Below, in pieces: positions 1 through 64,000 of a DNA stretch of 64,000 bases; positions within the stretch are counted from its first letter, which is position 1; each line of letters starts with the position of its first letter. Both the position numbers and the translations under genes were made by a program. Where the stretch lies: positions 62,001-126,000 of the IMG/VR virus record IMGVR_UViG_3300027749_000049; one strand, 5' to 3'. The notes below the pieces were generated by a model that was not told the origin of the DNA, ran no database searches, and worked only from the letters and a program-made list of their open reading frames with translations. This stretch comes from a virus.

Positions 1-190
1 CCTTAGTGGCTGGACACTCAAGTCTGGCTTTAGTATCCCACCATTCAACCTTTAATGGATAGTGCAAGGTTTTACTGTAATAGGAAGTATAACCTGTGTG
101 TTCTAATTTTATTGGACTGGGCTCTTTAACTGAGCTGGTGAACAGTAGTAGAGCAAGTACTGCTACTGATAAAAATTTAAAAGTTTTCAT
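1..190 (-). CDS. Partial secreted protein, possible non-specific nuclease
   Basis: Reads leftward from an ATG at 188-190 and is cut by the window edge after 63 codons. It starts with a clear signal peptide (MKTFKFLSVAVLALLLFTSS). The mature part has HTGYTSYYSKTL followed by KVEWWD, which recalls the first conserved strand of secreted EndoG/Serratia-type DNA/RNA nucleases of Bacteroidetes. The catalytic DRGH box would lie outside the window, so this function is a guess; the export signal is what the sequence shows. It is divergent from the CAP-domain gene. Confidence 0.5.
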   Translation of the reverse strand, partial: MKTFKFLSVAVLALLLFTSSVKEPSPIKLEHTGYTSYYSKTLHYPLKVEWWDTKARLECPATK

Positions 191-228
191 ATTTTTTATT
201 TATTAAGGAAATTTTATTAATATCAGGA

Positions 229-237
229 GTATATTAA
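229..237 (+). promoter_or_regulatory. Candidate GTATATTAA promoter for the CAP gene
   Basis: GTATATTAA lies about 20 bp before the ATG at 259 and matches the -10-like element repeated upstream of many genes in the window. No -35 element is evident. Confidence 0.4.
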
Positions 238-258
238 TCTTAATCAAATACTCTAATT

Positions 259-810
259 ATGAAAACTTTAATCTCAATATTATTTTTAAGTTTTGGAATC
301 AATGCATTCTCACAAACTCCTCAGGAATTAGAATTAATTAGATTAACAAATATTGAAAGAGCTAAAGAAAATCTTAGTCCGGTAGTTTATTCAGCCCTGT
401 TAGATTCGGCTGCTCAATTTCATAATAGATACCAGGTTGCAAAAGATAAAATTGATCATATTGAATATGAAATCCAACCTGGAGAAACTACAGAATACGT
501 TGGGCCAATGCAACGTATTGAAAAATATAATTCAAAATGGCTTAATATTTTTACTGGAGCAGTTGGTGAAATTTGTGCTGGTCGTTTTGCAACAGATTCA
601 CCAACTAAAATTACCGAAGACTCTGCGGTTCAGTTAATTTTTAGTCAATGGATGAATTCAGAAGGGCATAGAGCCATATTAATGACCCGTGACATTACTC
701 ATATTGCCTTTGCCTTAACTGTAAAACAGAGCCCAATCCGTAAAAGTATCTTTGGCGAACTTAGTACTTGGTCCTTTTATGGAACCGGTTTAGTAGCTAA
801 AACTTTTTAA
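259..810 (+). CDS. Secreted CAP/SCP-like domain protein
   Basis: 183 residues: signal peptide (about 1-18, ending AFSQ) and one CAP (cysteine-rich secretory/PR-1-like) domain. Family hallmarks are the N-terminal helix LTNIERAKENLSPV, a His in AAQFHNRY, the E of VGEICAG, and the late motif QWMNSEGHRAILM. Bacterial CAP proteins are exported; their biochemical role is mostly unknown. A phage copy suggests a product acting in the periplasm or at the cell surface of the infected cell. It converges with the next gene, and the two stop codons overlap by 4 bases. Confidence 0.85.
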   Translation: MKTLISILFLSFGINAFSQTPQELELIRLTNIERAKENLSPVVYSALLDSAAQFHNRYQVAKDKIDHIEYEIQPGETTEYVGPMQRIEKYNSKWLNIFTGAVGEICAGRFATDSPTKITEDSAVQLIFSQWMNSEGHRAILMTRDITHIAFALTVKQSPIRKSIFGELSTWSFYGTGLVAKTF

Positions 811-2573
811 AATTTAGGACAACCAACTGAGCTAGTTTTGCCTGGTGCTTTTGTACCAGTACTAGAGCCTAATCCTGGTATTCCCGGTAATTTAATAGTG
901 GTAGATTCATCAGCCCATCCAATGCGTACGTCCCAATTAGAAGAAGAGGTTGCAATTGGCTCAGTTATTTGAGGTTGTATTGAGGTTTTAGTAAAGTCTA
1001 TTGCAAAATGACCAAATGCAAATCTGTATTTACCAAATTTATCTTCATAGTCCGCCTGTAATTTTGGATCATTTGCTCTATTCGCATATTGTTCTTTATT
1101 CCATTTAACGGCTGGATCACCATTATTTGGTAAAGTTTGACTATTTGCATCAGCTGGTTTAATTATTGCAGCATCAACTCCGGCTGTTGTAAATGCAGAG
1201 TTAAGCGCAGTTTTTAAAGAGGTTAATCGGTCAAGGGCAAGATCGATATTCTTTTGGGTTGTATAATCTTTTAAACTAGGTTTCTTAGTTGCTTTATCAT
1301 ACGAACTTGGTACAATACTGGTAGAAGATGTTCCCCAAACTCTAACTGCTGTAATTTTACCACCATCCTGTGTAATTACGTCTACTGCATTTTTAACTGC
1401 AGTATTTAATGCAGTTTGCATTTCTGGTTTAATATCGATTGAATCGTCTGGAAAATAATTAACTGACTTCTTAAGTCCGTCAGAATTCCAGTCTCCATTT
1501 GCTTCTGGAAAAGTTCCGTTTAGTGTTGTTGATACTGGGGCAGCTGGAGTAGCTGATGGCTGTACTGTAATTGCTGATCCCTTTGGTACAATTGATAAAT
1601 TAGTTGCAAGCTTAATTGCTTGATCAGCAGTAAGTTCAGGTGTTCCAGGCTTAGCGGATTTAGCAGCTTTTACAATGTGCTCTTTAACTTTTGCATCAAG
1701 CGCATCCATAATTATTTTCTTATTTTCAGGCGTCATTGTCTGGTTTGCACTAAAATATTGAGAAATTGTTGCTTGTGAACCAAGGGCAGAGGTTAGTGTC
1801 TGAATATTTGCTTTTACTCTATCAAGAGTTAATTCTGAAATGTCTGTGCCCCAGCGATGATTTGAAAAGCCAGTAACTTTACCAGTGGTTGATAAGGCAT
1901 TAGCATATCCTTTAAAATAGTCAGCAAATGAAACTTGTTTACCGTCCATTGTGTAAGAGCCGGCTAACGAAGCGGTTGGAATAAGCATAGTTGCGGCACT
2001 TTGATTAAGGTTGAAGCCTTTACCCTTAATTAATTTAATAAAATTTGAAATTTCAGTAGCAATACTGGCAGCATTTTTCCAACTGGTAATTAGATTAGAT
2101 AATGCAGTTTTTGCAGTAGTTCCTATGTTTGCAAATTTTTGGTCAGCTGGATTAATTGCTGAAATTGTAGCAGCTGCTGCCGGAATTGCATTAACTAATG
2201 ATTCAATATTTGAAATATAGTTATATTTTGATGCACCAGTTGTTGTTGTTTTACCACCAGCAATAAAGCCGCCTATCCAAAAATACATACTTTTAGCAGA
2301 ATTTGCTTTATCTTGGGCTGCAGCACCTCCAGTTTTTACTAAACTTTTCCATAGACTAAGATCAGCACCGCCGCGTTTCCACCATTCCGTTACTGACTTG
2401 TAATTAGGTAAGGCTTTTGTTGCTTCGTCATCGTTTGCAATTAATAGTTCGTAAAGTCCATTAAGGTCTTGATTCTTGGCCATTTGCTGAATAGTTGCTT
2501 GGTCAACCGCTTCATTTAGCGATAGTGATTCAAGTAGCCAATTAGTATAGCTTTTAATTATTTGATTCTTCAT
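807..2573 (-). CDS. Large capsid-targeted-like protein with OmpA-like C-terminal domain
   Basis: 588 residues. The N-terminus MKNQIIKSYTNWLLES fits the K-x-(F/Y)-x-x-(F/W)-x-x-E signal shared by many proteins in this window. The middle is Ala/Thr-rich and helical. Around residues 370-500 the sequence (FPDDSIDIKPEMQTAL, GGKITAVRVWGTSST, NIDLALDRLTSLKTAL) resembles an OmpA/MotB-type peptidoglycan-binding fold, though the key residues are not certain. It ends in SSVGCPKF. A virion-associated protein is the best guess. It is the last gene of a leftward block. Confidence 0.75.
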   Translation of the reverse strand: MKNQIIKSYTNWLLESLSLNEAVDQATIQQMAKNQDLNGLYELLIANDDEATKALPNYKSVTEWWKRGGADLSLWKSLVKTGGAAAQDKANSAKSMYFWIGGFIAGGKTTTTGASKYNYISNIESLVNAIPAAAATISAINPADQKFANIGTTAKTALSNLITSWKNAASIATEISNFIKLIKGKGFNLNQSAATMLIPTASLAGSYTMDGKQVSFADYFKGYANALSTTGKVTGFSNHRWGTDISELTLDRVKANIQTLTSALGSQATISQYFSANQTMTPENKKIIMDALDAKVKEHIVKAAKSAKPGTPELTADQAIKLATNLSIVPKGSAITVQPSATPAAPVSTTLNGTFPEANGDWNSDGLKKSVNYFPDDSIDIKPEMQTALNTAVKNAVDVITQDGGKITAVRVWGTSSTSIVPSSYDKATKKPSLKDYTTQKNIDLALDRLTSLKTALNSAFTTAGVDAAIIKPADANSQTLPNNGDPAVKWNKEQYANRANDPKLQADYEDKFGKYRFAFGHFAIDFTKTSIQPQITEPIATSSSNWDVRIGWADESTTIKLPGIPGLGSSTGTKAPGKTSSVGCPKF

Positions 2574-2638
2574 TATATTATAGAGTAATTATTTTCTAGA
2601 TATTATTTATCTTTTGTACTATTTGATACTTACTGGTT

Positions 2639-2965
2639 TTAGTCGGCAAGATCATTAACTATAATATATTCAAGCCAGCCCATATCGTATACAGTTTCAC
2701 CATTATATAGATCATCCATAAATCTAGACCATTCATCTTCAGTACGACGGTCAATGAATTTATCAATAATTTGGCCAGTTCTCTCTTTTAGTTTGCGAAT
2801 TGCGGCATTAATCTCAGGATCGCTACCCCATTCATCTAATACCTTTTGGTATCTTTTGTCAAACGACTCAGGCTCGACAATTCCCAATTCCCTAAGTCTT
2901 GCTAGGTTAGCCTCATTGTCTGATTCCTGGATCAAGTATTGCTTAAATAGTTTGATTTGTTTCAT
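2639..2965 (-). CDS. Small protein with capsid-targeting-like N-terminus
   Basis: 108 residues. MKQIKLFKQYLIQES matches the KxFxxFxxE signal, followed by NLARLRELGIVE, a second motif shared by several of these proteins. The rest is acidic and helical with no recognised domain. If a T4-type prohead protease acts here, cleavage could follow the first or second Glu. Confidence 0.8.
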   Translation of the reverse strand: MKQIKLFKQYLIQESDNEANLARLRELGIVEPESFDKRYQKVLDEWGSDPEINAAIRKLKERTGQIIDKFIDRRTEDEWSRFMDDLYNGETVYDMGWLEYIIVNDLAD

Positions 2966-3057
2966 TTTTAAAGAGATATTTTGATTATTTATCTAGGGTC
3001 GACCAATTTTAAAATGGATTAGGTACTTTAACTAAGTAATAATTTTAAATCAAAAAG

Positions 3058-3366
3058 ATGAAAAAGTCAACATCAAAAACAAAGTCTACTACCAAGGTAG
3101 CAGCAAAGGCAGTATCAACTCCAGTAGTTGCAACTGTTTCTCGTAGTACTAATAGCCGTAAAGGTGCTAGCTACAAAAAATTATCAATTCCACAAAAATT
3201 GGAAATCATCACAGGCCGTAAGCGTCGTGGAGATAACCAGGTAATTGCTGCTGAATTGAATGTGACCCCTACTTACGTAAGTGGAGTAGTAAACGGTCGT
3301 CACCAAAATACTAAAATTGTGAATCGTATGTACGATAAAGTACGCGGTCGCAAGGTAGTTGCATAA
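3058..3366 (+). CDS. Basic helix-turn-helix DNA-binding protein
   Basis: 102 residues. Residues 1-40 are a Lys/Thr/Ala/Val-rich tail resembling histone-like tails. Residues 42-95 look like a compact HTH (IPQKLEIITGRK, then NQVIAAELNVTPTYVSGVVNGR, of which AAELNVTPTYVSGVV is the recognition unit). Likely a nucleoid-associated or regulatory protein. It is the only rightward gene between leftward blocks and ends at a bidirectional terminator. Confidence 0.75.
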   Translation: MKKSTSKTKSTTKVAAKAVSTPVVATVSRSTNSRKGASYKKLSIPQKLEIITGRKRRGDNQVIAAELNVTPTYVSGVVNGRHQNTKIVNRMYDKVRGRKVVA

Positions 3367-3388
3367 GTTTAGCAACTTACAACAGTCT

Positions 3389-3417
3389 AAAGGGAATCAG
3401 TTAATGGTTCCCTTTTT
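3389..3417. terminator. Bidirectional terminator between convergent genes
   Basis: AAAGGGAA and TTCCCTTT form a stem around a short loop with T-rich flanks. It overlaps the stop of the leftward gene at 3397 and sits just after the HTH gene. Confidence 0.75.
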
Positions 3418-3675
3418 TGTGATTTGAACAGTTAGATCACCAGTGCCTTGCAGCAGTCGGTGCCATTCACCTTTTGGAATAATGACCGGTTTGGTTAGGA
3501 CAACTGGTAAACAGTTCTCAAATTGAATGAGCCAGTCAGTTTGGCCTAGTGATTCAACTACCCGATCTTCATCATCACGGTGCCAAGTAAGTTCTTCCCG
3601 ATCAAGGTCGGCACTGAATTTTCGGACTGAGATTTCACCAGTAATTTGGGTTTCTTGAAATGGAAGTTGCATCAT
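3397..3675 (-). CDS. Small cupin-like conserved phage protein
   Basis: 92 residues. The core ELTWHRDDEDRVVE, then DWLIQFENCLP and IIPKGEWHRLL, resembles a small single-domain cupin-like family seen in T4-like phages, with HRD and WHR as possible metal- or ligand-binding positions. No catalytic function can be assigned. It starts 3 bp after the stop of the small upstream ORF. Confidence 0.7.
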   Translation of the reverse strand: MMQLPFQETQITGEISVRKFSADLDREELTWHRDDEDRVVESLGQTDWLIQFENCLPVVLTKPVIIPKGEWHRLLQGTGDLTVQITKKGTIN

Positions 3676-3678
3676 TTA

Positions 3679-3825
3679 TTACTTTTTACCAAGTTGGCGT
3701 TTTACTTCAGCTCTAACGCTTTCCATCTTTTTTGCATAAGCTGGATTCTTTTTACGGTTAAACACAACTTGTTGATTAATGCTACCAGAAACCTGGGTAA
3801 GTTTTGCCACCCCAAAGATGGGCAT
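3679..3825 (-). CDS. Small basic protein overlapping the end of the upstream gene
   Basis: 48 residues from an ATG at 3825, ending in AEVKRQLGKK. It overlaps the last 44 bases of the 3782-4369 gene in another frame and stops 3 bp before the cupin-like gene, filling what would otherwise be a gap. The Lys/Arg-rich C-terminal half reads like real coding sequence. The alternative is a +1 frameshift extension of the upstream protein. Confidence 0.55.
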   Translation of the reverse strand: MPIFGVAKLTQVSGSINQQVVFNRKKNPAYAKKMESVRAEVKRQLGKK

Positions 3826-4369
3826 AGCGATTAATACGACAAGCCCAGTAACCTGCGCTCATGCGGTCCGTTTTAAGATGGCACTGGTGGCGAGCTGCAA
3901 AGCTTTTACGCGCAGCCGGATTACTAACCTTTGCAGTAAGTCCGCCGTGAACATCGCCAAATGCAATTTTCTTGACTTTACCCGTGGCCGGGTTCTTTAC
4001 GTAGACGTGATATTTCTTGGCTCCACCGCGTTGAGGTTTACCGATTTCTACGGTTTTACCGTGGTATTCGGCTTCAAAAATTGGAAAGTCGAGTAGGATA
4101 GTTGTGCCTTCAAATTGGGCAGTTAGGCCCAGGTCGGTATCCCTAAACAGGTCCTGATCTATACTAGACAGGCTAATTTCTCCAGCTTGCCAAACCCTTC
4201 GAGCCTCAACGATTAAGCGCTGATGGGCAAGACTGCCGGGTCTAAATACTGATTCGCAAACCGAGAGGCCGGCCACTAGGTGGTATTGCAGTGCCTCGTG
4301 TAGAGGAACCTTGTGCTCTGCTTTTTCTTGGTAGGCTTCAGTTATCCAAGCCTGGAATGGTTTCAACAT
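3782..4369 (-). CDS. Capsid-targeted-like protein with Cys/His C-terminal domain
   Basis: 195 residues from ATG 4369; longer in-frame starts lie in GC-rich leader without support. The N-terminus MLKPFQAWITEA matches the shared signal. The C-terminal domain (KKIAFGDVHGGLTAKV, ARKSFAARHQCHL, MSAGYWACR, ending YPGFW) belongs to a family common in phage structural proteins, where RKSFxARHxC and YWxC probably bind zinc or stabilise the fold. Probably virion-associated. Confidence 0.78.
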   Translation of the reverse strand: MLKPFQAWITEAYQEKAEHKVPLHEALQYHLVAGLSVCESVFRPGSLAHQRLIVEARRVWQAGEISLSSIDQDLFRDTDLGLTAQFEGTTILLDFPIFEAEYHGKTVEIGKPQRGGAKKYHVYVKNPATGKVKKIAFGDVHGGLTAKVSNPAARKSFAARHQCHLKTDRMSAGYWACRINRYAHLWGGKTYPGFW

Positions 4370-4434
4370 TTTCTCTTTTTCTTTTTTCCGGCCCGCCCAA
4401 GGGGGTAACCTTGGCGGTGCAGGCACGCCCAATT

Positions 4435-4815
4435 TTATCTGCGGTTACCCAACCCATACTGCATTATTAACTGTACCCCATTTTCATTAAAGCCTAATTC
4501 GCGTAACCGTTTTGCAAACGGTGCAAATATTGTACCTAACTCTTCTGGTCGCTGGCGATGAATTTCAGAGGCGACTGCTTTTGCTCGGCGTATCAATTTT
4601 TCCGGGTCAGTAATTAATTTACTCATACTCACGGCTCGGCCCAATGGGTTTGACCCCGCAACCAGGTCCCTGGCACGGTCTAGATCCTTGATATGCGGGC
4701 GTTGACCATCAATTCGGCGGTCGGGTTGAACCTCTGCAATACCCAATTGGATAAGCCGGGCATAGTTAAGTTCAGTATTTTCAAATAGCTTAAATGAGGT
4801 TATGTAGTTTTTCAT
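4435..4815 (-). CDS. Small protein with capsid-targeting-like N-terminus
   Basis: 126 residues. MKNYITSFKLFEN is a variant of the shared signal; LNYARLIQLGIAE carries the second motif. The rest is basic and helical (RRAKAVASEIHRQRPEEL) with no recognised domain. It sits 2 bp from the stop codon of the gene upstream, in the same leftward operon. Confidence 0.75.
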   Translation of the reverse strand: MKNYITSFKLFENTELNYARLIQLGIAEVQPDRRIDGQRPHIKDLDRARDLVAGSNPLGRAVSMSKLITDPEKLIRRAKAVASEIHRQRPEELGTIFAPFAKRLRELGFNENGVQLIMQYGLGNRR

Positions 4816-4817
4816 AG

Positions 4818-5276
4818 TTATAGTTTATTTAATGGGGGTAGAAATTCGCCAGTTGCCACAAATCTCCAGATATTGTCGGTTGCTATCCATAAGACATCCG
4901 CATCGTGTTGGTAGGCTTCATCTAGTAACCATTCATCAACGATTTCAGTATCACCTTCACGACCATAAGCCTCCATGAAGCCTGGAATACTTTGTGGAAA
5001 ATCTACCCAAGAGTCTTCTTCAGCTTTGGATTGAGCCAGATCCGCCGGCCAATTTTCATAACGCTGCCAAATAACAAAAGGTTCTGGATTACCGTATAGT
5101 GGATTTTTAAGCCCAATATTTTCCCAACGTAAGCTTGCTTTAATAACCCTGAGCCCTTTCTCTGCGATACCCAATTGGTTAAGCCTAGCTAGATTTACCA
5201 GGTGCTGAGCCTCTGGTGAAAGACTTAAAGCCTCGGTTAGTGCAAACTTATGAAATTGATCAATATACTGTTTCAT
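4818..5276 (-). CDS. Acidic protein with capsid-targeting-like N-terminus
   Basis: 152 residues, taking the ATG at 5276 because it places the signal MKQYIDQFHKFALTEAL at the N-terminus. The second motif, NLARLNQLGIAEKG, follows at about residue 30. The remainder is acidic and Trp-rich (WENIGLKNPLYG, WLLDEAYQHDADVLW) and unrecognised. First gene of the leftward operon, next to the GC-rich island. Confidence 0.75.
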   Translation of the reverse strand: MKQYIDQFHKFALTEALSLSPEAQHLVNLARLNQLGIAEKGLRVIKASLRWENIGLKNPLYGNPEPFVIWQRYENWPADLAQSKAEEDSWVDFPQSIPGFMEAYGREGDTEIVDEWLLDEAYQHDADVLWIATDNIWRFVATGEFLPPLNKL

Positions 5277-6009
5277 GGTATTATTTATAGGAGCCCGCTC
5301 CACGATTTATTTAATCTATTAGCCTGTATAAGCAGACCCCAACCCGGGGGAGAATTTGCTCCAGGTAGCGGGTGACCTCCCAAATGAGCCCAGCAAACCG
5401 GCCCGGGCCCGGGGAGAATTTCAGAATAGCTCTTGGGCACATTGGTATTGTCGGTGAATCCTGGTCCGTGGAGAAACCGGAAAAAAGTAAAGTGCTGCGG
5501 CCGGCCTCCAGGAGTACTTTTTTTATGTCAGCAAGGTCACTCCTGGGGCACCTCCCGGAGTCACCCCGGGCTGCTATATTGTGAGCCTGGGGCAGCTCCG
5601 GTAGTGACCTCCAGGGCAGCCTCCAGGGCATCTCCTGGGCCGGGAGTAGTTCACTTTTTGCTGCTCCCGGGACAGCTAGCCCGGTGGCAGGCCAGGAGCC
5701 GGCTGGCCAGTTGCTAGCTCGGTACCGAGCATGGAGCCTGCTCCTAGCTAGCCAAACTCCGGCCGGGCTTAGGCCTGTCCAGACCTGGCCTGCGCTAGAG
5801 ACCAGCCGAGCTTAGCCTAACCTGGGCCGGAATCGGTTGTACTGTACCCCGCCGAAATCGGTTAGACCCCGCCGAAAGTTAGTTAAGCTTAACCTAACCT
5901 GCTCTAGAGAAAAAAGCATTTAACTCCTTTAGCCTATGCATTTTTTTGGATCTAAACTTTGTGGTTGGATAGAGTATAAGATTTCTGTAAAATATAATTT
6001 AGGAAGAAG
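5277..6009. other. GC-rich gene-free island
   Basis: About 600 bases (5300-5900) are strikingly GC-rich in an AT-rich genome and dense in CCCGGG, GGCC and CTAG words. CCCCGCCGAAA occurs twice near 5848-5875, and CTTAGCCTAACCTG/CTTAACCTAACCTG are near-repeats close by. Reading frames on both strands are open only by composition. A possible hairpin with A- and T-tracts (5910-5947) closes it before an AT-rich promoter region. Replication, packaging or structural RNA roles are possible but not shown. Confidence 0.6.
5910..5947. terminator. Possible bidirectional terminator
   Basis: AAAAAAGCAT and ATGCATTTTTTT pair across a loop of about 16 bases. The short stem makes this tentative. Confidence 0.4.
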
Positions 6010-6321
6010 ATGTTATTACAAACCTTGGTTGCAGAATTTCTAAGAATTCTCGAGAAGTCTGGCCGGGACTGGCACCAAATAGCATGGGCAATTCGCGGTT
6101 TGGAATCTGAAGTCCGGGATTCAAGTCTCACGGCGGCGGATTGGTATCCGGAATTAGAAGAGTATTTAGGGAGCAGAGTTGTTGAAGCCTTGATCCTCGC
6201 AAGAGCCGAGGCAATAGACCGAGAAGAGTTTGAATGGGCGCATGAAATAACCCGCAGACTGGCAGAGTTAGGTTGGGAAAAATTTGAGGAAGAAGAATGT
6301 TACAGAGACCAAAGGATATAA
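6010..6321 (+). CDS. Unknown acidic helical protein with UVR-like segment
   Basis: 103 residues, helical and Trp/Glu-rich. AIDREEFEWAHEITRRLAELG resembles the short UvrB/UvrC (UVR) interaction helix pair (A...E-F-E-A...R). No other domain. First gene of a rightward operon after the GC island; its end overlaps the start of the next ORF. Confidence 0.6.
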   Translation: MLLQTLVAEFLRILEKSGRDWHQIAWAIRGLESEVRDSSLTAADWYPELEEYLGSRVVEALILARAEAIDREEFEWAHEITRRLAELGWEKFEEEECYRDQRI

Positions 6322-6485
6322 TCGACCAGACTCTTGAGACCGCGCTAAAAAAACCAGGTCTAATTGACTGGAACTGGATCTTAGCAGATCTATTGGAGAA
6401 AAAGGTTGGGGTAGAAAAAAAGATTCTTTACCGCAGGGTTAAAGCCCTCCTAAAGTCTAGAAGAGAAGAACCTTGGTTATGGTAA
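6297..6485 (+). CDS. Unknown small helical protein
   Basis: 62 residues, starting inside the last codons of the previous gene in another frame (25-base overlap), typical of coupled phage genes. Basic C-terminal half (YRRVKALLKSRREEPW). No recognised family. Confidence 0.55.
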   Translation: MLQRPKDIIDQTLETALKKPGLIDWNWILADLLEKKVGVEKKILYRRVKALLKSRREEPWLW

Positions 6486-6521
6486 GATATACTTATACAG
6501 AAATATAAAATATAATACAAT

Positions 6522-6743
6522 ATGAAAAATAGAAAAGAACAGATTGTTCAGTTACTTGGAGCGCTCGCGATTGGATTTGCAGCCTCGGTAATAATGGCTT
6601 TTCCAGTTAAATGGCTCTGGAACTGGTTGATTCCAGAAATTTTTACAGGTGTTGCGCAGATTTCTGCACTGCAGGCTTGGGGTCTAGTATTCCTAATCCA
6701 ATTGTTGGTACCTAAATCCGGAAAAGACTTAACTAAGAAATAA
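6522..6743 (+). CDS. Small two-helix membrane protein
   Basis: 73 residues with two hydrophobic helices (about 9-33 and 41-63) and charged ends. No family recognised. Separated by 5 bp from the next gene. Confidence 0.65.
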   Translation: MKNRKEQIVQLLGALAIGFAASVIMAFPVKWLWNWLIPEIFTGVAQISALQAWGLVFLIQLLVPKSGKDLTKK

Positions 6744-6748
6744 TTGGT

Positions 6749-6979
6749 ATGGGAAAAGGCGGACGCAAAGGCGGAACAGAAGACAGGGTACAAGAAAAGA
6801 TTGACCGGACCCGAGGTCAAGACCGGGATTCAGATCCAGGATTTTGGCCCTATCTAAAAATGGTAGAAGACTGGGCTGGAAGACATAATTTTTCCTACAC
6901 CGAAGCCGAGGTCAAGCAGGCCTGGACAAGCGGCCAATGGGTAGAAGATTTTATTCTAGTTAAATGTAAACGTAGATAA
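6749..6979 (+). CDS. Unknown charged small protein
   Basis: 76 residues with a strongly charged Gly/Arg/Asp-rich N-terminus and a C-terminal Trp-rich segment (FWPYLKMVEDWAGRHNF). Last gene of its operon, followed by a strong terminator. Confidence 0.55.
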   Translation: MGKGGRKGGTEDRVQEKIDRTRGQDRDSDPGFWPYLKMVEDWAGRHNFSYTEAEVKQAWTSGQWVEDFILVKCKRR

Positions 6980-7000
6980 CTCTTAACCAAATCTTTTCTG

Positions 7001-7039
7001 AAAAGGTCCCTAACTATTTTTTAGTTGGGGACCTTTTTT
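7001..7039 (+). terminator. Rho-independent terminator
   Basis: AAAGGTCCC pairs with GGGACCTTT around an AT-rich inner stem, followed by a T-run. Confidence 0.85.
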
Positions 7040-7060
7040 CTTTAACGAGTTCCGCAAATT

Positions 7061-7127
7061 GTTAATAACTTTTTTCTAAAATAATTCACTAAAAATTTTT
7101 TAGTCTCAAATAGATTTGTTATATTTA
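7061..7127 (+). promoter_or_regulatory. Early-type promoter with GTTAATAAC box
   Basis: GTTAATAAC at 7061, TTTTTTAGTCTCAAA near 7096-7110, and the -7 element TATATTTA at 7120 (59 bp box-to-element). It drives the DUF6011-like gene through an A-rich leader. Confidence 0.75.
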
Positions 7128-7155
7128 CTCTATCAACCAATCTAAAAAATCAACT

Positions 7156-7674
7156 ATGAGAAACCAATCAACTCCCCGTCCGAACCTCAACCCACTCGCT
7201 CTTCCAAAACTTGCCTTAGCGGGCAGAGCGGTGCTTACCTTTCGCAATCTTGCAGAAGGCAGCCACATGACAGTTAAAATCAAGCAGTTGCGCGACAAGC
7301 AAGATCGCAAGAAAATGCTGCCAATTTTCTACGTGTACATTTCTTTACTTAACGACGGTCGTACCGGCATGGATTTTGCAGGTACCCTGTTCGCGGAGGA
7401 TATGGGAACCAAACTTGGTCGCGGAGTTCAGCCGGACTCTCGCCTAGCCCGTGCTCTGGGCTGGATCGTAGCCGCAATCAAAAATCCTGAAATCTTACGC
7501 GGTCGAGTTGGACTCTTCCATGAAGGTAGATGTTGCAAATGCGGACTACCGCTTACCCATCCGGAATCTATCCACACCGCTCTTGGCCCAGTATGCTTGG
7601 AGAGAATGGTAGCCGCCGCACAAAGAGAAGAATTCAACATTGCCGAAATCTTTACACCGATCGAGTCTATTTAG
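7156..7674 (+). CDS. DUF6011-like zinc-binding protein
   Basis: 172 residues. The C-terminal motif CCKCGLPLTHPESIHTALGP followed by VC matches DUF6011, a small zinc-knuckle domain found in phage proteins. The N-terminal part (LAEGSHMTVKIKQLRDK, FYVYISLLNDG) looks like a beta-rich domain that may bind nucleic acid or protein. Preceded by an early-type promoter; a hairpin (CGAGTCTA/TAGACTCG, 7662-7679) covers its stop codon. Confidence 0.75.
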   Translation: MRNQSTPRPNLNPLALPKLALAGRAVLTFRNLAEGSHMTVKIKQLRDKQDRKKMLPIFYVYISLLNDGRTGMDFAGTLFAEDMGTKLGRGVQPDSRLARALGWIVAAIKNPEILRGRVGLFHEGRCCKCGLPLTHPESIHTALGPVCLERMVAAAQREEFNIAEIFTPIESI

Positions 7675-7690
7675 ACTCGGCCGGCTCGGT

Positions 7691-7702
7691 CTCCCTAGTC
7701 CC
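7691..7702 (+). repeat. CTCCCTAGTCCC repeat, intergenic copy
   Basis: Exact 12-mer between the stop hairpin of the upstream gene and the next GTTAATAAC promoter. One of eight exact copies in the window. Confidence 0.85.
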
Positions 7703-7706
7703 AGTT

Positions 7707-7751
7707 GTTAATAACTTTATTTTTCCGTGTCAAAAATTATACTTATATTTG
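7707..7751 (+). promoter_or_regulatory. Early-type promoter with GTTAATAAC box
   Basis: GTTAATAAC at 7707 and TATATTTG at 7744, a separation of 37 bp. Only 4 bases after a CTCCCTAGTCCC copy. Confidence 0.75.
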
Positions 7752-7777
7752 TATTAACCAATCTAAACCAACCAAAC

Positions 7778-7990
7778 ATGACAGAAGAACAATCGCTAAT
7801 TTTCAGCCAGGTGTTAGACACCAATTGGCAAGTTAAAGAACTAATGGACGCCAACAAATGGCTCGAGTCTTTTGAGAAAGTAAAAGAGTTAAATGCCTTA
7901 AAGCAGAAACTTAAAGAGTCAATGGGCGCGGCCGCGTACGATAAATTTATTACTACTGGCCAGAAAATGTTTGCCTCAAGTCAAGATTAA
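7778..7990 (+). CDS. Unknown small acidic/helical protein
   Basis: 70 residues from the ATG after the A-rich leader, chosen because the promoter lies inside any longer reading. Helical, with a repetitive Lys/Glu/Leu segment (SFEKVKELNALKQKLKES) likely to form a coiled coil. No family recognised. Confidence 0.7.
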   Translation: MTEEQSLIFSQVLDTNWQVKELMDANKWLESFEKVKELNALKQKLKESMGAAAYDKFITTGQKMFASSQD

Positions 7991-8013
7991 TTAACCCTTA
8001 ACCAAACTTAACC

Positions 8014-8199
8014 ATGAAGAAGAAAATCAAATCATTTATCGAACGATTAGCCGGTCTTGACCAGACAGCCGGAACCCCAGTAAACTTGGAATTTGGCGGC
8101 GGTCCACGACTACAGAGCACAGTGTTACCGGATGAGACCCTAGGCTTCAACGAGTTTTGGGAAAGGGTATATAAGCTCAACGGTCAAAAGACTCCCTAG
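8014..8199 (+). CDS. Unknown small protein ending inside a CTCCCTAGTCCC repeat
   Basis: 61 residues, basic N-terminus (MKKKIKSFIERLAGL) and a Gly/Pro-rich middle. The stop codon TAG is the one inside the repeat at 8192-8203. Confidence 0.6.
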   Translation: MKKKIKSFIERLAGLDQTAGTPVNLEFGGGPRLQSTVLPDETLGFNEFWERVYKLNGQKTP

Positions 8200-8203
8200 T
8201 CCC
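8192..8203 (+). repeat. CTCCCTAGTCCC repeat over a stop codon
   Basis: Exact 12-mer; its TAG serves as the stop of the 8014 gene, so here it is read in a frame different from the copies in other genes. Confidence 0.85.
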
Positions 8204-8251
8204 AGTGTTATACCTAATTAATTATTAATCAACCCATAAAACAAATCAACT

Positions 8252-8560
8252 ATGCAAGAATACAAATTAGAACTTGGAGAAGACGAATATCAAGTAACAC
8301 TTGAGTTTGGTAAATACCATGGAAACGGAAGAACTGCAATTACTGTTGTAGATGCAACGTTCGGTGAAGACCTTCTAGTAGCTACGGTAAATATACCGGA
8401 AGCAAGTTTGGAAGAAGGAGAAACTGTAATAAAAGATTATTCAGAGAACGAAGGAATCCTAAAGTTCTTAGTCGAGAATAAGATCGTTAGTAAACCAGTC
8501 AGAACCGTAAGCACAGGTTTTGTACAATGTCAGGTGGTTAAATTATTAATTAATCCTTAA
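8252..8560 (+). CDS. Unknown beta-rich small protein
   Basis: 102 residues with alternating hydrophobic/charged strands (YQVTLEFGKYHGNGRTAITV, DLLVATVNIPEASLEEG). Preceded by the conserved leader (ATTAATCAACCC...AAATCAACTATG). No family recognised. Confidence 0.65.
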   Translation: MQEYKLELGEDEYQVTLEFGKYHGNGRTAITVVDATFGEDLLVATVNIPEASLEEGETVIKDYSENEGILKFLVENKIVSKPVRTVSTGFVQCQVVKLLINP

Positions 8561-8564
8561 GCCT

Positions 8565-8936
8565 ATGAAGAGTATCAAAGTTCGATTTAATTTAGGAGCC
8601 GGTAAAAACTTTATGAAATGGAAGATTGAAAGACCGGACGGTAATGTATCATACCACTCGCCAAAGGAGGTTCAACTCGTAATGGCAGGTTGCGTGTTAA
8701 AAAATCAAAGGTCCACTGCACTTAAAATATTTCAAGGAGCAAATAAAACTGTCTGCTCTTGGATACTATGTGAGAGCATAGAAATTAGGGTACCAACGAT
8801 TTCAAAGATAAACGAACTAGATCGGGTTTCTTATAATCCAAGAGTAACACCCAATTGGATCTTTCAAGGTTCGGTTGCGGATGGAACCCGATTTAATAAT
8901 TTGGTAAGCTTAGATAATAAAGTTTATAATTGTTAA
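8565..8936 (+). CDS. Unknown small protein
   Basis: 123 residues. FMKWKIERPDGNVSYHSPKE resembles small conserved phage proteins that carry a W-(K/R)-(I/V)-x-x-x-x-G pattern; two Cys lie in the middle. It starts 4 bp after the previous stop, so probably the same transcript. Confidence 0.6.
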   Translation: MKSIKVRFNLGAGKNFMKWKIERPDGNVSYHSPKEVQLVMAGCVLKNQRSTALKIFQGANKTVCSWILCESIEIRVPTISKINELDRVSYNPRVTPNWIFQGSVADGTRFNNLVSLDNKVYNC

Positions 8937-8976
8937 TAACTTTATTTTCAGGTCTCAAACCCTTTTGTTATATTTA
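8932..8976 (+). promoter_or_regulatory. Early-type promoter with GTTAATAAC box
   Basis: GTTAATAAC at 8932 and TATATTTA at 8969, 37 bp apart. The box overlaps the stop codon of the upstream gene. Confidence 0.72.
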
Positions 8977-9006
8977 CAATCTAAACCCCTAAAAACCAAA
9001 CCAATC

Positions 9007-9252
9007 ATGGCAAAAAAAGAATTCACAGTAAAACAAGGGCTAGCAGTCCAAGCCGATAACATGGCGTTCTGGAAAAAACTCTTAAAGAAGAAACACTATG
9101 CAACATTAGAAGAAGTTGTTGCTACACGAAATAGAGAGATCAAAGCTCGAGACGGTTATGAGGTCTATCGCGGTTCAGATATAAGTTGCGCAGTGCAGAA
9201 CTTGTTCTATATTTCTGGAGAGTGTGACTCATTAATTCCAGTGGAAGACTAA
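9007..9252 (+). CDS. Unknown small basic protein
   Basis: 81 residues from the ATG at 9007 after the A-rich leader; an upstream in-frame start would precede the promoter. Lys-rich N-terminal half, one Cys pair near the C-terminus (DISCAVQNLFYISGECDS). No family recognised. Confidence 0.65.
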   Translation: MAKKEFTVKQGLAVQADNMAFWKKLLKKKHYATLEEVVATRNREIKARDGYEVYRGSDISCAVQNLFYISGECDSLIPVED

Positions 9253-9274
9253 GGTACAAGTAATCCTACATTAT

Positions 9275-9305
9275 AAAAAGCGCGGCCAGTCAGCTGCGCT
9301 TTTTT
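9275..9305 (+). terminator. Rho-independent terminator
   Basis: AAAAGCGC and GCGCTTTT form the stem, ending in a T-run that runs directly into a GGTATA promoter. Confidence 0.8.
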
Positions 9306-9320
9306 GGTATAGTATAATTA
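9306..9320 (+). promoter_or_regulatory. GGTATA-type promoter after terminator
   Basis: GGTATAGTATAATTA immediately follows the T-run; a -10-like element without a recognisable -35. Confidence 0.5.
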
Positions 9321-9338
9321 TTATTAAAGACCAAAGAG

Positions 9339-9455
9339 ATGAGACACGATAACCAGGGCAAGAGACCCGATCAACTAGACCTCTCTGCTAAATTAGCAAG
9401 TATAGCAGTAATAGGAATCTTAATTAGTGTAATTATTATTAAGATATTTGGGTAA
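9339..9455 (+). CDS. Small single-pass membrane protein
   Basis: 38 residues: polar N-terminus (MRHDNQGKRPDQ) then one Ile/Val-rich transmembrane helix ending IIIKIFG. It lies right after a promoter and fills the gap before the 9488 gene. Confidence 0.55.
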   Translation: MRHDNQGKRPDQLDLSAKLASIAVIGILISVIIIKIFG

Positions 9456-9487
9456 GATAATATTATAACCAACTAGATATAAAGGAT

Positions 9488-9763
9488 ATGGAAGCACGGG
9501 ATTTAGAAAAGAAAAAGATTATTACAGACTTAACTGACTTGGCTCAAAGTCTAGTAATTGGCGGAATCCGTAAAGACCAGCCGGATATTTTAATGTTAGG
9601 CAAGACCTTGCTTGCAGCAATTGGAGCAGTAGAAACACCGGGCGGTGCAGACATTCTAGAAGGTGTACTTAGAGAAACAAGCAACCGGATAAGAGTAGAA
9701 CAAGAGCCGGATAAGGTGCTAAAAGATTTACTTAGTGGGCTAGGAATCTCAACTAATGGGTAA
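9488..9763 (+). CDS. Unknown small helical protein
   Basis: 91 residues, helical (IITDLTDLAQSLVIGGI, ILEGVLRETSNRIRVEQE). No family recognised. It lies between the small membrane protein and the first sigma factor. Confidence 0.6.
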   Translation: MEARDLEKKKIITDLTDLAQSLVIGGIRKDQPDILMLGKTLLAAIGAVETPGGADILEGVLRETSNRIRVEQEPDKVLKDLLSGLGISTNG

Positions 9764-9814
9764 TATAACTTTAAATAAGAAACTAAATTTGATTGGTTTG
9801 GTTGATCCAGGACT

Positions 9815-9834
9815 GGGAACCCTAACAGGTTCCC
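9815..9834 (+). terminator. Hairpin before the sigma factor gene
   Basis: GGGAACC and GGTTCCC pair around CTAACA; only a weak T-stretch follows, so it may be an attenuator rather than a full terminator. Confidence 0.5.
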
Positions 9835-9873
9835 TTTCCAGGTATTAGGAGCCAAAGTTAAATACAAGATAAT

Positions 9874-10824
9874 ATGAAAAACATAAATTCAAAAGACGTC
9901 GTAAGAACCTTAGCCGAAAACAAAGAGAGTTACGATAAGTACGTAAACGAGATTGGAAAAAACAGACCCTTAAGCCGGGAAGAAGAGCTTGAAACCTTTG
10001 CACGAATCGCGGCTGGCGACGAGACCGCGGTAACCAAGATTATAAAACATAACCTGCTGTTTGTTGTAACGGTTGCAAAGAAATACCAGAACGTTGTGCA
10101 ACAAGGTAGCTTGACTCTAGAAGACTTGATAAGCGAGGGTAATGTTGGGCTAGCCAAAGCGGTCCGCCGTTTTGACCCTGCAACCGGTAACAAATTTATA
10201 TCATATGCAGTATGGTGGATCAAGCAGACAATAATAGAAGCAATCAACGATCACGTTAAGGTAATCCGAATTCCTTCTAATGCAAGATACACTATGAATA
10301 CTCTTAATGAGATAGAACGAGAGCTTGAAGCAAAGCACGGCAGACCGGTTACGGTTGACGAATTATTGGAAGCAGCGGAGGTCCATCCAAAGATGGAAAA
10401 TAAAATGAAGCTCTCTACTCGAGTTATTGCAGACCTTAAAGGAGTAACTGGCTTTGAGAAAAGAATAGACGATCCAATTGGTCAGGATTCCGAAGAGAGC
10501 TTTGGAGACCGATTGGAATCTGCAGATAAAACAGATTCCGGACTATACAAGGAAGAAAGGTCTAGAGTAATAGAGGCAATGTTGGCTGGCCTAACGTCCG
10601 AAACACGGGAATGGATTAACTTGGTGTATGGGCTCAACGGCTCGGAACCTCAAAGTTATAAAAGCGTTGCTGACCGATTTGAGTGTAGTCCGGAAACTAT
10701 TAGACAGCGAGTTAACATGGCTCTCACTAGAATCCGCCGAACCCATAAAGATAAACTAAATTACTTTGACCCAAATTATACTGGAAGAGATTCACAGTAT
10801 AAAAGAATTAGACCGACCTGGTAA
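9874..10824 (+). CDS. RpoD-like RNA polymerase sigma factor
   Basis: 316 residues with the layout of short Bacteroidetes primary sigma factors: region 1.2 (YDKYVNEIGKNRPLSREEE), region 2 (LTLEDLISEGNVGLAKAV, RFDPATGNKFISYAVWWIKQ), region 3 (MNTLNEIERELEAKHGRP) and region 4 with a helix-turn-helix (SYKSVADRFECSPETIRQRV). The conserved YAVWWIKQ promoter-melting segment is intact. It probably redirects host RNA polymerase to phage promoters; which class is unknown. A second, divergent sigma factor lies 1.8 kb downstream. Confidence 0.95.
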   Translation: MKNINSKDVVRTLAENKESYDKYVNEIGKNRPLSREEELETFARIAAGDETAVTKIIKHNLLFVVTVAKKYQNVVQQGSLTLEDLISEGNVGLAKAVRRFDPATGNKFISYAVWWIKQTIIEAINDHVKVIRIPSNARYTMNTLNEIERELEAKHGRPVTVDELLEAAEVHPKMENKMKLSTRVIADLKGVTGFEKRIDDPIGQDSEESFGDRLESADKTDSGLYKEERSRVIEAMLAGLTSETREWINLVYGLNGSEPQSYKSVADRFECSPETIRQRVNMALTRIRRTHKDKLNYFDPNYTGRDSQYKRIRPTW

Positions 10825-10826
10825 TT

Positions 10827-10891
10827 GTTAATAACTTTTGAAAAAAGATTCCCTAAACATTTTTTTGTTTGGGGATTTTTTGTTATATTTG
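10827..10891 (+). promoter_or_regulatory. Early-type promoter with an embedded terminator
   Basis: GTTAATAAC at 10827 and TATATTTG at 10884 (57 bp). Between them a hairpin with a T-run (ATTCCC...GGGATTTTTT, about 10849-10881) ends the sigma transcript and its T-run sits where other copies have TTTTTTAGTGTCAAA. Confidence 0.72.
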
Positions 10892-10920
10892 TACTCTAAA
10901 CCAATCTAAAAAAATCAATT

Positions 10921-11154
10921 ATGAAACAGGAAGTTAAGATTAAAAAAGTTTACGCGGCCGGCATTATAAATCCAAAAGACCAATGGTCTTGGCAAGGTAC
11001 GGTGGTTGCCCATTCAATAGCGGAAGCTAAAAGATTATTAACCTCATATAAAAAAGAGGATGGTATGCAGGGTCGTTGCGAGGTAATCGATATGGATGGA
11101 CCTCATTATACAAATCGCCCAATCGGCGTAAGCGATTCTACTCAATTATTTTAA
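10921..11154 (+). CDS. Unknown small protein
   Basis: 77 residues with a beta-alpha-beta feel (VKIKKVYAAGIINPKDQWSW, GTVVAHSIAEAKRLLTSYKK). The pattern recalls small phage proteins with an AHS.AEA+ helix but no family can be named. Own early-type promoter. Confidence 0.65.
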   Translation: MKQEVKIKKVYAAGIINPKDQWSWQGTVVAHSIAEAKRLLTSYKKEDGMQGRCEVIDMDGPHYTNRPIGVSDSTQLF

Positions 11155-11176
11155 ATCAATCTAAACCCCAAATCTC

Positions 11177-11305
11177 ATGATAAAGAAAATTATAATCGCA
11201 GCAATCGTAATACTGTTGATACTTAAGTTTAGACTCGTTGGAGAAATTATTATTTCAGTCCTAAATTTATTGGAGTCAATTGTACGGACCCTAATCTCAA
11301 TTTAA
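11177..11305 (+). CDS. Small hydrophobic membrane peptide
   Basis: 42 residues, almost entirely Ile/Leu/Val with a few charges (MIKKIIIAAIVILLILKFRL). Follows the conserved AATCTAAACCCC leader and ends exactly where the next promoter box begins. Likely a membrane peptide. Confidence 0.5.
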   Translation: MIKKIIIAAIVILLILKFRLVGEIIISVLNLLESIVRTLISI

Positions 11306-11307
11306 TT

Positions 11308-11373
11308 GTTAATAACTATTTTTAAAATAAATGAAAATAAATTTTTTAGTGTCAAACCTATTTGTTATATTTG
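11308..11373 (+). promoter_or_regulatory. Early-type promoter with GTTAATAAC box
   Basis: GTTAATAAC at 11308, TTTTTTAGTGTCAAA at 11342-11356, TATATTTG at 11366; box to -7 distance 58 bp. Confidence 0.8.
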
Positions 11374-11404
11374 TATTCTAAACCAATCTAAAAAAACTAA
11401 AATC

Positions 11405-11578
11405 ATGTCAGACAGAAAAATCGCCTTTACAATATTAGAAGAACTTCGCGCAGCGGGTTTTTCAGACACCCAAATCCTAGAAGATATTTTAGGTAATCAA
11501 TTATCCGGATCTGAAGCAGCAGAGGCAATCACTGCAACAGCTGAAGCATTTAACGAGTACATGGATTTTAATTCTTAA
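11405..11578 (+). CDS. Unknown small acidic protein
   Basis: 57 residues from the ATG at 11405 after the A-rich leader. Acidic helical protein (FTILEELRAAGFSDTQILED). No family recognised. Confidence 0.65.
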   Translation: MSDRKIAFTILEELRAAGFSDTQILEDILGNQLSGSEAAEAITATAEAFNEYMDFNS

Positions 11579-11612
11579 TCAATTTAACCAACCCCTAAAA
11601 ACCTTATCAATT

Positions 11613-12008
11613 ATGGAAATCAAATTAACCACAACCGAATCAGAAGAAATATTTCATAACGCTCTTTGCAACGGGCTAGGCTACGTGCAAGGATATGGAA
11701 TCGAATTGGATTTCTTTAAGCAAGACTATGAACGAGCTTCTAGTGCCTTAAAGCAGGAAAATCCTGGAACCCAAATCTGTTACGAAGATGTTTTACTTAG
11801 ACTCTTGAAAGACGGTAAAGAACTTACAATGGTCGATCACGAATGCGAAGGAGAATATACTCGTTCTATTTCTATCAAGGATGTCCACGAGCGAGTTTCT
11901 AAAACTCCAATCAGACACTTGATGAATATGATAAATGAAGAAGACGATGCTGAAACTGCTGATGTAGTTTTACAGACAGTATTCTTTGAAGACGTAATAT
12001 TCGGCTAG
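11613..12008 (+). CDS. Unknown acidic protein
   Basis: 131 residues, acidic and soluble (LTMVDHECEGEYTRSISIKD, NEEDDAETADVV). No family recognised. A GC-rich hairpin (GAACCGGC/GCCGGTTC, 12011-12031) follows the stop and may end transcription. Confidence 0.65.
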   Translation: MEIKLTTTESEEIFHNALCNGLGYVQGYGIELDFFKQDYERASSALKQENPGTQICYEDVLLRLLKDGKELTMVDHECEGEYTRSISIKDVHERVSKTPIRHLMNMINEEDDAETADVVLQTVFFEDVIFG

Positions 12009-12030
12009 CCGGAACCGGCTTTGGCCGGTT

Positions 12031-12042
12031 CTCCCTAGTCCC
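12031..12042 (+). repeat. CTCCCTAGTCCC repeat, intergenic copy
   Basis: Exact 12-mer directly after the GAACCGGC/GCCGGTTC hairpin and 5 bases before a GTTAATAAC box, the same arrangement as at 7691. Confidence 0.85.
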
Positions 12043-12047
12043 AAATT

Positions 12048-12092
12048 GTTAATAACTTTATTTTTTAGTGTCAACTTAATTACTTATATTTG
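12048..12092 (+). promoter_or_regulatory. Early-type promoter with GTTAATAAC box
   Basis: GTTAATAAC at 12048 and TATATTTG at 12085, 37 bp apart, with TTTTTTAGTGTCAA between. Confidence 0.78.
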
Positions 12093-12132
12093 CTTTATCA
12101 ATTATTAATCAACCCTTAAAAACAAATCAATC

Positions 12133-12552
12133 ATGGCAACAAGAAGCAGAATCGCAATTGAAAATTCAGACAAGACAGTATCAAGTATTTACTGCCACAG
12201 TGACGGCTACCCTGAAGGAGTCGGTCAAACCCTAATGTCTTTCTATCAAGACAGAACAAAAGTTGAAGAGCTAATCGCTCTTGGCGATCTTAGTATCTTG
12301 GGAGCCCGAACAGCCCCAACCCCAGGTACTCCGCATTCGTTTGATGGAGAACGAGAAAAAGGAGTAACAGTAGCCTACCACCGGGACCGAGGTGAAGATC
12401 TCCCTAGTCCCAGACTTGATGCCGGGTTAGCGGTATTCAACGAGTCAGACGTTGAACAATACGGATACGTATTTACTCTTGACGGAGAATGGTACATGGT
12501 AGAAAACGGTACCGATTTTAGAGAATTAGTACCACTATCTGAAATATTATAA
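12133..12552 (+). CDS. Conserved phage protein of the MATRSRIAI family
   Basis: 139 residues. The opening MATRSRIAIENSDKTVSSIY, followed by CHSDGYPEGVGQTLMSFYQD and ELIALGDLSILG, matches a protein widespread in large T4-like and other phages whose function is unknown. Contains a CTCCCTAGTCCC copy read as Leu-Pro-Ser-Pro at about residue 90-93, a stretch that looks like an insert in the family. Own early-type promoter. Confidence 0.8.
   Translation: MATRSRIAIENSDKTVSSIYCHSDGYPEGVGQTLMSFYQDRTKVEELIALGDLSILGARTAPTPGTPHSFDGEREKGVTVAYHRDRGEDLPSPRLDAGLAVFNESDVEQYGYVFTLDGEWYMVENGTDFRELVPLSEIL
12400..12411 (+). repeat. CTCCCTAGTCCC repeat inside a gene
   Basis: Exact 12-mer in the coding sequence of the 12133 gene, translated as L-P-S-P. 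Confidence 0.85.
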
Positions 12553-12556
12553 AAAT

Positions 12557-12591
12557 AAATTTTTTAGTGTCAAAATAATTAGTTATATTTA
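12557..12591 (+). promoter_or_regulatory. Early-type core promoter without GTTAATAAC box
   Basis: TTTTTTAGTGTCAAA followed by TATATTTA at 12584, but no upstream GTTAATAAC. It drives the second sigma factor, which may therefore be regulated differently. Confidence 0.7.
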
Positions 12592-12611
12592 CAATCTAAA
12601 ACCAATCAATC

Positions 12612-13340
12612 ATGAGCAATAAAAGATTTGAAACAGCAGCCGGTCTGCCACAGTATTTTAAAAGTTTAGATAGGCATTCTAAACCAATCAGTAAAGAAGA
12701 AGAGCATAATCTGGCCAGACGAATTCAGGCTGGAGACGAGACGGCGGTAGATATTTTAGTAACAGCCAATCTTAAGTTCGTTGTAACTCTTGCCAATAAG
12801 TTTATTGGTATGGGCTTATCAATTGAAGACTTAATTCAAGAAGGAAATGCTGGTCTTATCGAAGCTGCTCGTAAGTTTACAGCAGATAAGAATGTAAAGT
12901 TTATAACCTATGCCCAATTCTGGATTCGCAAAAGATTAAATCTTTCTCTTTGCGAGTATGGAAGAACAGTTAGGATTCCGGTAAATCAGGAATACGATCT
13001 ATACAAACGCAAGATGGCAGGTGAATCAATTAACCTTACTAATATTGCACTAGATCGCCCAATCGGCGAGGATGGAGACAATACGCTAGGTGATCTTATC
13101 TTAAGAACAGAAGCAGTTGATCCATTTGAATCACAGGAAACTACACAGTTTATTAATCGATTACTCTGCAAGTTAAAGGTAACCGATAGAGAAATTGTAG
13201 AATTATTCTATGGTCTAGTAGGCGATGGCTTATCTACAAAAGAAATCGCTGCTCAAGTCGGTAAAACTCCAGCGGAAGTTAATCGTTCTCTTAAAGTTGC
13301 TAGAGCTCAAATGAGAAAGGAGGTTGTATGCAAACGCTAA
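12612..13340 (+). CDS. Second RpoD-like sigma factor, short form
   Basis: 242 residues. Region 1.2 (LPQYFKSLDRHSKPISKEEE), region 2 (LSIEDLIQEGNAGLIEAARK, NVKFITYAQFWIRKRL) and region 4 (GLSTKEIAAQVGKTPAEVNR) are clear; region 3 is abbreviated. Only about as long as the conserved core, and its region 2.4/4.2 residues differ from the 9874 protein, so the two probably recognise different promoters. The stop overlaps the next gene. Confidence 0.93.
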   Translation: MSNKRFETAAGLPQYFKSLDRHSKPISKEEEHNLARRIQAGDETAVDILVTANLKFVVTLANKFIGMGLSIEDLIQEGNAGLIEAARKFTADKNVKFITYAQFWIRKRLNLSLCEYGRTVRIPVNQEYDLYKRKMAGESINLTNIALDRPIGEDGDNTLGDLILRTEAVDPFESQETTQFINRLLCKLKVTDREIVELFYGLVGDGLSTKEIAAQVGKTPAEVNRSLKVARAQMRKEVVCKR

Positions 13341-13543
13341 CTCATGCAAGTACAATGGCCGAAATGGCGGTAGATATTTTATTCTCGGAAGGAGACCCAT
13401 TCAGAGGTAAAGTAGACAGACTTAAATTATACGATGCAATTCGTCAAGCCACATTGAAGAAATTAGTTATTGAAGACCATGATATTCTAGATGAGGAAGA
13501 ATTCCAGGAATGCCTAAAGGTTTCTAAAATAGAAAATTGTTAA
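13328..13543 (+). CDS. Unknown small acidic protein translated from an SD-like site
   Basis: 71 residues, overlapping the end of the sigma gene by 13 bases. AAAGGAGG (13316-13323), inside the sigma coding sequence, is a strong Shine-Dalgarno-like site, rare here. Helical (MAEMAVDILFSEGDPFRGKV); no family recognised. Confidence 0.6.
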   Translation: MQTLTHASTMAEMAVDILFSEGDPFRGKVDRLKLYDAIRQATLKKLVIEDHDILDEEEFQECLKVSKIENC

Positions 13544-13603
13544 TAACTTTTGAAAAATAAGTCCCCAACCATTTTTTTGTTTGGGGATTTTTTGTTATAT
13601 TTG
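13539..13603 (+). promoter_or_regulatory. Early-type promoter with an embedded terminator
   Basis: GTTAATAAC at 13539 and TATATTTG at 13596 (57 bp); between them CCCCAACCATTTTTTTGTTTGGGG with a T-run ends the previous transcript. Same architecture as at 10827. Confidence 0.75.
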
Positions 13604-13634
13604 CTCTATATTAATCAATTAACCCCAATAGACA

Positions 13635-13811
13635 ATGAAAAAGCCAAAGACTGCCCCAAAGAAATTACTCAAACAACTAGAGTATTTTAAACAAACTGCC
13701 GATTTCTTCCGAAATGCAACAGGAACCCAGAACGATTTGGATAATGCTGCACAATACGATCGATGGGCTGATGGTGTACAGAAACAAATAGATGATATTA
13801 TTAATTCTTAA
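13635..13811 (+). CDS. Unknown small helical protein
   Basis: 58 residues: basic N-terminus (MKKPKTAPKKLLKQ) and a helical, Gln/Asp-rich body (YFKQTADFFRNATGTQNDLD). Follows the early-type promoter and conserved leader, which supports it as a real gene. Confidence 0.6.
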   Translation: MKKPKTAPKKLLKQLEYFKQTADFFRNATGTQNDLDNAAQYDRWADGVQKQIDDIINS

Positions 13812-13822
13812 TCCAATATCCT

Positions 13823-13963
13823 ATGAAAATCTTAAGCATTATAAATAATGAATTCGTAGAAATCCTATGGATTGACGATTCAGAAATAGAGTTAATTCCT
13901 ATTCAAGAGTTTATTGATATCCATGGGGTTGAGAAGTTAGAAGCCTTTAAAAATAAGGCCTAA
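13823..13963 (+). CDS. Unknown very small acidic protein
   Basis: 46 residues (MKILSIINNEFVEILWIDDS at the start), acidic with a short beta-like N-terminus. Starts 11 bp after the previous stop in the same transcript. No family recognised. Confidence 0.5.
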   Translation: MKILSIINNEFVEILWIDDSEIELIPIQEFIDIHGVEKLEAFKNKA

Positions 13964-14025
13964 TCTTTTGACCCCAATTAGGTATAATAATACTAGCAGA
14001 AATAGGAAAATAAATAATAGAAACC

Positions 14026-14289
14026 ATGGCAGACTTAAATCAATACTCGCGAATCTTATTGGATCTTATCCATCTTAGACAGACTGATTACGATGCCTTC
14101 ATGAATAGACTTTATGAAGCCCTAACCGGCGAGTTTAAAGATGCTCTTTACGATAAGAGCCCAATTGAAGAGAAATCTCAAGCAGTTTGGAGCATGATAA
14201 AACATTTTGAAAAACAGGAAGAATTTGAGAAATGCGCAAGTCTCAAGAAGATGATAGAAGAAATTGACCATAAACCCCTTAACAAATAA
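14026..14289 (+). CDS. Small protein with UVR-motif helix
   Basis: 87 residues. The C-terminal segment KQEEFEKCASLKKMIEEID fits the UvrB/UvrC interaction (UVR) motif: E-F-E-x-C/A-A-x-L-+-x-x-I. In host proteins this helix pair mediates protein contacts. No catalytic domain. A GTATAATAA-type element lies upstream near 13982. Confidence 0.65.
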   Translation: MADLNQYSRILLDLIHLRQTDYDAFMNRLYEALTGEFKDALYDKSPIEEKSQAVWSMIKHFEKQEEFEKCASLKKMIEEIDHKPLNK

Positions 14290-14293
14290 GACT

Positions 14294-14359
14294 ATGTGTA
14301 TACTCGCAGGAATCCTAGTAATTGTAGCACTCATTGCTCAATTTAAAATAAAAGACTAA
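14294..14359 (+). CDS. Possible membrane micropeptide
   Basis: 21 residues, MCILAGILVIVALIAQFKIK then D: one hydrophobic segment with a basic end. It occupies the space between two genes with 4-bp and 1-bp gaps. Could be chance. Confidence 0.3.
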   Translation: MCILAGILVIVALIAQFKIKD

Positions 14360-14360
14360 T

Positions 14361-14660
14361 ATGGCAGCTTCATTAATTAAAATCGTAACCTCAACCTCAA
14401 TTCGAGAGTTTACGCCAGCAGCAGTAGTAAAGATTGAATACCAGATTGGAGCAAGCAAACTAGATATTGTGTTGCACGGCTTGGTTGTTGTAACACTACA
14501 ATTACAGTCAGCAGCGGAAGCCTTAATCAAGCTAGGCCAGCTCGAGACTGCCATGAATTCTGGAACTGGGATTGCAACAATAACTGAGACGCCAACTGTT
14601 ACAACTACAACTGTTGCTCCAACAACTACCACTACTACATTAGGTTGGCCTCCCGGTTAA
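14361..14660 (+). CDS. Probable virion protein with Thr-rich tail
   Basis: 99 residues. The N-terminal part is a small beta-rich domain; the C-terminal third is a Thr-rich low-complexity tail (TTTTVAPTTTTTT) like the linker in the fibre-like protein at 52540. That resemblance suggests a structural protein or a shared linker, although it lies among regulatory-type genes. The stop codon overlaps a GTTAATAAC box. Confidence 0.6.
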   Translation: MAASLIKIVTSTSIREFTPAAVVKIEYQIGASKLDIVLHGLVVVTLQLQSAAEALIKLGQLETAMNSGTGIATITETPTVTTTTVAPTTTTTTLGWPPG

Positions 14661-14722
14661 TAACTTTGTTAATAACTTTTGGGAAATAAATTTTTTAGTG
14701 TCAAAAAGATTTGTTATATTTG
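14656..14722 (+). promoter_or_regulatory. Early-type promoter with tandem GTTAATAAC boxes
   Basis: Two boxes at 14656 and 14668, 12 bp apart, before TTTTTTAGTGTCAAA and TATATTTG at 14715; distances 59 and 47 bp. The only tandem case in the window. Confidence 0.8.
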
Positions 14723-14752
14723 TATTCTAAACCAATCTAAAAACAATCAACC

Positions 14753-15136
14753 ATGACAAAATTATTTTTAATTCGCTTCGGCCAAACTCCAAGTCCAATC
14801 GTATCGCAAGCATTAGCTCCGCATATCGTTGGTAAAGCATCAGCACTTCCAATTCCTGGTGCAGTACTATCCATCTTCAATACTGAGTCATCAATAGAAG
14901 ATGTGAGAGCATCCATTGAAGAAACTGGTGCATTCTTTATCTTAACGGATAATGCAGAATTAGTATTACCTCAACCACTAATGGCGGAAATTGAAAAGGT
15001 TTTCCCAAGTGGAGCTCAACCCGTAAAGGAGGATAAAACTTTAACGATGGATGATATCCTTGACCTAATAAGTCAAAATGGAATTGAGTCACTTACTCCA
15101 TCTCAACTCCAAATCTTAAGATCCGGTACTGTATAA
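14753..15136 (+). CDS. Unknown protein
   Basis: 127 residues with a short alpha/beta N-terminal domain (LFLIRFGQTPSPIV, AFFILTDNAELVLPQPLM) and a C-terminal helical tail (MDDILDLISQNGIESLTPSQ). No family recognised. Own early-type promoter and terminator make it a single-gene unit. Confidence 0.65.
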   Translation: MTKLFLIRFGQTPSPIVSQALAPHIVGKASALPIPGAVLSIFNTESSIEDVRASIEETGAFFILTDNAELVLPQPLMAEIEKVFPSGAQPVKEDKTLTMDDILDLISQNGIESLTPSQLQILRSGTV

Positions 15137-15148
15137 TTAACTGAACAC

Positions 15149-15176
15149 AAGACTCTCCTTAATGGAGAGTCTTTTT
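15149..15176 (+). terminator. Rho-independent terminator
   Basis: AAGACTCTCC and GGAGAGTCTT around TTAAT, then T-run. Confidence 0.88.
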
Positions 15177-15208
15177 CTCCGTGTTAAATAACCAAAAAGC
15201 ACCTAATC

Positions 15209-15424
15209 ATGAATGAGATAGTAAGACTATACTTAGAACAAAACGGTACCGAAACCTGTATCAAAGACCCAGCCGAAATGATCAGACTCTTGAGTTCTGC
15301 AACGGATGATATAGACCTGGATTACCATGACCAGCGCGGACACGCCAAAGCCGGATCAAGTCGAGACCTAATTGGAAAGACTGTTAAGATCGGAGACCAC
15401 GAATTGGAAATACCTCAACACTAA
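15209..15424 (+). CDS. Unknown small acidic protein
   Basis: 71 residues, acidic (ATDDIDLDYHDQRGHAKAGS). No family recognised. Ends 4 bp before the next GTTAATAAC box. Confidence 0.6.
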   Translation: MNEIVRLYLEQNGTETCIKDPAEMIRLLSSATDDIDLDYHDQRGHAKAGSSRDLIGKTVKIGDHELEIPQH

Positions 15425-15427
15425 ATT

Positions 15428-15492
15428 GTTAATAACTTTTCCCAAAATAATAGGACCCAGATTTTTTAGTTTGGGTTTTTTTTGGTATATTA
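15428..15492 (+). promoter_or_regulatory. Hybrid promoter: GTTAATAAC box with GGTATATTA element
   Basis: GTTAATAAC at 15428, a terminator (ACCCAG...TTGGGTTTTTTTT, 15454-15483), then GGTATATTAG. The TATATTAG starts 58 bp from the box, the same spacing as in the TATATTTG promoters. Confidence 0.65.
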
Positions 15493-15513
15493 GAATAAAT
15501 AAACAATAAAAAA

Positions 15514-15960
15514 ATGGTAAACCTAAAAAAATTATTAGTAATAATTGCAGCTTGGAATCAAGCAGATCAGGATGAATCTACTTTAGCTGAATTACAATCT
15601 TACTATGCGGACAAAAATATCCAAGCTCTATCCTTGGAAGATCTGACAAGCCGTACGTCTTTCTTGCCTAATAGCCTTGTGATGACATGCGAAGATGATC
15701 CAAGAGATTCATGTTTTTATACAGAAGATGGAATTCATCTTACTCCAATAGTGATGATAGATGCAAATAGTCAAGAAGAAATAGATCCCAAAGAAGTTCT
15801 AACCGAAGAAGAAGCAGAAGACGAAGGTTACGAATACTACGACTTTGAAACGTTTATGGACCATTTCGAAGGATACGAAAACATACTACTAAACTTTAAA
15901 ATTACTAGAGTCAACAGTATTAAAGAAGGAACTGTACTTCGATTTGACGAATTTATCTAA
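15514..15960 (+). CDS. Unknown strongly acidic protein
   Basis: 148 residues, about a quarter Asp/Glu (VLTEEEAEDEGYEYYDFETF). Such acidic phage proteins often mimic DNA or bind basic partners, but no family is recognised. Single-gene unit ended by a terminator. Confidence 0.65.
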   Translation: MVNLKKLLVIIAAWNQADQDESTLAELQSYYADKNIQALSLEDLTSRTSFLPNSLVMTCEDDPRDSCFYTEDGIHLTPIVMIDANSQEEIDPKEVLTEEEAEDEGYEYYDFETFMDHFEGYENILLNFKITRVNSIKEGTVLRFDEFI

Positions 15961-15979
15961 AAACAATTAATCTAGCTAC

Positions 15980-16015
15980 AAAAAGCGGTTCGGAAACGGG
16001 CCGCTTTTTTTTTTT
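15980..16015 (+). terminator. Rho-independent terminator
   Basis: AAAAAGCGG and CCGCTTTTT with a long T-run. Confidence 0.85.
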
Positions 16016-16039
16016 GAAAATAATTGGAAAAAGTTTTTT

Positions 16040-16163
16040 ACTGTCAAGTTTTTGTTTTATATTAGCTTTGTAATTAATTTTACTACGGTTCGCTGAACAA
16101 GCGCAGAGGGTAGACTCCGACCTACGACACTGTGTAAGTTGTTAACACACGATTGTTAATAAC
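16040..16163 (+). ncRNA. Gene-free stretch, possible small structured RNA
   Basis: A variant promoter (TTTTTTACTGTCAAG, TTTTATATTAG, 16034-16068) is followed by about 80 bases with no ORF but with stems such as GTAG(G)...CCTAC and TGTGT/ACACA (near 16133-16149), then the next GTTAATAAC box. A short transcribed RNA is possible; nothing identifies a family. Confidence 0.35.
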
Positions 16164-16221
16164 TTTATTTAAAAATAATTCACAAATAATTTTTTAGTGT
16201 CAAACCTATTTGTTATATTTG
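16155..16221 (+). promoter_or_regulatory. Early-type promoter with GTTAATAAC box
   Basis: GTTAATAAC at 16155, TTTTTTAGTGTCAAA, TATATTTG at 16214; 59 bp. Confidence 0.8.
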
Positions 16222-16251
16222 CTCTATATTAATCAATTAAAAAAATCAACT

Positions 16252-16509
16252 ATGGCAAATTCAATGCAACCAATCAACGCTCAAATTCTTAGGTCAGAGT
16301 TAAATCAGCGTATCGTAAAATTCTTTTTTGTAAAGAAAGACGGCAGCCTCAGAGAGGTACATGGTACAACCAAACTTGCGCACGTTCCTGCGGACAAACA
16401 TCCACAAGGAGTACGTGAAACCCCAGCCAGCGTGATCACCTTCTGGGATCTCTTAGCGGGCGATTGGCGCAGTGCTAAAGTAGAAACACAATTCTTTATT
16501 AACGACTAA
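16252..16509 (+). CDS. SH3-like DUF2693-type protein
   Basis: 85 residues from the ATG after the leader. VKFFFVKKDGSLREVHGTTK then VITFWDLLAGDWRSAK matches the DUF2693/SH3-like beta-barrel family of small phage and Bacteroidetes proteins, where F-x-K-x-D-G-x-x-R and WRS-(F/A)-K are typical. Function unknown; possibly a nucleic-acid or protein binder. Confidence 0.78.
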   Translation: MANSMQPINAQILRSELNQRIVKFFFVKKDGSLREVHGTTKLAHVPADKHPQGVRETPASVITFWDLLAGDWRSAKVETQFFIND

Positions 16510-16528
16510 CCCCCTAAACCTAAATCAC

Positions 16529-16714
16529 ATGGCAACACAAGAAGCAATCAATGAAGCAATTGCCCAATGGGGCGAAGACGCAGTCTATCAAGCAATGGAA
16601 GTCGTAGCGATGTCAGATGCTGACGGAGCTTGGTCAATGTTCGAAGATATGGGCATGTTCGAATGCGCGGAAGTAGTAGAATTTCTTTACTTCGATGGTG
16701 CGGCTGACGACTAA
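16529..16714 (+). CDS. Unknown small acidic protein
   Basis: 61 residues, acidic and helical, Ala/Met-rich (QWGEDAVYQAMEVVAMSDAD). It follows the DUF2693 gene by 19 bp with a conserved CTAAACC leader. No family recognised. Confidence 0.6.
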   Translation: MATQEAINEAIAQWGEDAVYQAMEVVAMSDADGAWSMFEDMGMFECAEVVEFLYFDGAADD

Positions 16715-16768
16715 AGAATAAATAACTGTAGTACATTAGTAGTAATTAACCAATCAAAAATCAAACTT

Positions 16769-17899
16769 ATGCAAGAGAAAATCGGTAAAAAAGAAATCAC
16801 AGTCAGAGACTTTTTCGAGAACCACCATAGTGGTCGAGTTCCTAACTTAACAGTACAACAGCTGTACACGCAGTTCATGACGCAAGGCTCTGATGCTACT
16901 GGTATATCTTATGGCCTCTTCAATGGAGTAGTTAAGAAACTCCGCTTTGAGACCGGCGACTCCCTAGTCCCGGCTGCAGGTCAAAGTACAATAGCGCGCC
17001 CAACCTCACAAGACCAGGCGGACTCCGTAGTAACAATAAGCGACGAGCCGGAGATCTTCGAGATTGGATCAATGCAATTCCCTGACTTCAAGAAGTTTAC
17101 CACAGGTACAGTGTTTGACCAGTTAATGTCAGATCATGACGAAGAGGGCGGAGTGTTTGCAGGTACAGCCAATATAGTTATTGGAGAGTCAGGAGTTGGT
17201 AAGTCAACTATTACATTAGACCTCTTAGCTAAGATTAAACAGCAGCAACCGGATGCAAAGGTGCTCTATATCTCTAGTGAAATGACACGTAACGACTTGT
17301 ATTTCTATTACAAGAAAATGCCAATCATTGAAACTATTCCTACTCTCTTGATTATGGATTACCTACTAGGTCGTTTTGACAGGACCTTGCAAAAAGCAAT
17401 CAACGGCGACTATGACGTAATCTTAATTGACTCTCATCAGGATATTATTGTTAAACTAAAAGATGTCTTAGGCTGGAAGAGTACAAGAGCTGAGACTTGG
17501 TTAACCAATCTTATTATTGAAGCAGCAGACAAGAAAGGAAAAGCAATCTTTGCAATTCAACACATGACCAAAGGCGGTCAGTATGTTGGTTCAACCTATC
17601 TAAAGCATGCGACAACAAGTATGATGGAAATCCGCAAGGACGAGACTGGTCGCCGATACGCTGAGTTTACAAAGAACCGTCGTGGAGGTAGTCTGGTAGG
17701 TAAGCGCCTTTATTACTCCCTAGTAAACGGAGAGGTTCAATGGGACAAAGACTCATGGAGACAAGAGAATGTTGTTGCTGAACTTGCAGGTCAGGAGTCA
17801 GAACGCCGCCACCAGTTAGAGGGTCAGTTTAACGATCTTTTCTTGAGTGTTAAACGTCCAAGAACTGAAGAGGAAACTGCTGCTACTGAAGCCGAGTAG
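16769..17899 (+). CDS. RecA-fold (RadA/DnaB-like) ATPase
   Basis: 376 residues. An N-terminal 100-residue region (ITVRDFFENHHSGRVPNLTV) may be a winged-helix-like adaptor. The ATPase core has Walker A GESGVGKST at 139-147, a KVLYISSEM strand, Walker B YDVILID at 215-221, a sensor-like FAIQHM, and a late KNRRGG segment resembling the RadA signature. Probably acts in recombination or replication (helicase or strand-exchange related). It contains two copies of the CTCCCTAGT motif and lies directly before the DUF932 gene. Confidence 0.85.
   Translation: MQEKIGKKEITVRDFFENHHSGRVPNLTVQQLYTQFMTQGSDATGISYGLFNGVVKKLRFETGDSLVPAAGQSTIARPTSQDQADSVVTISDEPEIFEIGSMQFPDFKKFTTGTVFDQLMSDHDEEGGVFAGTANIVIGESGVGKSTITLDLLAKIKQQQPDAKVLYISSEMTRNDLYFYYKKMPIIETIPTLLIMDYLLGRFDRTLQKAINGDYDVILIDSHQDIIVKLKDVLGWKSTRAETWLTNLIIEAADKKGKAIFAIQHMTKGGQYVGSTYLKHATTSMMEIRKDETGRRYAEFTKNRRGGSLVGKRLYYSLVNGEVQWDKDSWRQENVVAELAGQESERRHQLEGQFNDLFLSVKRPRTEEETAATEAE
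16960..16971 (+). repeat. CTCCCTAGTCCC repeat inside the ATPase gene
   Basis: Exact 12-mer, translated in the frame giving S-L-V-P within a low-conservation linker. Confidence 0.85.
17716..17727 (+). repeat. CTCCCTAGTAAA variant in the ATPase gene
   Basis: Shares the 9-base core CTCCCTAGT; the last three bases are AAA instead of CCC. Encodes part of YYSLVNGEV. Confidence 0.6.
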
Positions 17900-17933
17900 T
17901 CGGAAACTAGTGCACAATTTTTAGTATATTAAC

Positions 17934-17942
17934 CTTATAAAA
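17934..17942 (+). promoter_or_regulatory. GTATATTAA promoter for DUF932 gene
   Basis: GTATATTAA after a TTTTT tract, 12 bp before the start codon region. Confidence 0.5.
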
Positions 17943-17954
17943 TAAAAAATAGAC

Positions 17955-19073
17955 ATGATAAACCAATCGCAATTCAACCAAGCAAAACAGGAACTTTCAG
18001 GATTAGATCCGTTAGTTAAGAGAGTAAAGCTCTCCGATATTATCTTAAATGATAATTCAATTAAACACAATTCAATTGAGATTGAAGGCTCAAGAGTTCC
18101 AGTCTCAGACAAGTTCTTCAACCGTCTAGGCCAAATGGTAAACCTTAATACTGGGTTAATGGGCAAAATGTCTAAGGTCGGGGACAAGGAGATCGAGACC
18201 AAGTTGTTGCAGTCAGTAAAAGCCTATTCTGAAACCCGCGATGGTGGTAAAGAGTTCTTATTGGTAGGCGACGGTGCAAGCCATCAGGTTACTAATATCG
18301 TGCGAGCTGACAAATACCACAGGTTATCTAACGATACCTTATTCGCGACTGCTGACACTATCCTAAATGAAATTCCGGATATGCATATCGAGTCTATTGA
18401 CCGTACTGGTCCAGGTGGAGTAAGTATTAATCTTATCCATGGCAGCCAAGTTGGTTACGAGAAAATTGGTAAGGACGAGGTATTCCGTTTTGGGATCTCC
18501 CTAGTAAATGGTGCTACATCAAGTCGAGTTGACGATTTCTTCTACCGCCTTGCATGCGCAAACGGTGCAGTTGCTCGTAACTTAAATACAGCATTTGAAT
18601 TTGGTAACGGCGACGAAGCCTTCCGTAAATTGCTAGAGCAAATGAGCGGTTGGGCAAAAGCAGGTTTTGTACCACGTACTTTCCAAGACAGACTGGAACG
18701 TGCAATGGTAACCAAAGCAAGCTATTCGGAAGTTGAAAAAGCCTTGTACTCAGTAACTGGTGCAATCGGCGAAAAGGATTTCGATATGGCTGCCAAGTTG
18801 GTAAAGGGTGCAGAACAACAGTTCTTCCCAGAATACGATGCGGCTACTAAACGTATCTTCCGTGCCGGCCACAATCCACTAAGCTTAACTGATGCTCAAA
18901 AGAAGTTTATCAAAACTGATGCTACGGTTTGGGATGTTGTTAACGAATTAACCTGGATTGGAAGTCATGATACAATCTTTGACCTTAAGAATTCAAAAGG
19001 TTTTAAAGTAGCAGGTGGTAATCTATTCGCTAAGACATGGGATCTAGAACATGCAGGTTTAGCGCAAATCTAA
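17955..19073 (+). CDS. DUF932-like phage/plasmid protein
   Basis: 372 residues. The middle part (TSSRVDDFFYRLACANGAVA after FRFGISLVNG) fits DUF932, in which a late R-(L/V)-x-C-x-N-G motif is diagnostic. DUF932 proteins occur in phages and plasmids and are often linked with DNA recombination or replication, but their biochemistry is unknown. Carries a CTCCCTAGTAAA copy at 18497. Followed by a terminator. Confidence 0.8.
   Translation: MINQSQFNQAKQELSGLDPLVKRVKLSDIILNDNSIKHNSIEIEGSRVPVSDKFFNRLGQMVNLNTGLMGKMSKVGDKEIETKLLQSVKAYSETRDGGKEFLLVGDGASHQVTNIVRADKYHRLSNDTLFATADTILNEIPDMHIESIDRTGPGGVSINLIHGSQVGYEKIGKDEVFRFGISLVNGATSSRVDDFFYRLACANGAVARNLNTAFEFGNGDEAFRKLLEQMSGWAKAGFVPRTFQDRLERAMVTKASYSEVEKALYSVTGAIGEKDFDMAAKLVKGAEQQFFPEYDAATKRIFRAGHNPLSLTDAQKKFIKTDATVWDVVNELTWIGSHDTIFDLKNSKGFKVAGGNLFAKTWDLEHAGLAQI
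18497..18508 (+). repeat. CTCCCTAGTAAA variant in the DUF932 gene
   Basis: Same 12-base variant as at 17716, again encoding S-L-V-N-G; these two could also reflect a shared protein motif. Confidence 0.55.
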
Positions 19074-19097
19074 TCCTTATATAATACACACTCTAAG

Positions 19098-19126
19098 AAG
19101 GGGTCCTCAACAGGGACCCCTTTTTT
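19098..19126 (+). terminator. Rho-independent terminator
   Basis: AAGGGGTCC and GGGACCCCTT around a short loop, then T-run. Confidence 0.9.
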
Positions 19127-19130
19127 GGGT

Positions 19131-19265
19131 TTAACCTTGACCTACATTGCGCTTAACATAGTACTTACTGTTCTTGCTTACTGATGTCTTCTTTTTAGAG
19201 TGGACACCAGGTCTGCGACGCTTGGCTTTGGCTACCCGATTGGTTGTGGTTGACTGTTTGGCCAT
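19131..19265 (-). CDS. Small highly basic conserved phage protein
   Basis: 44 residues, about 40 percent Lys/Arg. KRRRPGVHSKKKTSVSKNSK then YYVKRNVGQG matches a small basic protein found in many phages (pattern RPG(V/I)H-(A/S)-K...KNSK.Y.K...GQG), function unknown, perhaps nucleic-acid binding. Encoded opposite to its neighbours and sharing the terminator at 19098. Confidence 0.75.
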   Translation of the reverse strand: MAKQSTTTNRVAKAKRRRPGVHSKKKTSVSKNSKYYVKRNVGQG

Positions 19266-19397
19266 TAGTTAAATCTATATTTTTATACTATTTAATCCCA
19301 AAAACCGTGCAGTCCCGGCGAGGACCCTGGAATCGGCCCCAGGCCATGGGGATTTTCGTCACACAGTACTATCCTCGCCCCGAATATAAATAACCAT
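19266..19397. other. Intergenic region, GC rising
   Basis: About 130 bases between divergent genes. GC content rises sharply here (CCCGGCGAGGACCCTGG). CCCGGCGAGGA and its near-complement around 19310-19380 suggest a long imperfect inverted repeat. No gene seen. Confidence 0.4.
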
Positions 19398-19799
19398 ATG
19401 AAAGAAGCTTCTACATCAGACATTAGTTTTGTCCGGTTCTGTATTGCAGAATTAGGGATCGAAACAAGTCCCAATATCAGGATAGGCGATGACCACCGTA
19501 AGGCGCAAGAGCACCGAGCTATGGGTTACTATAGTCCAGCAGATAACTTGATCTGGGTGTTACGCGGTAGTCGGGTACCTGCAGACTGGTATCGAACCCT
19601 AGCCCATGAATTGGTCCACTGGCGCCAGCGCGAGCTAGGCCAAGGTTTGGACGGTGCAGACGGTAGCGAAATCGAGAATGAAGCTAACTCTAAAGCAGCA
19701 GTACTCTTACGGGAATGGGGTAGAAGAGATGAATTAATTTATGTCTTACCTAATGAGGCGCAACCGGCTGACCCCCAAGTAGAGCCTGCGACCCCATAA
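19398..19799 (+). CDS. Zinc metallopeptidase-like protein
   Basis: 133 residues. AHELVHWRQRELGQG is a zincin HExxH motif, with a probable third ligand in EIENEANSKA. The family (IrrE/SprT-like small zincins) is common in phages; substrates are unknown. The start is the only ATG before the conserved core. Its last 50 bases overlap the convergent recombinase-like gene. Confidence 0.75.
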   Translation: MKEASTSDISFVRFCIAELGIETSPNIRIGDDHRKAQEHRAMGYYSPADNLIWVLRGSRVPADWYRTLAHELVHWRQRELGQGLDGADGSEIENEANSKAAVLLREWGRRDELIYVLPNEAQPADPQVEPATP

Positions 19800-20415
19800 T
19801 CAGGTAGCTTAAGTCTTCCTTTAACTCTGCCCTGTATTCTTCCTGATACAGGGTTTTTTGTATAACATGCAGTTCAACACCGTGCCAGACCAGGAATCTC
19901 TCTAGAATCTCAGCACCCGCAAACCTGGCCAGCCTGTCCGGGGTCTCAACTATAACCATGCTTATCTGCTTGCGTAACACTAAGTCAAAGATCTTGTCTA
20001 GCCCAGACCTGCCGACTAGGCTACCAGCCTTACCGACCTCCGCAATTACCTGGTCTACCCTGATCCCGGCCGCCGTGCAGTAGGCTAGCACCCGGTCCTG
20101 CTGAGCCTGCAGCCGGGTTCGGGATGAGACGCCGGCCGCGCCCTGGTCCGGAATTCCCGCCGCCCGGCAGTAGACTACGACTTCCCTAGACTGGGGTAGT
20201 TTACTCCCTAGTAGCTTCAAGAGGTCCTGCTTGTCGTAGTAGATCCGGCCGTTGATCTCGTTCTTCCAGTGTCTTAGGGTACCGGCTTTAACGTAGCGGT
20301 CTAGGGTCTTTAAGGAAATACCTAGGAATTCCGCGGCCCCCTTCTTGTACACGAGCTCGCCGGTTGGGAACTCGGTTAGGGGTCTAGAGTCTGGGGTCTG
20401 GGCTGGTTCCTGCAT
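19750..20415 (-). CDS. IS607-type serine-recombinase-like protein lacking the usual catalytic Ser
   Basis: 221 residues: an N-terminal MerR-type helix-turn-helix (AAEFLGISLKTLDRYVKAGT, about 27-46) and a resolvase domain (about 77-190). The domain keeps VVVYCRAAG, the Arg-bearing ETPDRLARFAG loop and ELHVIQ, but the active-site RVS(S) is replaced by RAAG. A VSSRTRLQAQQD segment follows a small insertion and could hold a displaced serine. No TnpB partner is visible, and the gene is very GC-rich, unlike its surroundings. Likely a domesticated or degenerate transposon gene. Confidence 0.72.
   Translation of the reverse strand: MQEPAQTPDSRPLTEFPTGELVYKKGAAEFLGISLKTLDRYVKAGTLRHWKNEINGRIYYDKQDLLKLLGSKLPQSREVVVYCRAAGIPDQGAAGVSSRTRLQAQQDRVLAYCTAAGIRVDQVIAEVGKAGSLVGRSGLDKIFDLVLRKQISMVIVETPDRLARFAGAEILERFLVWHGVELHVIQKTLYQEEYRAELKEDLSYLIMGSQALLGGQPVAPH
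20204..20212 (+). repeat. CTCCCTAGT core within recombinase-like gene
   Basis: Nine-base core on the + strand, antisense to the recombinase-like gene. Confidence 0.5.
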
Positions 20416-20566
20416 GGGGTTATTTATCTACTGCCCGGCCTGCCCGCTTGGACAGCCCCCGGCCCCGGGTCCAGCAGTGTCCATATACTTCTCGAGTCCG
20501 GGCCCCCTCTAGAGCCCGGGAGCCTGCTCGGGTCCGTGGAGGCCGCGGTCGCCGTACTCCCTAGTC

Positions 20567-20740
20567 CCCATGAATGCACAGCTTGTACCCTTTGGGCGGT
20601 GGCAAGCAGGGGTACTCCCTAGTCCCACGGGGCCGGGGTCAGGGCTGGGCTCGGCTGGCCTGGCAGGGGTACTCCCTAGTCCCGAGCCGGGCTGGCCTGG
20701 TTGGGTAGAGCCGGGCTGGCTGCAGGTACTCCCTAGTCCT
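20567..20740 (+). repeat. Array of four CTCCCTAGTCC(C/T) copies
   Basis: Copies start at 20567, 20625, 20672 and 20729 (spacings 58, 47 and 57), all on the + strand and each preceded by GTA (GGGGTA or similar). The first three are the exact 12-mer; the last ends in T. The spacings are close to multiples of one helical turn. Confidence 0.88.
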
Positions 20741-20800
20741 GGGTAACCAGGACATGGGCCTGCCCTAGACTTGGCTAGTCTAGTAGTCAGGGTCTATAGG

Positions 20801-20848
20801 ATAGGGTTCTGAATAGGGTTGGGTATAGGGTTGGGTATACGGGTTATT
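20801..20848 (+). repeat. Four 12-bp tandem repeats
   Basis: Imperfect units ATAGGGTTCTGA, ATAGGGTTGGGT (twice) and ATACGGGTTATT run head to tail, resembling telomere-like G/T repeats. Confidence 0.75.
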
Positions 20849-20986
20849 TTTCTTTTTATGTATATAAGTAGACAGAGTCTTGCCTGGAGAGTTTCTTCTT
20901 AGATTAGTATCTTTACTTAGAGTAGTAGGGCGCGCCTCTAAGCTTTGGGACGCAGGCATACCCACGGCCAGGACCCGGACCGATTG

Positions 20987-20996
20987 GGTATATTAG
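20987..20996 (+). promoter_or_regulatory. GGTATATTAG promoter for the tRNA-like cluster
   Basis: GGTATATTAG ends 7 bases before the first tRNA-like gene. Confidence 0.55.
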
Positions 20997-21003
20997 ACTC
21001 AAT

Positions 21004-21088
21004 AGTCAGGTGGCTGAAATGGTAACAGCACAACGAAACTCTTAGGGTTGTTGGTCAAAACTTATAGGTTCGATTCCTGTCCTGATTA
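21004..21088 (+). tRNA. tRNA-like gene A, expanded anticodon loop
   Basis: Acceptor AGTCAGG/CCTGATT, D-arm GCTG...CAGC, T-arm ATAGG-TTCGATT-CCTGT are all good, and length (85) fits a class II (Leu/Ser-type) tRNA. The anticodon stem that pairs well is ACAAC/GTTGT, which encloses a 12-base loop (GAAACTCTTAGG) rather than 7. No anticodon can be assigned with confidence. 3' end is ACA, no encoded CCA. Confidence 0.65.
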
Positions 21089-21091
21089 CAA

Positions 21092-21162
21092 ATAAATGAG
21101 TTCACAATTTGCCGATGCACTTCGCCATGCGGATTCACAATGGGCTAATGTACCTCATTTAT
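21092..21162 (+). ncRNA. Structured spacer RNA between tRNA-like genes
   Basis: A perfect 9-bp closing stem (ATAAATGAG/CTCATTTAT) encloses about 53 bases that contain TTCACAAT twice. No T-loop sequence is present, so it is not a tRNA. Confidence 0.5.
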
Positions 21163-21164
21163 AC

Positions 21165-21241
21165 AGTCAGGTAGCTAAATGGGTAAAGCGGTTCCTCTTC
21201 ACAAAGATGGAATGATGCAGGTTCGAGTCCTGTCCTGACTA
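21165..21241 (+). tRNA. tRNA-like gene B, anticodon arm is one long hairpin
   Basis: Acceptor AGTCAGG/CCTGACT, D-arm GCTAAATGGGTAAAGC and T-arm GCAGG-TTCGAGT-CCTGT are tRNA-like. The anticodon arm folds as GTTCC-TCTT-CACA-AAGA-T-GGAAT, a 9-bp hairpin with a 4-base loop, leaving no standard 7-base anticodon loop. Confidence 0.6.
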
Positions 21242-21252
21242 CACAGATTAAT

Positions 21253-21262
21253 GGTATAATAA
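21253..21262 (+). promoter_or_regulatory. GGTATAATAA promoter within the tRNA-like cluster
   Basis: Matches the GGTATAwTA element; suggests that genes C-E form a separate transcript. About 70 bases of untranslated leader with a GTGCAC palindrome follow. Confidence 0.5.
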
Positions 21263-21335
21263 CCCTATAAAAGTAGAAACAACGTCTCCCCAGTTTCTTG
21301 TTCCGTGCACGGAAAGGATTTATAAGGAGCAATTT

Positions 21336-21441
21336 AGTCAGGTGGCGGAATGGTAGACGCTAAGAAAGAGATAAACTTTGTACTTCACATGATGGTACAC
21401 TAAAGCATTATCTCGTATAGGTTCGAATCCTATCCTGACTA
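21336..21441 (+). tRNA. tRNA-like gene C with a long extended anticodon stem
   Basis: Acceptor AGTCAGG/CCTGACT, Leu-type D-arm (GGCGGAATGGTAGACGC) and T-arm ATAGG-TTCGAAT-CCTAT. Between D- and T-arms lies an extended hairpin: GAGATAA/TTATCTC, CTTT/AAAG and TGTAC/GTACA stacked under an 11-base loop (TTCACATGATG). Length is 106 bases against about 85 for class II tRNAs. Confidence 0.6.
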
Positions 21442-21443
21442 CA

Positions 21444-21523
21444 AATAGATGTATTGATCGTCTAGCGGTAAGACATATCGTAAGATAAGACGCAGGTTCA
21501 AATCCTGGGTATTTGCATCTATT
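21444..21523 (+). tRNA. tRNA-like element D with a tetraloop in place of the anticodon arm
   Basis: D-arm GTC-TAGCGGTAA-GAC and T-arm (GCAGG-TTCAAAT-CCTGG) are recognisable. Between them is TATC-GTAA-GATA, a 4-bp hairpin with a GNRA-type loop and no anticodon. The outer ends pair as AATAGATG/CATCTATT, but this stem is not directly next to the T-arm, so the acceptor is uncertain. Confidence 0.45.
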
Positions 21524-21527
21524 AAAT

Positions 21528-21611
21528 AGTCAGGCGGCGAGCATGGTGGCACCTACCCAAGTGGCTTGAGCTCGTTAATGGTCCATACCCGTTCGAATCG
21601 GGTCCTGACTA
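21528..21611 (+). tRNA. tRNA-like gene E
   Basis: Acceptor AGTCAGG/CCTGACT and T-arm ACCCG-TTCGAAT-CGGGT are perfect. The D- and anticodon arms do not fold in the usual way; one reading has a loop CTACCCAA, another places CAAG-TGG-CTTG as a mini-hairpin. No anticodon assigned. Confidence 0.55.
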
Positions 21612-21625
21612 CTAATATAAAAATA

Positions 21626-21862
21626 ATGAAAGCAATACTTGAATTTGACTTAACTGATCCGGCTGATGTTGAAGCCCACCTACGTTGTGTACAGTCCTTG
21701 GAGCTGGTGCTCTTTGTGCTCAAGATAGAAGCCGACCTCAGGGCTAAACTAAAGCACGGCGAGCTCAGCGAATGCGAATGGCGAACCCTTGACAAGTTCA
21801 GGGAAGAGTTTTATGCAGAGCTCAATGGGCACGGTATTAACCTTGACAAGCTGATTAGTTAG
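21626..21862 (+). CDS. Unknown small acidic protein
   Basis: 78 residues from the ATG at 21626; a longer frame would run into tRNA-like gene E. Acidic and helical (LTDPADVEAHLRCVQSLELV, CEWRTLDKFREEFYAELNG). Resembles small phage proteins of unknown function. Confidence 0.65.
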   Translation: MKAILEFDLTDPADVEAHLRCVQSLELVLFVLKIEADLRAKLKHGELSECEWRTLDKFREEFYAELNGHGINLDKLIS

Positions 21863-21874
21863 AGCCCAATTGGT

Positions 21875-21883
21875 GTATATTAG
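21875..21883 (+). promoter_or_regulatory. GTATATTAG promoter
   Basis: GTATATTAG upstream of the 21920 gene. Confidence 0.5.
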
Positions 21884-21919
21884 CCTAGATAAATAACTTT
21901 ACAAAAAAAGAATTAGAAA

Positions 21920-22231
21920 ATGAAACAACCAATAATTAAAAGATTTGGGCAATTTGTAAACGAAAACCACATGGGCGATATGAATGATATGGGTCGTGAA
22001 GATGTTGCATATACTTATGAAGTTGGTGTAGCTGTTCAGGAGATTGGTAAACGTGAAACCTCTAAACTAATAGATGAATTTGAAAAAGCCGGTATTGAGA
22101 TATTAGATAGAACTGACGGTTTATATAATGGCGATGAGGACTGGACGTTAAGAGGTACCAAGTCAAATTTAGAAAGGACGCTTCTTTCATGGGGTTTTGA
22201 TTTTAATGAAGATAATCTGGTAAACGACTAG
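21920..22231 (+). CDS. Small protein with capsid-targeting-like N-terminus
   Basis: 103 residues. MKQPIIKRFGQFVNEN is a clear KxFxxFxxE signal. The body (VAVQEIGKRETSKLIDEFEK, GIEILDRTDGLYNGDEDW) has an alternating alpha/beta pattern but no named family. Flanked by a promoter and a terminator. Confidence 0.78.
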   Translation: MKQPIIKRFGQFVNENHMGDMNDMGREDVAYTYEVGVAVQEIGKRETSKLIDEFEKAGIEILDRTDGLYNGDEDWTLRGTKSNLERTLLSWGFDFNEDNLVND

Positions 22232-22264
22232 GACTTTGTAATATTAATTACCAACACATAACTC

Positions 22265-22298
22265 TAAAAGGACCCTTAGCAATATCGGTCTTTTTTTT
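22265..22298 (+). terminator. Rho-independent terminator
   Basis: AAAAGGACC and GGTCTTTT with T-run that runs into a GGTATATTAA element. Confidence 0.75.
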
Positions 22299-22299
22299 G

Positions 22300-22309
22300 G
22301 GTATATTAA
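22300..22309 (+). promoter_or_regulatory. GGTATATTAA promoter fused to terminator
   Basis: The element begins directly after the terminator T-run. Confidence 0.55.
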
Positions 22310-22345
22310 CCTAAATAAATAACCTTACCAAAAAGAATTAAACTA

Positions 22346-23122
22346 ATGAAACACGAAATAATAAAAGGATTTACCAAGTTTATAAACGAAAACTACTCTG
22401 ACGAATCGGCTGACAACTCAATATCACCTAAACAGCACAGTTCAAATTTAGACAGACTACGCCAATTAGGTATAGCGGACGGGATTGCAACTGTATATGC
22501 AGGTAACAGCAATGAAGAAATGCTTAGACTTACATTTAGTACAAGTGATGAGGAAGTTTTAATTAGTCTAGATTCATTAGCAGAGGTAGTTGATATTGAT
22601 GATATGTCTGAAGAAGGTGAGGCTGCAATTAACTCAGCACTATGGAACAGAGCCGAACAACTTGCAAAAAGTCATGGTTGCAGTATATTAATTGATGATG
22701 AGACTGGCTCTGAGCATCATATATACGAAGCAGCAAATGAAAATGCTAATCTAAATCGACTTAGGCAATTAGGTATTGCTGACCATGAATGGCAAGCGAG
22801 TATGGTTATTGATTTTGATTACATATACGATGGTACACCAGATGGAGTTAAAGCACTATTTATGGAGCATGCGCAAAATGCAGGAGCAGTTAAAATTAAT
22901 CTAGAGTCAGTTGACATTGATGATTGGACAGATGAGAATACCCAAACAACTGATGAAGATGGTGAAACTGGGATTAACTATGGGTTTCAAGCATTAATCT
23001 ATTTTACATTTACTACTCCCTTAACTGACTATCACCAAATAAAAGAATCACTTGAAAGTACCTTTCCAAATAATGTGTTTATGTATGTTGACGAGTTATC
23101 TCGACTTGATTCGAATAAATAA
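22346..23122 (+). CDS. Protein with capsid-targeting-like N-terminus and two LGIAD motifs
   Basis: 258 residues. Signal MKHEIIKGFTKFINENY, then LDRLRQLGIAD near residue 33-43 and NLNRLRQLGIAD near residue 133-144, so the body seems to be two modules each introduced by the motif. The second module has a pattern (MVIDFDYIYDGTPDGVKALF) also visible in the 24117 protein (VQLEIDWDQ). Function unknown. Confidence 0.8.
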   Translation: MKHEIIKGFTKFINENYSDESADNSISPKQHSSNLDRLRQLGIADGIATVYAGNSNEEMLRLTFSTSDEEVLISLDSLAEVVDIDDMSEEGEAAINSALWNRAEQLAKSHGCSILIDDETGSEHHIYEAANENANLNRLRQLGIADHEWQASMVIDFDYIYDGTPDGVKALFMEHAQNAGAVKINLESVDIDDWTDENTQTTDEDGETGINYGFQALIYFTFTTPLTDYHQIKESLESTFPNNVFMYVDELSRLDSNK

Positions 23123-23139
23123 AAAAAAAGAATTAGAAA

Positions 23140-24033
23140 ATGAAAAAGATAATTAAAGGATTTACTCAATTTGTAAACGAAAACTTCTATTATGGGGAAA
23201 AAGATAGTGATGCTACTTTATTTGATAGCTATGAAGAAGCTGATAAAATTACAGCGGCTGCATTAGGTTGTAGTCTAGAAGAACTAGACAACTATTTTAT
23301 TGGTTCACCAGTTACAAGAGAAGGCGAACCTAATATGATGGATGATTTTGCTCCAGTGATAGACTTGTTTAATACTGAAATAGATCCTGAAGAACCTCAA
23401 TGGTCAGTTCGTAATACACGTAACAGCGACTGGCGTTTAAAGAAACACGGTCAAATTATTTGGACAGTAAATCAGGCTGGTCCAGGTGGTTATGCTCAAG
23501 CTCATCTATTTAACCATAACGGAATGACAGTTGTAGTAATTGATGGAGATGATGGTCCGTTTGTCTATATTAAACCAAGTGTAAACGAAGGAGATAATCC
23601 AGCACATAATTTCTTGAGAAAAACACATAAACACAAGACTGGTGAAGAGCCTAACCCTAAATATAATGGGGAAGAACTAGAACGTGAGTTTGGTGCTATG
23701 AGCGATACTGATAAAGATCGTTTTGAAAAAGTTGCAGATCGTACTAGAAATTTCCGTAAAGCTGATGTTAGCCGTGCAAAAGAGTCAGTAATTGCCGCAT
23801 TCTACCGTAACAATCCAAACCGACTATTATTGATATTAGACGACGCATACTTTACTCGTGGAAGCGAGGTCGCAACTGATATTGTTGACAAGTTTGTGAA
23901 TGACCCGAGTATGACACTAACTCAACTAGCACAAGAGGTTTCATCTAGTGATACTCATCGCGAGACTAGTCCAGAATCGGTGATTCGCCTATTGACTATG
24001 TACGCTAACAATCCTAGGATTGGAATATCTTAA
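23140..24033 (+). CDS. Protein with capsid-targeting-like N-terminus
   Basis: 297 residues. Signal MKKIIKGFTQFVNENFYYG. The middle (QIIWTVNQAGPGGYAQAHLF, MTVVVIDGDDGPFVYIKPS) is beta-rich; the C-terminal part is helical (NNPNRLLLILDDAYFTRGSE). No family recognised. Followed by a terminator. Confidence 0.78.
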   Translation: MKKIIKGFTQFVNENFYYGEKDSDATLFDSYEEADKITAAALGCSLEELDNYFIGSPVTREGEPNMMDDFAPVIDLFNTEIDPEEPQWSVRNTRNSDWRLKKHGQIIWTVNQAGPGGYAQAHLFNHNGMTVVVIDGDDGPFVYIKPSVNEGDNPAHNFLRKTHKHKTGEEPNPKYNGEELEREFGAMSDTDKDRFEKVADRTRNFRKADVSRAKESVIAAFYRNNPNRLLLILDDAYFTRGSEVATDIVDKFVNDPSMTLTQLAQEVSSSDTHRETSPESVIRLLTMYANNPRIGIS

Positions 24034-24053
24034 ACACTAGTTTAAAATTTCTT

Positions 24054-24087
24054 AAAAAAGGACCCATAGCAATATTGGTCCTTTTTT
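24054..24087 (+). terminator. Rho-independent terminator
   Basis: AAAAAAGGACC and GGTCCTTTTTT; almost the same sequence as the 22265 terminator. Confidence 0.88.
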
Positions 24088-24089
24088 GG

Positions 24090-24099
24090 GGTATAATAA
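24090..24099 (+). promoter_or_regulatory. GGTATAATAA promoter fused to terminator
   Basis: Starts 2 bases after the T-run and 18 bases before the 24117 start codon. Confidence 0.55.
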
Positions 24100-24116
24100 C
24101 CAAGATAAATAACTTC

Positions 24117-24572
24117 ATGAAATACCTTAAACTGTTTGAAAACCAATCTTCTCCAAATACAGCCAAGAATTTAGCTAGGCTAAGGCAATTAGGTATTGCT
24201 AAATACGCAGCTACTTGGGAAGTTCAACTTGAAATAGACTGGGATCAAGCTGCTCAAAGTGAACCTCAAGAAGTCAAGGACTATTTTATAGAAATCTTTG
24301 TGGATCAAGCTGAGCAATACGAATATCGTATTAACGTAGATTTAATTGATGTAGATACATGGAAGCACTCAAACTATTGGAGAGGTATTAATCCAAACTA
24401 TAATAGACGAGATTTTGTTACCTTTACTCTTGAGAGCCCAACTGCCGATCAGGAAGAGGTAGAACAATGGATTGACGATCATTTATTAGGTAGACTATTT
24501 AGTTCTCTTGAGTCTATTGAAAAAATTGAATATAACGAAGAAGCCGAAGAAGCCTCTGACCAAATTATATAA
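24117..24572 (+). CDS. Protein with capsid-targeting-like N-terminus
   Basis: 151 residues from the ATG at 24117, just after the promoter; a longer in-frame start would lie inside the terminator. MKYLKLFEN is a short form of the signal, followed by NLARLRQLGIAK. The body resembles module two of the 22346 protein (DWDQAAQSEPQEVKDYFIE). Confidence 0.78.
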   Translation: MKYLKLFENQSSPNTAKNLARLRQLGIAKYAATWEVQLEIDWDQAAQSEPQEVKDYFIEIFVDQAEQYEYRINVDLIDVDTWKHSNYWRGINPNYNRRDFVTFTLESPTADQEEVEQWIDDHLLGRLFSSLESIEKIEYNEEAEEASDQII

Positions 24573-24584
24573 TTAAATTATTTT

Positions 24585-26693
24585 ATGAAATTCCTTAAAC
24601 CTTTTAATCAATTAGACGAAATTCGGAAGTCCGACTTAAATCCAAACCTGAAAAGGCTAATTGATTTAGGTATTGCGGAGGAAGAGTTGGATTGGAAGGT
24701 AGACTACGATGAGGATACTAAGAGCATGGAAAGCAGTGATAAGCAAAGAATATTAAAGTATAGATCCCCAACCGGCGCTCACATTACTAAAATTGAGGGT
24801 AATATTGAAGCATTTCAAACCCAATTAGACATTTACTTTAGCAATGAAGATAAAATTCAAATGCATACTAAATTCTCACAACACCCTGGAGACAAGGGTC
24901 GAGCCACTTTTCAAGTTAAGCATAATAGTAAATGGCACTCAGTATTTAACCCAATAGTTAGTTCTGATAAAGCTGAACAATGGTTAGAGAAAGTAGAAGA
25001 CTCAGGCTCAAGCGTTCAGCCAATATTCTATTATTACGAAGAGTTTTTAAAAGCCTTACCTAATTACCAAAGTTATTGGACAATGGAAAATGAAGGTTTA
25101 GATTTAGACGAAATTCGGCAGTCTGCCTTAAATCCAAACCTGAAAAGACTAATTGATTTGGGTATTGCAAAGGAAGAGTTAGATTGGGACGTTAAGTATG
25201 ACGAGGACATGCGTGCTTATGAAAATACTGATAGACAAGCTACGTATGATTATGAATCCCCAACCGGTGATCAGGTTATTAGTGTTGAAGGCACAGTCAC
25301 CAAATTTGAAACTAAATTAAGCTTTAAGCTCAGTGATTCAACAATATATGCACATGTTAACTTCCCAAAATCAGCTAAGAGTAAAAGTCGAGTCATTTTA
25401 ACTATGGCGTATTCTGACAGCCAATCCAATCTACCTGTTTGGTTAACCGTATTTGGAGGTGGGCTCCGATCTAGCGAGCCTACTGGCAATGCCAAAGAAT
25501 GGTTAGGCTTAGTTAAGCAACACAATTCAGCGGTATGGCCTATCTTCTATTATTGCAATGAGTTTTTAAAAACCTTAAATGAAGGTTTAAATATTACAAC
25601 CAATGAAATGATGAAGCCTGACTATACTCGACTACAGTTATTCATTAGAGCTTTACGTGATTTACCAATTGACTCAAATATAATACTTAAAATACGCCAA
25701 CTAATTAATAATCTGATAATTGATCCTTATCATAATAGGATTTCTATTTTAGCTGAAGTAGACTACGGCTTTTCAGATATTCCAGGTATCAGTGAATTGG
25801 TTGCAAAGTTTAGTAGACCGCTCACTGAAGCCCTTGAGATACAACCTCATCAAGACGCTGAGATAACCCAAATGGGCATAACTCTTGCAAATTTTAAAAG
25901 GCTAGTTGAAATTGGAGTTATTGAGGATGAGGTATATCGTCGTCAATTTAAGAACCTGGCGGTTTCATTTAATAAATTAATTAAAGGTTTACAACTTAAC
26001 GTGAGAGACCAAACTGATCTTGACCTATTAATGTCGCTTAGACAAAAGGCTGGTCAAGATTCATTGCTTGGATTGGAAACTGCTGGCACTAAGGCTCTAT
26101 TAGCAAAAGGTTTACATCTGGTTTCAAGTCCAACTCAATTGACCAATGGCTCTTTAATATTTTCGCTTGACTCAGATTATAAACGTCGTAATGGATGGGG
26201 TATTGGGTTCTTTCCTGGTCCAAAGGTTATTAGGCGTATGACCCCAAAGCAAATCAATATTGGAGTTTGGTCAAGAAGCTATGGGTCAATGGATATTGGA
26301 ATAAAACATTTTAAGGATACCCCTACTGATGTTGACTTCTATAATAAGGCAATGTTATGGGCTGCTGATAACATTGATTTTGAACATGCAGCTTTGTATC
26401 CCGAAGAGAACCAATGGAAATATTATAAAAAGAAAAAGGACTCACCAGCTAAACGGTCTGAATCAGACGAATTACGTGTACAAGCAACCGCAATGGATTC
26501 AAGGACTAGGATCAAACCATATCAAACATGGGAAGGCCGGCTTGAAGCACTTAACGTTCATCTTGAAGCCTCGAAATTAAGACTTAAAGCCTCTCAACTT
26601 GACAATGATGAAGCTGCAGTAATCAGTGCAAAAGAGCAAATTGCCCATATTGAACTTGATATAGCTAACTTACAAAACAAATTAACCAATTAA
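24585..26693 (+). CDS. Large capsid-targeted-like protein with internal duplication
   Basis: 702 residues. MKFLKPFNQLDEIRKS starts a unit ending NLKRLIDLGIAEEELDW (about 21-37); the unit recurs at about residues 170-200 with DEIRQSALNPNLKRLIDLGI, and a third copy (FKRLVEIGVIED) lies near residue 440. Each of the first two is followed by a similar beta-rich domain (SPTGAHITKIEGNIEAF and SPTGDQVISVEGTVTKF). The C-terminus is a coiled coil (LRLKASQLDNDEAAVISAKE). Function unknown; the repeats suggest a multi-unit structural or internal protein. Confidence 0.8.
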   Translation: MKFLKPFNQLDEIRKSDLNPNLKRLIDLGIAEEELDWKVDYDEDTKSMESSDKQRILKYRSPTGAHITKIEGNIEAFQTQLDIYFSNEDKIQMHTKFSQHPGDKGRATFQVKHNSKWHSVFNPIVSSDKAEQWLEKVEDSGSSVQPIFYYYEEFLKALPNYQSYWTMENEGLDLDEIRQSALNPNLKRLIDLGIAKEELDWDVKYDEDMRAYENTDRQATYDYESPTGDQVISVEGTVTKFETKLSFKLSDSTIYAHVNFPKSAKSKSRVILTMAYSDSQSNLPVWLTVFGGGLRSSEPTGNAKEWLGLVKQHNSAVWPIFYYCNEFLKTLNEGLNITTNEMMKPDYTRLQLFIRALRDLPIDSNIILKIRQLINNLIIDPYHNRISILAEVDYGFSDIPGISELVAKFSRPLTEALEIQPHQDAEITQMGITLANFKRLVEIGVIEDEVYRRQFKNLAVSFNKLIKGLQLNVRDQTDLDLLMSLRQKAGQDSLLGLETAGTKALLAKGLHLVSSPTQLTNGSLIFSLDSDYKRRNGWGIGFFPGPKVIRRMTPKQINIGVWSRSYGSMDIGIKHFKDTPTDVDFYNKAMLWAADNIDFEHAALYPEENQWKYYKKKKDSPAKRSESDELRVQATAMDSRTRIKPYQTWEGRLEALNVHLEASKLRLKASQLDNDEAAVISAKEQIAHIELDIANLQNKLTN

Positions 26694-26710
26694 AATATAC
26701 AATATAAAAT

Positions 26711-28432
26711 ATGAGAATAGTTGAATCATTTAGCAATTGGATAACTTCATACGAGATTAATGAAAATATCTCTGCTGCTAAAATCTTTATGCAAAAAAGA
26801 TATGCAAAAAGATTACGTAAAGAACCTAATGCGTTAACCCCTGAAGAATTAGTAAAAGCAGTAGAAGATCCAATTTATAAAGAGGTAATCGATATGGTTC
26901 AAGGCTATCCAGGTTATGCAATGTCATTTATTAAATTCCATTTTGATCATGGTGCAACTCTTGAGCAATTAGCTGAGTTGTTAAAGGTAATTCAAACCGA
27001 AAAATATATTATCCAACAACTACCAAAAACAATTGATCAATATTCAAATGCTGAACCGCTTGGTAATATTAAAGGTTTTGAACAGCTAATGGATGCAATT
27101 AGAACAGTTAAAAGATCAAAGGAGGCTAAATGGCTAGTTGATCGTCTACCTAAACGACTTAGGGATGGAGCTCGATCACTAGATATTGATGCTAAAAATA
27201 CCTTGGTTAATGCTGCAATTAAATTAACTGAATTAGATACTGAAAATCCAGTTGAACAAGGCAAATTATCAATTAGCGCTAGGCTGCTTACCAAAATTAA
27301 ACAGTTTGATACTGAAGGTTGGCAAATTGAAGAGGTGCTTGACTATATTGTAAAATACATTAAAGGATTCTCTAATCTAGACCTAAGCACTAAGATAAAG
27401 GCAATTGAGGCGTTAGACCCAGAGGCTGGAGTTTTATATTCTGACGATCAATATTTGGTAATGAGTATGCGAACTGAAAAAGCTCAAAAGGATCTATGTT
27501 CCATTGCCAACTGGTGTATTAATAGAGGACAGTTTAATAGCTATGCAAGTAAAGGTCTTCAAGTTAATATCTTTAATTTTGGACTTGACCCAACTGATAA
27601 ATTATTTTTAACCGGTACCACCATATCCTTTGGCGGTAAAGTAACTGATTCTCATGATATTAATGATAGATCCATTAAAGGTTCTGATAATCCAGTATAC
27701 CACTTTACTCAATTAGGTTACCCAAGCAACTTAGTAAAAACAGTAGTTCGTCAATTATCTACTGAGTTTATGGTTAAAAGGGTAGTCGCTAATCTTAACC
27801 TAGATAAACTTAAACCAGCTGAGGTATTATTTAATATTATTAAATCAAGTTACTTGATTGACCCAACCGCAAATACCGATTCATTAGACACTGTGTTATA
27901 CATAGTTGAGACTCGAATTAAATCGTCAATGTCAGAAGAAGAAATTATTAATTTATATTCTAAAAATGGAATACTTTCATTATTTTCTGCAAAGCTATTT
28001 AAAATGTTACTGCCGAATCCGGCTGAAATTAGTACTAAGAAAATACTAGATAATACAATTGGATTATTTGCTGAACTTAATAGTATTCATCAAACTGATC
28101 TGGCTGTACTTCAACAAGCTCCACACTTAACTTATATGTTATCTCAAGAGAAAGCAATTCTTAATGAACTTGGACTTACTCAACAAGATGTTGAAGAAGT
28201 AATGGAATCAATTGATCATGCGAGATTCCGTAAATTAATTATGGAATTTATAGCGGCGGAACCTATGACCAAGCCTGTTACTAAACCGGCTAGACCAACA
28301 ACTAAACCTGCTACACCAAGCAGACCAAGTCCAATTCCAAACAAACAACCGTTTAAACAACCTGAACCGGCAAAGGCGGAAGCTGATGATGTTATAAAAA
28401 GATATACACTATTAACCAATGAAAAGTTTTAA
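26711..28432 (+). CDS. Capsid-targeted-like protein with WCI-type domain
   Basis: 573 residues. N-terminus MRIVESFSNWITSYEINE is a looser version of the signal. Residues about 240-310 (LYSDDQYLVMSMRTEKAQKD then LCSIANWCINRGQFNSY) match a family found in large phages where an NWC-(I/T) motif sits in a compact alpha/beta domain of unknown function. The C-terminus is a Pro/Lys-rich linker (about 525-560). Overlaps the next gene by 14 bases. Confidence 0.75.
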   Translation: MRIVESFSNWITSYEINENISAAKIFMQKRYAKRLRKEPNALTPEELVKAVEDPIYKEVIDMVQGYPGYAMSFIKFHFDHGATLEQLAELLKVIQTEKYIIQQLPKTIDQYSNAEPLGNIKGFEQLMDAIRTVKRSKEAKWLVDRLPKRLRDGARSLDIDAKNTLVNAAIKLTELDTENPVEQGKLSISARLLTKIKQFDTEGWQIEEVLDYIVKYIKGFSNLDLSTKIKAIEALDPEAGVLYSDDQYLVMSMRTEKAQKDLCSIANWCINRGQFNSYASKGLQVNIFNFGLDPTDKLFLTGTTISFGGKVTDSHDINDRSIKGSDNPVYHFTQLGYPSNLVKTVVRQLSTEFMVKRVVANLNLDKLKPAEVLFNIIKSSYLIDPTANTDSLDTVLYIVETRIKSSMSEEEIINLYSKNGILSLFSAKLFKMLLPNPAEISTKKILDNTIGLFAELNSIHQTDLAVLQQAPHLTYMLSQEKAILNELGLTQQDVEEVMESIDHARFRKLIMEFIAAEPMTKPVTKPARPTTKPATPSRPSPIPNKQPFKQPEPAKAEADDVIKRYTLLTNEKF

Positions 28433-29810
28433 ACAATTCCTAAATGAAGCAGATATTAAAGGCAATCCTGCAGTATCTCCAGAATATTTAGCATCTTTAA
28501 ATAAAAGAGCTGAGCAAAGTGCTCGTGAAATTGAGTCTAAATACGGTCGCGATATGGGCTCGTTAATGAGAGCGGTTCATGAAGTTCAGCGTATGCAAAG
28601 AGGCAAAGAGAAACAGCTTGAGACTTTAACAAAAGAAGTTATCTTAGACCAGTATGCTACAATTCTTGGAGAAACCGAATTAGACATTCGAATTCCAGTT
28701 GATCAGCGTGAAATGAAACAGAAAATGGATCAAGAAGATCCAGAAGAACCTGAGCAACCAACCTTTAAGGAAATAGAAGACGAGGATACTAAAACAGCAA
28801 TTCACAAACGTAAGATCTTAAACATGATTGCACAAGGCGAAGCTATTAATTCAAAGAAGATGTTAATGGGCGATACTAACGTTGCTGGTTTAACTCAACT
28901 GTTTGGAGAAGAGCTTGCTAAAAAGATGGTTGAGCTTTTAGTTATGATCACCGATATTTGTAATGCGCGCGATTGGCGAATTCCAGAACAGGTTGCGGCT
29001 GCTATGATTGAACAAGGAAGCTCACTTAGTGGAATTTCTAAAATTGAATGGAAGCCTAAAAAGAAAAAGGAAAAAAAAGAAGAAGAATCCGAAGAAGAAC
29101 AGGAAGAGACCGAAGAAGATTTTTCAACTACGCCAAAATTAACTATTTTAGGTTTAGATCAGGCAATGTTATTCCATGAAGCGATTAAAGCAATATACGG
29201 TTTAATTAATCAAGGCGGGCTTGCCCATCTTGACGATGAGACTATTGCCAAAGTTTTTATGAATGCTGATACTCCAGAAGACGAAGCTCAAGACTTAAAA
29301 CGTGCTAAATTAACAGCCGCTGATCTTAGAGATTTTATTCAATCTTTTGCAGAGGTTGATGAGATTGAAAATGGTCGTGAATACGTTTGGGGTAAAATGA
29401 TTGATGCAAGTATTATACCAGATAAGGAATTCTTGGAGTTAATGAATTTGATTTTTACTGCAGCCCCAGAATACAGAACACTCGGAGAACGTGAACCTCA
29501 ATATACCGAAGACGAACTAGCTAAAGCAGCAGAGGCAATGCCTAAAGCTCAAGCAAAAGTTCGTAAACTTATTCAACTAATTAAGAAAGAGCTTAAGGAT
29601 TGGGAAGATTCGTTAGAGACTCCAGGCTATGAAGATAATTATGGAGAAGAAACTGATCAAGAGTTTAAAATGCCATCTCAACAATCTGACATATCTAGTC
29701 AAGAGCCAAATAAAAAGTTAAGCCCAAAAGAAATTCAAGATCTTATTGATCAAGCGCTAGATCGTAGAGATTTTGCTGAGGTTAAAAGATTATCTGATTT
29801 ACTTCGATAA
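28419..29810 (+). CDS. Capsid-targeted-like protein with acidic linker
   Basis: 463 residues. MKSFKQFLNEADIKG is a very clear signal with the T4-like end F-L-N-E-A. Long helices follow (REIESKYGRDMGSLMRAVHE), then a charged linker of alternating Lys and Glu runs (about 208-235), then more helices. The composition is like a scaffold or core protein. Followed by a terminator; last gene of the 24.1-29.8 kb operon. Confidence 0.8.
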   Translation: MKSFKQFLNEADIKGNPAVSPEYLASLNKRAEQSAREIESKYGRDMGSLMRAVHEVQRMQRGKEKQLETLTKEVILDQYATILGETELDIRIPVDQREMKQKMDQEDPEEPEQPTFKEIEDEDTKTAIHKRKILNMIAQGEAINSKKMLMGDTNVAGLTQLFGEELAKKMVELLVMITDICNARDWRIPEQVAAAMIEQGSSLSGISKIEWKPKKKKEKKEEESEEEQEETEEDFSTTPKLTILGLDQAMLFHEAIKAIYGLINQGGLAHLDDETIAKVFMNADTPEDEAQDLKRAKLTAADLRDFIQSFAEVDEIENGREYVWGKMIDASIIPDKEFLELMNLIFTAAPEYRTLGEREPQYTEDELAKAAEAMPKAQAKVRKLIQLIKKELKDWEDSLETPGYEDNYGEETDQEFKMPSQQSDISSQEPNKKLSPKEIQDLIDQALDRRDFAEVKRLSDLLR

Positions 29811-29831
29811 CTAAATTTAATTTTATATTCT

Positions 29832-29858
29832 AAAGGCTGGTAACTCCAGCCTTTTTTT
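29832..29858 (+). terminator. Rho-independent terminator
   Basis: AAAGGCTGG and CCAGCCTTT around TAACT, then T-run. Confidence 0.9.
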
Positions 29859-29889
29859 ATGTGATGATAGTACAATAGATTAAAAAGAC

Positions 29890-30108
29890 ATGGAAGCAGA
29901 AACTAAACTTACTAAAACTCAAATTGCAATTAGTCAAGCCCGTTTAATAATGGAAAGTTTTGATGCAAGTGGAGCGCTGACCATTGGTTATGACCAGCCT
30001 ACTTATGTCTTAACCTCTGATCAGATGTCAACCATTGCTGGAGCTCTGTATTTAGCAGATTGCGAAATTCAAGACATATTAGACAGACTATCAGTATTAG
30101 AGGATTAA
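29890..30108 (+). CDS. Unknown small protein
   Basis: 72 residues, helical with an acidic end (ADCEIQDILDRLSVLED). No family recognised. Placed 9 bp before smpB and probably cotranscribed. Confidence 0.6.
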   Translation: MEAETKLTKTQIAISQARLIMESFDASGALTIGYDQPTYVLTSDQMSTIAGALYLADCEIQDILDRLSVLED

Positions 30109-30117
30109 TAAACAGAT

Positions 30118-30540
30118 ATGATTGCTGAAAACCGAAAGGCCAAATACGAATATGAATTTATTGAGAGGTGGACTGCTGGTATTTCGCTAGTCGGGTCAGA
30201 GGTCAAGTCGATTAAAGCCGGACATATTGATTTTACTGGATCTTGGTGCGAATTACGAAATGGAGAATGCTGGATTAGGGAACTGTATATTAAAGAATCA
30301 GCTACGGCTTTTAGCCACCAGGATAAACGAGAGAGGCGCTTACTCTTAACTAAAAAGGAACTAAAGAAGCTTGATAAGCTGATGGACAAGGGCCTCACGA
30401 TCGTTCCAGTATCAATTCAGGTTAATCCAAAAGGTTTAATTAAAGTATCTATTGCCCTAGCCAAAGGTAAAAAACTTTGGGACAAGCGCCAAGTTATAAA
30501 AAATAGAGATGCTGACCGAGCTTTATTAGTTTCAGGTTAA
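30118..30540 (+). CDS. smpB: SsrA-binding protein SmpB
   Basis: 140 residues over the full SmpB fold: ENRKAKYEYEFIERWTAGIS (oligonucleotide-binding barrel start), LVGSEVKSIKAGHIDF, the conserved R-x-LLLTKKELKKL segment, KGLTIVPVSI, and the C-terminal AKGKKLWDKRQVIK tail that enters the ribosomal mRNA channel in host SmpB. SmpB binds the tRNA-like part of tmRNA and takes the place of the anticodon arm in trans-translation. A phage-borne copy is unusual. No tmRNA gene was found in this window. Somewhat shorter than host SmpB (about 150-160). Confidence 0.92.
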   Translation: MIAENRKAKYEYEFIERWTAGISLVGSEVKSIKAGHIDFTGSWCELRNGECWIRELYIKESATAFSHQDKRERRLLLTKKELKKLDKLMDKGLTIVPVSIQVNPKGLIKVSIALAKGKKLWDKRQVIKNRDADRALLVSG

Positions 30541-30568
30541 ATAAATAAACCTTGAAATAATAACAATT

Positions 30569-31417
30569 ATGAAATATATTAAACTATTTGAATCATTTAT
30601 TGCAGAAGTTGCGGGTTATCCATCTGCGTTTGCTGCAACCTCAGCAGTTAAAGGTTGGACTGATCAGGGTGGTGGTACTTGGATGGTTAATTGCACGTTA
30701 GGTAGAATTTATGTTGCAACAGTTGAAACCCAAAATACTAGTAATGTTTCAGTATTTCTACCAGCAAATGATCCGGCAATTATAAAACAACTTAAAACCG
30801 CCGTGCCGCTCCTTAATGTAAATGAACCTCCAGCCGGCAAACCAAAGACTATTACACTTGGTGGTACTACCTGGAATTATGAAAAGATGCTTACGTGTGA
30901 GCTAACTGATGTAAAGACAGGCGATCCAATTCTATTATCAATTGCCAATGTATTAAATAAAGTGCAAACAGCAGATAACGATCAATCAACTACTAATAAT
31001 CAACCCGTTTCTAATTATACTGGTCTTAAAGTTTCAACAACTGCCGATCCTAAAGTTAAAGAACTACAAACTGCAATTATTAATAGTGGAAATGCTGCTG
31101 CCGCTCTAGCACTCACTAACGCGGGAGGAGCTACTGGAATTTATGGTCCTGAAACATCAGCTGCAATTGTAATTTTAATAGGTGCTCCACCTACCACATC
31201 TATTAACGAAATTACAGCAGAGATTAACGCAAAGATTGCACCTAAGCTATCAGCTGGTAAAAAATATGCAGATGATTTCTTTGGTACAGTAGTTGATCCA
31301 AATGATCCATCCAAAAAAATTAAAATAGCAGATGTGATTCGGCAGCAAAGGGATGCTGATAAAGAGGCTGCCAATAACTCAGCCGCAGTTACTACTACCA
31401 CAACTAAAAAACCATAA
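30569..31417 (+). CDS. Capsid-targeted-like protein with peptidoglycan-binding-like region
   Basis: 282 residues. MKYIKLFESFIAEVAGYP is a clear signal (F-I-A-E, as in T4 internal proteins). The region about 150-220 (DPKVKELQTAIINSGN, GIYGPETSAAIVILIG) resembles a peptidoglycan-binding helix bundle, where G-x-(Y/F)-G-P-x-T is typical. Ends in a Thr/Lys-rich tail. Confidence 0.75.
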   Translation: MKYIKLFESFIAEVAGYPSAFAATSAVKGWTDQGGGTWMVNCTLGRIYVATVETQNTSNVSVFLPANDPAIIKQLKTAVPLLNVNEPPAGKPKTITLGGTTWNYEKMLTCELTDVKTGDPILLSIANVLNKVQTADNDQSTTNNQPVSNYTGLKVSTTADPKVKELQTAIINSGNAAAALALTNAGGATGIYGPETSAAIVILIGAPPTTSINEITAEINAKIAPKLSAGKKYADDFFGTVVDPNDPSKKIKIADVIRQQRDADKEAANNSAAVTTTTTKKP

Positions 31418-31483
31418 GTATTTTAATTAAATTAGCCAAATCTATTAATTAATTGGTATTATTTAATTTTAATAAACATATTT

Positions 31484-31684
31484 ATGGAAAATATAGTACA
31501 CGGAATTCTAGAATATTTAATAATTGGAATTTGCTGGGCAATCTTGGTTGAATACTTAGATTCTAGACAATCCTCTTCAAAACTAAAAAAGAGTATTACA
31601 ACTAGGCTTATACTTGTATTGCTTTGGCCAGCTACAGTATTCATAGCAATCGTTAATGTATTAAGTAATTTAATAAAAAAGTAA
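31484..31684 (+). CDS. Small two-helix membrane protein
   Basis: 66 residues: one hydrophobic helix at about 5-23 and another at about 44-62 with a charged loop. No family recognised. A GGTATTATTTAA sequence upstream (31454) may be its promoter. Confidence 0.6.
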   Translation: MENIVHGILEYLIIGICWAILVEYLDSRQSSSKLKKSITTRLILVLLWPATVFIAIVNVLSNLIKK

Positions 31685-31685
31685 T

Positions 31686-31895
31686 ATGTCAAAATCAATA
31701 TTAGTACACGATCGGTTTAGAACTAATGAATTAAGTGTACAACCAGGCAGATCAACTGTAACTGTTGAATATGCAGATGGATCTAATCGATCCTATAATA
31801 AAGTTAAAAATCCAAGAGCTTATATTAATTCAATAATTAAAGATGAGACTATCTCTTCAGTAAAAGTAGACGGTCAAGCCTATTGGGCAAGATAA
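31686..31895 (+). CDS. Unknown small beta-rich protein (KTSC-like)
   Basis: 69 residues. VTVEYADGSNRSYNKV followed by a helix (PRAYINSIIKD) and SSVKVDGQAYWAR gives the strand-strand-helix-strand pattern seen in small KTSC-like domains, but the hallmark residues are not all present. Starts 2 bases after the previous stop. Confidence 0.6.
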   Translation: MSKSILVHDRFRTNELSVQPGRSTVTVEYADGSNRSYNKVKNPRAYINSIIKDETISSVKVDGQAYWAR

Positions 31896-31917
31896 ATAAC
31901 CTAAAGTTTTTTAATAA

Positions 31918-32664
31918 ATGCAATATCCATTTATCTCATGTAAATGTATTACCTACGGTAGAGTTAATTTATTAGAAGAGAGCATTGAATCATTCATTAA
32001 ACAAGAATATCCTGGTAAAAAGGAACTTATTATTGTAAATGATTATCCACTACAAAAATTAGAATACAACCATCCCGATGTAAAGATCTATAATCTAGAT
32101 CAAACATTTGAAACAATTGGCGAGAAAGAGAACTTTGCCGTTGCTAAATGTTCAGCAGATATTATTGCAGTTTGGGATGACGATGATGTTGCAATGCCAA
32201 ATCATCTTACTAATATTGCCAAATTCTTTATTGAAGGTTCTGATCTATTGCATTGGGAACGTGGGGTCCTATTCAACGAACCAAATATCAGTGCAATCAC
32301 AGGTCTTGGAAACTCCGGTATTGTTTACAGTAAACAAATATGGGAAAAATTAGGTGGCCATCCTCTTGAGAACGCTGGTTATGATATGACCTTTGTTATT
32401 GCAATCAAGAACGCTAGTCGTAATATTGTATTAGCGGATCCACCAAATGAAGAAGTTAGTTGGTTCTATATGTGGGGCGGTAGAGGCTATCACATGAGCG
32501 GTTTAGGCACAGATAATGAAGGTCGTCCAAACGTTATCACTCGACACTCAGATCACATTGAAGCATTAAGAGTGGCAGGCCAAATTCCAACTGGCGAAGT
32601 CAAGTTAAGACCTCATTGGAAAAAAGATTATTCCCAAATGCTAAAAAATTATATAACCAAATAG
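31918..32664 (+). CDS. GT-A family 2 glycosyltransferase
   Basis: 248 residues. FISCKCITYGRVNLLEESIE and KELIIVNDYP are the N-terminal nucleotide-sugar motifs of family 2 glycosyltransferases, and AVWDDDDVAMPNHL holds the metal-binding DxD. It probably transfers a sugar from a nucleotide donor. First of three glycan-related genes with gaps of 3 bp or overlaps. Confidence 0.88.
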   Translation: MQYPFISCKCITYGRVNLLEESIESFIKQEYPGKKELIIVNDYPLQKLEYNHPDVKIYNLDQTFETIGEKENFAVAKCSADIIAVWDDDDVAMPNHLTNIAKFFIEGSDLLHWERGVLFNEPNISAITGLGNSGIVYSKQIWEKLGGHPLENAGYDMTFVIAIKNASRNIVLADPPNEEVSWFYMWGGRGYHMSGLGTDNEGRPNVITRHSDHIEALRVAGQIPTGEVKLRPHWKKDYSQMLKNYITK

Positions 32665-32667
32665 ATT

Positions 32668-33300
32668 ATGAAGAATTATAAAATCCAAGAAGGCTATATA
32701 TGTAGACTTGAACCAGGCCATCATGATGATTCAAATTGGGAAGGCCAATCTCAATATGAAGTATATCAATACTGCGCTGAGTTCATGAGAGAAAATGGTT
32801 TACAAACTATAGTTGACGTAGGTTGCGGCAGTGGATTTAAACTAATAAAATACCTAAGTGAGTTTAAAACAATTGGTACTGATACTGAACCGTGTTATTC
32901 TTTACTTAAGTCAAAATATCCTGATCGTGAATGGTATTTAGCTGGAGAACCTGAGAAATCATTCTTTGAAAATCCAAGCATTAAAGATGCTGATGTTGTT
33001 TTATGTTGCGATGTAATCGAGCACATTGTTGATCCTGATAGTTTAGTGGAACACCTAATAGATTTGAATGCTAAGTACTACATCATCTCTACTCCATGTA
33101 GAGAAGTGTTATGTAATAGTGCTAAATATTCTGCTACATATAAATCAACATGGAACGGTCCTCCGTTAAATGGGTGCCATGTAAGAGAATGGACCATGGC
33201 AGAATTAGTAGAATATCTTTCAGAAAAATTTGAGGTGATTCATTCTTTTCATGGAGAGAAACAAATTGAATGTCAATATCATCTAGTAAAAAAACTGTGA
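32668..33300 (+). CDS. SAM-dependent methyltransferase (class I)
   Basis: 210 residues. IVDVGCGSGFKLIKYL is the SAM-binding glycine motif I, GTDTEP the acidic end of strand 2, and ADVVLCCDVIEHIVDP the motif seen in methyltransferases of glycan and quinone pathways. Sits between two glycosyltransferases, so a sugar or small-molecule substrate is likely. Overlaps the next gene by 31 bases. Confidence 0.85.
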   Translation: MKNYKIQEGYICRLEPGHHDDSNWEGQSQYEVYQYCAEFMRENGLQTIVDVGCGSGFKLIKYLSEFKTIGTDTEPCYSLLKSKYPDREWYLAGEPEKSFFENPSIKDADVVLCCDVIEHIVDPDSLVEHLIDLNAKYYIISTPCREVLCNSAKYSATYKSTWNGPPLNGCHVREWTMAELVEYLSEKFEVIHSFHGEKQIECQYHLVKKL

Positions 33301-33992
33301 AGGTATTAATAACGAGCGCTTCATTTGGTAGCCCATTATCTAATAATATAGTTCAGCAAGAATCTGATAGCCTTGAGATAACAGTTAACCATATCTCAGA
33401 TAACGTTGCAAAGCTAACTACCAACGGTCAAGTCCAGTCAGTTGCTCAAGCTAATCGGATTAATGCAATGCATCCACGGCTCAGAGCAAAAATACCAAAG
33501 ATGCTACAGTGGTCTGAATTTCCAGGTTACGACTACTATATTTGGGTGGACTCAAAATTAAGGATGGATAATCCAAAGGCAGCCGAGTCTCTGGTTGAAG
33601 CATGTTCCGGAAAAGATGCCTGTTTCTTTAGACACTCTTCTCGAGCATCAATCAAATCGGAGCTTAAATACGTGGTTGATTGTATAAATCAAGGTTCACA
33701 ATATCTTATTGACAGATACTCTGGAGAAGATATGACAGGTCAAGTATCAACTTACTTAGCTGACCCAAATTTCATAGATGATTCCCTATTTGAATGCGGA
33801 GCTTTTGTCTATTCAAGCAGAGCTGTTCAAAATCCTGATCTAAACTTATTCAAGGAATGGTTCTATCATAATTGTATCTGGTCGGTGCAGGATCAACTTA
33901 GTCTACCGTACTTGATTCAATCATTTGGAATCAATTATGGGGTCTTGGACGGAACCGTATACAAAAATAAGTATCTCAATCTGGATAGTTAA
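33270..33992 (+). CDS. TOD1/MUCI70-like glycosyltransferase-like protein (DUF616)
   Basis: 240 residues. KIPKMLQWSEFPGYDYYIWV then DSKL and FFRHSSRASIKSELKYV match the DUF616 pattern (yiWlD..., H..R...y.E). This family is related to glycosyltransferases acting on polysaccharides. Could modify the host surface or phage DNA or virion glycans; the target is unknown. Confidence 0.75.
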   Translation: MSISSSKKTVKVLITSASFGSPLSNNIVQQESDSLEITVNHISDNVAKLTTNGQVQSVAQANRINAMHPRLRAKIPKMLQWSEFPGYDYYIWVDSKLRMDNPKAAESLVEACSGKDACFFRHSSRASIKSELKYVVDCINQGSQYLIDRYSGEDMTGQVSTYLADPNFIDDSLFECGAFVYSSRAVQNPDLNLFKEWFYHNCIWSVQDQLSLPYLIQSFGINYGVLDGTVYKNKYLNLDS

Positions 33993-34011
33993 TCCTAATA
34001 AATAAACCCAG

Positions 34012-35154
34012 ATGAAACACTTAAAACCATATACATCATTTATTAATGAGGGCCAATTTTATCAAGGGGAACTTAACCCAGTATTTTGGCAAGATGGTCA
34101 ATTTGACCAAGAGACCCGAACTAAACTATTACAAATAGCTACCGATTTTTATACTGACCTTAAAGTTGAGGCTCCAATTATTGATATTCATTTAACTGGA
34201 TCATTAGCCAATTTTAACTGGACCGAACACTCTGACCTTGATGTACACGTTCTACTTGACTTCTCAACGATCGGAGAGGATGTTGAACTGGTTAAAAAAG
34301 CAATGGACGGCTTGCGATTCGTTTGGAACTTAAGACATCCAGTTAAAATTAAAGGATTTGATGTTGAACTCTATGCACAAGACCATAAAGAGCCTCACGT
34401 TGCATCAGGTTTATATTCTTTGCTAAAAGGCGAATGGATTATTGAACCAAAGGCAGATGAGCCAAAAATTGATGAAAACGACGTTTTACGTAAAGCCGAA
34501 GCTTATAAAGTAGAAATTGCTGAACTTGAAAAAGAGGTTGAGCAAACTGATTCTGACCAAGCACGCGAAGCCCAAGACCGTATCTCTGCCCTAAAGCAAA
34601 AGATAATGAAAGCTCGTAAAGAGGGTCTTGCCGCAAATGGAGAGTTCTCTATTGAGAATCTAGTATTTAAACAGTTACGTAATGCCGGATTTATTGAAAG
34701 ACTAATAAATCTTGGAGCGAAAGCCTATTCCCATATCTATTCAGATCCAGCAGATTCGCTAGACCATGACGAGAGAGTAAATGAATCACTAGTTGGAAAA
34801 GGCAGTACAGTATTGGTACTTGGGCCAGAGGTTGAAGGTGCTAAACGATTATTCCTGTTTCATGCTGACTGGTCAAGGCAAGTTGAAAGAAACGGGTGGA
34901 CTGTAAACATGGTTGGTCTTACTGCACCAGTTTATATCGTTCAAGAACAGGAAGGTAGATTAGTTGCAAAGACTATATCGATAAGCCCAGGTAATTTAAA
35001 GAAATATGTAGGCCTTACTGACTATAATGTTGTCCTAAATTCCAAAACAAAAACTCCGTTTTGGCATCAAGCTGTTAAGTATACAAATGCTGCTGCTTTA
35101 TTAAAAGATCTGTCAGCAAGCATTCGATCAATACCAGAAGTTACATTTAATTAA
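34012..35154 (+). CDS. Nucleotidyltransferase-domain protein with capsid-targeting-like N-terminus
   Basis: 380 residues. MKHLKPYTSFINEGQ is the shared signal (F-I-N-E). A polymerase-beta-type nucleotidyltransferase core follows: LTGSLANFNW with Gly63-Ser64, then HSDLDVHVLLD with Asp75 and Asp77 as metal ligands. The middle is a coiled coil (about 165-205). NERLINLGAKA, near residue 235, recalls the second shared motif. Such domains transfer nucleotides to RNA, protein or small molecules. With the signal, it could be delivered with the DNA at infection (inference). Confidence 0.82.
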   Translation: MKHLKPYTSFINEGQFYQGELNPVFWQDGQFDQETRTKLLQIATDFYTDLKVEAPIIDIHLTGSLANFNWTEHSDLDVHVLLDFSTIGEDVELVKKAMDGLRFVWNLRHPVKIKGFDVELYAQDHKEPHVASGLYSLLKGEWIIEPKADEPKIDENDVLRKAEAYKVEIAELEKEVEQTDSDQAREAQDRISALKQKIMKARKEGLAANGEFSIENLVFKQLRNAGFIERLINLGAKAYSHIYSDPADSLDHDERVNESLVGKGSTVLVLGPEVEGAKRLFLFHADWSRQVERNGWTVNMVGLTAPVYIVQEQEGRLVAKTISISPGNLKKYVGLTDYNVVLNSKTKTPFWHQAVKYTNAAALLKDLSASIRSIPEVTFN

Positions 35155-35175
35155 TAATTTAAGTATTTAATATAT

Positions 35176-35208
35176 AAATGGGTCCTAGAAATAGAGACCC
35201 ATTTTTTT
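35176..35208 (+). terminator. Rho-independent terminator
   Basis: AAATGGGTC and GACCCATTT, then T-run running into GGTATATTAG. Confidence 0.88.
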
Positions 35209-35218
35209 GGTATATTAG
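35209..35218 (+). promoter_or_regulatory. GGTATATTAG promoter fused to terminator
   Basis: Begins right at the end of the T-run; the next start codon is 8 bases downstream. Confidence 0.6.
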
Positions 35219-35225
35219 GACTAAC

Positions 35226-35639
35226 ATGAAATCAACTGACTTAAGAATAGGAAATATTGTGGATCTTGGAAACAGGATTGCTAAGATTATTGAGGTCGGT
35301 CCACTAATGTGCATAGTTGTGGACTTAGAAGAAACTCAAGACACGATTGAAGATTACGAAAGAGTAAAAGGTCTTCCATTAACCGATGAATGGTTTATTA
35401 AATGGGGCTTTCATAAGGATGGTGAGTATTGGTGCAGAGGTATAAACGATTATAAGTTTTGCTTTAGATATCGGGACTGGGCTAAAAACTGGGCATTTTA
35501 TCAAGAGTTTACAGATAGTCCCGACCAAGAGGATGATGGCACGAAATACCCAATCTCATTTGATATTGAATACGTGCATCAAATACAAAACTTATGGTTC
35601 GCATTATTACATTACGAGATAACAACTAACCTAGAATAA
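35226..35639 (+). CDS. Conserved Bacteroidetes-phage protein (LRIGN...YVHQxQNL family)
   Basis: 137 residues from the ATG right after the promoter; the longer frame would start inside the terminator. LRIGNIVDLG at the start, PLTDEWFIKWGFHKDGEYW in the middle and YVHQIQNLWFAL at the end match a family very common in phages and mobile elements of Bacteroidetes. Function unknown. A useful host indicator. Confidence 0.82.
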   Translation: MKSTDLRIGNIVDLGNRIAKIIEVGPLMCIVVDLEETQDTIEDYERVKGLPLTDEWFIKWGFHKDGEYWCRGINDYKFCFRYRDWAKNWAFYQEFTDSPDQEDDGTKYPISFDIEYVHQIQNLWFALLHYEITTNLE

Positions 35640-35640
35640 T

Positions 35641-35787
35641 ATGGAAGATAAAGAACTAATCATAAAAGCAATAGCTGATAGAATTAAAGAAGAGCAAAAG
35701 AAACATGAAAGGAGTATTCCAGATTGGCATGAAATTGCTGCTAGAAAGATTTATGCTACTTTTGATATAAAACTAAAACAAGACTAA
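35641..35787 (+). CDS. Unknown small helical protein
   Basis: 48 residues, starting 1 base after the previous stop. Charged and helical (IKAIADRIKEEQKKHERSI). Fills the space before the topoisomerase promoter. Confidence 0.55.
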   Translation: MEDKELIIKAIADRIKEEQKKHERSIPDWHEIAARKIYATFDIKLKQD

Positions 35788-35856
35788 TATTGGTTAGTTT
35801 AAAAGAATCTAGCTCTATTTAAAAACTTTTAGTACTTTTACAAATACAATAAAAAT

Positions 35857-37692
35857 ATGGCATCGAACAAAGACATAGGAAAGAAGTATCAATTATTAGA
35901 CGAGATTGAACACGTACTTAAAAGACCAGGCATGTATATTGGTTCTACTAAACCTCATACCGGAAATGAATGGATCCTAGAAGATGGAGTCTATGAAAAA
36001 TACGAACTCACATATAACCCAGGTTTTCTTAAGTTGTTTGATGAGATCATTTCAAATTCAGTTGATGAGCATAAGCGCTCAGGTAAAATCAATACAATTA
36101 AAGTAACTACTACCCTAGACACTATTACCATTTGGGATAATGGCGGAATCCCAGTAGTTCAACATCCTGAACATAAAGTTTGGATTCCAGAATTAATTTT
36201 CTCTAATCTTAGAGCTGGTTCAAATTTTAATGACGATGAAGGTCGTACTGTTGCAGGTACAAATGGAGTAGGTGCATCGCTAGTTAATATATTCTCAAAG
36301 AGGTTTGTTATTGATACAGCTGATGGCAAGAATCGCTTGCTACAAACCTTTACCAACAACATGGCAAACCGAACCCCTGCTAAAATTAGTCGCAGCAGCC
36401 AAGGTTTTACTGAGATTACATATGTTCCAGATCTGGCCAGATTTGAAATGAAAGAGATTAATGCAAGCAATTGGAAGATGATGCGCAAACGGGTTATTGA
36501 TATTGCGGCAGCAAATCCAGGCCTTAAATTAGAATTCAATGGAGAAAAGTTTAAATTTAAAACATTTAAAGAATACGTTGATCTCTATGTAAAGGATTCA
36601 ATTTGGGAAAAGTCAAAGGACTGGGAATTTGCAATGGGCGTTTCAAAAGAAGGTTATCAATCTATTTCATTTGTTAATTCAATTCAAACCAAAGACGGAG
36701 GAACTCATGAAGCTTATATCTTAAATCAGGTTATTGAGTACCTACGTACCATGATTAAGAAAAAACATAAGGTTGAAGTTAAACCATCTGAAATAAAAAA
36801 CCATCTATTTCTTTTTATAAATTGTACAGTCTTAAATCCAGCATTCTCTTCCCAAACTAAAGAGAAGTTAATTACTGAACCTAAAGATTTTGGTACCAAA
36901 CACGATGTAACTGAAAAATTTGCAAAGGCTGTATTTACATCAGAAGTAATTCAGTCTCTACTGGATTGGATTGAGCAAAAGAAAAATGCAGATGAGAGAG
37001 CTGAACTTCGTAAACTAAATAAATCTCTTGCAAATACTAAAGTCTTAAAATTAATTGATGCAAAAGGCAAGGACCGCAACAAATGTGTTCTTGGAATATT
37101 TGAAGGTATGTCTGCCTTATCGGCAGTTCGTAAGTTTAGAGATCCTCAGAACTTTGGAGCATTTCCATTAAAAGGTAAGTTCCTAAATGTAAGTGAGATG
37201 ACAAACTCTGGCGTTATTCAGAATGATGAGGTGGTTCAGTTAATGGCTTCATTAGGAATTAAGTTAGGAGAAGAACCCAAGGATCTTAGGTATGGAAAAG
37301 TTTACATCTATACTGATGCAGACCCAGATGGAGACTCAATTGCAGCTCTCCTAATAAACTTCTTTAATAAGTATTGGCCAGAACTATTTGATCAAGGTCG
37401 AGTATTTAAAGTAATGACTCCACTTGTTGTTGCAAAGAAAAGCAAAGAAGTAAAACCTTTCTATTCAAATGAAGAATATTCTGCATGGGAAAAGAAATCA
37501 GGTTCAAAGGGTTGGGATGTTGAATATAAGAAAGGCCTTGCTGCTCTTGAAGATGTTGAGTATCGAGATATTATACACAGCCCAGTTCTGGTTAAACTTC
37601 AAAACGATAAGCTATATAAAGATAGCCTTAGTGATTGGTTTGGGTCTGACTCTGAACCTCGTAAAGAAAAACTTCTTAAGCTTTCAATATAA
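35857..37692 (+). CDS. 39: T4-type DNA topoisomerase II, ATPase/TOPRIM subunit (gp39-60-like)
   Basis: 611 residues. The GHKL ATPase has DEIISNSVDEH, WDNGGIPV and GTNGVGASLVNIFS; the transducer domain follows; the TOPRIM part has GIFEGMSALSA and YTDADPDGDSIAALL, the metal site. Together these equal T4 gp39 plus gp60 in a single chain. Its partner is the 38087 gene. It relaxes or unknots phage DNA during replication. A TTTTAGTACTTTTACAAATA region precedes it, but no clear promoter. Confidence 0.95.
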   Translation: MASNKDIGKKYQLLDEIEHVLKRPGMYIGSTKPHTGNEWILEDGVYEKYELTYNPGFLKLFDEIISNSVDEHKRSGKINTIKVTTTLDTITIWDNGGIPVVQHPEHKVWIPELIFSNLRAGSNFNDDEGRTVAGTNGVGASLVNIFSKRFVIDTADGKNRLLQTFTNNMANRTPAKISRSSQGFTEITYVPDLARFEMKEINASNWKMMRKRVIDIAAANPGLKLEFNGEKFKFKTFKEYVDLYVKDSIWEKSKDWEFAMGVSKEGYQSISFVNSIQTKDGGTHEAYILNQVIEYLRTMIKKKHKVEVKPSEIKNHLFLFINCTVLNPAFSSQTKEKLITEPKDFGTKHDVTEKFAKAVFTSEVIQSLLDWIEQKKNADERAELRKLNKSLANTKVLKLIDAKGKDRNKCVLGIFEGMSALSAVRKFRDPQNFGAFPLKGKFLNVSEMTNSGVIQNDEVVQLMASLGIKLGEEPKDLRYGKVYIYTDADPDGDSIAALLINFFNKYWPELFDQGRVFKVMTPLVVAKKSKEVKPFYSNEEYSAWEKKSGSKGWDVEYKKGLAALEDVEYRDIIHSPVLVKLQNDKLYKDSLSDWFGSDSEPRKEKLLKLSI

Positions 37693-38072
37693 TGACAGAT
37701 AACAAAACCTTAATCCTTGCAGAGTTTGAACAGCTTAAAGGCCAATTCGTAATCAATGACAGCTGGGAAATTGAAAGACTTGTAGCAGTTGGTGAAGACG
37801 ATATGGACTACTACTGGATAACCTATAATGGCCGAAAACTAAAATGGAATACTTGCGTCGGGCGCATCATGCCGCTTAAAGGCCATTTACAAAATAAAGA
37901 TTATTCAGAATTAATTAGAATAGCTAAGCTAAATCATTACGATCAGGTCACTCTTTGGGGTAATAAAGAACCTGAGAAATTTCAGACAGCCTGTGACGAA
38001 CACATTAAAGAAGTTTTAACTTTACCAGAAGACCACCGTTTTTTAACTGAGGTCTATATGGAACTAAATTAG
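37692..38072 (+). CDS. Unknown protein between topoisomerase subunits
   Basis: 126 residues; the ATG shares one base with the topoisomerase stop codon. WEIERLVAVGEDDMDYYWIT is a short beta region, followed by an alpha-rich part. No family recognised. Confidence 0.7.
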   Translation: MTDNKTLILAEFEQLKGQFVINDSWEIERLVAVGEDDMDYYWITYNGRKLKWNTCVGRIMPLKGHLQNKDYSELIRIAKLNHYDQVTLWGNKEPEKFQTACDEHIKEVLTLPEDHRFLTEVYMELN

Positions 38073-38080
38073 TATATTAA
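38072..38080 (+). promoter_or_regulatory. GTATATTAA element before gp52-like gene
   Basis: GTATATTAA, 7 bases before the start codon; may allow separate expression of the second subunit. Confidence 0.4.
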
Positions 38081-38086
38081 TAAAGA

Positions 38087-39448
38087 ATGAATCAACTACA
38101 AAATAAAACAGTTACTGAGTATCTTGACCAGGACTATGCAATGTACGGCATGTACACGTTAGAGAGTAGAGCAATTCCATCTGTGATTGATGGTTTTAAA
38201 CCTACTGCTCGTAAAATTATCTACATTGCAGATAAGGTTTGGAAATCAGGTAATGAGAAACCCTTAAAGATATTTCAATTAGGCGGACGTATTGCAGCTG
38301 ATGCACATTACCACCATGGCGATGGATCCTTAAATGGTGCAATTATTGGAATGGCTCAATCATTTAAGAACTCGTTACCTCTACTTGAAGAGCTTGGTCA
38401 ATTTGGTTCTTTACGATCTCCTGAAGCTGGCGCTGCTCGTTATATTTCAACCAAATTAACTTCAAACTTTAGATTATTATATAAAGACTTTGAACTACTA
38501 GAAAATCAGGTCGAAGAAGGCAATGTGATTGAACCTAAATATTTCTTACCAGTTATTCCAACTGTCCTATTAAATGGAAGCTCAGGTATTGCAGTAGGTT
38601 TTGCAACTAATATTCTTAATCGTAATCCACTTGACCTAGTTGATGCATGTGTTAAAGTGCTTGATGGTAAAAAGGTTGGCAAATTACTTCCATGGTGGAA
38701 AGAATATTCTGGCCAAGTTGAGTCGGTTGCTGGTACCAATCAATATGTAATGCGTGGAGTATATGAGATTCAAAATACAACTACTGTTAATATTACAGAG
38801 TTACCGCCATCAATGACCTTTCAGAAATATGAAGTGTACCTTAACTCTTTAGTAGATAGAGGAATTGTTTATTCGTATGAAGACAATTCAACTAACGGCA
38901 TTAATTATACAATTAAATTTGCACGAGCAACCCTAGCTGATCTTATTGCAAAGGGCAAGCTTGATCAAACCCTTAAAATGGTTGAGACTGAAACTGAGAA
39001 CTTAACTTGCTTAAATGAACGTGGTAAATTAATAATCTTTGAAGAGGTTTCTCAAGTTGTAGAATACTTTATAACTTTCAGATTAAGTTTTTATTCAAAG
39101 CGAAAGGCTTTCTTAATTAATAAGTATACTGAAGAACTTAAGTATCTTTCAAACCGAGCACGCTTTGTAAAACTTATAGTTGACGGAAAATTAAAGGTTA
39201 ATAATGTTCCGCGAAAAGAAATAGTAGAATACCTGCAAGCAAATGGATTTGATGAAGTAAATGGGTCTTACAGTTACTTACTAAACATGCCAATTCATTC
39301 CTTAACCAAAGAAACCTATGAGCAATTATTAAAAGAGGTTGCTGATAAGAAAATTGAATTAGCTGAAATTAAAAAATTAGAACCAATTGATATGTACAGA
39401 ACAGATTTAACTGATCTTAAAAAGAATTTAAAAACAACACTAAAATAA
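38087..39448 (+). CDS. 52: T4-type DNA topoisomerase II, DNA-cleaving subunit (gp52-like)
   Basis: 453 residues, close to T4 gp52 (442). ARKIIYIADKVW and HYHHGDGSLNGAIIGMAQ are the winged-helix and tower conserved parts; AGAARYISTKL carries the catalytic Tyr at residue 119. ILLNGSSGIAVGFATNIL-type sequence follows. It lacks the C-terminal GyrA beta-propeller, as T4 gp52 does. Confidence 0.95.
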   Translation: MNQLQNKTVTEYLDQDYAMYGMYTLESRAIPSVIDGFKPTARKIIYIADKVWKSGNEKPLKIFQLGGRIAADAHYHHGDGSLNGAIIGMAQSFKNSLPLLEELGQFGSLRSPEAGAARYISTKLTSNFRLLYKDFELLENQVEEGNVIEPKYFLPVIPTVLLNGSSGIAVGFATNILNRNPLDLVDACVKVLDGKKVGKLLPWWKEYSGQVESVAGTNQYVMRGVYEIQNTTTVNITELPPSMTFQKYEVYLNSLVDRGIVYSYEDNSTNGINYTIKFARATLADLIAKGKLDQTLKMVETETENLTCLNERGKLIIFEEVSQVVEYFITFRLSFYSKRKAFLINKYTEELKYLSNRARFVKLIVDGKLKVNNVPRKEIVEYLQANGFDEVNGSYSYLLNMPIHSLTKETYEQLLKEVADKKIELAEIKKLEPIDMYRTDLTDLKKNLKTTLK

Positions 39449-39450
39449 AG

Positions 39451-39822
39451 ATGGAAAGACACGAAGTAATTTCGCAAACGTTAGGTTTTCCAGGAAGAAT
39501 GATTTCTGGTTCAAAGAGTGGATATCACAAAAATTATCCAAACAATCTGGTAATATTCAATGCAAATGTATGCACTGACAGAAATAAAATATGGTATGGA
39601 GATTTGGATTTAACGTTAGATAAAGAAAAGCTTTCCTTACTTGCAGTTGCACTAGGCCAAGATCTATATGTTCTATACGAGATGGATGGCCGATTTGAAA
39701 ATGAAAAAGCTCCAATACTTAAAGCAGCATCAGTCATTTTTAAAGCTGACGGAACTTGGGAAATTGGCCAAGGGTCAAGATATGAAAGACTTGATGCTGA
39801 AACCCTAACCATAAATAATTAA
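39451..39822 (+). CDS. Unknown protein
   Basis: 123 residues, beta-rich (NNLVIFNANVCTDRNKIWYG, LYVLYEMDGRFENEKAPILK). Starts 2 bases after the topoisomerase stop. No family recognised. Confidence 0.7.
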   Translation: MERHEVISQTLGFPGRMISGSKSGYHKNYPNNLVIFNANVCTDRNKIWYGDLDLTLDKEKLSLLAVALGQDLYVLYEMDGRFENEKAPILKAASVIFKADGTWEIGQGSRYERLDAETLTINN

Positions 39823-39829
39823 TACACTC

Positions 39830-40381
39830 ATGATTAAATCATTTACTCAATTCCTAACCGGTATATTTGAAAAGAAAGGCGAAACTCATGAGTTTGGCTG
39901 CGCAATGGTCTATTTTAACTTTCCGGAAATAGCAGACTTCCATTCACAAATTGATCAAGCTGACGTCTATACTGAAGAAGGCGACCGTTCATTTGGCCTA
40001 GAGGACGAACCTCATACTACTCTACTATACGGATTACATTCATATAAAATTCCAGACCAAGAAGTGTTGGATATTTGCATGGCTCAACCAATTGGCCCAA
40101 TGACCTTAGTCAATGCATCTCTATTTCAAAATGAAAAATACGATGTTCTTAAATTTGACGTTGAGAATCCAGTCTTATCCAAAATAAATGCAGAATTAGC
40201 AAAGTTTCCGCATACTACTAATTTTCCAGACTACCATCCTCATGCAACCATTGGATACTTAAAACCTGGTACTGGTAAAAAATACGTCGAATTATTTAAG
40301 GATAAACAATACGAAGTTGTACCTGAGAAAATTGTATATTCAAAACCAGGAGGAGAAAGGATTGAGAAGCCGTGGAATTAG
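39830..40381 (+). CDS. 2H phosphoesterase with capsid-targeting-like N-terminus
   Basis: 183 residues. N-terminus MIKSFTQFLTGIFEKKGE is a variant of the shared signal. The two HxT motifs of 2H phosphoesterases are at H62-T64 (EPHTTLLYGL) and H138-T140 (YHPHATIGYL), with the spacing of the family. 2H enzymes open 2',3'- or 2',5'-linked phosphodiesters; phage members include Acb1 (T4 57B), which cuts the cyclic signal of CBASS immunity, and RNA-end-processing enzymes. Which of these applies cannot be told here. Overlaps the next gene by 10 bases. Confidence 0.83.
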   Translation: MIKSFTQFLTGIFEKKGETHEFGCAMVYFNFPEIADFHSQIDQADVYTEEGDRSFGLEDEPHTTLLYGLHSYKIPDQEVLDICMAQPIGPMTLVNASLFQNEKYDVLKFDVENPVLSKINAELAKFPHTTNFPDYHPHATIGYLKPGTGKKYVELFKDKQYEVVPEKIVYSKPGGERIEKPWN

Positions 40382-40836
40382 TTAGTACATATATTTGCAA
40401 AAAAGGAGATATTGGGGTCCACGATAATATGTTTGGTGGAACAATTCTTTCAATAATAGACGATGCTTCAGCCAGTTATTCTTCCCAAATTTGCGATACT
40501 CAACGAATTGTTACCCTAAAGATTGACGAGCTTATTTTTAAGAAACCGGTTAAGGTTGGCAATATCCTAAAAGTATATGCAGATGTAAAAGAGTTCGGTA
40601 CAACCTCAGTTACCCTATACATTGAGGTTCGTAAACACAACGTATACACAGGTTTACAAACAGTTGTGACTCATACCCATATTAAATTTGTTAGAATAGA
40701 CGATGAAGGTCTTCCGCTTGCAATAAGTAATAGAGTTAAAGAGAGATATGCTGAGCGTATGAAAGAATACGGTAGAGCTCTATTTACTCCAGAAGAAATG
40801 ATACAGTTAAAAAAGAAACCTAAGAATAAGGATTAA
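40372..40836 (+). CDS. Hotdog-fold acyl-CoA thioesterase-like protein
   Basis: 154 residues. GVHDNMFGGTILSIIDDAS is the hotdog motif of YciA/acyl-CoA thioesterases (D-x-N-x-x-G-G-x-(I/L)-(L/M)-x-x-(I/L)-D-(D/E)), and TLKIDELIFKKPVKVGNIL the second strand region. Host members hydrolyse acyl-CoA thioesters. Rare in phages. Overlaps the phosphoesterase gene, so the two are translated together. Confidence 0.82.
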   Translation: MELVSTYICKKGDIGVHDNMFGGTILSIIDDASASYSSQICDTQRIVTLKIDELIFKKPVKVGNILKVYADVKEFGTTSVTLYIEVRKHNVYTGLQTVVTHTHIKFVRIDDEGLPLAISNRVKERYAERMKEYGRALFTPEEMIQLKKKPKNKD

Positions 40837-40837
40837 T

Positions 40838-41584
40838 TTATAGGGTAATACCTACAATAATTGAAGCGGTCTCCTGTAAAGGGCTAACCGCTTTATTTAT
40901 GTAATATGGATAACCTTGATAACTTAGCACATATAATAACCCAATTGAATATTTCCTGGTTAGGCTTAATGTAATTGAATTTGTACTTCTAACATTTAAG
41001 TTGTTATTGAAACTAACTTGGCGGTCTGAATAAATTGCTGGTTGAAATAGGGTAATTGATGATACCTTAACCAATGAATGTATTGCATCAAACCTAAATC
41101 TAGTTGATGCTCTAACTGTGAAGTTATTCATATCAGCATTTGAGCTTGATGAATAATATTCAGGTAAAATTAATTCAGAAATATTAAGCGTACATTTTTT
41201 GGTTTGTATAATTGATAAACCAAAACCCAAACCTACTGAACTTCTAAGATTAATGTTACGTTGAAAGGATTTTTCATTTTCAGTAAAGCCCATTAATTTC
41301 CAATTACGGCCAAGAGCCTTGGTTAAGTTAGCAGTTGTATAGAATTCGCTTTCATATAAATTCATAGCTGCTGTACCGTATGGAGACTGTTCACTCCATC
41401 GGTAGTTGGAATTGATTGACCAAGCATATCTGCCAGTATCCTTTTTGATTTCTGCCTTAACGGTAAGTCCAAGAGAACTAAAATTTCCCCTGGCGCCATC
41501 TGCTCCAAGGGAAAGATTTTTAGCAATTTGGCCATTGCTTATTTGAGCCAATAGTAGTACAGCTACTAATAATAAGTATCTCAT
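40838..41584 (-). CDS. Secreted beta-barrel-like protein
   Basis: 248 residues: signal peptide (MRYLLLVAVLLLAQISNGQ) followed by many amphipathic strands and a C-terminal strand ending SIIVGITL, as in outer-membrane proteins of Bacteroidetes. It probably inserts in or lines the outer membrane. Convergent with the thioesterase gene and first of a leftward group with the collar protein and endolysin. Confidence 0.65.
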   Translation of the reverse strand: MRYLLLVAVLLLAQISNGQIAKNLSLGADGARGNFSSLGLTVKAEIKKDTGRYAWSINSNYRWSEQSPYGTAAMNLYESEFYTTANLTKALGRNWKLMGFTENEKSFQRNINLRSSVGLGFGLSIIQTKKCTLNISELILPEYYSSSSNADMNNFTVRASTRFRFDAIHSLVKVSSITLFQPAIYSDRQVSFNNNLNVRSTNSITLSLTRKYSIGLLYVLSYQGYPYYINKAVSPLQETASIIVGITL

Positions 41585-41598
41585 TTAACTAATTGAGT

Positions 41599-41889
41599 TT
41601 ATGGACGCATTGGATATTCGCCAGCGATTGCAATATAAAACGGGATATATTGTTTATCACGATAATGTGTTTGACCCGGAACATGATCTAAGATATTTCC
41701 TCTATCATCTCTAAGTCTTAGGTCAGGTAGTGCAAATGTATGTTGACCATCTCCGCCATACGATCCACCGATTAAAGAGAATAGGGCAGGATTTTCTTCT
41801 GCTGATAAAATTTGACCTTCACATTTTGCCCAGCCTTCTGGTGCCCAATCCCATGGGAATTGTATAATTGTTCCAATAAAAGTTTCCAT
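41599..41889 (-). CDS. Tail-collar domain protein
   Basis: 96 residues. GTIIQFPWDWAPEGWAKCEG, ENPALFSLIGGSYGGDGQHT and FALPDLR match the phage tail-collar (microcystin-dependent protein) domain, here a single short domain. It may cap a fibre or be related to secreted MdpB-type proteins. Confidence 0.88.
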   Translation of the reverse strand: METFIGTIIQFPWDWAPEGWAKCEGQILSAEENPALFSLIGGSYGGDGQHTFALPDLRLRDDRGNILDHVPGQTHYRDKQYIPFYIAIAGEYPMRP

Positions 41890-41901
41890 TGTTTTATTTT
41901 A

Positions 41902-42720
41902 TTATTTTAATAACGCGTAATATTCGTTAAAGTGTTTTAGCCTATCGTCTAAACCTAACGTTCCGCCATTTACTCTTTTAGTAACGGCGGTTACGGTTGC
42001 AGTATCTGCACCCTTATCGCAAACTGCCCAAAGGTTATTAGATTGAAAAAAGAAAGCGGCTGAGGCTAATGGGTATTTAGTAGCAACCAGATCCGGATTA
42101 GCTAAAATATCTTCACTAACTGTTTTATCAAATCTGGTATAGTTCTCTTTGCCAGTTAATTGAATATAACCGCGACCTCTAAATTTCCAGCCTTCTCCAC
42201 TAGTTTCAGCACCATTACCCATACGGCTACTATAAACTCGGTTTGCAATTTTTTCAGGTTGTCTTTCATATGGGGCAGCAGCTGCTTCGTTAACAAAATA
42301 CTTTCCAAATGTTCCAACAAGACCTTTTGCTGAATAGTTTAAATTTTCCTGTACAGCTTTAAATCCACCACTTTCGTGTCCGCATTGAGAAAGAAAGTGT
42401 GCAAGTCTTAATGATGTAGTAATTCCAAATTTAGCAGCGGTATCTGGGATTTGAGCAATAACTGTATCCGGTACAAGACCCTTAAGTGCAGAAAGTTTAA
42501 ATTCGCTAGCCTGAATTACAACTTGAGTAGTTGAAACTGGTCCCATTAGTTTGTCCCAAGAAGATTGAACTATTGTTCCATCCGCCGTTAAACCATTAGC
42601 CAGTTGCCATTCTTTTACCCTTTTTTCAGTTACTGGCCCAAATTGGCCATCTGCTGTTAGTCCAAGCTTGGTTTGAAGTTGACTAACATCCGGCCCGGTT
42701 GATCCATTTTTTAATAACAT
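41902..42720 (-). CDS. Endolysin: peptidoglycan-binding domain plus GH19-type muramidase/chitinase domain
   Basis: 272 residues. Residues 1-60 are a peptidoglycan-binding (PG_binding_1) repeat (GSTGPDVSQLQTKLGLTADG, FGPVTEKRVKEWQ). Residues about 80-270 are a GH19-type hydrolase: LRLAHFLSQCGHESGGF with the catalytic Glu, and FRGRGYIQLTGKENY. No signal peptide, so a holin-type pathway is expected. It lysis-degrades the cell wall. Neighbours upstream on the other strand encode small membrane proteins that may complete a lysis set. Confidence 0.9.
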   Translation of the reverse strand: MLLKNGSTGPDVSQLQTKLGLTADGQFGPVTEKRVKEWQLANGLTADGTIVQSSWDKLMGPVSTTQVVIQASEFKLSALKGLVPDTVIAQIPDTAAKFGITTSLRLAHFLSQCGHESGGFKAVQENLNYSAKGLVGTFGKYFVNEAAAAPYERQPEKIANRVYSSRMGNGAETSGEGWKFRGRGYIQLTGKENYTRFDKTVSEDILANPDLVATKYPLASAAFFFQSNNLWAVCDKGADTATVTAVTKRVNGGTLGLDDRLKHFNEYYALLK

Positions 42721-42788
42721 AAATATGAGTTTCTTGTTATTTATTCGTTGGATTCATCCTATCTAAATACCAGAATAAATAATTAAGT

Positions 42789-43160
42789 ATGGGCATTTAT
42801 ATCAACAAAAGAGTTTCAAAATTGATATTGGATTGGTGTATTCAAAAATACGGGCCAAGTGCATATGCTAATGTGAAAACCTTAAGCATTGATCTGGATC
42901 CTAACCTGGAATGCTTTGGTCAATACTTTCCGTATCCTAATACAATCGTAATAAACCCCAAGAAGCATCGATCTCTTATTGCACTGTGCTCAACTATCAT
43001 ACACGAGTATACACATTTTCAACAAGATATGGTAAAGTATTTAGAATATCGAACCAGCTATGAAAATCATCCATATGAGATAAGCTCAAATAATCGAGGT
43101 GACCGCGATAAACTTGAGGCTCGGCGTTATATTTTAGGGAAACTACGCAAGCGATTGTAG
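42789..43160 (+). CDS. Zincin metallopeptidase-like protein
   Basis: 123 residues. IIHEYTHFQQDMVKYLEY contains HExxH (HEYTH) with a possible third ligand, E, in RDKLEARRYI. Small zincins of this sort are common in large phages; function unknown. Divergent from the endolysin gene. Confidence 0.75.
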   Translation: MGIYINKRVSKLILDWCIQKYGPSAYANVKTLSIDLDPNLECFGQYFPYPNTIVINPKKHRSLIALCSTIIHEYTHFQQDMVKYLEYRTSYENHPYEISSNNRGDRDKLEARRYILGKLRKRL

Positions 43161-43200
43161 TATAATTACTCTATAAATAACAAAAATAAAACAAAAACAA

Positions 43201-43389
43201 ATGAGAAAGTCAATTTTCGCTATCGTTGCTATCACTGCAATGCTTGCTAGCTGTCAAAACGCAGCAACTGAGACGCCAGTTACAATTGGAGCTGATTCAA
43301 CGCTAGTTGATTCAACCGACTGTATTACTCCGGATTCATGCGCTGCAGTTAATTCAACTTCAGTGACTGATACTACAGTGTCTAAGTAA
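43201..43389 (+). CDS. Small lipoprotein
   Basis: 62 residues. Lipobox LASC at residues 15-18 after a short hydrophobic segment; the mature part is Thr/Ser/Asp-rich. An outer-membrane lipoprotein near lysis genes could be an o-spanin, but it lacks helices typical of spanins. Followed by a strong terminator. Confidence 0.7.
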   Translation: MRKSIFAIVAITAMLASCQNAATETPVTIGADSTLVDSTDCITPDSCAAVNSTSVTDTTVSK

Positions 43390-43412
43390 TTAGTTAACAC
43401 TTTTTACTATCT

Positions 43413-43449
43413 AAATGCTCAAAGTGCAAACTTTGAGCATTTGTTTTTT
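43413..43449 (+). terminator. Rho-independent terminator
   Basis: AAATGCTCAAAG and CTTTGAGCATTT form a 12-bp stem, then GTTTTTTG. Confidence 0.9.
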
Positions 43450-43477
43450 GTATAAATAACAAAAAATATTGTATGCC

Positions 43478-43762
43478 ATGTCAGAAAATCAAAACCCAAT
43501 TACTGGATTTGCGGATACATTTCTATCAAAATTAAAAGAACAGTCATTTGTAATCATTCTTATGCTTGGAGTAATATATTACCAGCACCGTTTAATGGAA
43601 GAGCGAGTTAACTATTGGCAAAAGTTATATGAAGAAAAAGAACTTTATATGACAGAGACAGCCAAGGATGACAAGCAAATTCTATTAGAAAGAATTAAGT
43701 ATTTACAAGATCAACGTGATAAGTACGTAGATGAAGCACTTAATGAGGCAAGAACAAAATAG
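43478..43762 (+). CDS. Small membrane protein with coiled coil (spanin-like)
   Basis: 94 residues from the ATG at 43478. One transmembrane helix (about 21-38) followed by a charged coiled coil (YWQKLYEEKELYMTETAKDD). The arrangement resembles an i-spanin or a membrane-anchored adaptor; no family recognised. Confidence 0.65.
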   Translation: MSENQNPITGFADTFLSKLKEQSFVIILMLGVIYYQHRLMEERVNYWQKLYEEKELYMTETAKDDKQILLERIKYLQDQRDKYVDEALNEARTK

Positions 43763-43779
43763 AAAAAAATATTATAAAA

Positions 43780-44037
43780 ATGAACGAAACATCAATAGTT
43801 GGTATAGTTTTAGCATTAATTGGTATTCTTAAAGGTAAAGATATTTGGGAATTCTTTAAGCAACGAGCGGATGTTAAAAGTAAATCAACTGATAAAGTTA
43901 TTGAAGTATATGAAAAGCAATTAAATAATTGCGAAACCAAGGTTCAGAATCTTGAAAGTAAAAATGAACTGTTATCTAAACGGTTTGAGGCTAAGTTAAA
44001 GAGTAGAGGAGCTAAAAAACCTGAAAATAAAGCTTAG
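43780..44037 (+). CDS. Small membrane protein with coiled coil (holin-like)
   Basis: 85 residues: an N-terminal hydrophobic helix (about 5-18) and a long charged coiled coil (VIEVYEKQLNNCETKVQNLE). Similar layout to the previous gene; could be a holin or part of a two-component envelope complex. Confidence 0.6.
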   Translation: MNETSIVGIVLALIGILKGKDIWEFFKQRADVKSKSTDKVIEVYEKQLNNCETKVQNLESKNELLSKRFEAKLKSRGAKKPENKA

Positions 44038-44090
44038 TCAATTAGAACCAAATTTTAGAAATTGAGTATTATAATATAAAATAATATTCA

Positions 44091-44336
44091 ATGGAGCAAA
44101 ATGTCAGAGTCGGCCTTGAAAACTCAAGCCCAATTATTTGCGAGTCTTGCGGTGGAGACACCTTTAGCGAAGCAACCTATTTACGAAAAATTTCAAAATT
44201 ATTAACTGGCTCACCGGAAGATATGATCGTACCGGTTCCAACATTTATATGTACCAAATGTGGTCATGTGAATACTCAATTTCAAGTAAAGGATGCTAAG
44301 TCTCAACCTACTGACGCGCCAAAAATAATTTCATAA
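44091..44336 (+). CDS. Zinc-ribbon-like small protein
   Basis: 81 residues. CESCGG and FICTKCGHVN give two CxxC pairs, typical of a zinc ribbon; the KISKLLTGSPEDMIVPVP segment between them matches a small conserved phage family of unknown function. Confidence 0.75.
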   Translation: MEQNVRVGLENSSPIICESCGGDTFSEATYLRKISKLLTGSPEDMIVPVPTFICTKCGHVNTQFQVKDAKSQPTDAPKIIS

Positions 44337-44337
44337 C

Positions 44338-45021
44338 ATGGAGATAACATTTATAGCAGACACACATTGGCTTGTTTCAGATGCCAGTGATCGAGCCGAA
44401 TTAACTGAGCTTTTACCCGGTGGCCCAATTTTGGTACATGCAGGAGACGTAAGCGGCAGAGGTACTGAAAGAGAGATCCGGATTTTCTTAGACTGGTTTC
44501 ATAAGCTACCGTACATGCATAAAATCTTAATTGCAGGTAATCATGACTTCTTTTTTGAAGTTGCAAAACCTGAAGAGGTTCAAGCCTTACTTGCTGAATA
44601 TCCTGGAATTACCTACTTAAATGATAGTGGAGTTACAATTGAAGGTATTAAATTTTGGGGTAGTCCAGTAACTCCGGAGTTTCATAATTGGGCATTTAAT
44701 CGTTTTGAAAATGAAATTGGTGCCCATTGGGATCTTATACCTGAAGACACTGACGTCTTAATAACCCATGGTCCTCCTCATGGTGTACTAGATAAAACAA
44801 TCAGAGAAGGTTGGAGTGTTGGTTGTAAACACCTATTAAAGAAGGTTGATCAAGTTAAACCGCAAGTTCATGTATTTGGCCATATTCATGAAGCCATGGG
44901 CCAAATTAAAATTGGCAATACAACCTTTATCAATGCGTCAGTTGTTGACGAACGCTACTCATTGTATTATGAGAATCCTCCAATTATTTGGGTTGAACCA
45001 AAAACTCAAAGTTTAGTATAA
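44338..45021 (+). CDS. Calcineurin-like metallophosphoesterase
   Basis: 227 residues. FIADTHW (DxH), ILVHAGDVSG (GD), LIAGNHDFFF (GNHD), VLITHGPPHG and VFGHIHEAMG (GHxH) give the full set of metal ligands. Family acts on phosphoester bonds in nucleic acids, nucleotides or proteins; substrate unknown. One of three such enzymes in the window. Confidence 0.9.
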   Translation: MEITFIADTHWLVSDASDRAELTELLPGGPILVHAGDVSGRGTEREIRIFLDWFHKLPYMHKILIAGNHDFFFEVAKPEEVQALLAEYPGITYLNDSGVTIEGIKFWGSPVTPEFHNWAFNRFENEIGAHWDLIPEDTDVLITHGPPHGVLDKTIREGWSVGCKHLLKKVDQVKPQVHVFGHIHEAMGQIKIGNTTFINASVVDERYSLYYENPPIIWVEPKTQSLV

Positions 45022-45031
45022 TAATATAGAG

Positions 45032-45253
45032 ATGGATCAATTAGAAAACAAAAAAACCTATTCATTTAAGCTTGGTGGATTATATCCAGTCATTGCCTTT
45101 TGTACTGCAATGATAGGTTACACAATTCATCATAGTATATTTTGGAGTATTATGGATTTCTTTTTTGCTCCATTTGCTTGGATGAAATGGTTAATCATGC
45201 ATCAAGTAAATATTACAATCATTAAGGAAACGTTTTTCTTTTTTATACAGTAG
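45032..45253 (+). CDS. Small membrane protein
   Basis: 73 residues, hydrophobic in two segments (about 11-32 and 35-55), Phe/Trp-rich. No family recognised. Its end lies just before tRNA-Ser. Confidence 0.55.
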   Translation: MDQLENKKTYSFKLGGLYPVIAFCTAMIGYTIHHSIFWSIMDFFFAPFAWMKWLIMHQVNITIIKETFFFFIQ

Positions 45254-45265
45254 TTCTTTACATAC

Positions 45266-45355
45266 GGAGAGGTACCAAAGCGGTTTACTGGACCAGTCTT
45301 GAAAACTGGCGATCTTGAAAGGGATCCGTGAGTTCGAATCTCACCCTCTCCGCCA
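45266..45355 (+). tRNA. tRNA-Ser(UGA)
   Basis: Canonical cloverleaf: acceptor GGAGAGG/CCTCTCC, anticodon arm CCAGT-CTTGAAA-ACTGG with TGA, a long variable arm and T-loop TTCGAAT, discriminator G and encoded CCA, the only encoded CCA in the window. Reads UCA codons. Confidence 0.95.
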
Positions 45356-45378
45356 CATTTAATTAATAATAAAACCCA

Positions 45379-46068
45379 ATGATTAAAAACAGAACACCAT
45401 ACCTTGGTAAAATTAGACTTAAGTTTGAAAAGTTTCCTCACTATTCAGGAAAAGACAAACTAAATAAAGTACACCTAAACTTGGGCTTTACTAAATTAGT
45501 AAGTCGAATAACTCCATTTAAGGATTTTAAAGGCTGGATTGTAAACCCTAACTGTATTAAATTAATAGAGGAGAATACTGGCCTAAAGATAAAGACTCAC
45601 ACAGTCGATCACCATGGCCAAGGAGATGAGTTTCTTCTTTACCATTCAAGTATACACCCTGACGGTCATTACGTGGGATCAATTGAAGAGGGCTGGTGGT
45701 ATTATAATAACAAGTTAAGAGCAACCAAAGGCTCGCATCCACATACTGCATGGCATAAAGAAAAGAAACAATGGGTCGGTTATTCACATAGAGCTTCCCA
45801 GTCTTTTGGTAAAGGCGATAGGTTATTTACTGAGACCTGGACTATCCCAGTTAAAGATCTATTAAGCTATGATCGGTACTATATGAAACATATTGACAAG
45901 TTTTATGAAGAGGTTGAACGCTGGGCCAAAACCGGAGCAACTGACGACTTAACCCTTGCAAAATGGGCTACTGACTATATTCCATTTAAGCTTAGAGGAG
46001 CTAAAACAATTCATTCATACGAACAGGCATATGAAGCAGCTGTTAACTTTGCAAAATACGTCAGCTAA
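45379..46068 (+). CDS. Unknown protein with His-rich core
   Basis: 229 residues. Several His residues in clusters (HTVDHHGQGDEFLLYHSSIH, SHPHTAWHKEKKQWVG) could bind a metal. C-terminal helical part (DRYYMKHIDKFYEEVERW). No family recognised. Confidence 0.7.
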   Translation: MIKNRTPYLGKIRLKFEKFPHYSGKDKLNKVHLNLGFTKLVSRITPFKDFKGWIVNPNCIKLIEENTGLKIKTHTVDHHGQGDEFLLYHSSIHPDGHYVGSIEEGWWYYNNKLRATKGSHPHTAWHKEKKQWVGYSHRASQSFGKGDRLFTETWTIPVKDLLSYDRYYMKHIDKFYEEVERWAKTGATDDLTLAKWATDYIPFKLRGAKTIHSYEQAYEAAVNFAKYVS

Positions 46069-46329
46069 ATGAAGAAAGGTTCCCAAATTCGTGCTGAAAT
46101 ACTGGACAAGGACTTACGTAACTTGGCTGCAGAATTTGTAGAGAAATTAGAGACTGACCCATACCAACCGGGCGTGGTCCACCCACAAATATACCCAGAC
46201 GATTTACAAGAAGTGGTTGAAGACCTTTTCTATATTAGGGGTTATTCTGAGGCAACCATTAAAATCTTTAGAAATAAGGACGGAGTTTCAATTAAGGTTG
46301 AAGTATTGGACCGGGCTGGGAATAAATAA
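46069..46329 (+). CDS. Unknown small protein
   Basis: 86 residues, starting directly after the previous stop. Contains PGVVHPQIYPDDLQEVVEDL. No family recognised. Confidence 0.6.
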   Translation: MKKGSQIRAEILDKDLRNLAAEFVEKLETDPYQPGVVHPQIYPDDLQEVVEDLFYIRGYSEATIKIFRNKDGVSIKVEVLDRAGNK

Positions 46330-46347
46330 CTAAAAGTTATTACCCTA

Positions 46348-46902
46348 GTGAAAGCTAAGAAATTTAAACAATTTGTAACCGAAGCAATTAAGCGCAGATC
46401 TGCAGATATTAGTGTTGACGTAGAAGAGTGTGTATTTGTTATTAATGATACCATTTATTTTATGACACTTGCAATTGATGCAGCAGTTGACCATGAACCA
46501 GCTGATTCGTCAGTTGGATTATCAGCTTCAACTTATGTAGACGAATGGTGGTTAGATAATATTCCATTTTGTGAAAAATTAACAGATCCAGAAATTAATC
46601 AACTAATATTAGACCAATTAGGTTTAACTGTTAAAAATATGGATAGGCTAAGAGAGCTTGGAATAACTGATAAGCCTAAGACATCTATAATACCCGATAT
46701 TATATGGAATGCTTTAAATAAGTACCCAATGGAAGAGGTAACTGAACCTGAATTATCTCAAATACAGGATATTTTATCTAAACAAATTGATGCCTCTAGC
46801 TATAGGAATTTAATATATCACGATTTAACTGGAGACTTTGACGAGCGAGTTACTAGAGAATTAGATAATGAAGTTGACCATTATGATAATGGCAGATGGT
46901 AA
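46348..46902 (+). CDS. Protein with capsid-targeting-like N-terminus, GTG start
   Basis: 184 residues from a GTG at 46348, required to include MKAKKFKQFVTEAIKRR (F-V-T-E). The second motif, MDRLRELGITD, is near residue 98. Acidic remainder with no family. Confidence 0.78.
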   Translation: MKAKKFKQFVTEAIKRRSADISVDVEECVFVINDTIYFMTLAIDAAVDHEPADSSVGLSASTYVDEWWLDNIPFCEKLTDPEINQLILDQLGLTVKNMDRLRELGITDKPKTSIIPDIIWNALNKYPMEEVTEPELSQIQDILSKQIDASSYRNLIYHDLTGDFDERVTRELDNEVDHYDNGRW

Positions 46903-46952
46903 TACTTATTAAAACTGCTCAATATAAATAACCTAAAATAATTAAAACAACC

Positions 46953-47501
46953 ATGCAAATGTTAAAATTCACACAATTTGTAAATGAAGCAAAACTTACA
47001 GACACAGCTCTCATTTCAAAATTGGATAGAATCCATGAAATTAAAGAAAGACTTAAGGAACTAACTGCTGAAACCAAGTCAATTGAAGGCGAATTAAAAG
47101 ACTTTGATGCTAGTGTTAAACCAGTGTTTGATGCAATGAAAGTCCTAAATGATAAATTAGCCTTAACTGAGAAATACGTAATTAAGATTACCAGATACGG
47201 TGGAGAAGGTAGTGCAGTTTCTTATGGTAAAGCAGTTGAACAAGCTCTTACCCAAGTTGATGAAGCTGCTCAAGCAATTATTAACGAATGTGTTAGAGTA
47301 AATACTGCAGTAACTAGCGTAAAACACTCTTACGATATTCAAAAGGTTGACGAATCTAAATTGTCTGATAAAGTAAAAGCAATAGTTGCTAGATTCTCTG
47401 ATAAAATCAGGTCAGCTGTTGAGAAATTCAAATCAGTATTTGCAACTAAAACAGCTAAGATTGATCAAGCTAATCAAAAATTAGCAGGTATCGTAAAGTA
47501 A
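46953..47501 (+). CDS. Coiled-coil protein with capsid-targeting-like N-terminus
   Basis: 182 residues. MLKFTQFVNEAKLTD (from Met3) is a clear signal. The body is a coiled coil (LKELTAETKSIEGELKDF) with basic heptads near the end. Similar in character to small core or internal proteins. Confidence 0.8.
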   Translation: MQMLKFTQFVNEAKLTDTALISKLDRIHEIKERLKELTAETKSIEGELKDFDASVKPVFDAMKVLNDKLALTEKYVIKITRYGGEGSAVSYGKAVEQALTQVDEAAQAIINECVRVNTAVTSVKHSYDIQKVDESKLSDKVKAIVARFSDKIRSAVEKFKSVFATKTAKIDQANQKLAGIVK

Positions 47502-47528
47502 TTACACCAAAAAAAGAAATATCGAACA

Positions 47529-49871
47529 ATGTCAATATTAAAAACCACGCTAAAAGTTGAGTCAACTACCCTATTTCCGACTCCGACTGCACTTACTAAT
47601 GTAAATAATAATGCAGAGATTGCTGACAGTAATTTTGGAAAGATTGCAGTTAATCACTTAACTCCTGCCTATTTAGTTACTGGAGACTTAGGTGCAAAAG
47701 GAACCTTCCTATATGTAAAAGCATCAGTGACTAATGGTCCTGAGATTGCAGTTAATATTTACGGAGATGATGCAGAAACTCCAGTGGTAACTGTATTTAC
47801 TGGCGATTCCGGCTTTATTCCAGTTACTGCAACTCAAGGTAAATTATATGCTAAAACAACTTATGGTACTGCTAACTTAGAATATTTTGTTGGAAGCCGC
47901 GGAGAAGATCTTGGTCAATTTACGCTAGTATATCATTTAGATAATACTCCTGGTACTACTTGGAAGTATTTTGTAGTTGATGCAAACAGTGGAGTTGCTT
48001 CTAAGTTATACGATACTGGCTTTGCTAAAGCAGATTACAATATGGACGGTTACGAAAGTGGCGTACAAAATGCAGGAATTGTTTTTAGACTTAATGCAAC
48101 AGGCGTATTAGATGATCAATTATTCTTAACTGATAAAACTGGAGCTCCGCTATTTGGACACGGTCTTACCGTTGATTATGATAATTGGTGGTCATTAGAA
48201 GGTAAAGGAATTCTATGGACATACGTAACTGCAACCGGTTGGAGACTGTCTTATTATAACGGTAATGAAGTTTATCATCATGATTTTGTTGGAGCAAGCG
48301 GTATCGATATTGAAACTAACTGGGATAATTGCTCAGCAAATGGAACCGTTGCTGCCTATATTTACAATCATAACGGTATTAGTAATCAAGAGGCAATCTA
48401 TTTAATTAAAGACGATCAAAAGAGCCTAATTACTGATATTAATACAGATACGTATATTTATGCAGATGCTTCAACATATACATTTGCTAACTATTTTATT
48501 GTAACTCTGTATGATGATGATAACGGATACTATACTGGCCTTAAAATCTTTGATACAAGTGGAAGCTTATTAAAATCGGTTAATTTAACTCCAAATACAT
48601 ATAACAGTATGTCATGGGATTTCTATGGTACTGGACATTTGCAAGGTTACTTGTATAATTATAGTGACACAGCGGTTGATTATTTAATGTTTAACTATAA
48701 TCAGTCAACTGGTGTTCTAATTGGAGAAGGTCTTGACTGGACTCATGAAAAGGGTTCTAATTTTCCTGACGTAAATATTGAATATAATAATTATTATCCA
48801 ACCTATACCGAAGGTGCTAAAGCTGAATCAATCGCCATATTATTTTATAATGAAGATGATAATAATTATGATTTAATTACTCCAGTTCTTATAGATTATT
48901 TAGATATTCATTATGTAATTGGAAATGCAACTACTGCAAATAAACAGGTAATACACTCTGACCCAGGCATAGACTATTGGGTTAACTTAAATCTGGAAAT
49001 TAATGATACGAGCATTCAAATGCTTACTCAATACGCAGATTATGAAGGTGGACCTCTGTATGCAGTTAATTTTACAACCACTGGTTCAACTCAATATGTA
49101 TTAGTACAGGACATGACTACATATACTCCTGGAAATTCATGGGATTTTTATACAACTGGAGACTATCGACTATTCCAATACAGCAATCAGGCATTAGATA
49201 AAACAATTTATAAAGTAATCTCAGGCACAACTGTCCTAGATACTCTTACCATTGATAATGCCTACGAAACAAATTGGAGAACTCAACTAAATTCAATCTT
49301 CATTCGTACTTGGAATCTAGTCGGAACCCAAAAGTGCTGGTATTTTAATACAGTTACTGGTAAATTTGTTCAACTTCCTAAATTCTATTCACAAAGAGGT
49401 TATGCAAATATTACTGCAACTGATGGACTTGAACCTAACTATATGATATTAATTTCACCAAGCTATTGGAGAGATGATAATAAATGGGCAGCAAGAATGT
49501 TGGTAAATGGAGTTGTTAGTGCTGAGGTTATTATTTTAGACGAATCAGCGGTTAATATTGGGGACTGGAACTGGTACCTTACTCCTCAAGGTTTTTGGTT
49601 CCTATATCAAGATTCAGATAACTTCGATAAATGGGTAATTAAAGGTTGGGATCATTCATTAACCTCAACCTATACAATAAATACTGATTGTAAATATTGG
49701 AGTTGGGACGATGACTATAATAATATTAATATGTTTGCATTTAGACCAGACTCAGGTTCTCTTGAGTGGAACATATTTAACCTAGGCTCATTAATTAATT
49801 ACAAACAATATATTGGAGCAGATGATTTTAATCCAACCTATGTTATTAATGATTGGAACTATATTGACTAA
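47529..49871 (+). CDS. Large fibre- or decoration-like structural protein
   Basis: 780 residues. The N-terminal 130 residues start MSILKTTLKVESTTLFPTP and are paralogous to the 50265 protein, suggesting a virion-attachment domain. The rest is a repetitive beta-rich array with Trp/Asn/Tyr motifs (TYNSMSWDFYGTGHLQGYLY, NSWDFYTTGDYRLFQYSN), as in beta-propeller or fibre repeats. Probably a tail fibre or surface decoration; strand-rich and secreted-free (no signal). Confidence 0.75.
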   Translation: MSILKTTLKVESTTLFPTPTALTNVNNNAEIADSNFGKIAVNHLTPAYLVTGDLGAKGTFLYVKASVTNGPEIAVNIYGDDAETPVVTVFTGDSGFIPVTATQGKLYAKTTYGTANLEYFVGSRGEDLGQFTLVYHLDNTPGTTWKYFVVDANSGVASKLYDTGFAKADYNMDGYESGVQNAGIVFRLNATGVLDDQLFLTDKTGAPLFGHGLTVDYDNWWSLEGKGILWTYVTATGWRLSYYNGNEVYHHDFVGASGIDIETNWDNCSANGTVAAYIYNHNGISNQEAIYLIKDDQKSLITDINTDTYIYADASTYTFANYFIVTLYDDDNGYYTGLKIFDTSGSLLKSVNLTPNTYNSMSWDFYGTGHLQGYLYNYSDTAVDYLMFNYNQSTGVLIGEGLDWTHEKGSNFPDVNIEYNNYYPTYTEGAKAESIAILFYNEDDNNYDLITPVLIDYLDIHYVIGNATTANKQVIHSDPGIDYWVNLNLEINDTSIQMLTQYADYEGGPLYAVNFTTTGSTQYVLVQDMTTYTPGNSWDFYTTGDYRLFQYSNQALDKTIYKVISGTTVLDTLTIDNAYETNWRTQLNSIFIRTWNLVGTQKCWYFNTVTGKFVQLPKFYSQRGYANITATDGLEPNYMILISPSYWRDDNKWAARMLVNGVVSAEVIILDESAVNIGDWNWYLTPQGFWFLYQDSDNFDKWVIKGWDHSLTSTYTINTDCKYWSWDDDYNNINMFAFRPDSGSLEWNIFNLGSLINYKQYIGADDFNPTYVINDWNYID

Positions 49872-49905
49872 TACTTAGAAATTAAAAAAGAAAAAATATA
49901 ACACT

Positions 49906-50244
49906 ATGAATTACATAATAACCGCAACAATATTCGATCAAATCAATATTGCAACTAGCGATCCTGGAAAAGAAGGAATTGTTCCTGCTGCAAAATTAGT
50001 AAAGCAGATGGCTGATAAATCTTCATACAATATCAATGCCGGCAAAGATACTAAATTTACTGGTGCTGAACTTAAAGCTAAAATTAAAGCTGACCTTAAA
50101 TTAGCAGACACAATTATTGATGTTACTCTTAAAACTGGAGACGGTAAGATTGTAGCGGATGAGGTAGCTTGTGAAGCTTATGGAATTAAATTTGAGGCAA
50201 CTAATGCCTATGTAGCACCAGTTACTCCAGTAAAAACTGTTTAA
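49906..50244 (+). CDS. Unknown small protein
   Basis: 112 residues, mixed alpha/beta, Lys/Ala-rich (GAELKAKIKADLKLADTIID). Between two paralogous structural genes, so possibly a virion protein. Confidence 0.65.
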   Translation: MNYIITATIFDQINIATSDPGKEGIVPAAKLVKQMADKSSYNINAGKDTKFTGAELKAKIKADLKLADTIIDVTLKTGDGKIVADEVACEAYGIKFEATNAYVAPVTPVKTV

Positions 50245-50264
50245 TTAAAAAATATTAAAACTAA

Positions 50265-50672
50265 ATGTCAACTCTTAAAACCACACTCATATTTGAATCG
50301 GCTGCTTTATTTCCAACGCCAATGTCATTTACTAAAATTGCAACTGAAACCTTAACTGGTACCTATGCATCATTTCAAACCAATACGTTGGCTGCAGGTT
50401 CTTTAGAAACCTTATTTGAAACTAATGAATCAATTGGAAACTCTGGTGTTCTGTATTTTTATGCAAATGCAGCTTCGGCTAATACAAAACCAATTGACTT
50501 AGTTATTGATAATAAAAGTACAAGCCAATCTTATTTTGTTAGACTAATTCCTGGAGATATAACCTATTTGCCAGTATTTGCAGCAGACTATGCAGGTATC
50601 AAAATTTCAGCAAGAAATAACGATCCTAGTAATACAGCAGCTCTTACCTATTTTTATGGATCTAAAGACTAA
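50265..50672 (+). CDS. Structural protein paralogous to the fibre N-terminus
   Basis: 135 residues: MSTLKTTLIFESAALFPTP aligns with the start of the 47529 protein, and both end the domain with a YF-x-G-S segment. Likely a single-domain virion protein or attachment unit. Confidence 0.75.
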   Translation: MSTLKTTLIFESAALFPTPMSFTKIATETLTGTYASFQTNTLAAGSLETLFETNESIGNSGVLYFYANAASANTKPIDLVIDNKSTSQSYFVRLIPGDITYLPVFAADYAGIKISARNNDPSNTAALTYFYGSKD

Positions 50673-50675
50673 TTA

Positions 50676-50695
50676 AAACCTTTTTTAAAAAGGTT
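50676..50695 (+). terminator. Small terminator-like hairpin
   Basis: AACCTTTTTTAAAAAGGTT hairpin right after the 50265 gene. Confidence 0.5.
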
Positions 50696-50707
50696 AACAT
50701 AATAACC

Positions 50708-50744
50708 TAAGAAAACCTTGAACCTAAAAAATTCAAGGTTTTTT
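50708..50744 (+). repeat. 37-bp repeat (left copy) containing a terminator
   Basis: Identical 37 bases to 51119-51155. AAAACCTTGAA and TTCAAGGTTTTTT form a rho-independent terminator. Confidence 0.9.
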
Positions 50745-50745
50745 A

Positions 50746-50755
50746 GGTATATTAA
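50746..50755 (+). promoter_or_regulatory. GGTATATTAA promoter for tRNA-Met
   Basis: One base after the terminator T-run; 14 bases before the tRNA. Confidence 0.55.
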
Positions 50756-50768
50756 TAATATAAACATA

Positions 50769-50838
50769 GCGGGTTAGAGCAGTGGTAGCTCGCGAGCCTC
50801 ATAAGCTCGAGGTCGGTGGTTCGAATCCCTCACCCGCA
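50769..50838 (+). tRNA. tRNA-Met(CAU)
   Basis: Anticodon arm CGAGC-CTCATAA-GCTCG, acceptor GCGGGTT/CACCCGC with one mismatch at the inner pair, D-arm GAGC-AGTGGTAGCTC. T-stem has a mismatch. No CCA encoded. Elongator or isoleucine(lysidine)-type cannot be decided by eye. Confidence 0.85.
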
Positions 50839-50844
50839 ACCCGG

Positions 50845-50947
50845 ATCCATGCAAGTTGAGCGCAAACCAAATTGCTCTTCAGGTAGATTTGTATGGATTA
50901 AACACCCCGTCACGGTATGCTCTAAGGGGCAGGAGTGAACTGAAGAG
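50845..50947 (+). ncRNA. Structured RNA between tRNA-Met and tRNA-Asp
   Basis: Two alternative long stems: ATCCAT...ATGGAT with inner CAAAT/ATTTG (50845-50898), and CTCTTCAG/CTGAAGAG (50875-50947) enclosing CCCC...GGGG. The stems share bases and exclude each other. No T-loop, so not a tRNA. Confidence 0.5.
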
Positions 50948-50951
50948 AAAC

Positions 50952-51025
50952 GGACTGGTAGTTCAGCTGGTTAGAATGCCGCCCTGTCACGGCGGAGGTC
51001 ACGGGTTCGAGTCCCGTCCAGTCCG
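50952..51025 (+). tRNA. tRNA-Asp(GUC)
   Basis: Canonical: acceptor GGACTGG/CCAGTCC, anticodon arm CCGCC-CTGTCAC-GGCGG with GTC, T-arm ACGGG-TTCGAGT-CCCGT, discriminator G. No CCA encoded. Confidence 0.95.
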
Positions 51026-51029
51026 CAAA

Positions 51030-51066
51030 TCATATTAGGGTCGAGCCGTATTGTGCCATGATATGA
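51030..51066 (+). ncRNA. Hairpin after tRNA-Asp
   Basis: TCATAT/ATATGA closes a 25-base loop region. Weak on its own. Confidence 0.3.
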
Positions 51067-51070
51067 AATA

Positions 51071-51110
51071 GACTTGAGAGGATTAGAGACGGCCGTGACT
51101 ACCTCAAGTC
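51071..51110 (+). ncRNA. Hairpin RNA with perfect 8-bp stem
   Basis: GACTTGAG/CTCAAGTC enclosing 24 bases that contain the palindrome ACGGCCGT. Confidence 0.45.
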
Positions 51111-51118
51111 AAATTATT

Positions 51119-51155
51119 TAAGAAAACCTTGAACCTAAAAAATTCAAGGTTTTTT
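51119..51155 (+). repeat. 37-bp repeat (right copy) containing a terminator
   Basis: Identical to 50708-50744, so the tRNA-Met/tRNA-Asp cassette is bracketed by direct repeats. Confidence 0.9.
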
Positions 51156-51165
51156 GGTATAATAA
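51156..51165 (+). promoter_or_regulatory. GGTATAATAA promoter
   Basis: Directly after the terminator, 15 bases before the 51181 gene. Confidence 0.55.
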
Positions 51166-51180
51166 CCCTAAAATAAAAAA

Positions 51181-51570
51181 ATGACACATACAACATTATT
51201 AAACACAGCAGAGCGGTTAATGCAACTGCCAAAGGAAATTGAAAGCTTGCAGTATTCTATCCTAAAAAAGATGGCATCATCTACTATAATTGCAGCAAGT
51301 GCTTCAAGTATTGAATCAAAGATTAGACTTGAAATTAATTCAGAAGTAGATGCAAACGGTAAAAAAGTTTACTCAAATGCTGAAACTCGTGGAGCTGAAT
51401 TTGAAGAAAGAGCTCAATTTAATTCCGAGTTATTGGCAATTCGAGAAGACTATGACTTAATGCAAAGAGAGATTCAGGAAATGAAAATTCAGGTAGAGAC
51501 CCTAAATAATGAACAGCGTAATATCCGTTCAATTCTGCACTTCTTTGCTGGACACGATGACCAGTTATAA
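51181..51570 (+). CDS. Coiled-coil protein, unknown
   Basis: 129 residues, almost entirely helical (LMQREIQEMKIQVETLNNEQ). No family recognised; single-gene unit between promoter and terminator, next to fibre-like genes. Confidence 0.7.
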   Translation: MTHTTLLNTAERLMQLPKEIESLQYSILKKMASSTIIAASASSIESKIRLEINSEVDANGKKVYSNAETRGAEFEERAQFNSELLAIREDYDLMQREIQEMKIQVETLNNEQRNIRSILHFFAGHDDQL

Positions 51571-51591
51571 TTAAGTTAACCTTTATATATT

Positions 51592-51619
51592 AAACCGGTT
51601 CACTTGGACCGGTTTTTTT
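51592..51619 (+). terminator. Rho-independent terminator
   Basis: AAACCGGT and ACCGGTTT with T-run. Confidence 0.9.
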
Positions 51620-51654
51620 ATGTGAGATAAATAGAATAAAGTAATTAAAACAGG

Positions 51655-52524
51655 ATGAGTACTACCCCATTTGCATATAATCCAAGTCAGTCTACTATTG
51701 CTGGAACAACAAATTTAGTTAATTTATCAATAGGAACAACTGATCAGCACTATGGTGCTAATCCGGGTGGGTTAACTTGGTGGCTAGGACCTGAAGATAT
51801 AACTGGTTATCTAATTTGCAGACCGGTACCTGCTGGAAATCAGCCAACTCAAATTGGTGCAATTGGAACAGTTCGATTTGCTAGAAGCACGGCTAAAACT
51901 GATCAATCATTTTTGGAACTGGCTAATTATATTAAAAGAGATTTAGGCGGATCTCCTAACTTGGCTAGTGCATCAGCCGCTCTTACTTGGTTAACCGATA
52001 ATGGCTATTGGACTTCATGGGTTCAACCATATATTGCAGGTTTATATAAAACAACATACAATGGATATTTTGCAGATAACGTTAGCTTCTTTGCAACTGC
52101 AACTCCACAAGCATTTGGTGCAAATCCAATAACTGAAGTCCAAACAACCTCTATCTTTGAACCAGCGACGGATGATGGATCCGATTTTAGTTGTCAATGG
52201 CTAGGTTATTTTAAACCAACAACTTCTGAAACTTATACATTTTACACATCAAGCGATGATGCATCGTATATGTGGATCGGTGCAAATGCTCAAACTGGTT
52301 TTACGACAGCCAATGCAACGGTTAACAATGGTGGATTGCATGGAACAACTGAAAAATCGGGATCAATTACATTAACCGCTGGCACTTATTATCCAGTTAG
52401 AATTCAATTTGGTGAACGTGGTGGTGGGGATGTATTAACATTTAATTACTCAACTCCAACTATCTCTAAAACAACTAATGTTACTGGATTAGTTTTCTAT
52501 AATTCAACAACAAACAATTTTTAA
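51655..52524 (+). CDS. Fibre-like protein with PA14/GLEYA-type C-terminal domain
   Basis: 289 residues. N-terminal ~125 residues (NPSQSTIAGTTNLVNLSIGT, NPGGLTWWLGPEDITGYLI, LANYIKRDLGG) are shared with the 52540 protein. The C-terminal part (YFKPTTSETYTFYTSSDDAS, YYPVRIQFGERGGGDVLTFN) matches the PA14/GLEYA carbohydrate-binding fold. Likely a virion surface or receptor-binding protein. Confidence 0.82.
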   Translation: MSTTPFAYNPSQSTIAGTTNLVNLSIGTTDQHYGANPGGLTWWLGPEDITGYLICRPVPAGNQPTQIGAIGTVRFARSTAKTDQSFLELANYIKRDLGGSPNLASASAALTWLTDNGYWTSWVQPYIAGLYKTTYNGYFADNVSFFATATPQAFGANPITEVQTTSIFEPATDDGSDFSCQWLGYFKPTTSETYTFYTSSDDASYMWIGANAQTGFTTANATVNNGGLHGTTEKSGSITLTAGTYYPVRIQFGERGGGDVLTFNYSTPTISKTTNVTGLVFYNSTTNNF

Positions 52525-52539
52525 AAATAAAATACTATA

Positions 52540-53655
52540 ATGGCTAGTACAAAACCATTTTCTAGAAATCCATCACATACTGCAATTTCAGGGGTAACCA
52601 ATCTTGGAGATATTGCAATAGGAACCTCTGCTCAAAACTATTCAGCTAATCCAGGCGGATTAACTTGGTGGATGGGGCCAGACGAATCAACTGGCTATGT
52701 GATTGGTGCACCAGTTGCTCTAGAAAATCAATCAACTCCAATTGGATCAGTAGGAAATGTTCAATTTTGGAGAACCAATTCCTTAAGCGATTCTGAATTT
52801 CTTTCATTAGCCAATTATGTTAAACGGACATTCGGTGGAGCTGCTGATTTAGCAACTGCAACCGATGCTAATGTATGGTTAGCTGCAAACAATTACTATA
52901 CAAACTGGACTTTGCCAGCAACTACAACAACGACGACGGCTGCTCCGACTACGACCACCACTACCACAGCTTCAGGTGGATTAGTGACAAGTGGACTAGT
53001 ATTCAATTTACAAACCGCACCTTCATCTGGAACAACATGGACAGATGCAAGTGGAAACGGTTATAATGCAACATTACAAGGTTCGCCATCTTATGTATCT
53101 AATAATGGTGGAGGTATACTATTAAATAATGCGGACTATACTGGGGTAGATTTTATTAGTGTTCCATATAACATTAGCAGTAATACGTTTACGGTTGAAA
53201 TAGTTGCATCGTTTAACTCAACCTCGTATTGGGCAACAATTTGGGGTAACGAGGCATACAGTTTCAGTAGAGGATACTTTGCGTATCAACTTAATTCAAC
53301 AAATATAACTTGGGGTTCGCCAAGTAGTAATACAACGGCAGCGACCATAACTGCAAGTAATTCAATAAGACACTGGGTCTTTGTAGTTAACGGTACAAGT
53401 AAAAGTTTATACTTAAATGGATCTCAGCTGGGTTCAACTGTAACCTTAAATAATCCAACTGGTGGATATGCAACTGGTAATTTCTATTTTGGCTCAAGAC
53501 ATACTAATACAGGTACTGGAAATACAGACAGACTTAACAATTCAAATTCTGCAAACTATCCAGTATTCTACCAAATGAGAATATACAACACAGCTCTATC
53601 TGCTGCAAATGTGGATACTAATTTTAACGCAATCCGATCAACCTACGGTCTGTAA
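52540..53655 (+). CDS. Fibre-like protein with LamG-type C-terminal domain
   Basis: 371 residues. The N-terminal domain repeats that of the 51655 protein (NPSHTAISGVTNLGDIAIGT, LANYVKRTFGG). A Thr-rich linker (about 129-143) leads to a laminin-G/concanavalin-type lectin domain (WTDASGNGYNATLQGSPS, YFGSRHTNTGTG, YQMRIYNTALSAANVDTNF). Same anchor, different sugar-binding end. Confidence 0.85.
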   Translation: MASTKPFSRNPSHTAISGVTNLGDIAIGTSAQNYSANPGGLTWWMGPDESTGYVIGAPVALENQSTPIGSVGNVQFWRTNSLSDSEFLSLANYVKRTFGGAADLATATDANVWLAANNYYTNWTLPATTTTTTAAPTTTTTTTASGGLVTSGLVFNLQTAPSSGTTWTDASGNGYNATLQGSPSYVSNNGGGILLNNADYTGVDFISVPYNISSNTFTVEIVASFNSTSYWATIWGNEAYSFSRGYFAYQLNSTNITWGSPSSNTTAATITASNSIRHWVFVVNGTSKSLYLNGSQLGSTVTLNNPTGGYATGNFYFGSRHTNTGTGNTDRLNNSNSANYPVFYQMRIYNTALSAANVDTNFNAIRSTYGL

Positions 53656-53660
53656 TTCTT

Positions 53661-53670
53661 GGTATATTAA
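53661..53670 (+). promoter_or_regulatory. GGTATATTAA promoter for clpP
   Basis: Sits 4 bases after the fibre stop codon and 4 bases before the clpP start. Confidence 0.55.
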
Positions 53671-53674
53671 TACC

Positions 53675-54346
53675 ATGATGAATGAATTCCAAAAGTATGC
53701 AATGAGCGAGCACGGGGTGTCCTCATTGAAATTAGATTATTACGGTAAACAAGTTGAGTCATCCATGACTCCTTATATCTTAGAAGAACGCGAGTTACGT
53801 GTTACTCAAATGGATATTTTTTCGAGGCTCATGCGCGATAGAATTCTTTGGGTTGCTGGTCCAGTAAATGATTATATGTCAACTATTGTGCAGGCTCAGT
53901 TAATGTTCCTAGATTCAGTTGATGGTACTGATATTACAATGCATATTGATTCTCCAGGCGGATCAGTTAAGTCTGGACTTTCAATGGTGGACGTAATGGA
54001 TTATATTAAAGCTGATATCCGAACTGTAAATACTGGAATGGCTGCATCAATGGGATCTATTCTCTTAGGTGCTGGCACAAAGGGTAAGCGTAGTTCCCTA
54101 AAGCATTCAACCACAATGTTACACCAATCTTCTGGTGGATTTAGCGGAAATATCCAGGACGCTGAAGTTGACTGGGCTGAATGGCAAAAAGTTAATCATG
54201 AACTATTTGTATTATTAGGTAAATACTGTGGTAAAAAACCTGATCAGGTAAAGAAGGATGCAACCAGAGACTTTTGGTTAAGCGCAGAAGAGGCTGTAAA
54301 ATACGGAATCATTGATGAGATTGTAAAATCTAAAAAATCTAAATAA
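53675..54346 (+). CDS. clpP: ClpP-type serine protease
   Basis: 223 residues from the ATG at 53675, just after the promoter. ClpP core: ITMHIDSPGGSVKSGLSMVD, catalytic Ser125 in GMAASMGS, His150 in TTMLHQSSGG and Asp199 in ATRDFWLSAEEA. No C-terminal extension. It could work with host or phage AAA unfoldases, or act on virion precursors, as ClpP-like proteases do in some phages. Confidence 0.93.
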   Translation: MMNEFQKYAMSEHGVSSLKLDYYGKQVESSMTPYILEERELRVTQMDIFSRLMRDRILWVAGPVNDYMSTIVQAQLMFLDSVDGTDITMHIDSPGGSVKSGLSMVDVMDYIKADIRTVNTGMAASMGSILLGAGTKGKRSSLKHSTTMLHQSSGGFSGNIQDAEVDWAEWQKVNHELFVLLGKYCGKKPDQVKKDATRDFWLSAEEAVKYGIIDEIVKSKKSK

Positions 54347-54352
54347 TAATAT

Positions 54353-54772
54353 ATGCATGGTAAAGTATTAGTACTCCTACGTGGAGTTCCTGGAGCAGGC
54401 AAAAGCTCGTTCGCAAATTTTGTATGGAATAGTGGTGTAATTTTTGAAGCTGATAAATTCTTTGATACGCCAGATGGAGGTTATAAGTTTGATGGAGCTA
54501 AATTAAAAGAAGCCCATGAATGGTGTAGGCTTGGTGTACAAACTGCAATGGAAGAAAATATTCAAACCAACGGTCAGTATTATCCAGAAATAATTGTATC
54601 AAATACATTTACTCGTGAATGGGAAATGCAAGCCTATGTAGACTTAGCCAAAGAATTTGGGTATACAATAGTCTCCCTAATTGTTGAGAACCGTCATGGT
54701 GGAGTTAATCAACATGGAGTACCTGAGGAAAAGGTGCAAGAAATGCGAGACCGATTTGAAGTAAAATTATAA
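54353..54772 (+). CDS. P-loop kinase-like ATPase
   Basis: 139 residues. GVPGAGKSS (residues 11-19) is a Walker A P-loop near the N-terminus, as in polynucleotide-kinase/zeta-toxin-like or NEDD4BP2-type AAA_33 kinases; VSNTFTREWEMQAYVDLAKE is the conserved lid helix, and LIVENRHGGVNQHGVPEEKV the C-terminal part. The substrate could be an RNA 5'-end or small molecule; unknown. Confidence 0.82.
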   Translation: MHGKVLVLLRGVPGAGKSSFANFVWNSGVIFEADKFFDTPDGGYKFDGAKLKEAHEWCRLGVQTAMEENIQTNGQYYPEIIVSNTFTREWEMQAYVDLAKEFGYTIVSLIVENRHGGVNQHGVPEEKVQEMRDRFEVKL

Positions 54773-54780
54773 ATTAAAGT

Positions 54781-54789
54781 GGTATATTA
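54781..54789 (+). promoter_or_regulatory. GGTATATTA promoter
   Basis: Upstream of the 54814 gene. Confidence 0.5.
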
Positions 54790-54813
54790 TTTAAAATCAT
54801 AAAAAATAAAGCT

Positions 54814-55149
54814 ATGAACAAAAAAGAATTAATTGATGCATTTCTACAGAAGCTGGGAGTGTTTGGCAAAAAACTTGGTAACCTAATTATTGTTGCCATT
54901 GCAATGTTAGCAGGTTTCTTTATTGGCTATTACTATTGGGTAATGACAAACAAGGTTGGAAAATCTCAATGGGATAGTATTAAGCCACTAACCACAACAT
55001 CAGTTGCAATTAATGAACGTAATGAATTATTGGTAATTGACCGAAAGACTGGAATCTATTCAATTTATCAAGATTCAGTAGGGAGTGTTATTTTTAATCT
55101 CTATGCAAATCGTATTTATAAACAAGCAGTTCCAGTAACTACTAAATAA
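54814..55149 (+). CDS. Small membrane-anchored protein
   Basis: 111 residues: one transmembrane helix (about 21-45), then a short beta-rich domain. Its stop codon overlaps the transglycosylase start, so the two are probably coupled. Confidence 0.65.
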   Translation: MNKKELIDAFLQKLGVFGKKLGNLIIVAIAMLAGFFIGYYYWVMTNKVGKSQWDSIKPLTTTSVAINERNELLVIDRKTGIYSIYQDSVGSVIFNLYANRIYKQAVPVTTK

Positions 55150-55664
55150 TGACCTCATTAAAAACCATATTAATCTTGAGCAGCTTAATCTTATTTGGAG
55201 CAATATGGACTTATGAGATTAATGAAACCACTGTTGGACTACCGGATGGAGCACGCACAATTGAAAGTGCTCCACCCTGTGTTCAAATGTATGATCACCT
55301 TAAGGAATATTCAGATAAGTACAAGATTCCATTTCATATTGCATATGGAGTAGCTCATAAAGAAACTGGATACAATGGAGCATTTGATTGGTCATATAAT
55401 CCAGCACTAACCTCGTCGGCTGCTGCATACGGAGCAATGCAGGTACAGGTGCCTACTGCAAACTTTATTTGGCCGTCAGGCAAAAAGATTACCGCAAAAA
55501 GATTATTGACGGATCTGAAATTTAATGTTGAGACCTCAATGAAACTGCTTGCACATTTGAAAAAACGATACGGTAGTTGGGAACTTGCATTGGGTTGTTA
55601 TAATACCGGAAGACCTTTAATAAATTCATATGCACTAGAAATTGTACACTCAAACTATAAATAA
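55149..55664 (+). CDS. Membrane-anchored lytic transglycosylase
   Basis: 171 residues. N-terminal signal/anchor helix (about 5-22). The SLT fold has the catalytic Glu in AYGVAHKETGYNG, YGAMQVQVPTA, and WELALGCYNTG. It cleaves peptidoglycan strands. Could aid lysis or act as a virion-associated lysin. Confidence 0.87.
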   Translation: MTSLKTILILSSLILFGAIWTYEINETTVGLPDGARTIESAPPCVQMYDHLKEYSDKYKIPFHIAYGVAHKETGYNGAFDWSYNPALTSSAAAYGAMQVQVPTANFIWPSGKKITAKRLLTDLKFNVETSMKLLAHLKKRYGSWELALGCYNTGRPLINSYALEIVHSNYK

Positions 55665-55678
55665 AAAAATTAAATAAA

Positions 55679-55939
55679 ATGGCAGACTTTTGTAATAAAT
55701 GCGCTCACGAATTATGGGGAGAAGATTTTGAACCAGAAATCGATGTTCCTAAAATAGCTAATCAACTTCCGGCTGGTCATTATATTTCGGTACTTTGTGA
55801 AGGTTGCGTAATGGTTGCAGTTTCAAAGGACGACACCGGTAAAGTTAATATTGCCTATGGCAATATTGGAGGAGATGACTTAACTTGGGGGTCTTTTGAA
55901 GACTGGGAAGCAAAGGACTCAAGTTTAAAAATTAAATAA
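55679..55939 (+). CDS. Small zinc-binding-like protein
   Basis: 86 residues. CNKCAHELWG at the start and CEGC about 40 residues on could bind one zinc; the C-terminal part is acidic. No family recognised. Confidence 0.65.
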   Translation: MADFCNKCAHELWGEDFEPEIDVPKIANQLPAGHYISVLCEGCVMVAVSKDDTGKVNIAYGNIGGDDLTWGSFEDWEAKDSSLKIK

Positions 55940-55940
55940 T

Positions 55941-56195
55941 ATGACACACTTAGATAAATTTGAAATGGTTAATTTGTGCGAGACCTCTGAGGAATTAACT
56001 AATGCATTAAGGGCAATTGCTGATCAGGAAACTGGTATGATCAAAGGTCGATTACGTGAATTTGATTCACAGCGGATGGCCGGATATGTTTCACTAGTTA
56101 TAAATGAAGGAGCTCCAGCCAATTTATTAACCAGAGAATTTGGAATTCGGCAACAAGCTCTATATTTAAGGTACTGTATACAAAACGGAATTTAA
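55941..56195 (+). CDS. Unknown small helical protein
   Basis: 84 residues, possible helix-turn-helix (LTREFGIRQQALYLRYCI). Starts 1 base after the previous stop. Confidence 0.6.
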   Translation: MTHLDKFEMVNLCETSEELTNALRAIADQETGMIKGRLREFDSQRMAGYVSLVINEGAPANLLTREFGIRQQALYLRYCIQNGI

Positions 56196-56196
56196 T

Positions 56197-56487
56197 ATGA
56201 CACCAGAAGAAAAAATAGAGATACTAGAGGCAAGATTGGAATTACGTTCTAAAATAATGCTTGAATTAATGGATGCAACTGAATATTATCAATCTCGCTC
56301 CCATATAATTGAAAAAATTAGTTTAGAATTAATGGCTTGTCCATGGTGGAAGATTACAAAGCTTATTAAATTAGAAAAACGAATTCATTTGGCAATTTTA
56401 AGTCATATGGAAGATCGGTCAATTGACCAAACGGTTGACCGCCTAATGGAACTTGCCGTAAATAATTTGGAGGATCTTAACTCATGA
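56197..56487 (+). CDS. Unknown helical protein
   Basis: 96 residues, helical with coiled-coil parts (LELMACPWWKITKLIKLEKR). Starts 1 base after the previous stop and overlaps the next start by 4 bases. Confidence 0.6.
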   Translation: MTPEEKIEILEARLELRSKIMLELMDATEYYQSRSHIIEKISLELMACPWWKITKLIKLEKRIHLAILSHMEDRSIDQTVDRLMELAVNNLEDLNS

Positions 56488-57140
56488 TGAAATTAACAAT
56501 TGAACCTCATCAGCGTGTTTGGTTTACTTCAGACACTCATTACATGCACTCTAATATTTGTAGAGGTACGTCTAATTGGGTAGAGGGCAGTAAGACTCGT
56601 GATTTTGACGAGCTTGAACAAATGAATGAGGTTATTATTAATAATATTAATAATTCAGTTAGGGAAGACGATATTCTATTTCATCTAGGTGATTGGTCAT
56701 TTGGGGGATACGAGAATATTGAAGGGTTTAGGCAAAAGATTACCTGTAAGAACATTCATCTACTACTTGGAAATCACGACCATCACATCGAGAATGACAA
56801 GGGCGGTATTCAAAAACTATTTAAGTCAGTTAATAATTATCTTAGGCTTGAACTTAATATTTTAAATCCAGAAGCTAAAGAAACCATTCGTAAAACTTTT
56901 GTACTATGCCATTACCCAATTGCAAGTTGGCACGATATGAACCGCGGAGTTATTCAATTGCATGGGCACGTGCATTTACCGCCAGACCTAAAGTTACATG
57001 AAGGTAAAGCAATGGATGTTGGAATGGATGGTAATTTATTGGAGCCATATTCTTTACAAGAAATTTTACAAATAATGAGGGACCGCCCAATCAGGTGCCT
57101 TGAATTACCAAACGACCATCATGAGGATGGTGCAAAATAA
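56484..57140 (+). CDS. Calcineurin-like metallophosphoesterase (YfcE/MPP type)
   Basis: 218 residues. VWFTSDTHYMHSNI (DxH), DDILFHLGDWSFGG (GD), IHLLLGNHDHHIE (GNHD), VLCHYPIASW and IQLHGHVHLPPD (GHxH). This variant is frequent in T4-like and marine phages. Substrate unknown. Confidence 0.9.
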   Translation: MMKLTIEPHQRVWFTSDTHYMHSNICRGTSNWVEGSKTRDFDELEQMNEVIINNINNSVREDDILFHLGDWSFGGYENIEGFRQKITCKNIHLLLGNHDHHIENDKGGIQKLFKSVNNYLRLELNILNPEAKETIRKTFVLCHYPIASWHDMNRGVIQLHGHVHLPPDLKLHEGKAMDVGMDGNLLEPYSLQEILQIMRDRPIRCLELPNDHHEDGAK

Positions 57141-57156
57141 TATTATAAATTAACGA

Positions 57157-57636
57157 ATGATTCAACAAGTAGACGCCTTACTCAAGGATATTAATACAAA
57201 ACCAAACTGGAGTGCAAAAGAACTTGCACCAAAATTACAGTCTCTATCTCATCAATTGGAAAATCAATTACAGGCAGACGGTAAAGTTGTAAATTTTACT
57301 GGAGCTAGTAAAAAATCAAAAGTAAAAGTAATCCGAAAATACGATCTTCTCTATTTAGCAATAGTTGGAGTTCCTCATTATTTCCTAATCCATAAAATTG
57401 ACAGAGACACAGTCTTTGGAATTATTTTTACCTCAACCAATAAACCAGAACACTGCATACACGAAGTATTAGAGGACCGAATTCTTGAAGGATCCTTTGC
57501 TACTTGCACCTATTTTACAGTTTCATTAGCTGAAGCAATGGACTCTTTTATCCGAGTTTACGAAAGCAAAAAGGAAGCTGACGATATTTTTGTAAAGGTC
57601 AAAGCCCATTATAAAACAGTCTTTAATTTTAAATAA
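57157..57636 (+). CDS. Unknown alpha/beta protein
   Basis: 159 residues, helical N-terminus (LQSLSHQLENQLQADGK) and a beta-rich domain (LLYLAIVGVPHYFLIHKIDR, FGIIFTSTN) like PemK-type or nuclease folds in outline, but without clear signature residues. Unassigned. Confidence 0.6.
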   Translation: MIQQVDALLKDINTKPNWSAKELAPKLQSLSHQLENQLQADGKVVNFTGASKKSKVKVIRKYDLLYLAIVGVPHYFLIHKIDRDTVFGIIFTSTNKPEHCIHEVLEDRILEGSFATCTYFTVSLAEAMDSFIRVYESKKEADDIFVKVKAHYKTVFNFK

Positions 57637-57660
57637 TTAGTTCAATATTATGTACCTTTG

Positions 57661-57670
57661 GGTATATTAA
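57661..57670 (+). promoter_or_regulatory. GGTATATTAA promoter before RNA-repair island
   Basis: 16 bases before the HD-hydrolase start codon; may drive the whole 57.7-60.8 kb block. Confidence 0.55.
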
Positions 57671-57685
57671 TATAAAGAATTAATT

Positions 57686-58237
57686 ATGAAAGCTCAAGAT
57701 AATCCAAAAATTGATTGGATCATCTCTCAACACAGGGATACTAATCATATGTACGATGCGTACTTACCTTACGAATTCCATTTAAGAATGGTCGTAGAGG
57801 TTGCAAATAAATTCCAACACTTAATTACCTATAAGCAAGATTTTCCTAGTGTAATTCTTGGAGCATGGGGCCATGACTTGATTGAGGATACTCGCGTTTC
57901 CTACAATGATGTTAAGCAAGAACTTGGCAAAATGGCTGCTGACATTATCTATGCATGCTCAAATGAAAAGGGTAAAACCCGAGAAGACCGAGCAAATCAT
58001 AATTATTATAGAGTAATCAGGTCAACTCCTTATGCAGTATTTGTAAAGTTATGCGATCGTATTGCCAATGTGCAATATTCAAAAATGTCAGGCAGTCGTA
58101 TGTTTGAAATGTATAAGAAAGAAAATCGTGGCTTTACTCAATCATTGGAACTTAGACATGATATGATAGAATATTCAGGCCATGAGTATTATAAAATGTA
58201 CCAGTACTTAAACGAGCTATTTAGACAAGAGTCATAA
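57686..58237 (+). CDS. HD hydrolase of the RelA/SpoT-MESH1 type
   Basis: 183 residues. YEFHLRMVVEVANKF (first His), LGAWGHDLIEDT (HD at 63-64 and the ED pair), and VKLCDRIANVQYS (late Asp) match the metal-dependent (p)ppGpp hydrolase/MESH1 fold. It could remove alarmones made during infection or act on another nucleotide. First gene of the island. Confidence 0.82.
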   Translation: MKAQDNPKIDWIISQHRDTNHMYDAYLPYEFHLRMVVEVANKFQHLITYKQDFPSVILGAWGHDLIEDTRVSYNDVKQELGKMAADIIYACSNEKGKTREDRANHNYYRVIRSTPYAVFVKLCDRIANVQYSKMSGSRMFEMYKKENRGFTQSLELRHDMIEYSGHEYYKMYQYLNELFRQES

Positions 58238-58240
58238 CTT

Positions 58241-58813
58241 ATGAAAATAATATTTTTAGATATAGATGGTGTTCTTAATTGTGAAAATGCATACAAAAAT
58301 GGAGAATGTCAATATCAGGGGTGGACTTGGGAAGACGGTCGCAAAGATCATTACCAACGTTTTTGCGTACGTAGCAAGGATTTATTAAATAAGCTCATTG
58401 ATGAAACTGGAGCAAAAATTATTATCAGTTCAACATGGAGAATGAGTGGTATTGAATTTATGAGGAAGGTGTGGGAGTTTGAAGAAATGCATGGCGAAAT
58501 AATAGGAATTACTCCATCATTGAGAACCAATGGTATTAATATTCCAAGAGGAATGGAAATTAAATATTATCTAGAAAATGATTTAAAATTCCAACACATT
58601 AATTGGTCAGAAGAAGAACAACAGAAATGCATAGATACTTCAGGAGTAGAGAATTATATTATTATTGACGATGATTCTGACATGCTTTATGGACAACGAA
58701 ATCATTTTGTACACGTATTACCGTCCCCAAGAAATAAAGATGGATTTAATCAATTCTATTATGAAACCGCTTTACAGAAGTTAAGTAGAACAATAATCGA
58801 TTTGAATTATTAA
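58241..58813 (+). CDS. HAD phosphatase of the Swiss-Army-Knife RNA-repair type
   Basis: 190 residues. DIDGVLN gives D7 and D9; KIIISSTWRMSGIE is motif II and IIIDDDSDML motif IV. The shape (long insert with a Trp/Asp-rich cap) fits the HAD domain found in Swiss-Army-Knife RNA-repair proteins, which removes 3'-phosphates or processes RNA ends. Adjacent to an RNA ligase. Confidence 0.85.
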   Translation: MKIIFLDIDGVLNCENAYKNGECQYQGWTWEDGRKDHYQRFCVRSKDLLNKLIDETGAKIIISSTWRMSGIEFMRKVWEFEEMHGEIIGITPSLRTNGINIPRGMEIKYYLENDLKFQHINWSEEEQQKCIDTSGVENYIIIDDDSDMLYGQRNHFVHVLPSPRNKDGFNQFYYETALQKLSRTIIDLNY

Positions 58814-58828
58814 TAAAAAAATATAACA

Positions 58829-59974
58829 ATGGAAAATAAAGACTCAGTTTGCTATGTAGCAAAAATTAACGAAATTAGGCCTATTGAAGGTGCAGACAAC
58901 ATTGAATTAGCAATTGTTGGAGGATGGAATTGTATTACTAAAAAAGGAGAATATGCAGCTGACGATTTAATTGTAGTTGCTACAACTGATGCAGTCATTC
59001 CACAAGAATTATCAGATGTAATGAACGTGACAAATTATTTACGTAAAGGTGGACGTGTTCGTACTGTAAAATTACGTGGAGTATATTCAGAATGTTTAAT
59101 TATTCCGTTTGAACATTGTAAAGATGGCACTAAATTAGCCAATACCAAATGGAACGAAGGAGAAGACATGATGATGTTCTTAGGTATTTTCAAGTATGAA
59201 CCGCCAGTTAAAACAATATCATTAGGCGGTGGTAAAAAGATTCGCTATCAAGATAACCCTAATTTTCATGTTTACTACAAGTTTCCTAACTTGAAGAATG
59301 TAGCTGGGATGTTTACTGAAGATGATGCGGTAGAAATTACTCGTAAAATCCACGGAACAAATGCTCGTTATGGAATTGTTAAGAAGACTAAATTAACATT
59401 TTGGGACAAGGCTAAGAAATTCTTTGGTTTGGCTGACAAATGGATAGGTTATGAATTTGTAGTTGGTTCTCATAATGTTGAAAAGGGTTCTGATTCTCAA
59501 GGTTTCTACGATACGAATGTTTGGTACCAAATTGCAGACAAATATGAAATCAAACAGAGATTATGGGAATACGTTAAGAGTGTTGCAATGGAACCAGAAA
59601 TCGGAGACGGCATTACAATCTATGGAGAAATTTATGGAGCTGGAATTCAAAAAAATTATGAATACGGATTAACTGACATTGAGTTTGTTGGGTTTGATGT
59701 CAAAGAGGCTGGAGAATACTTAAGTCCTATCAATTCTAAATTGATGATTAAAGATATTTTGCAATTGCCTTATGTTGAAATCTTACATTTTGGAAACTGG
59801 TCTCAAGAAACCCAAGACAAATTTGTATTCAATAATTTTATTGCAGGTACTAAAGTTCCAGAAGAAGGAATTGTAATTAAGTACCATACTGGAGAAAGAA
59901 ACAAAGTTGCAAAGGTAATTAATCCTGACTACTTGATTTACGGAGAAAAACACGATATCGGAGACTCACACTAA
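58829..59974 (+). CDS. RNA ligase of the DRB0094 (Rnl5) type
   Basis: 381 residues. N-terminal OB-like domain (RPIEGADNIELAIVGGWNCI, about 15-120) and a nucleotidyltransferase domain with catalytic Lys173 in KIHGTN, EFVVGSHN, and the late motifs EEGIVIK and VAKVINPDYL. It seals RNA nicks or breaks with ATP. Next to HAD and cREC genes, so an RNA-repair role is likely. Confidence 0.92.
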   Translation: MENKDSVCYVAKINEIRPIEGADNIELAIVGGWNCITKKGEYAADDLIVVATTDAVIPQELSDVMNVTNYLRKGGRVRTVKLRGVYSECLIIPFEHCKDGTKLANTKWNEGEDMMMFLGIFKYEPPVKTISLGGGKKIRYQDNPNFHVYYKFPNLKNVAGMFTEDDAVEITRKIHGTNARYGIVKKTKLTFWDKAKKFFGLADKWIGYEFVVGSHNVEKGSDSQGFYDTNVWYQIADKYEIKQRLWEYVKSVAMEPEIGDGITIYGEIYGAGIQKNYEYGLTDIEFVGFDVKEAGEYLSPINSKLMIKDILQLPYVEILHFGNWSQETQDKFVFNNFIAGTKVPEEGIVIKYHTGERNKVAKVINPDYLIYGEKHDIGDSH

Positions 59975-59980
59975 GCCCTA

Positions 59981-60331
59981 ATGATAAACCTCAAGACACT
60001 AATAATAGGAATGCTATTTGGGCTTATAGCTCAAGTGCTAACATTCTTTCAGCTACAAGGACAAATGCGATATGAGTGGTTTAAAAACCATTATTGGGCA
60101 ATAGTGTTAATGGGTATTCCGATATCAATGACATTTATGTATTCAGTAAAAAATATGATAATAGCATTTGATGGTCAAATGTGGCCATCTCGATTAATTG
60201 GGTTCAGCATAGGAGCAATCTCATTTACTTACCTAAGCTATGTTATATTTAATGAGCCTATTACCGCAAAGACATTAGTGTGCTTGGCATTAGCCGTTGC
60301 AATATTATTAATACAATTATTTTGGAAATAA
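59981..60331 (+). CDS. Small four-helix membrane protein (EamA/DMT-like)
   Basis: 116 residues with four hydrophobic helices (about 6-24, 38-57, 67-87, 95-115); YSVKNMIIAFDGQMWPSRLI and PITAKTLVCLALAVAILLIQ recall half of a small DMT/EmrE-type transporter. Function unknown. Confidence 0.7.
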   Translation: MINLKTLIIGMLFGLIAQVLTFFQLQGQMRYEWFKNHYWAIVLMGIPISMTFMYSVKNMIIAFDGQMWPSRLIGFSIGAISFTYLSYVIFNEPITAKTLVCLALAVAILLIQLFWK

Positions 60332-60332
60332 A

Positions 60333-60800
60333 ATGGAAGAAAATAAATTAATTAGAATTTACCTAGACGATGTTAGAACACCAATTGAACAGGATTGGAT
60401 TGTTGTTAGAAGTTATCAGGAGTTCAAGGATGCAGTCAATGAAATTGGGCTAAGGAATATTCATATGATCTCGTTAGATCACGACTTAGGCGACTCAGCT
60501 ATGTCGGAGTATTTTACAAATGTGAGTCCTAATTATAAATTAGACTATAATAATATTACAGAAAAAACTGGAATGGACTGTACTAAATGGTTAGTTAATA
60601 AGTTTTATGACGAAAATCCAAAACGGCTTGATATGAGTCGTCAAGATAAACGTAATGTACCAATTAAATTTCCAGCAGTTTACGTGCACTCAGCCAATCC
60701 AATTGGTTCAGCTAATATGATGGGTTACTTTAATAATTTCTTTATGAATGAAGGCGAACCTCAAAATTGTGTACGAGTTCAGATACCGCATACCGTTTAA
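60333..60800 (+). CDS. cREC-type cyclic-phosphate-processing receiver domain
   Basis: 155 residues. IRIYLDDVRTP (D12 D13) and IHMISLDHDLGD are the hallmarks of the cREC domain, a receiver-like fold associated with RNA repair and 2',3'-cyclic-phosphate processing; TGMDCTKWLVNKF and FPAVYVHSANPIGSANM follow. It completes the HD-HAD-ligase-cREC island next to tRNA genes. Confidence 0.82.
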   Translation: MEENKLIRIYLDDVRTPIEQDWIVVRSYQEFKDAVNEIGLRNIHMISLDHDLGDSAMSEYFTNVSPNYKLDYNNITEKTGMDCTKWLVNKFYDENPKRLDMSRQDKRNVPIKFPAVYVHSANPIGSANMMGYFNNFFMNEGEPQNCVRVQIPHTV

Positions 60801-60803
60801 TTT

Positions 60804-60813
60804 GGTATAATAA
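60804..60813 (+). promoter_or_regulatory. GGTATAATAA promoter for Leu tRNAs
   Basis: 10 bases before tRNA-Leu(UAG). Confidence 0.6.
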
Positions 60814-60823
60814 TTATAAGATT

Positions 60824-60905
60824 GCCCTCTTGTTGGAATTGGTAGACATCAATGACTTAGGATCATTGGCCGTAAGGTGTAAGAGTTCGAGTCTCTTAGA
60901 GGGTA
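60824..60905 (+). tRNA. tRNA-Leu(UAG)
   Basis: Acceptor GCCCTCT/AGAGGGT, Leu-type D-arm, anticodon arm AATGA-CTTAGGA-TCATT with TAG, variable arm GGCCGTAAGGTGT, T-arm AAGAG-TTCGAGT-CTCTT, discriminator A. Standard; no CCA encoded. Confidence 0.93.
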
Positions 60906-60933
60906 CTACTAGAAATAGTAAACAACAGTTTCT

Positions 60934-61040
60934 AGCCGGGTGGTGGAAACGAGCAAGTGAAAACTTGCCGATGGATAGACACAGGTGCTTAAAATGCTCC
61001 CGCGTAAATGCAGTTACCCGTTCGAATCGGGTCCCGGCTA
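60934..61040 (+). tRNA. tRNA-Leu(UAA)-like with a hairpin insertion in the D-loop
   Basis: Acceptor AGCCGGG/CCCGGCT, T-arm ACCCG-TTCGAAT-CGGGT and anticodon loop CTTAAAA (TAA) look like Leu. The D-arm reads GTGGAAA then about 21 inserted bases with GCAAGT-GAAA-ACTTGC (a 6-bp GNRA hairpin) then ATGGATAGACAC. Removing the insertion restores a normal Leu D-arm. Anticodon stem has several wobble or weak pairs. Confidence 0.8.
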
Positions 61041-61199
61041 CAAAAATAAACTCAACAAATAAAGTCGTGAGTTACTTTAAAATAGCCAATTATAAGCCAA
61101 CATAAAGCTGTTGGATACAGACGGAGTAATTACCAGAGTATAGGCACCGATTGTGATATTGTAACAAATACCCTTCTGAGTTGGGTTTGTTTTTAATAT
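61041..61199. other. Gene-free spacer between tRNA-like genes
   Basis: About 160 bases, AT-rich on both sides of a short more GC-rich part. No convincing ORF and no tRNA T-loop. It may hold processing sequences for the flanking tRNAs; nothing definite seen. Confidence 0.4.
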
Positions 61200-61305
61200 A
61201 GCCAGATGGGCGTAATGCGGGATGGTACCCAAGTCCCCAACTCGAAAGAGGTAAGGTTGTCTAATCCGTCTAGTACGGTATCCGGTTCGAGTCCGGCTCT
61301 GGCTT
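61200..61305 (+). tRNA. tRNA-like gene F with expanded D and anticodon regions
   Basis: Acceptor AGCCAGA/TCTGGCT and T-loop TTCGAGT are clear; a class II variable arm CCGT-CTAGT-ACGG is present. The D-arm seems to hold an extra CGTAATGCG and the anticodon arm an extra CTC-GAAA-GAG mini-hairpin within CAAC...GTTG. No anticodon could be assigned. Discriminator T is unusual. Confidence 0.6.
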
Positions 61306-61321
61306 CTAACTGTATTTAATT

Positions 61322-61330
61322 GGTATAATA
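61322..61330 (+). promoter_or_regulatory. GGTATAATA promoter
   Basis: Just before the 61336 gene, after tRNA-like gene F. Confidence 0.5.
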
Positions 61331-61335
61331 TAATT

Positions 61336-62040
61336 ATGAAATTATTAGAATATAACGAAGATAACCTCATCACCTATACCGTATACGAAGTTTCTCCAAA
61401 AATCTATGTCGTAGAAGCAGCTGATGATTATGCTAGAGCAATGTTATTTGTTAGAGCTCAAGAATATTATGAGTCCGCGTATTCTGAATTTAGAAAAAAG
61501 ACCTTTTGTATTTTTGAATACATGAATAAGTATCGTAAAGAAAGAGGTACTAAGTATTTTGGATATACTAAAGATTGGAGCGGATACAATATTCCAAGCG
61601 ATTCTCTTGAAGCCTGTCTTAATGGTTTAACTTCTAATAAAGCTTTGACCACTCCATATGATACTCTTATACATACAATATATACAACAATTCGTAAGCA
61701 CCAACCTCGTGGAAAATTTTATATATTGGGAGTAGACGATATAAAATCACAAGTAATGGATCATGAACTTTCCCATGCACTATTCTATACAAATAAAAAG
61801 TATAAAGCCGAAATGGTAGAAATGGTTTTATCTTTAAAGACGAGTGTATACGAACAATTAGAAGCATACTTATCTCAAATGGGTTATGTTAAGCAGGTTA
61901 TGGTTGACGAAATCCATGCATATCTTTCAACTGGCTTGATTGAGCCAATGGACCGGGCTAGAGGTTCAATTGCCGCCTCAAAGAAATTTAAAAAGGTTTT
62001 TAAAGAATACCGAAAAACATTTAATTTAAAACTTGATTGA
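61336..62040 (+). CDS. Metallopeptidase-like protein (HELSH motif)
   Basis: 234 residues. MDHELSHALFYTNKKYK carries HExxH (HELSH). The C-terminal region (SQMGYVKQVMVDEIHAYLST) holds a likely third ligand. This type occurs in large phages; substrate unknown. Shares one base with the next start. Confidence 0.75.
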   Translation: MKLLEYNEDNLITYTVYEVSPKIYVVEAADDYARAMLFVRAQEYYESAYSEFRKKTFCIFEYMNKYRKERGTKYFGYTKDWSGYNIPSDSLEACLNGLTSNKALTTPYDTLIHTIYTTIRKHQPRGKFYILGVDDIKSQVMDHELSHALFYTNKKYKAEMVEMVLSLKTSVYEQLEAYLSQMGYVKQVMVDEIHAYLSTGLIEPMDRARGSIAASKKFKKVFKEYRKTFNLKLD

Positions 62041-62243
62041 TGTATAAATTTGAACTAGTTGATTCCGAAATTAAAAAATTCGAGAAGTGGAAAAAGAAAC
62101 AGAAAAAGAAGGACCCATTCATGCCAACTGCCGGTGAAAGATGGACTTTTATGTTTACTCCAACTGGAATTGGTACAGTAGTTGAAGTAAAAGACCAAAC
62201 TACTGGAGACGTACTTGACTTAACTGATTGGGACTTATGGTAA
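62040..62243 (+). CDS. Unknown small basic protein
   Basis: 67 residues; Lys-rich N-terminus (FEKWKKKQKKKDPFMPTAG) then a small beta domain (WTFMFTPTGIGTVVEVKDQT). Overlaps the next gene by 7 bases. Confidence 0.6.
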   Translation: MYKFELVDSEIKKFEKWKKKQKKKDPFMPTAGERWTFMFTPTGIGTVVEVKDQTTGDVLDLTDWDLW

Positions 62244-62554
62244 ATTATGAAACTTGTAACTGTGGTAAAAAAGCAACCTGGCTATATGCGCCTTCAACGG
62301 ATTCTACAGAGAATCCTTTTCACTGTGATGATTGCGTTCCTCGCGGTTGTTCTTGTAATAGCTACCATACTGACCCAAACGCTTATCACCCTCCTCTCGA
62401 AAATCCTGAATTACCGGAAGGCATTGAAAACAAAGATTGGCACTGGCTTAATGAAGAAAAAACTGAATGGTGCCGATTAGATGATGAGGGCCGAGAATAT
62501 CCATGTTGTGAATTTTGGTATGACGAAAATGGCTATGAAATTGAAGAAAAATAA
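62237..62554 (+). CDS. Cys-rich zinc-binding phage protein
   Basis: 105 residues from ATG 62237. CNCGKKATWLYAPS, HCDDCVPRGCSCN and a late CC give a pattern of a conserved phage family with several zinc sites; function unknown. Confidence 0.8.
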   Translation: MVNYETCNCGKKATWLYAPSTDSTENPFHCDDCVPRGCSCNSYHTDPNAYHPPLENPELPEGIENKDWHWLNEEKTEWCRLDDEGREYPCCEFWYDENGYEIEEK

Positions 62555-62564
62555 ATTATAGATT

Positions 62565-63251
62565 ATGAGAACTTTAGTAATATCAGATATACACATTGGA
62601 TCTAAAGGTTGCAATACTGAAGCAATTACAATGTTATTAAAAACAGAAACATTTGATCGACTGATTTTAGTTGGCGATATTATTGATGGATGGCTCTTTA
62701 CTAAATATAAAAAGTTTTCTCAAGACCATACTAACTTAATAAGAAAATTTCTAAAGATTTCAAAGAGAATGGAAGTTATTTGGATAGCTGGCAATCATGA
62801 TGAGTTCCTAAGAAAATATTTACCAGTTGATATTGGTAATATTATAGTAGTTGATGAATGGACCGAAGATGGAATATGGTTTTGTCATGGAGACAAATAC
62901 GATGGAATCGTTAAGATGCACTGGTTGGGAATGTTAGGTTCAATTGGCTATGACTTGGCAATTGAACTAGACCGATTTATAAAAAGATTTGGTAAAAAAA
63001 CAAGTTTGTCAAAATACTTAAAGGATAATGTAAAGGCAGCTGTTTCATTTATGGTTGATTTTGAAAATGAAATGGTTCGTCAAGCAAAAAAGAGAAATTG
63101 CCATACTGTTGTATGCGGTCACATTCATACTCCATCAGATAAAGAAATAGACGGAGTTCGCTACTTAAACACTGGCGACTGGATTGAAAATACTTCATAT
63201 GTTATATATGAGTCAACTAAAAACACTAACTGGCTAACCTTATTTAGATAA
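62565..63251 (+). CDS. LpxH-like metallophosphoesterase
   Basis: 228 residues. VISDIHIGSKG (DxH), LVGDIIDGWLF, IAGNHDEFLRKY, FCHGDKYDG and VVCGHIHTPSD match UDP-2,3-diacylglucosamine hydrolase-type enzymes (LpxH/LpxI branch), which act in lipid A synthesis. A phage copy could alter host lipid A or act on another substrate. Followed directly by a glycosyltransferase. Confidence 0.85.
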   Translation: MRTLVISDIHIGSKGCNTEAITMLLKTETFDRLILVGDIIDGWLFTKYKKFSQDHTNLIRKFLKISKRMEVIWIAGNHDEFLRKYLPVDIGNIIVVDEWTEDGIWFCHGDKYDGIVKMHWLGMLGSIGYDLAIELDRFIKRFGKKTSLSKYLKDNVKAAVSFMVDFENEMVRQAKKRNCHTVVCGHIHTPSDKEIDGVRYLNTGDWIENTSYVIYESTKNTNWLTLFR

Positions 63252-63967
63252 TGATTAATGATTTAACTATTATAATTCCATGCTATAATGAAGAGGCCTA
63301 TATTGGTAGAACTCTTAGAGCTATATTAAGACAAAAAGAATGTGCTGGTGTTAAAATAATTATAGCAGATGCTGGCTCAACTGATCAAACTGTTAATATA
63401 ATTAATTCAATAGCTCTAAAATTTAATCTAAATGTTGAAATAATTAAAGGAGGTTTGCCTGCAATTGGCCGAAACGCCGGTGCTCAAATAGCAACTACTC
63501 CATTATTGCTATTTTTAGATGCTGATATTACATTTACACATAACAGAGTTATTATTGAATCGGTTAATACCCTCCTTGCTGGTAATTATGCAGTACTTGG
63601 AACAACCCCTAAATATAAAGGAGAATTTGATTTACGAGCAACTTTTATATTTTGGATAAACGGACTAACTACTTGGTATCTTTCTAAAACTAAACCATTT
63701 GCAATAGGCGGATTTATGTTGATACGCAAATTTATTTTTAATGACCTTGGCGGATTTGACGAGCTTGCCCATCAAAGTGAAGACTGGTTATTAAGTAGAA
63801 AAATAAAGCCTAATAAATTTAAGCTTATACCTAAACTAATTACACAGGACAATCGCCGATTTAAAAAATATGGATATCTTAATATGATTTGGCTAGTTAT
63901 TAAAAATTGGCTGAACCGTAATAATGAATCGCATTTTTATAAAGACCAAAAATATTGGCATAACTAA
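63251..63967 (+). CDS. Family 2 glycosyltransferase
   Basis: 238 residues; the start overlaps the previous stop by one base. LTIIIPCYNEEAYIGRTL, IIIADAGSTDQTVNIINSI and LLFLDADITF (DxD) are the GT2 motifs; a hydrophobic C-terminal part (YLNMIWLVIKNWL) suggests membrane association. Probably surface-glycan modification. Confidence 0.9.
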   Translation: MINDLTIIIPCYNEEAYIGRTLRAILRQKECAGVKIIIADAGSTDQTVNIINSIALKFNLNVEIIKGGLPAIGRNAGAQIATTPLLLFLDADITFTHNRVIIESVNTLLAGNYAVLGTTPKYKGEFDLRATFIFWINGLTTWYLSKTKPFAIGGFMLIRKFIFNDLGGFDELAHQSEDWLLSRKIKPNKFKLIPKLITQDNRRFKKYGYLNMIWLVIKNWLNRNNESHFYKDQKYWHN

Positions 63968-63969
63968 CT

Positions 63970-64000
63970 ATGAATAAACTCCAAGAGGAATTTGAACAAT
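63970..64000 (+). CDS. Partial gene at the right edge
   Basis: Starts 2 bases after the glycosyltransferase stop (MNKLQEEFEQ...) and runs off the window. Confidence 0.5.
   Translation, partial: MNKLQEEFEQ

What the first reader, a model, noticed from the sequence alone, without database searches (positions are those of the whole stretch)
39830..40381. 2H phosphoesterase with capsid-targeting-like signal: possible pre-loaded anti-defence enzyme
Two HxT motifs (62-64 and 138-140) define a 2H phosphoesterase. Phage 2H enzymes include the anti-CBASS protein Acb1. If the N-terminus (MIKSFTQFLTG) sends it into the head, the enzyme would arrive before host cyclic-nucleotide signalling begins. The Glu expected at the cut site is displaced (GIFE), so targeting is less certain than for other members.
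Basis: partly seen in the sequence, partly recalled or inferred. Interest (0 to 1): 0.75.

Follow-up and report, generated by a model that had tools for sequence, protein, structure and literature searches.

The report
Capsid-tagged Acb1-like 2H phosphoesterase in phage
A large bacteriophage encodes an enzyme that cuts cyclic-phosphate nucleotides and carries a short front tag of the kind phage T4 uses to load proteins into its head, so it probably enters the host cell with the phage DNA, ready to blunt a host defence before any phage gene is expressed.

Summary
Window 39830-40381 (+) encodes a 183-aa 2H phosphoesterase with HxT motifs at 62-64 and 138-140 that are invariant in 38 aligned relatives.

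The "displaced" Glu lies in I12-F13-E14, which fits the published cleavage motif L/I-x-E of T4's prohead protease. F5-x-x-F8 matches the targeting residues of T4 IPIII, and T4's own IPI cuts as late as residue 19. Otherwise variable tails carry [LI]xE in 23 of 23 distinct cases (8.9 expected). The T4-like pattern marks 15 of 155 ORF N-termini of this record against 0.6% background; in 30 kb of T4 it picks exactly the three known internal proteins. Relatives, including a 79%-identical one, encode the T4-type protease and major capsid protein.

The anti-CBASS substrate is not established. Fold comparison is tied between Acb1, Usb1, CPDase and LigT. Sequence leans to Acb1 (PHROG 755 holds T4 Acb1 and all 38 relatives, not E. 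coli LigT), but this protein scores 20 bits on Pfam Acb1 (cut-off 27). The phage also encodes an untagged RNA-repair set, so RNA end-healing remains a serious rival.

Verdict: probably a pre-loaded Acb1-like enzyme; new variant of a known kind.

The parts
39830..40381 (+). 2H phosphoesterase ORF, 183 aa (P0001)
   Evidence: phrog_755 E 3.7e-9; AF2 model mean pLDDT 86.6
39830..39871 (+). predicted capsid targeting propeptide, residues 1-14 MIKSFTQFLTGIFE, cut predicted after E14
   Evidence: genome-wide pattern; 23/23 tails with [LI]xE; pN/pS 0.15; model disordered over residues 1-19
39842..39853 (+). F5-T-Q-F8, counterpart of the IPIII targeting residues 4 and 7
   Evidence: sequence; role of IPIII residues 4 and 7 from PMC9026906
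39863..39871 (+). I12-F13-E14, fits the gp21-type cleavage motif L/I-x-E
   Evidence: motif from PMC9026906
40013..40021 (+). first HxT motif, H62-T63-T64
   Evidence: invariant H and T in A1
40223..40249 (+). F132-P-D-Y-H-P-H138-A-T140: second HxT motif with the Acb1-like F-x-D-Y-x-P-H-x-T signature
   Evidence: hhalign to T4 Acb1 set E 4e-6 over 33 columns
40337..40342 (+). Y170-S171, invariant pair near the C-terminus
39451..39822 (+). 123-aa ORF of unknown function directly upstream, conserved upstream of the gene in six loci
   Evidence: no Pfam match
40372..40836 (+). 4HBT thioesterase ORF overlapping the 3' end; related ORF within 6 kb of the 2H gene in 13 loci
   Evidence: PF03061 E 3.6e-13

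Best explanation
A stand-alone 2H phosphoesterase of a T4-like Bacteroidetes phage that is drawn into the prohead core by its N-terminal T4-type capsid targeting sequence (residues 1-14), freed from the tag by the prohead protease after I-F-E14, kept with the DNA in the head and ejected with it. In the new host it most likely linearises a cyclic-nucleotide alarm signal (CBASS or type III CRISPR type) by HxT/HxT acid-base catalysis, as T4 Acb1 does, before any phage gene is expressed. Shown: the ORF, the catalytic motifs, the predicted fold, the tag pattern and its conservation. Inferred from these: packaging and processing (I put this part at about 0.85). Inferred with less support: the cyclic oligonucleotide substrate (about 0.5 given packaging).
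For: Tag: strict pattern in 15/155 N-termini against 0.6% background, T4 positive control exact; [LI]xE in 23/23 distinct tails against 8.9 expected from shuffles, while the rest of the tail varies; tail pN/pS 0.15, as constrained as the domain at 0.18, although predicted disordered. Machinery: S77 protease and gp23 in six large relatives and in Molly phage and on the 254-kb contig with the 79% relative; their capsid proteins have an [LIV]xE before the capsid domain near T4's cut site. Enzyme: invariant HxT/HxT, 2H fold. Acb1 side: all 38 relatives hit phrog_755, where T4 Acb1 scores 5e-68 and E. coli LigT does not match; hhalign to the T4 Acb1 set 4e-6 against 0.012 for the single LigT sequence; F132 lines up with base-stacking F107 of Acb1 (PMC9117128); members L041, L047, L050, L051, L102 and L103 pass Pfam's Acb1 cut-off. 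Timing: the phage's RNA-repair proteins carry no such tag.
Against: P0001 itself is below the Acb1 cut-off (20.1 of 27 bits) and scores about equally on PF13563 (19.2). Several relatives pass the PF13563 cut-off, some with a higher score than on Acb1. The base-specific E141 and lid W147 of Acb1 have no conserved counterpart that I could identify. Fold scores are tied. The 128-kb record has no S77 or gp23 hit; it appears to be a fragment. Two relatives, Molly and L103, lack the tag site, so packaging is not universal. No proteomics or assay exists.
Confidence: 0.42

Rival explanations
1. Packaged in the same way, but the substrate is the 2',3'-cyclic phosphate at RNA ends (or ADP-ribose 1'',2''-cyclic phosphate): it heals tRNAs cut by host anticodon nucleases at the very start of infection, feeding the phage's own RNA ligase system.
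For: The phage encodes HAD_SAK_2, RNA ligase and cREC_REC proteins at 58-61 kb of the window and an AAA_33 kinase-like protein at 54 kb. All 38 relatives also match PF13563 and, weakly, TIGR02258 RNA 2',3'-cyclic phosphodiesterase. Jumbo-phage 2H enzymes have been read as 2',3'-cyclic-phosphate specialists (PMC7824862).
Against: The 2H gene lies 14 kb or more from the repair genes, and no repair gene family is recurrent within 6 kb of it across the loci. The repair enzymes are untagged. E. coli LigT falls outside phrog_755. Iyer et al. 2017 noted that the phage 2H versions they studied do not associate with RNA ligases (PMC5512222).
Confidence: 0.33
2. The protein is not packaged: it acts only in the infected cell, and the N-terminal tail has another role or is an inherited remnant.
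For: No virion data. Molly and L103 versions lack the site. T4 Acb1 itself has no L/I-x-E propeptide, and its activity was purified from infected cells (PMC9117128).
Against: Tail under purifying selection though disordered, 23/23 tails with the cut motif, about 20 sibling proteins with the same kind of N-terminus, T4-type protease present in relatives.
Confidence: 0.12
3. Packaged Usb1-like RNase that trims or cuts host RNA on entry.
For: Usb1 is the top fold match (Z 13.7); an RNase role was proposed for phage 2H domains (PMC5512222); a huge-phage relative is fused to a DEDDh-type exonuclease domain (L104).
Against: Fold scores are tied; sequence is nearer to Acb1.
Confidence: 0.08

Closest known systems
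Acb1 (T4 gp57B, PF23474, phrog_755)
   Same: 2H fold, HxT/HxT, F-x-D-Y-x-P-H-x-T block, phage origin, same PHROG family
   Different: P0001 scores below the Pfam cut-off, has a different C-terminus without clear E141/W147 counterparts, and has a capsid tag that T4 Acb1 lacks
T4 internal proteins IPI, IPII, IPIII
   Same: N-terminal [FY]xx[FW] followed by L/I-x-E within 10-19 residues; IPI is a delivered anti-restriction inhibitor
   Different: the cargo here is a catalytic 2H domain rather than a small inhibitor or basic protein
LigT/ThpR and other RNA 2',3'-cyclic phosphodiesterases (PF13563, PF02834, TIGR02258)
   Same: fold and catalytic motifs
   Different: E. coli LigT is not in phrog_755, lacks F-x-D-Y and shows much weaker profile similarity to this family
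2H domains of phage polyvalent proteins (Iyer et al. 2017, PMC5512222)
   Same: predicted to enter the host with phage DNA and to degrade immune nucleotides or RNA
   Different: those are mostly domains of large multidomain, portal or MuF fusions; this is a single domain with a T4-type cleavable tag

Membership tests
2H phosphoesterase superfamily | two HxT/S motifs on a duplicated fold | tested here: met
Acb1 (PF23474) | Pfam score above curated cut-off (27 bits) | tested here: not met
   20.1 bits for P0001; some relatives pass, e.g. L041 31.6 and L047 31.6
Acb1 (PF23474) | same phage protein family as T4 gp57B (phrog_755) | tested here: met
   P0001 3.7e-9, all 38 members; T4 gp57B 5e-68
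Acb1 (PF23474) | nucleotide-binding residues Y12, W74, F107, E141, W147 | tested here: inconclusive
   F107 lines up with F132; W74 possibly F99 (by eye); Y12, E141 and W147 not identifiable by sequence
Acb1 (PF23474) | cleavage of 3'3'-cGAMP and related cyclic oligonucleotides | not testable with these tools
   needs enzyme assay
LigT / RNA 2',3'-cyclic phosphodiesterase (TIGR02258, PF13563) | score above curated cut-off | tested here: not met
   PF13563 19.2 of 27 bits; TIGR02258 16.7 of 65.7 bits
T4-type CTS-bearing internal (ejection) proteins | N-terminal targeting residues [FY]xx[FW] | tested here: met
   F5, F8; conserved in six near relatives
T4-type CTS-bearing internal (ejection) proteins | L/I-x-E prohead protease site 10-19 residues in | tested here: met
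   I12-F13-E14; [LI]xE in 23/23 distinct tails
T4-type CTS-bearing internal (ejection) proteins | gp21-type protease encoded by the same phage | tested here: inconclusive
   no match in the 128-kb record; present in the 79% relative and in six other large relatives and Molly
T4-type CTS-bearing internal (ejection) proteins | found in the virion, processed | not testable with these tools
   needs virion mass spectrometry

The most novel reading that the evidence does not exclude
A virion-delivered cyclic-oligonucleotide phosphodiesterase: an Acb1-like enzyme fused to a T4-type capsid tag so that CBASS or type III CRISPR alarm signals are destroyed from the moment of DNA entry, within a set of about 20 similarly tagged pre-loaded proteins that also includes a NUDIX hydrolase.
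Probability: 0.4. Interest if true: 0.8.

Novelty: new variant of a known kind. Interest (0 to 1): 0.6.

Why it matters
Acb1-type enzymes are known as proteins found in the infected cell. A tagged, pre-loaded form would mean that cyclic-nucleotide immunity can be disarmed before phage transcription starts, which bears on how fast CBASS must respond. The tag pattern also gives a readable rule for predicting which proteins large Bacteroidetes phages inject, a question that can be tested directly by virion proteomics.

Tried and rejected
PF03420 and PF07068 on the own record gave nothing; the 128-kb record is probably incomplete, and relatives have both. Fold comparison to decide Acb1 against LigT was rejected as uninformative: Z 12.0-13.7 for all. 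Genomic linkage to RNA repair was looked for: no repair family recurs within 6 kb of the gene. Reading the T4 Acb1 start MMEFKDFSTG as a capsid tag was rejected: it has no L/I-x-E and runs straight into the conserved domain. An E176-x5-W182 spacing like Acb1's E141-x5-W147 was noted, but W182 is confined to the nearest clade, so it is not used as evidence. The genome-collection scan found only two relatives, both in metagenome bins; the two bins also hold T4-type protease and gp23 matches, for L100 on the same contig, so no cellular orthologue was found in that scan. PADLOC gave nothing relevant. A literature search for Flavobacterium phage virion proteomes gave nothing.

Full report
What is there. 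Window 39830-40381 (+) is an open reading frame of 183 codons. In the 128,004-base virus record that holds the window it is the only match to Pfam Acb1 and to Pfam 2_5_RNA_ligase2. Fifty-two relatives were fetched from viral contigs, with more in phage records and two in metagenome bins. In an alignment of 38 sequences the two HxT motifs, G23, M26, P133, D134, Y135, P137, Y143, Y170 and S171 are invariant, and so is E14. AlphaFold2 gives a confident 2H fold for residues 20-183 and no order for residues 1-19.

The tag. For T4, the prohead protease gp21 cuts after L/I-x-E; internal-protein propeptides are 10-19 residues long; residues 4 and 7 of IPIII serve targeting and residues 8 and 10 processing (PMC9026906). 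T4 IPIII starts MKTYQEFIAE and IPI starts MKTFKEFTSTTTPVSTITE. P0001 starts MIKSFTQFLTGIFE: F5-x-x-F8, then I12-F13-E14. A strict pattern, M..[FY]xx[FW]..[LI]xE, occurs in 15 of 155 N-termini of this record, against 24 of 3843 internal segments and 44 of 7750 shuffled N-termini. In a 30-kb T4 stretch it finds the three known internal proteins and nothing else.

Conservation of the tag. The tails of the relatives are very different in sequence, yet all 23 distinct tails hold [LI]xE; shuffled tails would give 8.9. In all of them a [LIV]xE site lies 5-10 residues before the domain. Tails share ancestry, so the probability is indicative only. Among six close relatives the tail has pN/pS 0.15 and the domain 0.18, which is unusual for a disordered stretch without function. 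Two relatives, Molly phage and L103, have short starts without the site: the domain can exist without the tag.

The machinery. The record shows no gp21 or gp23 match, but it is probably a fragment. The contig that encodes the 79%-identical relative L100, with the same topoisomerase-topoisomerase-ORF-2H gene order, has both. Six large relatives and Molly have both as well. In the relatives' capsid proteins an [LIV]xE stands before the capsid domain near T4's cut site, for example L-F-E in G002 and I-N-E in G019. In G002 the 2H gene lies beside the gp23 and gp21 genes.

What the enzyme does. Fold comparison cannot decide: Usb1 13.7, an archaeal 2'-5' RNA ligase-like protein 13.2, Acb1 12.8, poxvirus cGAMP phosphodiesterase 12.6, phage BCSR5 Acb1 12.5, LigT 12.0. 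Sequence leans to Acb1: phrog_755 contains T4 Acb1 and catches all 38 members, LigT matches no PHROG, and the block T-x-x-F-x-D-Y-x-P-H-x-T is shared. The profile comparison gives 4e-6 for the Acb1 set and 0.012 for LigT, though LigT was given as a single sequence and the Acb1 set as an alignment. F132 lines up with base-stacking F107 of Acb1 (residue role from PMC9117128). Pfam places the family between Acb1 and PF13563, with P0001 below both cut-offs. I therefore do not file it as Acb1, but judge that it more likely works like Acb1.

The rival. The phage carries HAD_SAK_2, RNA_ligase and cREC_REC proteins, and jumbo-phage 2H enzymes have been read as 2',3'-cyclic-phosphate specialists (PMC7824862). 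These repair proteins are untagged and far from the 2H gene, and no repair family recurs near it in other loci. A recurrent neighbour is a 4HBT thioesterase, which points to neither reading.

Prior art. Iyer et al. 2017 predicted that 2H domains in injected polyvalent proteins degrade immune nucleotides or act as RNases (PMC5512222). T4 IPI shows that tagged internal proteins can be anti-defence proteins (PMC3012670). What is new here is the pairing of a T4-type cleavable tag with a stand-alone Acb1-like enzyme, conserved across a family of large phages. My library searches found no paper that reports it, but the library is not complete.

Noticed in passing
window 807-47501 (many ORFs) and G000 37370-61381: About 20 ORFs carry the same T4-like tag, including a NUDIX hydrolase (MIKTFSNFLAE, G000 39295-39762), an amidase (G000 52151-53536) and a nucleotidyltransferase-like protein (window 34012-35154).
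   Followed up: partly
window ORFs at 2639, 4435, 4818, 22346, 24075, 24585, 46348: A recurrent motif N-L-x-R-L-x-x-L-G-I-A, often shortly after the tag and up to three times in one protein; meaning unknown.
   Followed up: no
window 58241-60800: RNA-repair genes HAD_SAK_2, RNA ligase and cREC_REC close together, none with the tag.
   Followed up: partly
L104:2995-4311: In a huge phage (LR745206) a tagged 2H domain (MKLKKYKQFIKE) is fused to a DEDDh-type exonuclease domain.
   Followed up: partly
window 40372-40836: 4HBT thioesterase; a relative lies within 6 kb of the 2H gene in 13 loci, some of them distant.
   Followed up: partly
L054:13592-14411: In T4 the acb1 gene (57B) lies directly beside ipI, a tagged anti-restriction protein.
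   Followed up: no
window 19750-20415 (-): ORF that looks by eye like an IS607-type serine recombinase with an N-terminal helix-turn-helix.
   Followed up: no
window 4000-6000: GC rises to about 0.46-0.51 against about 0.34-0.38 in the first 3 kb.
   Followed up: no
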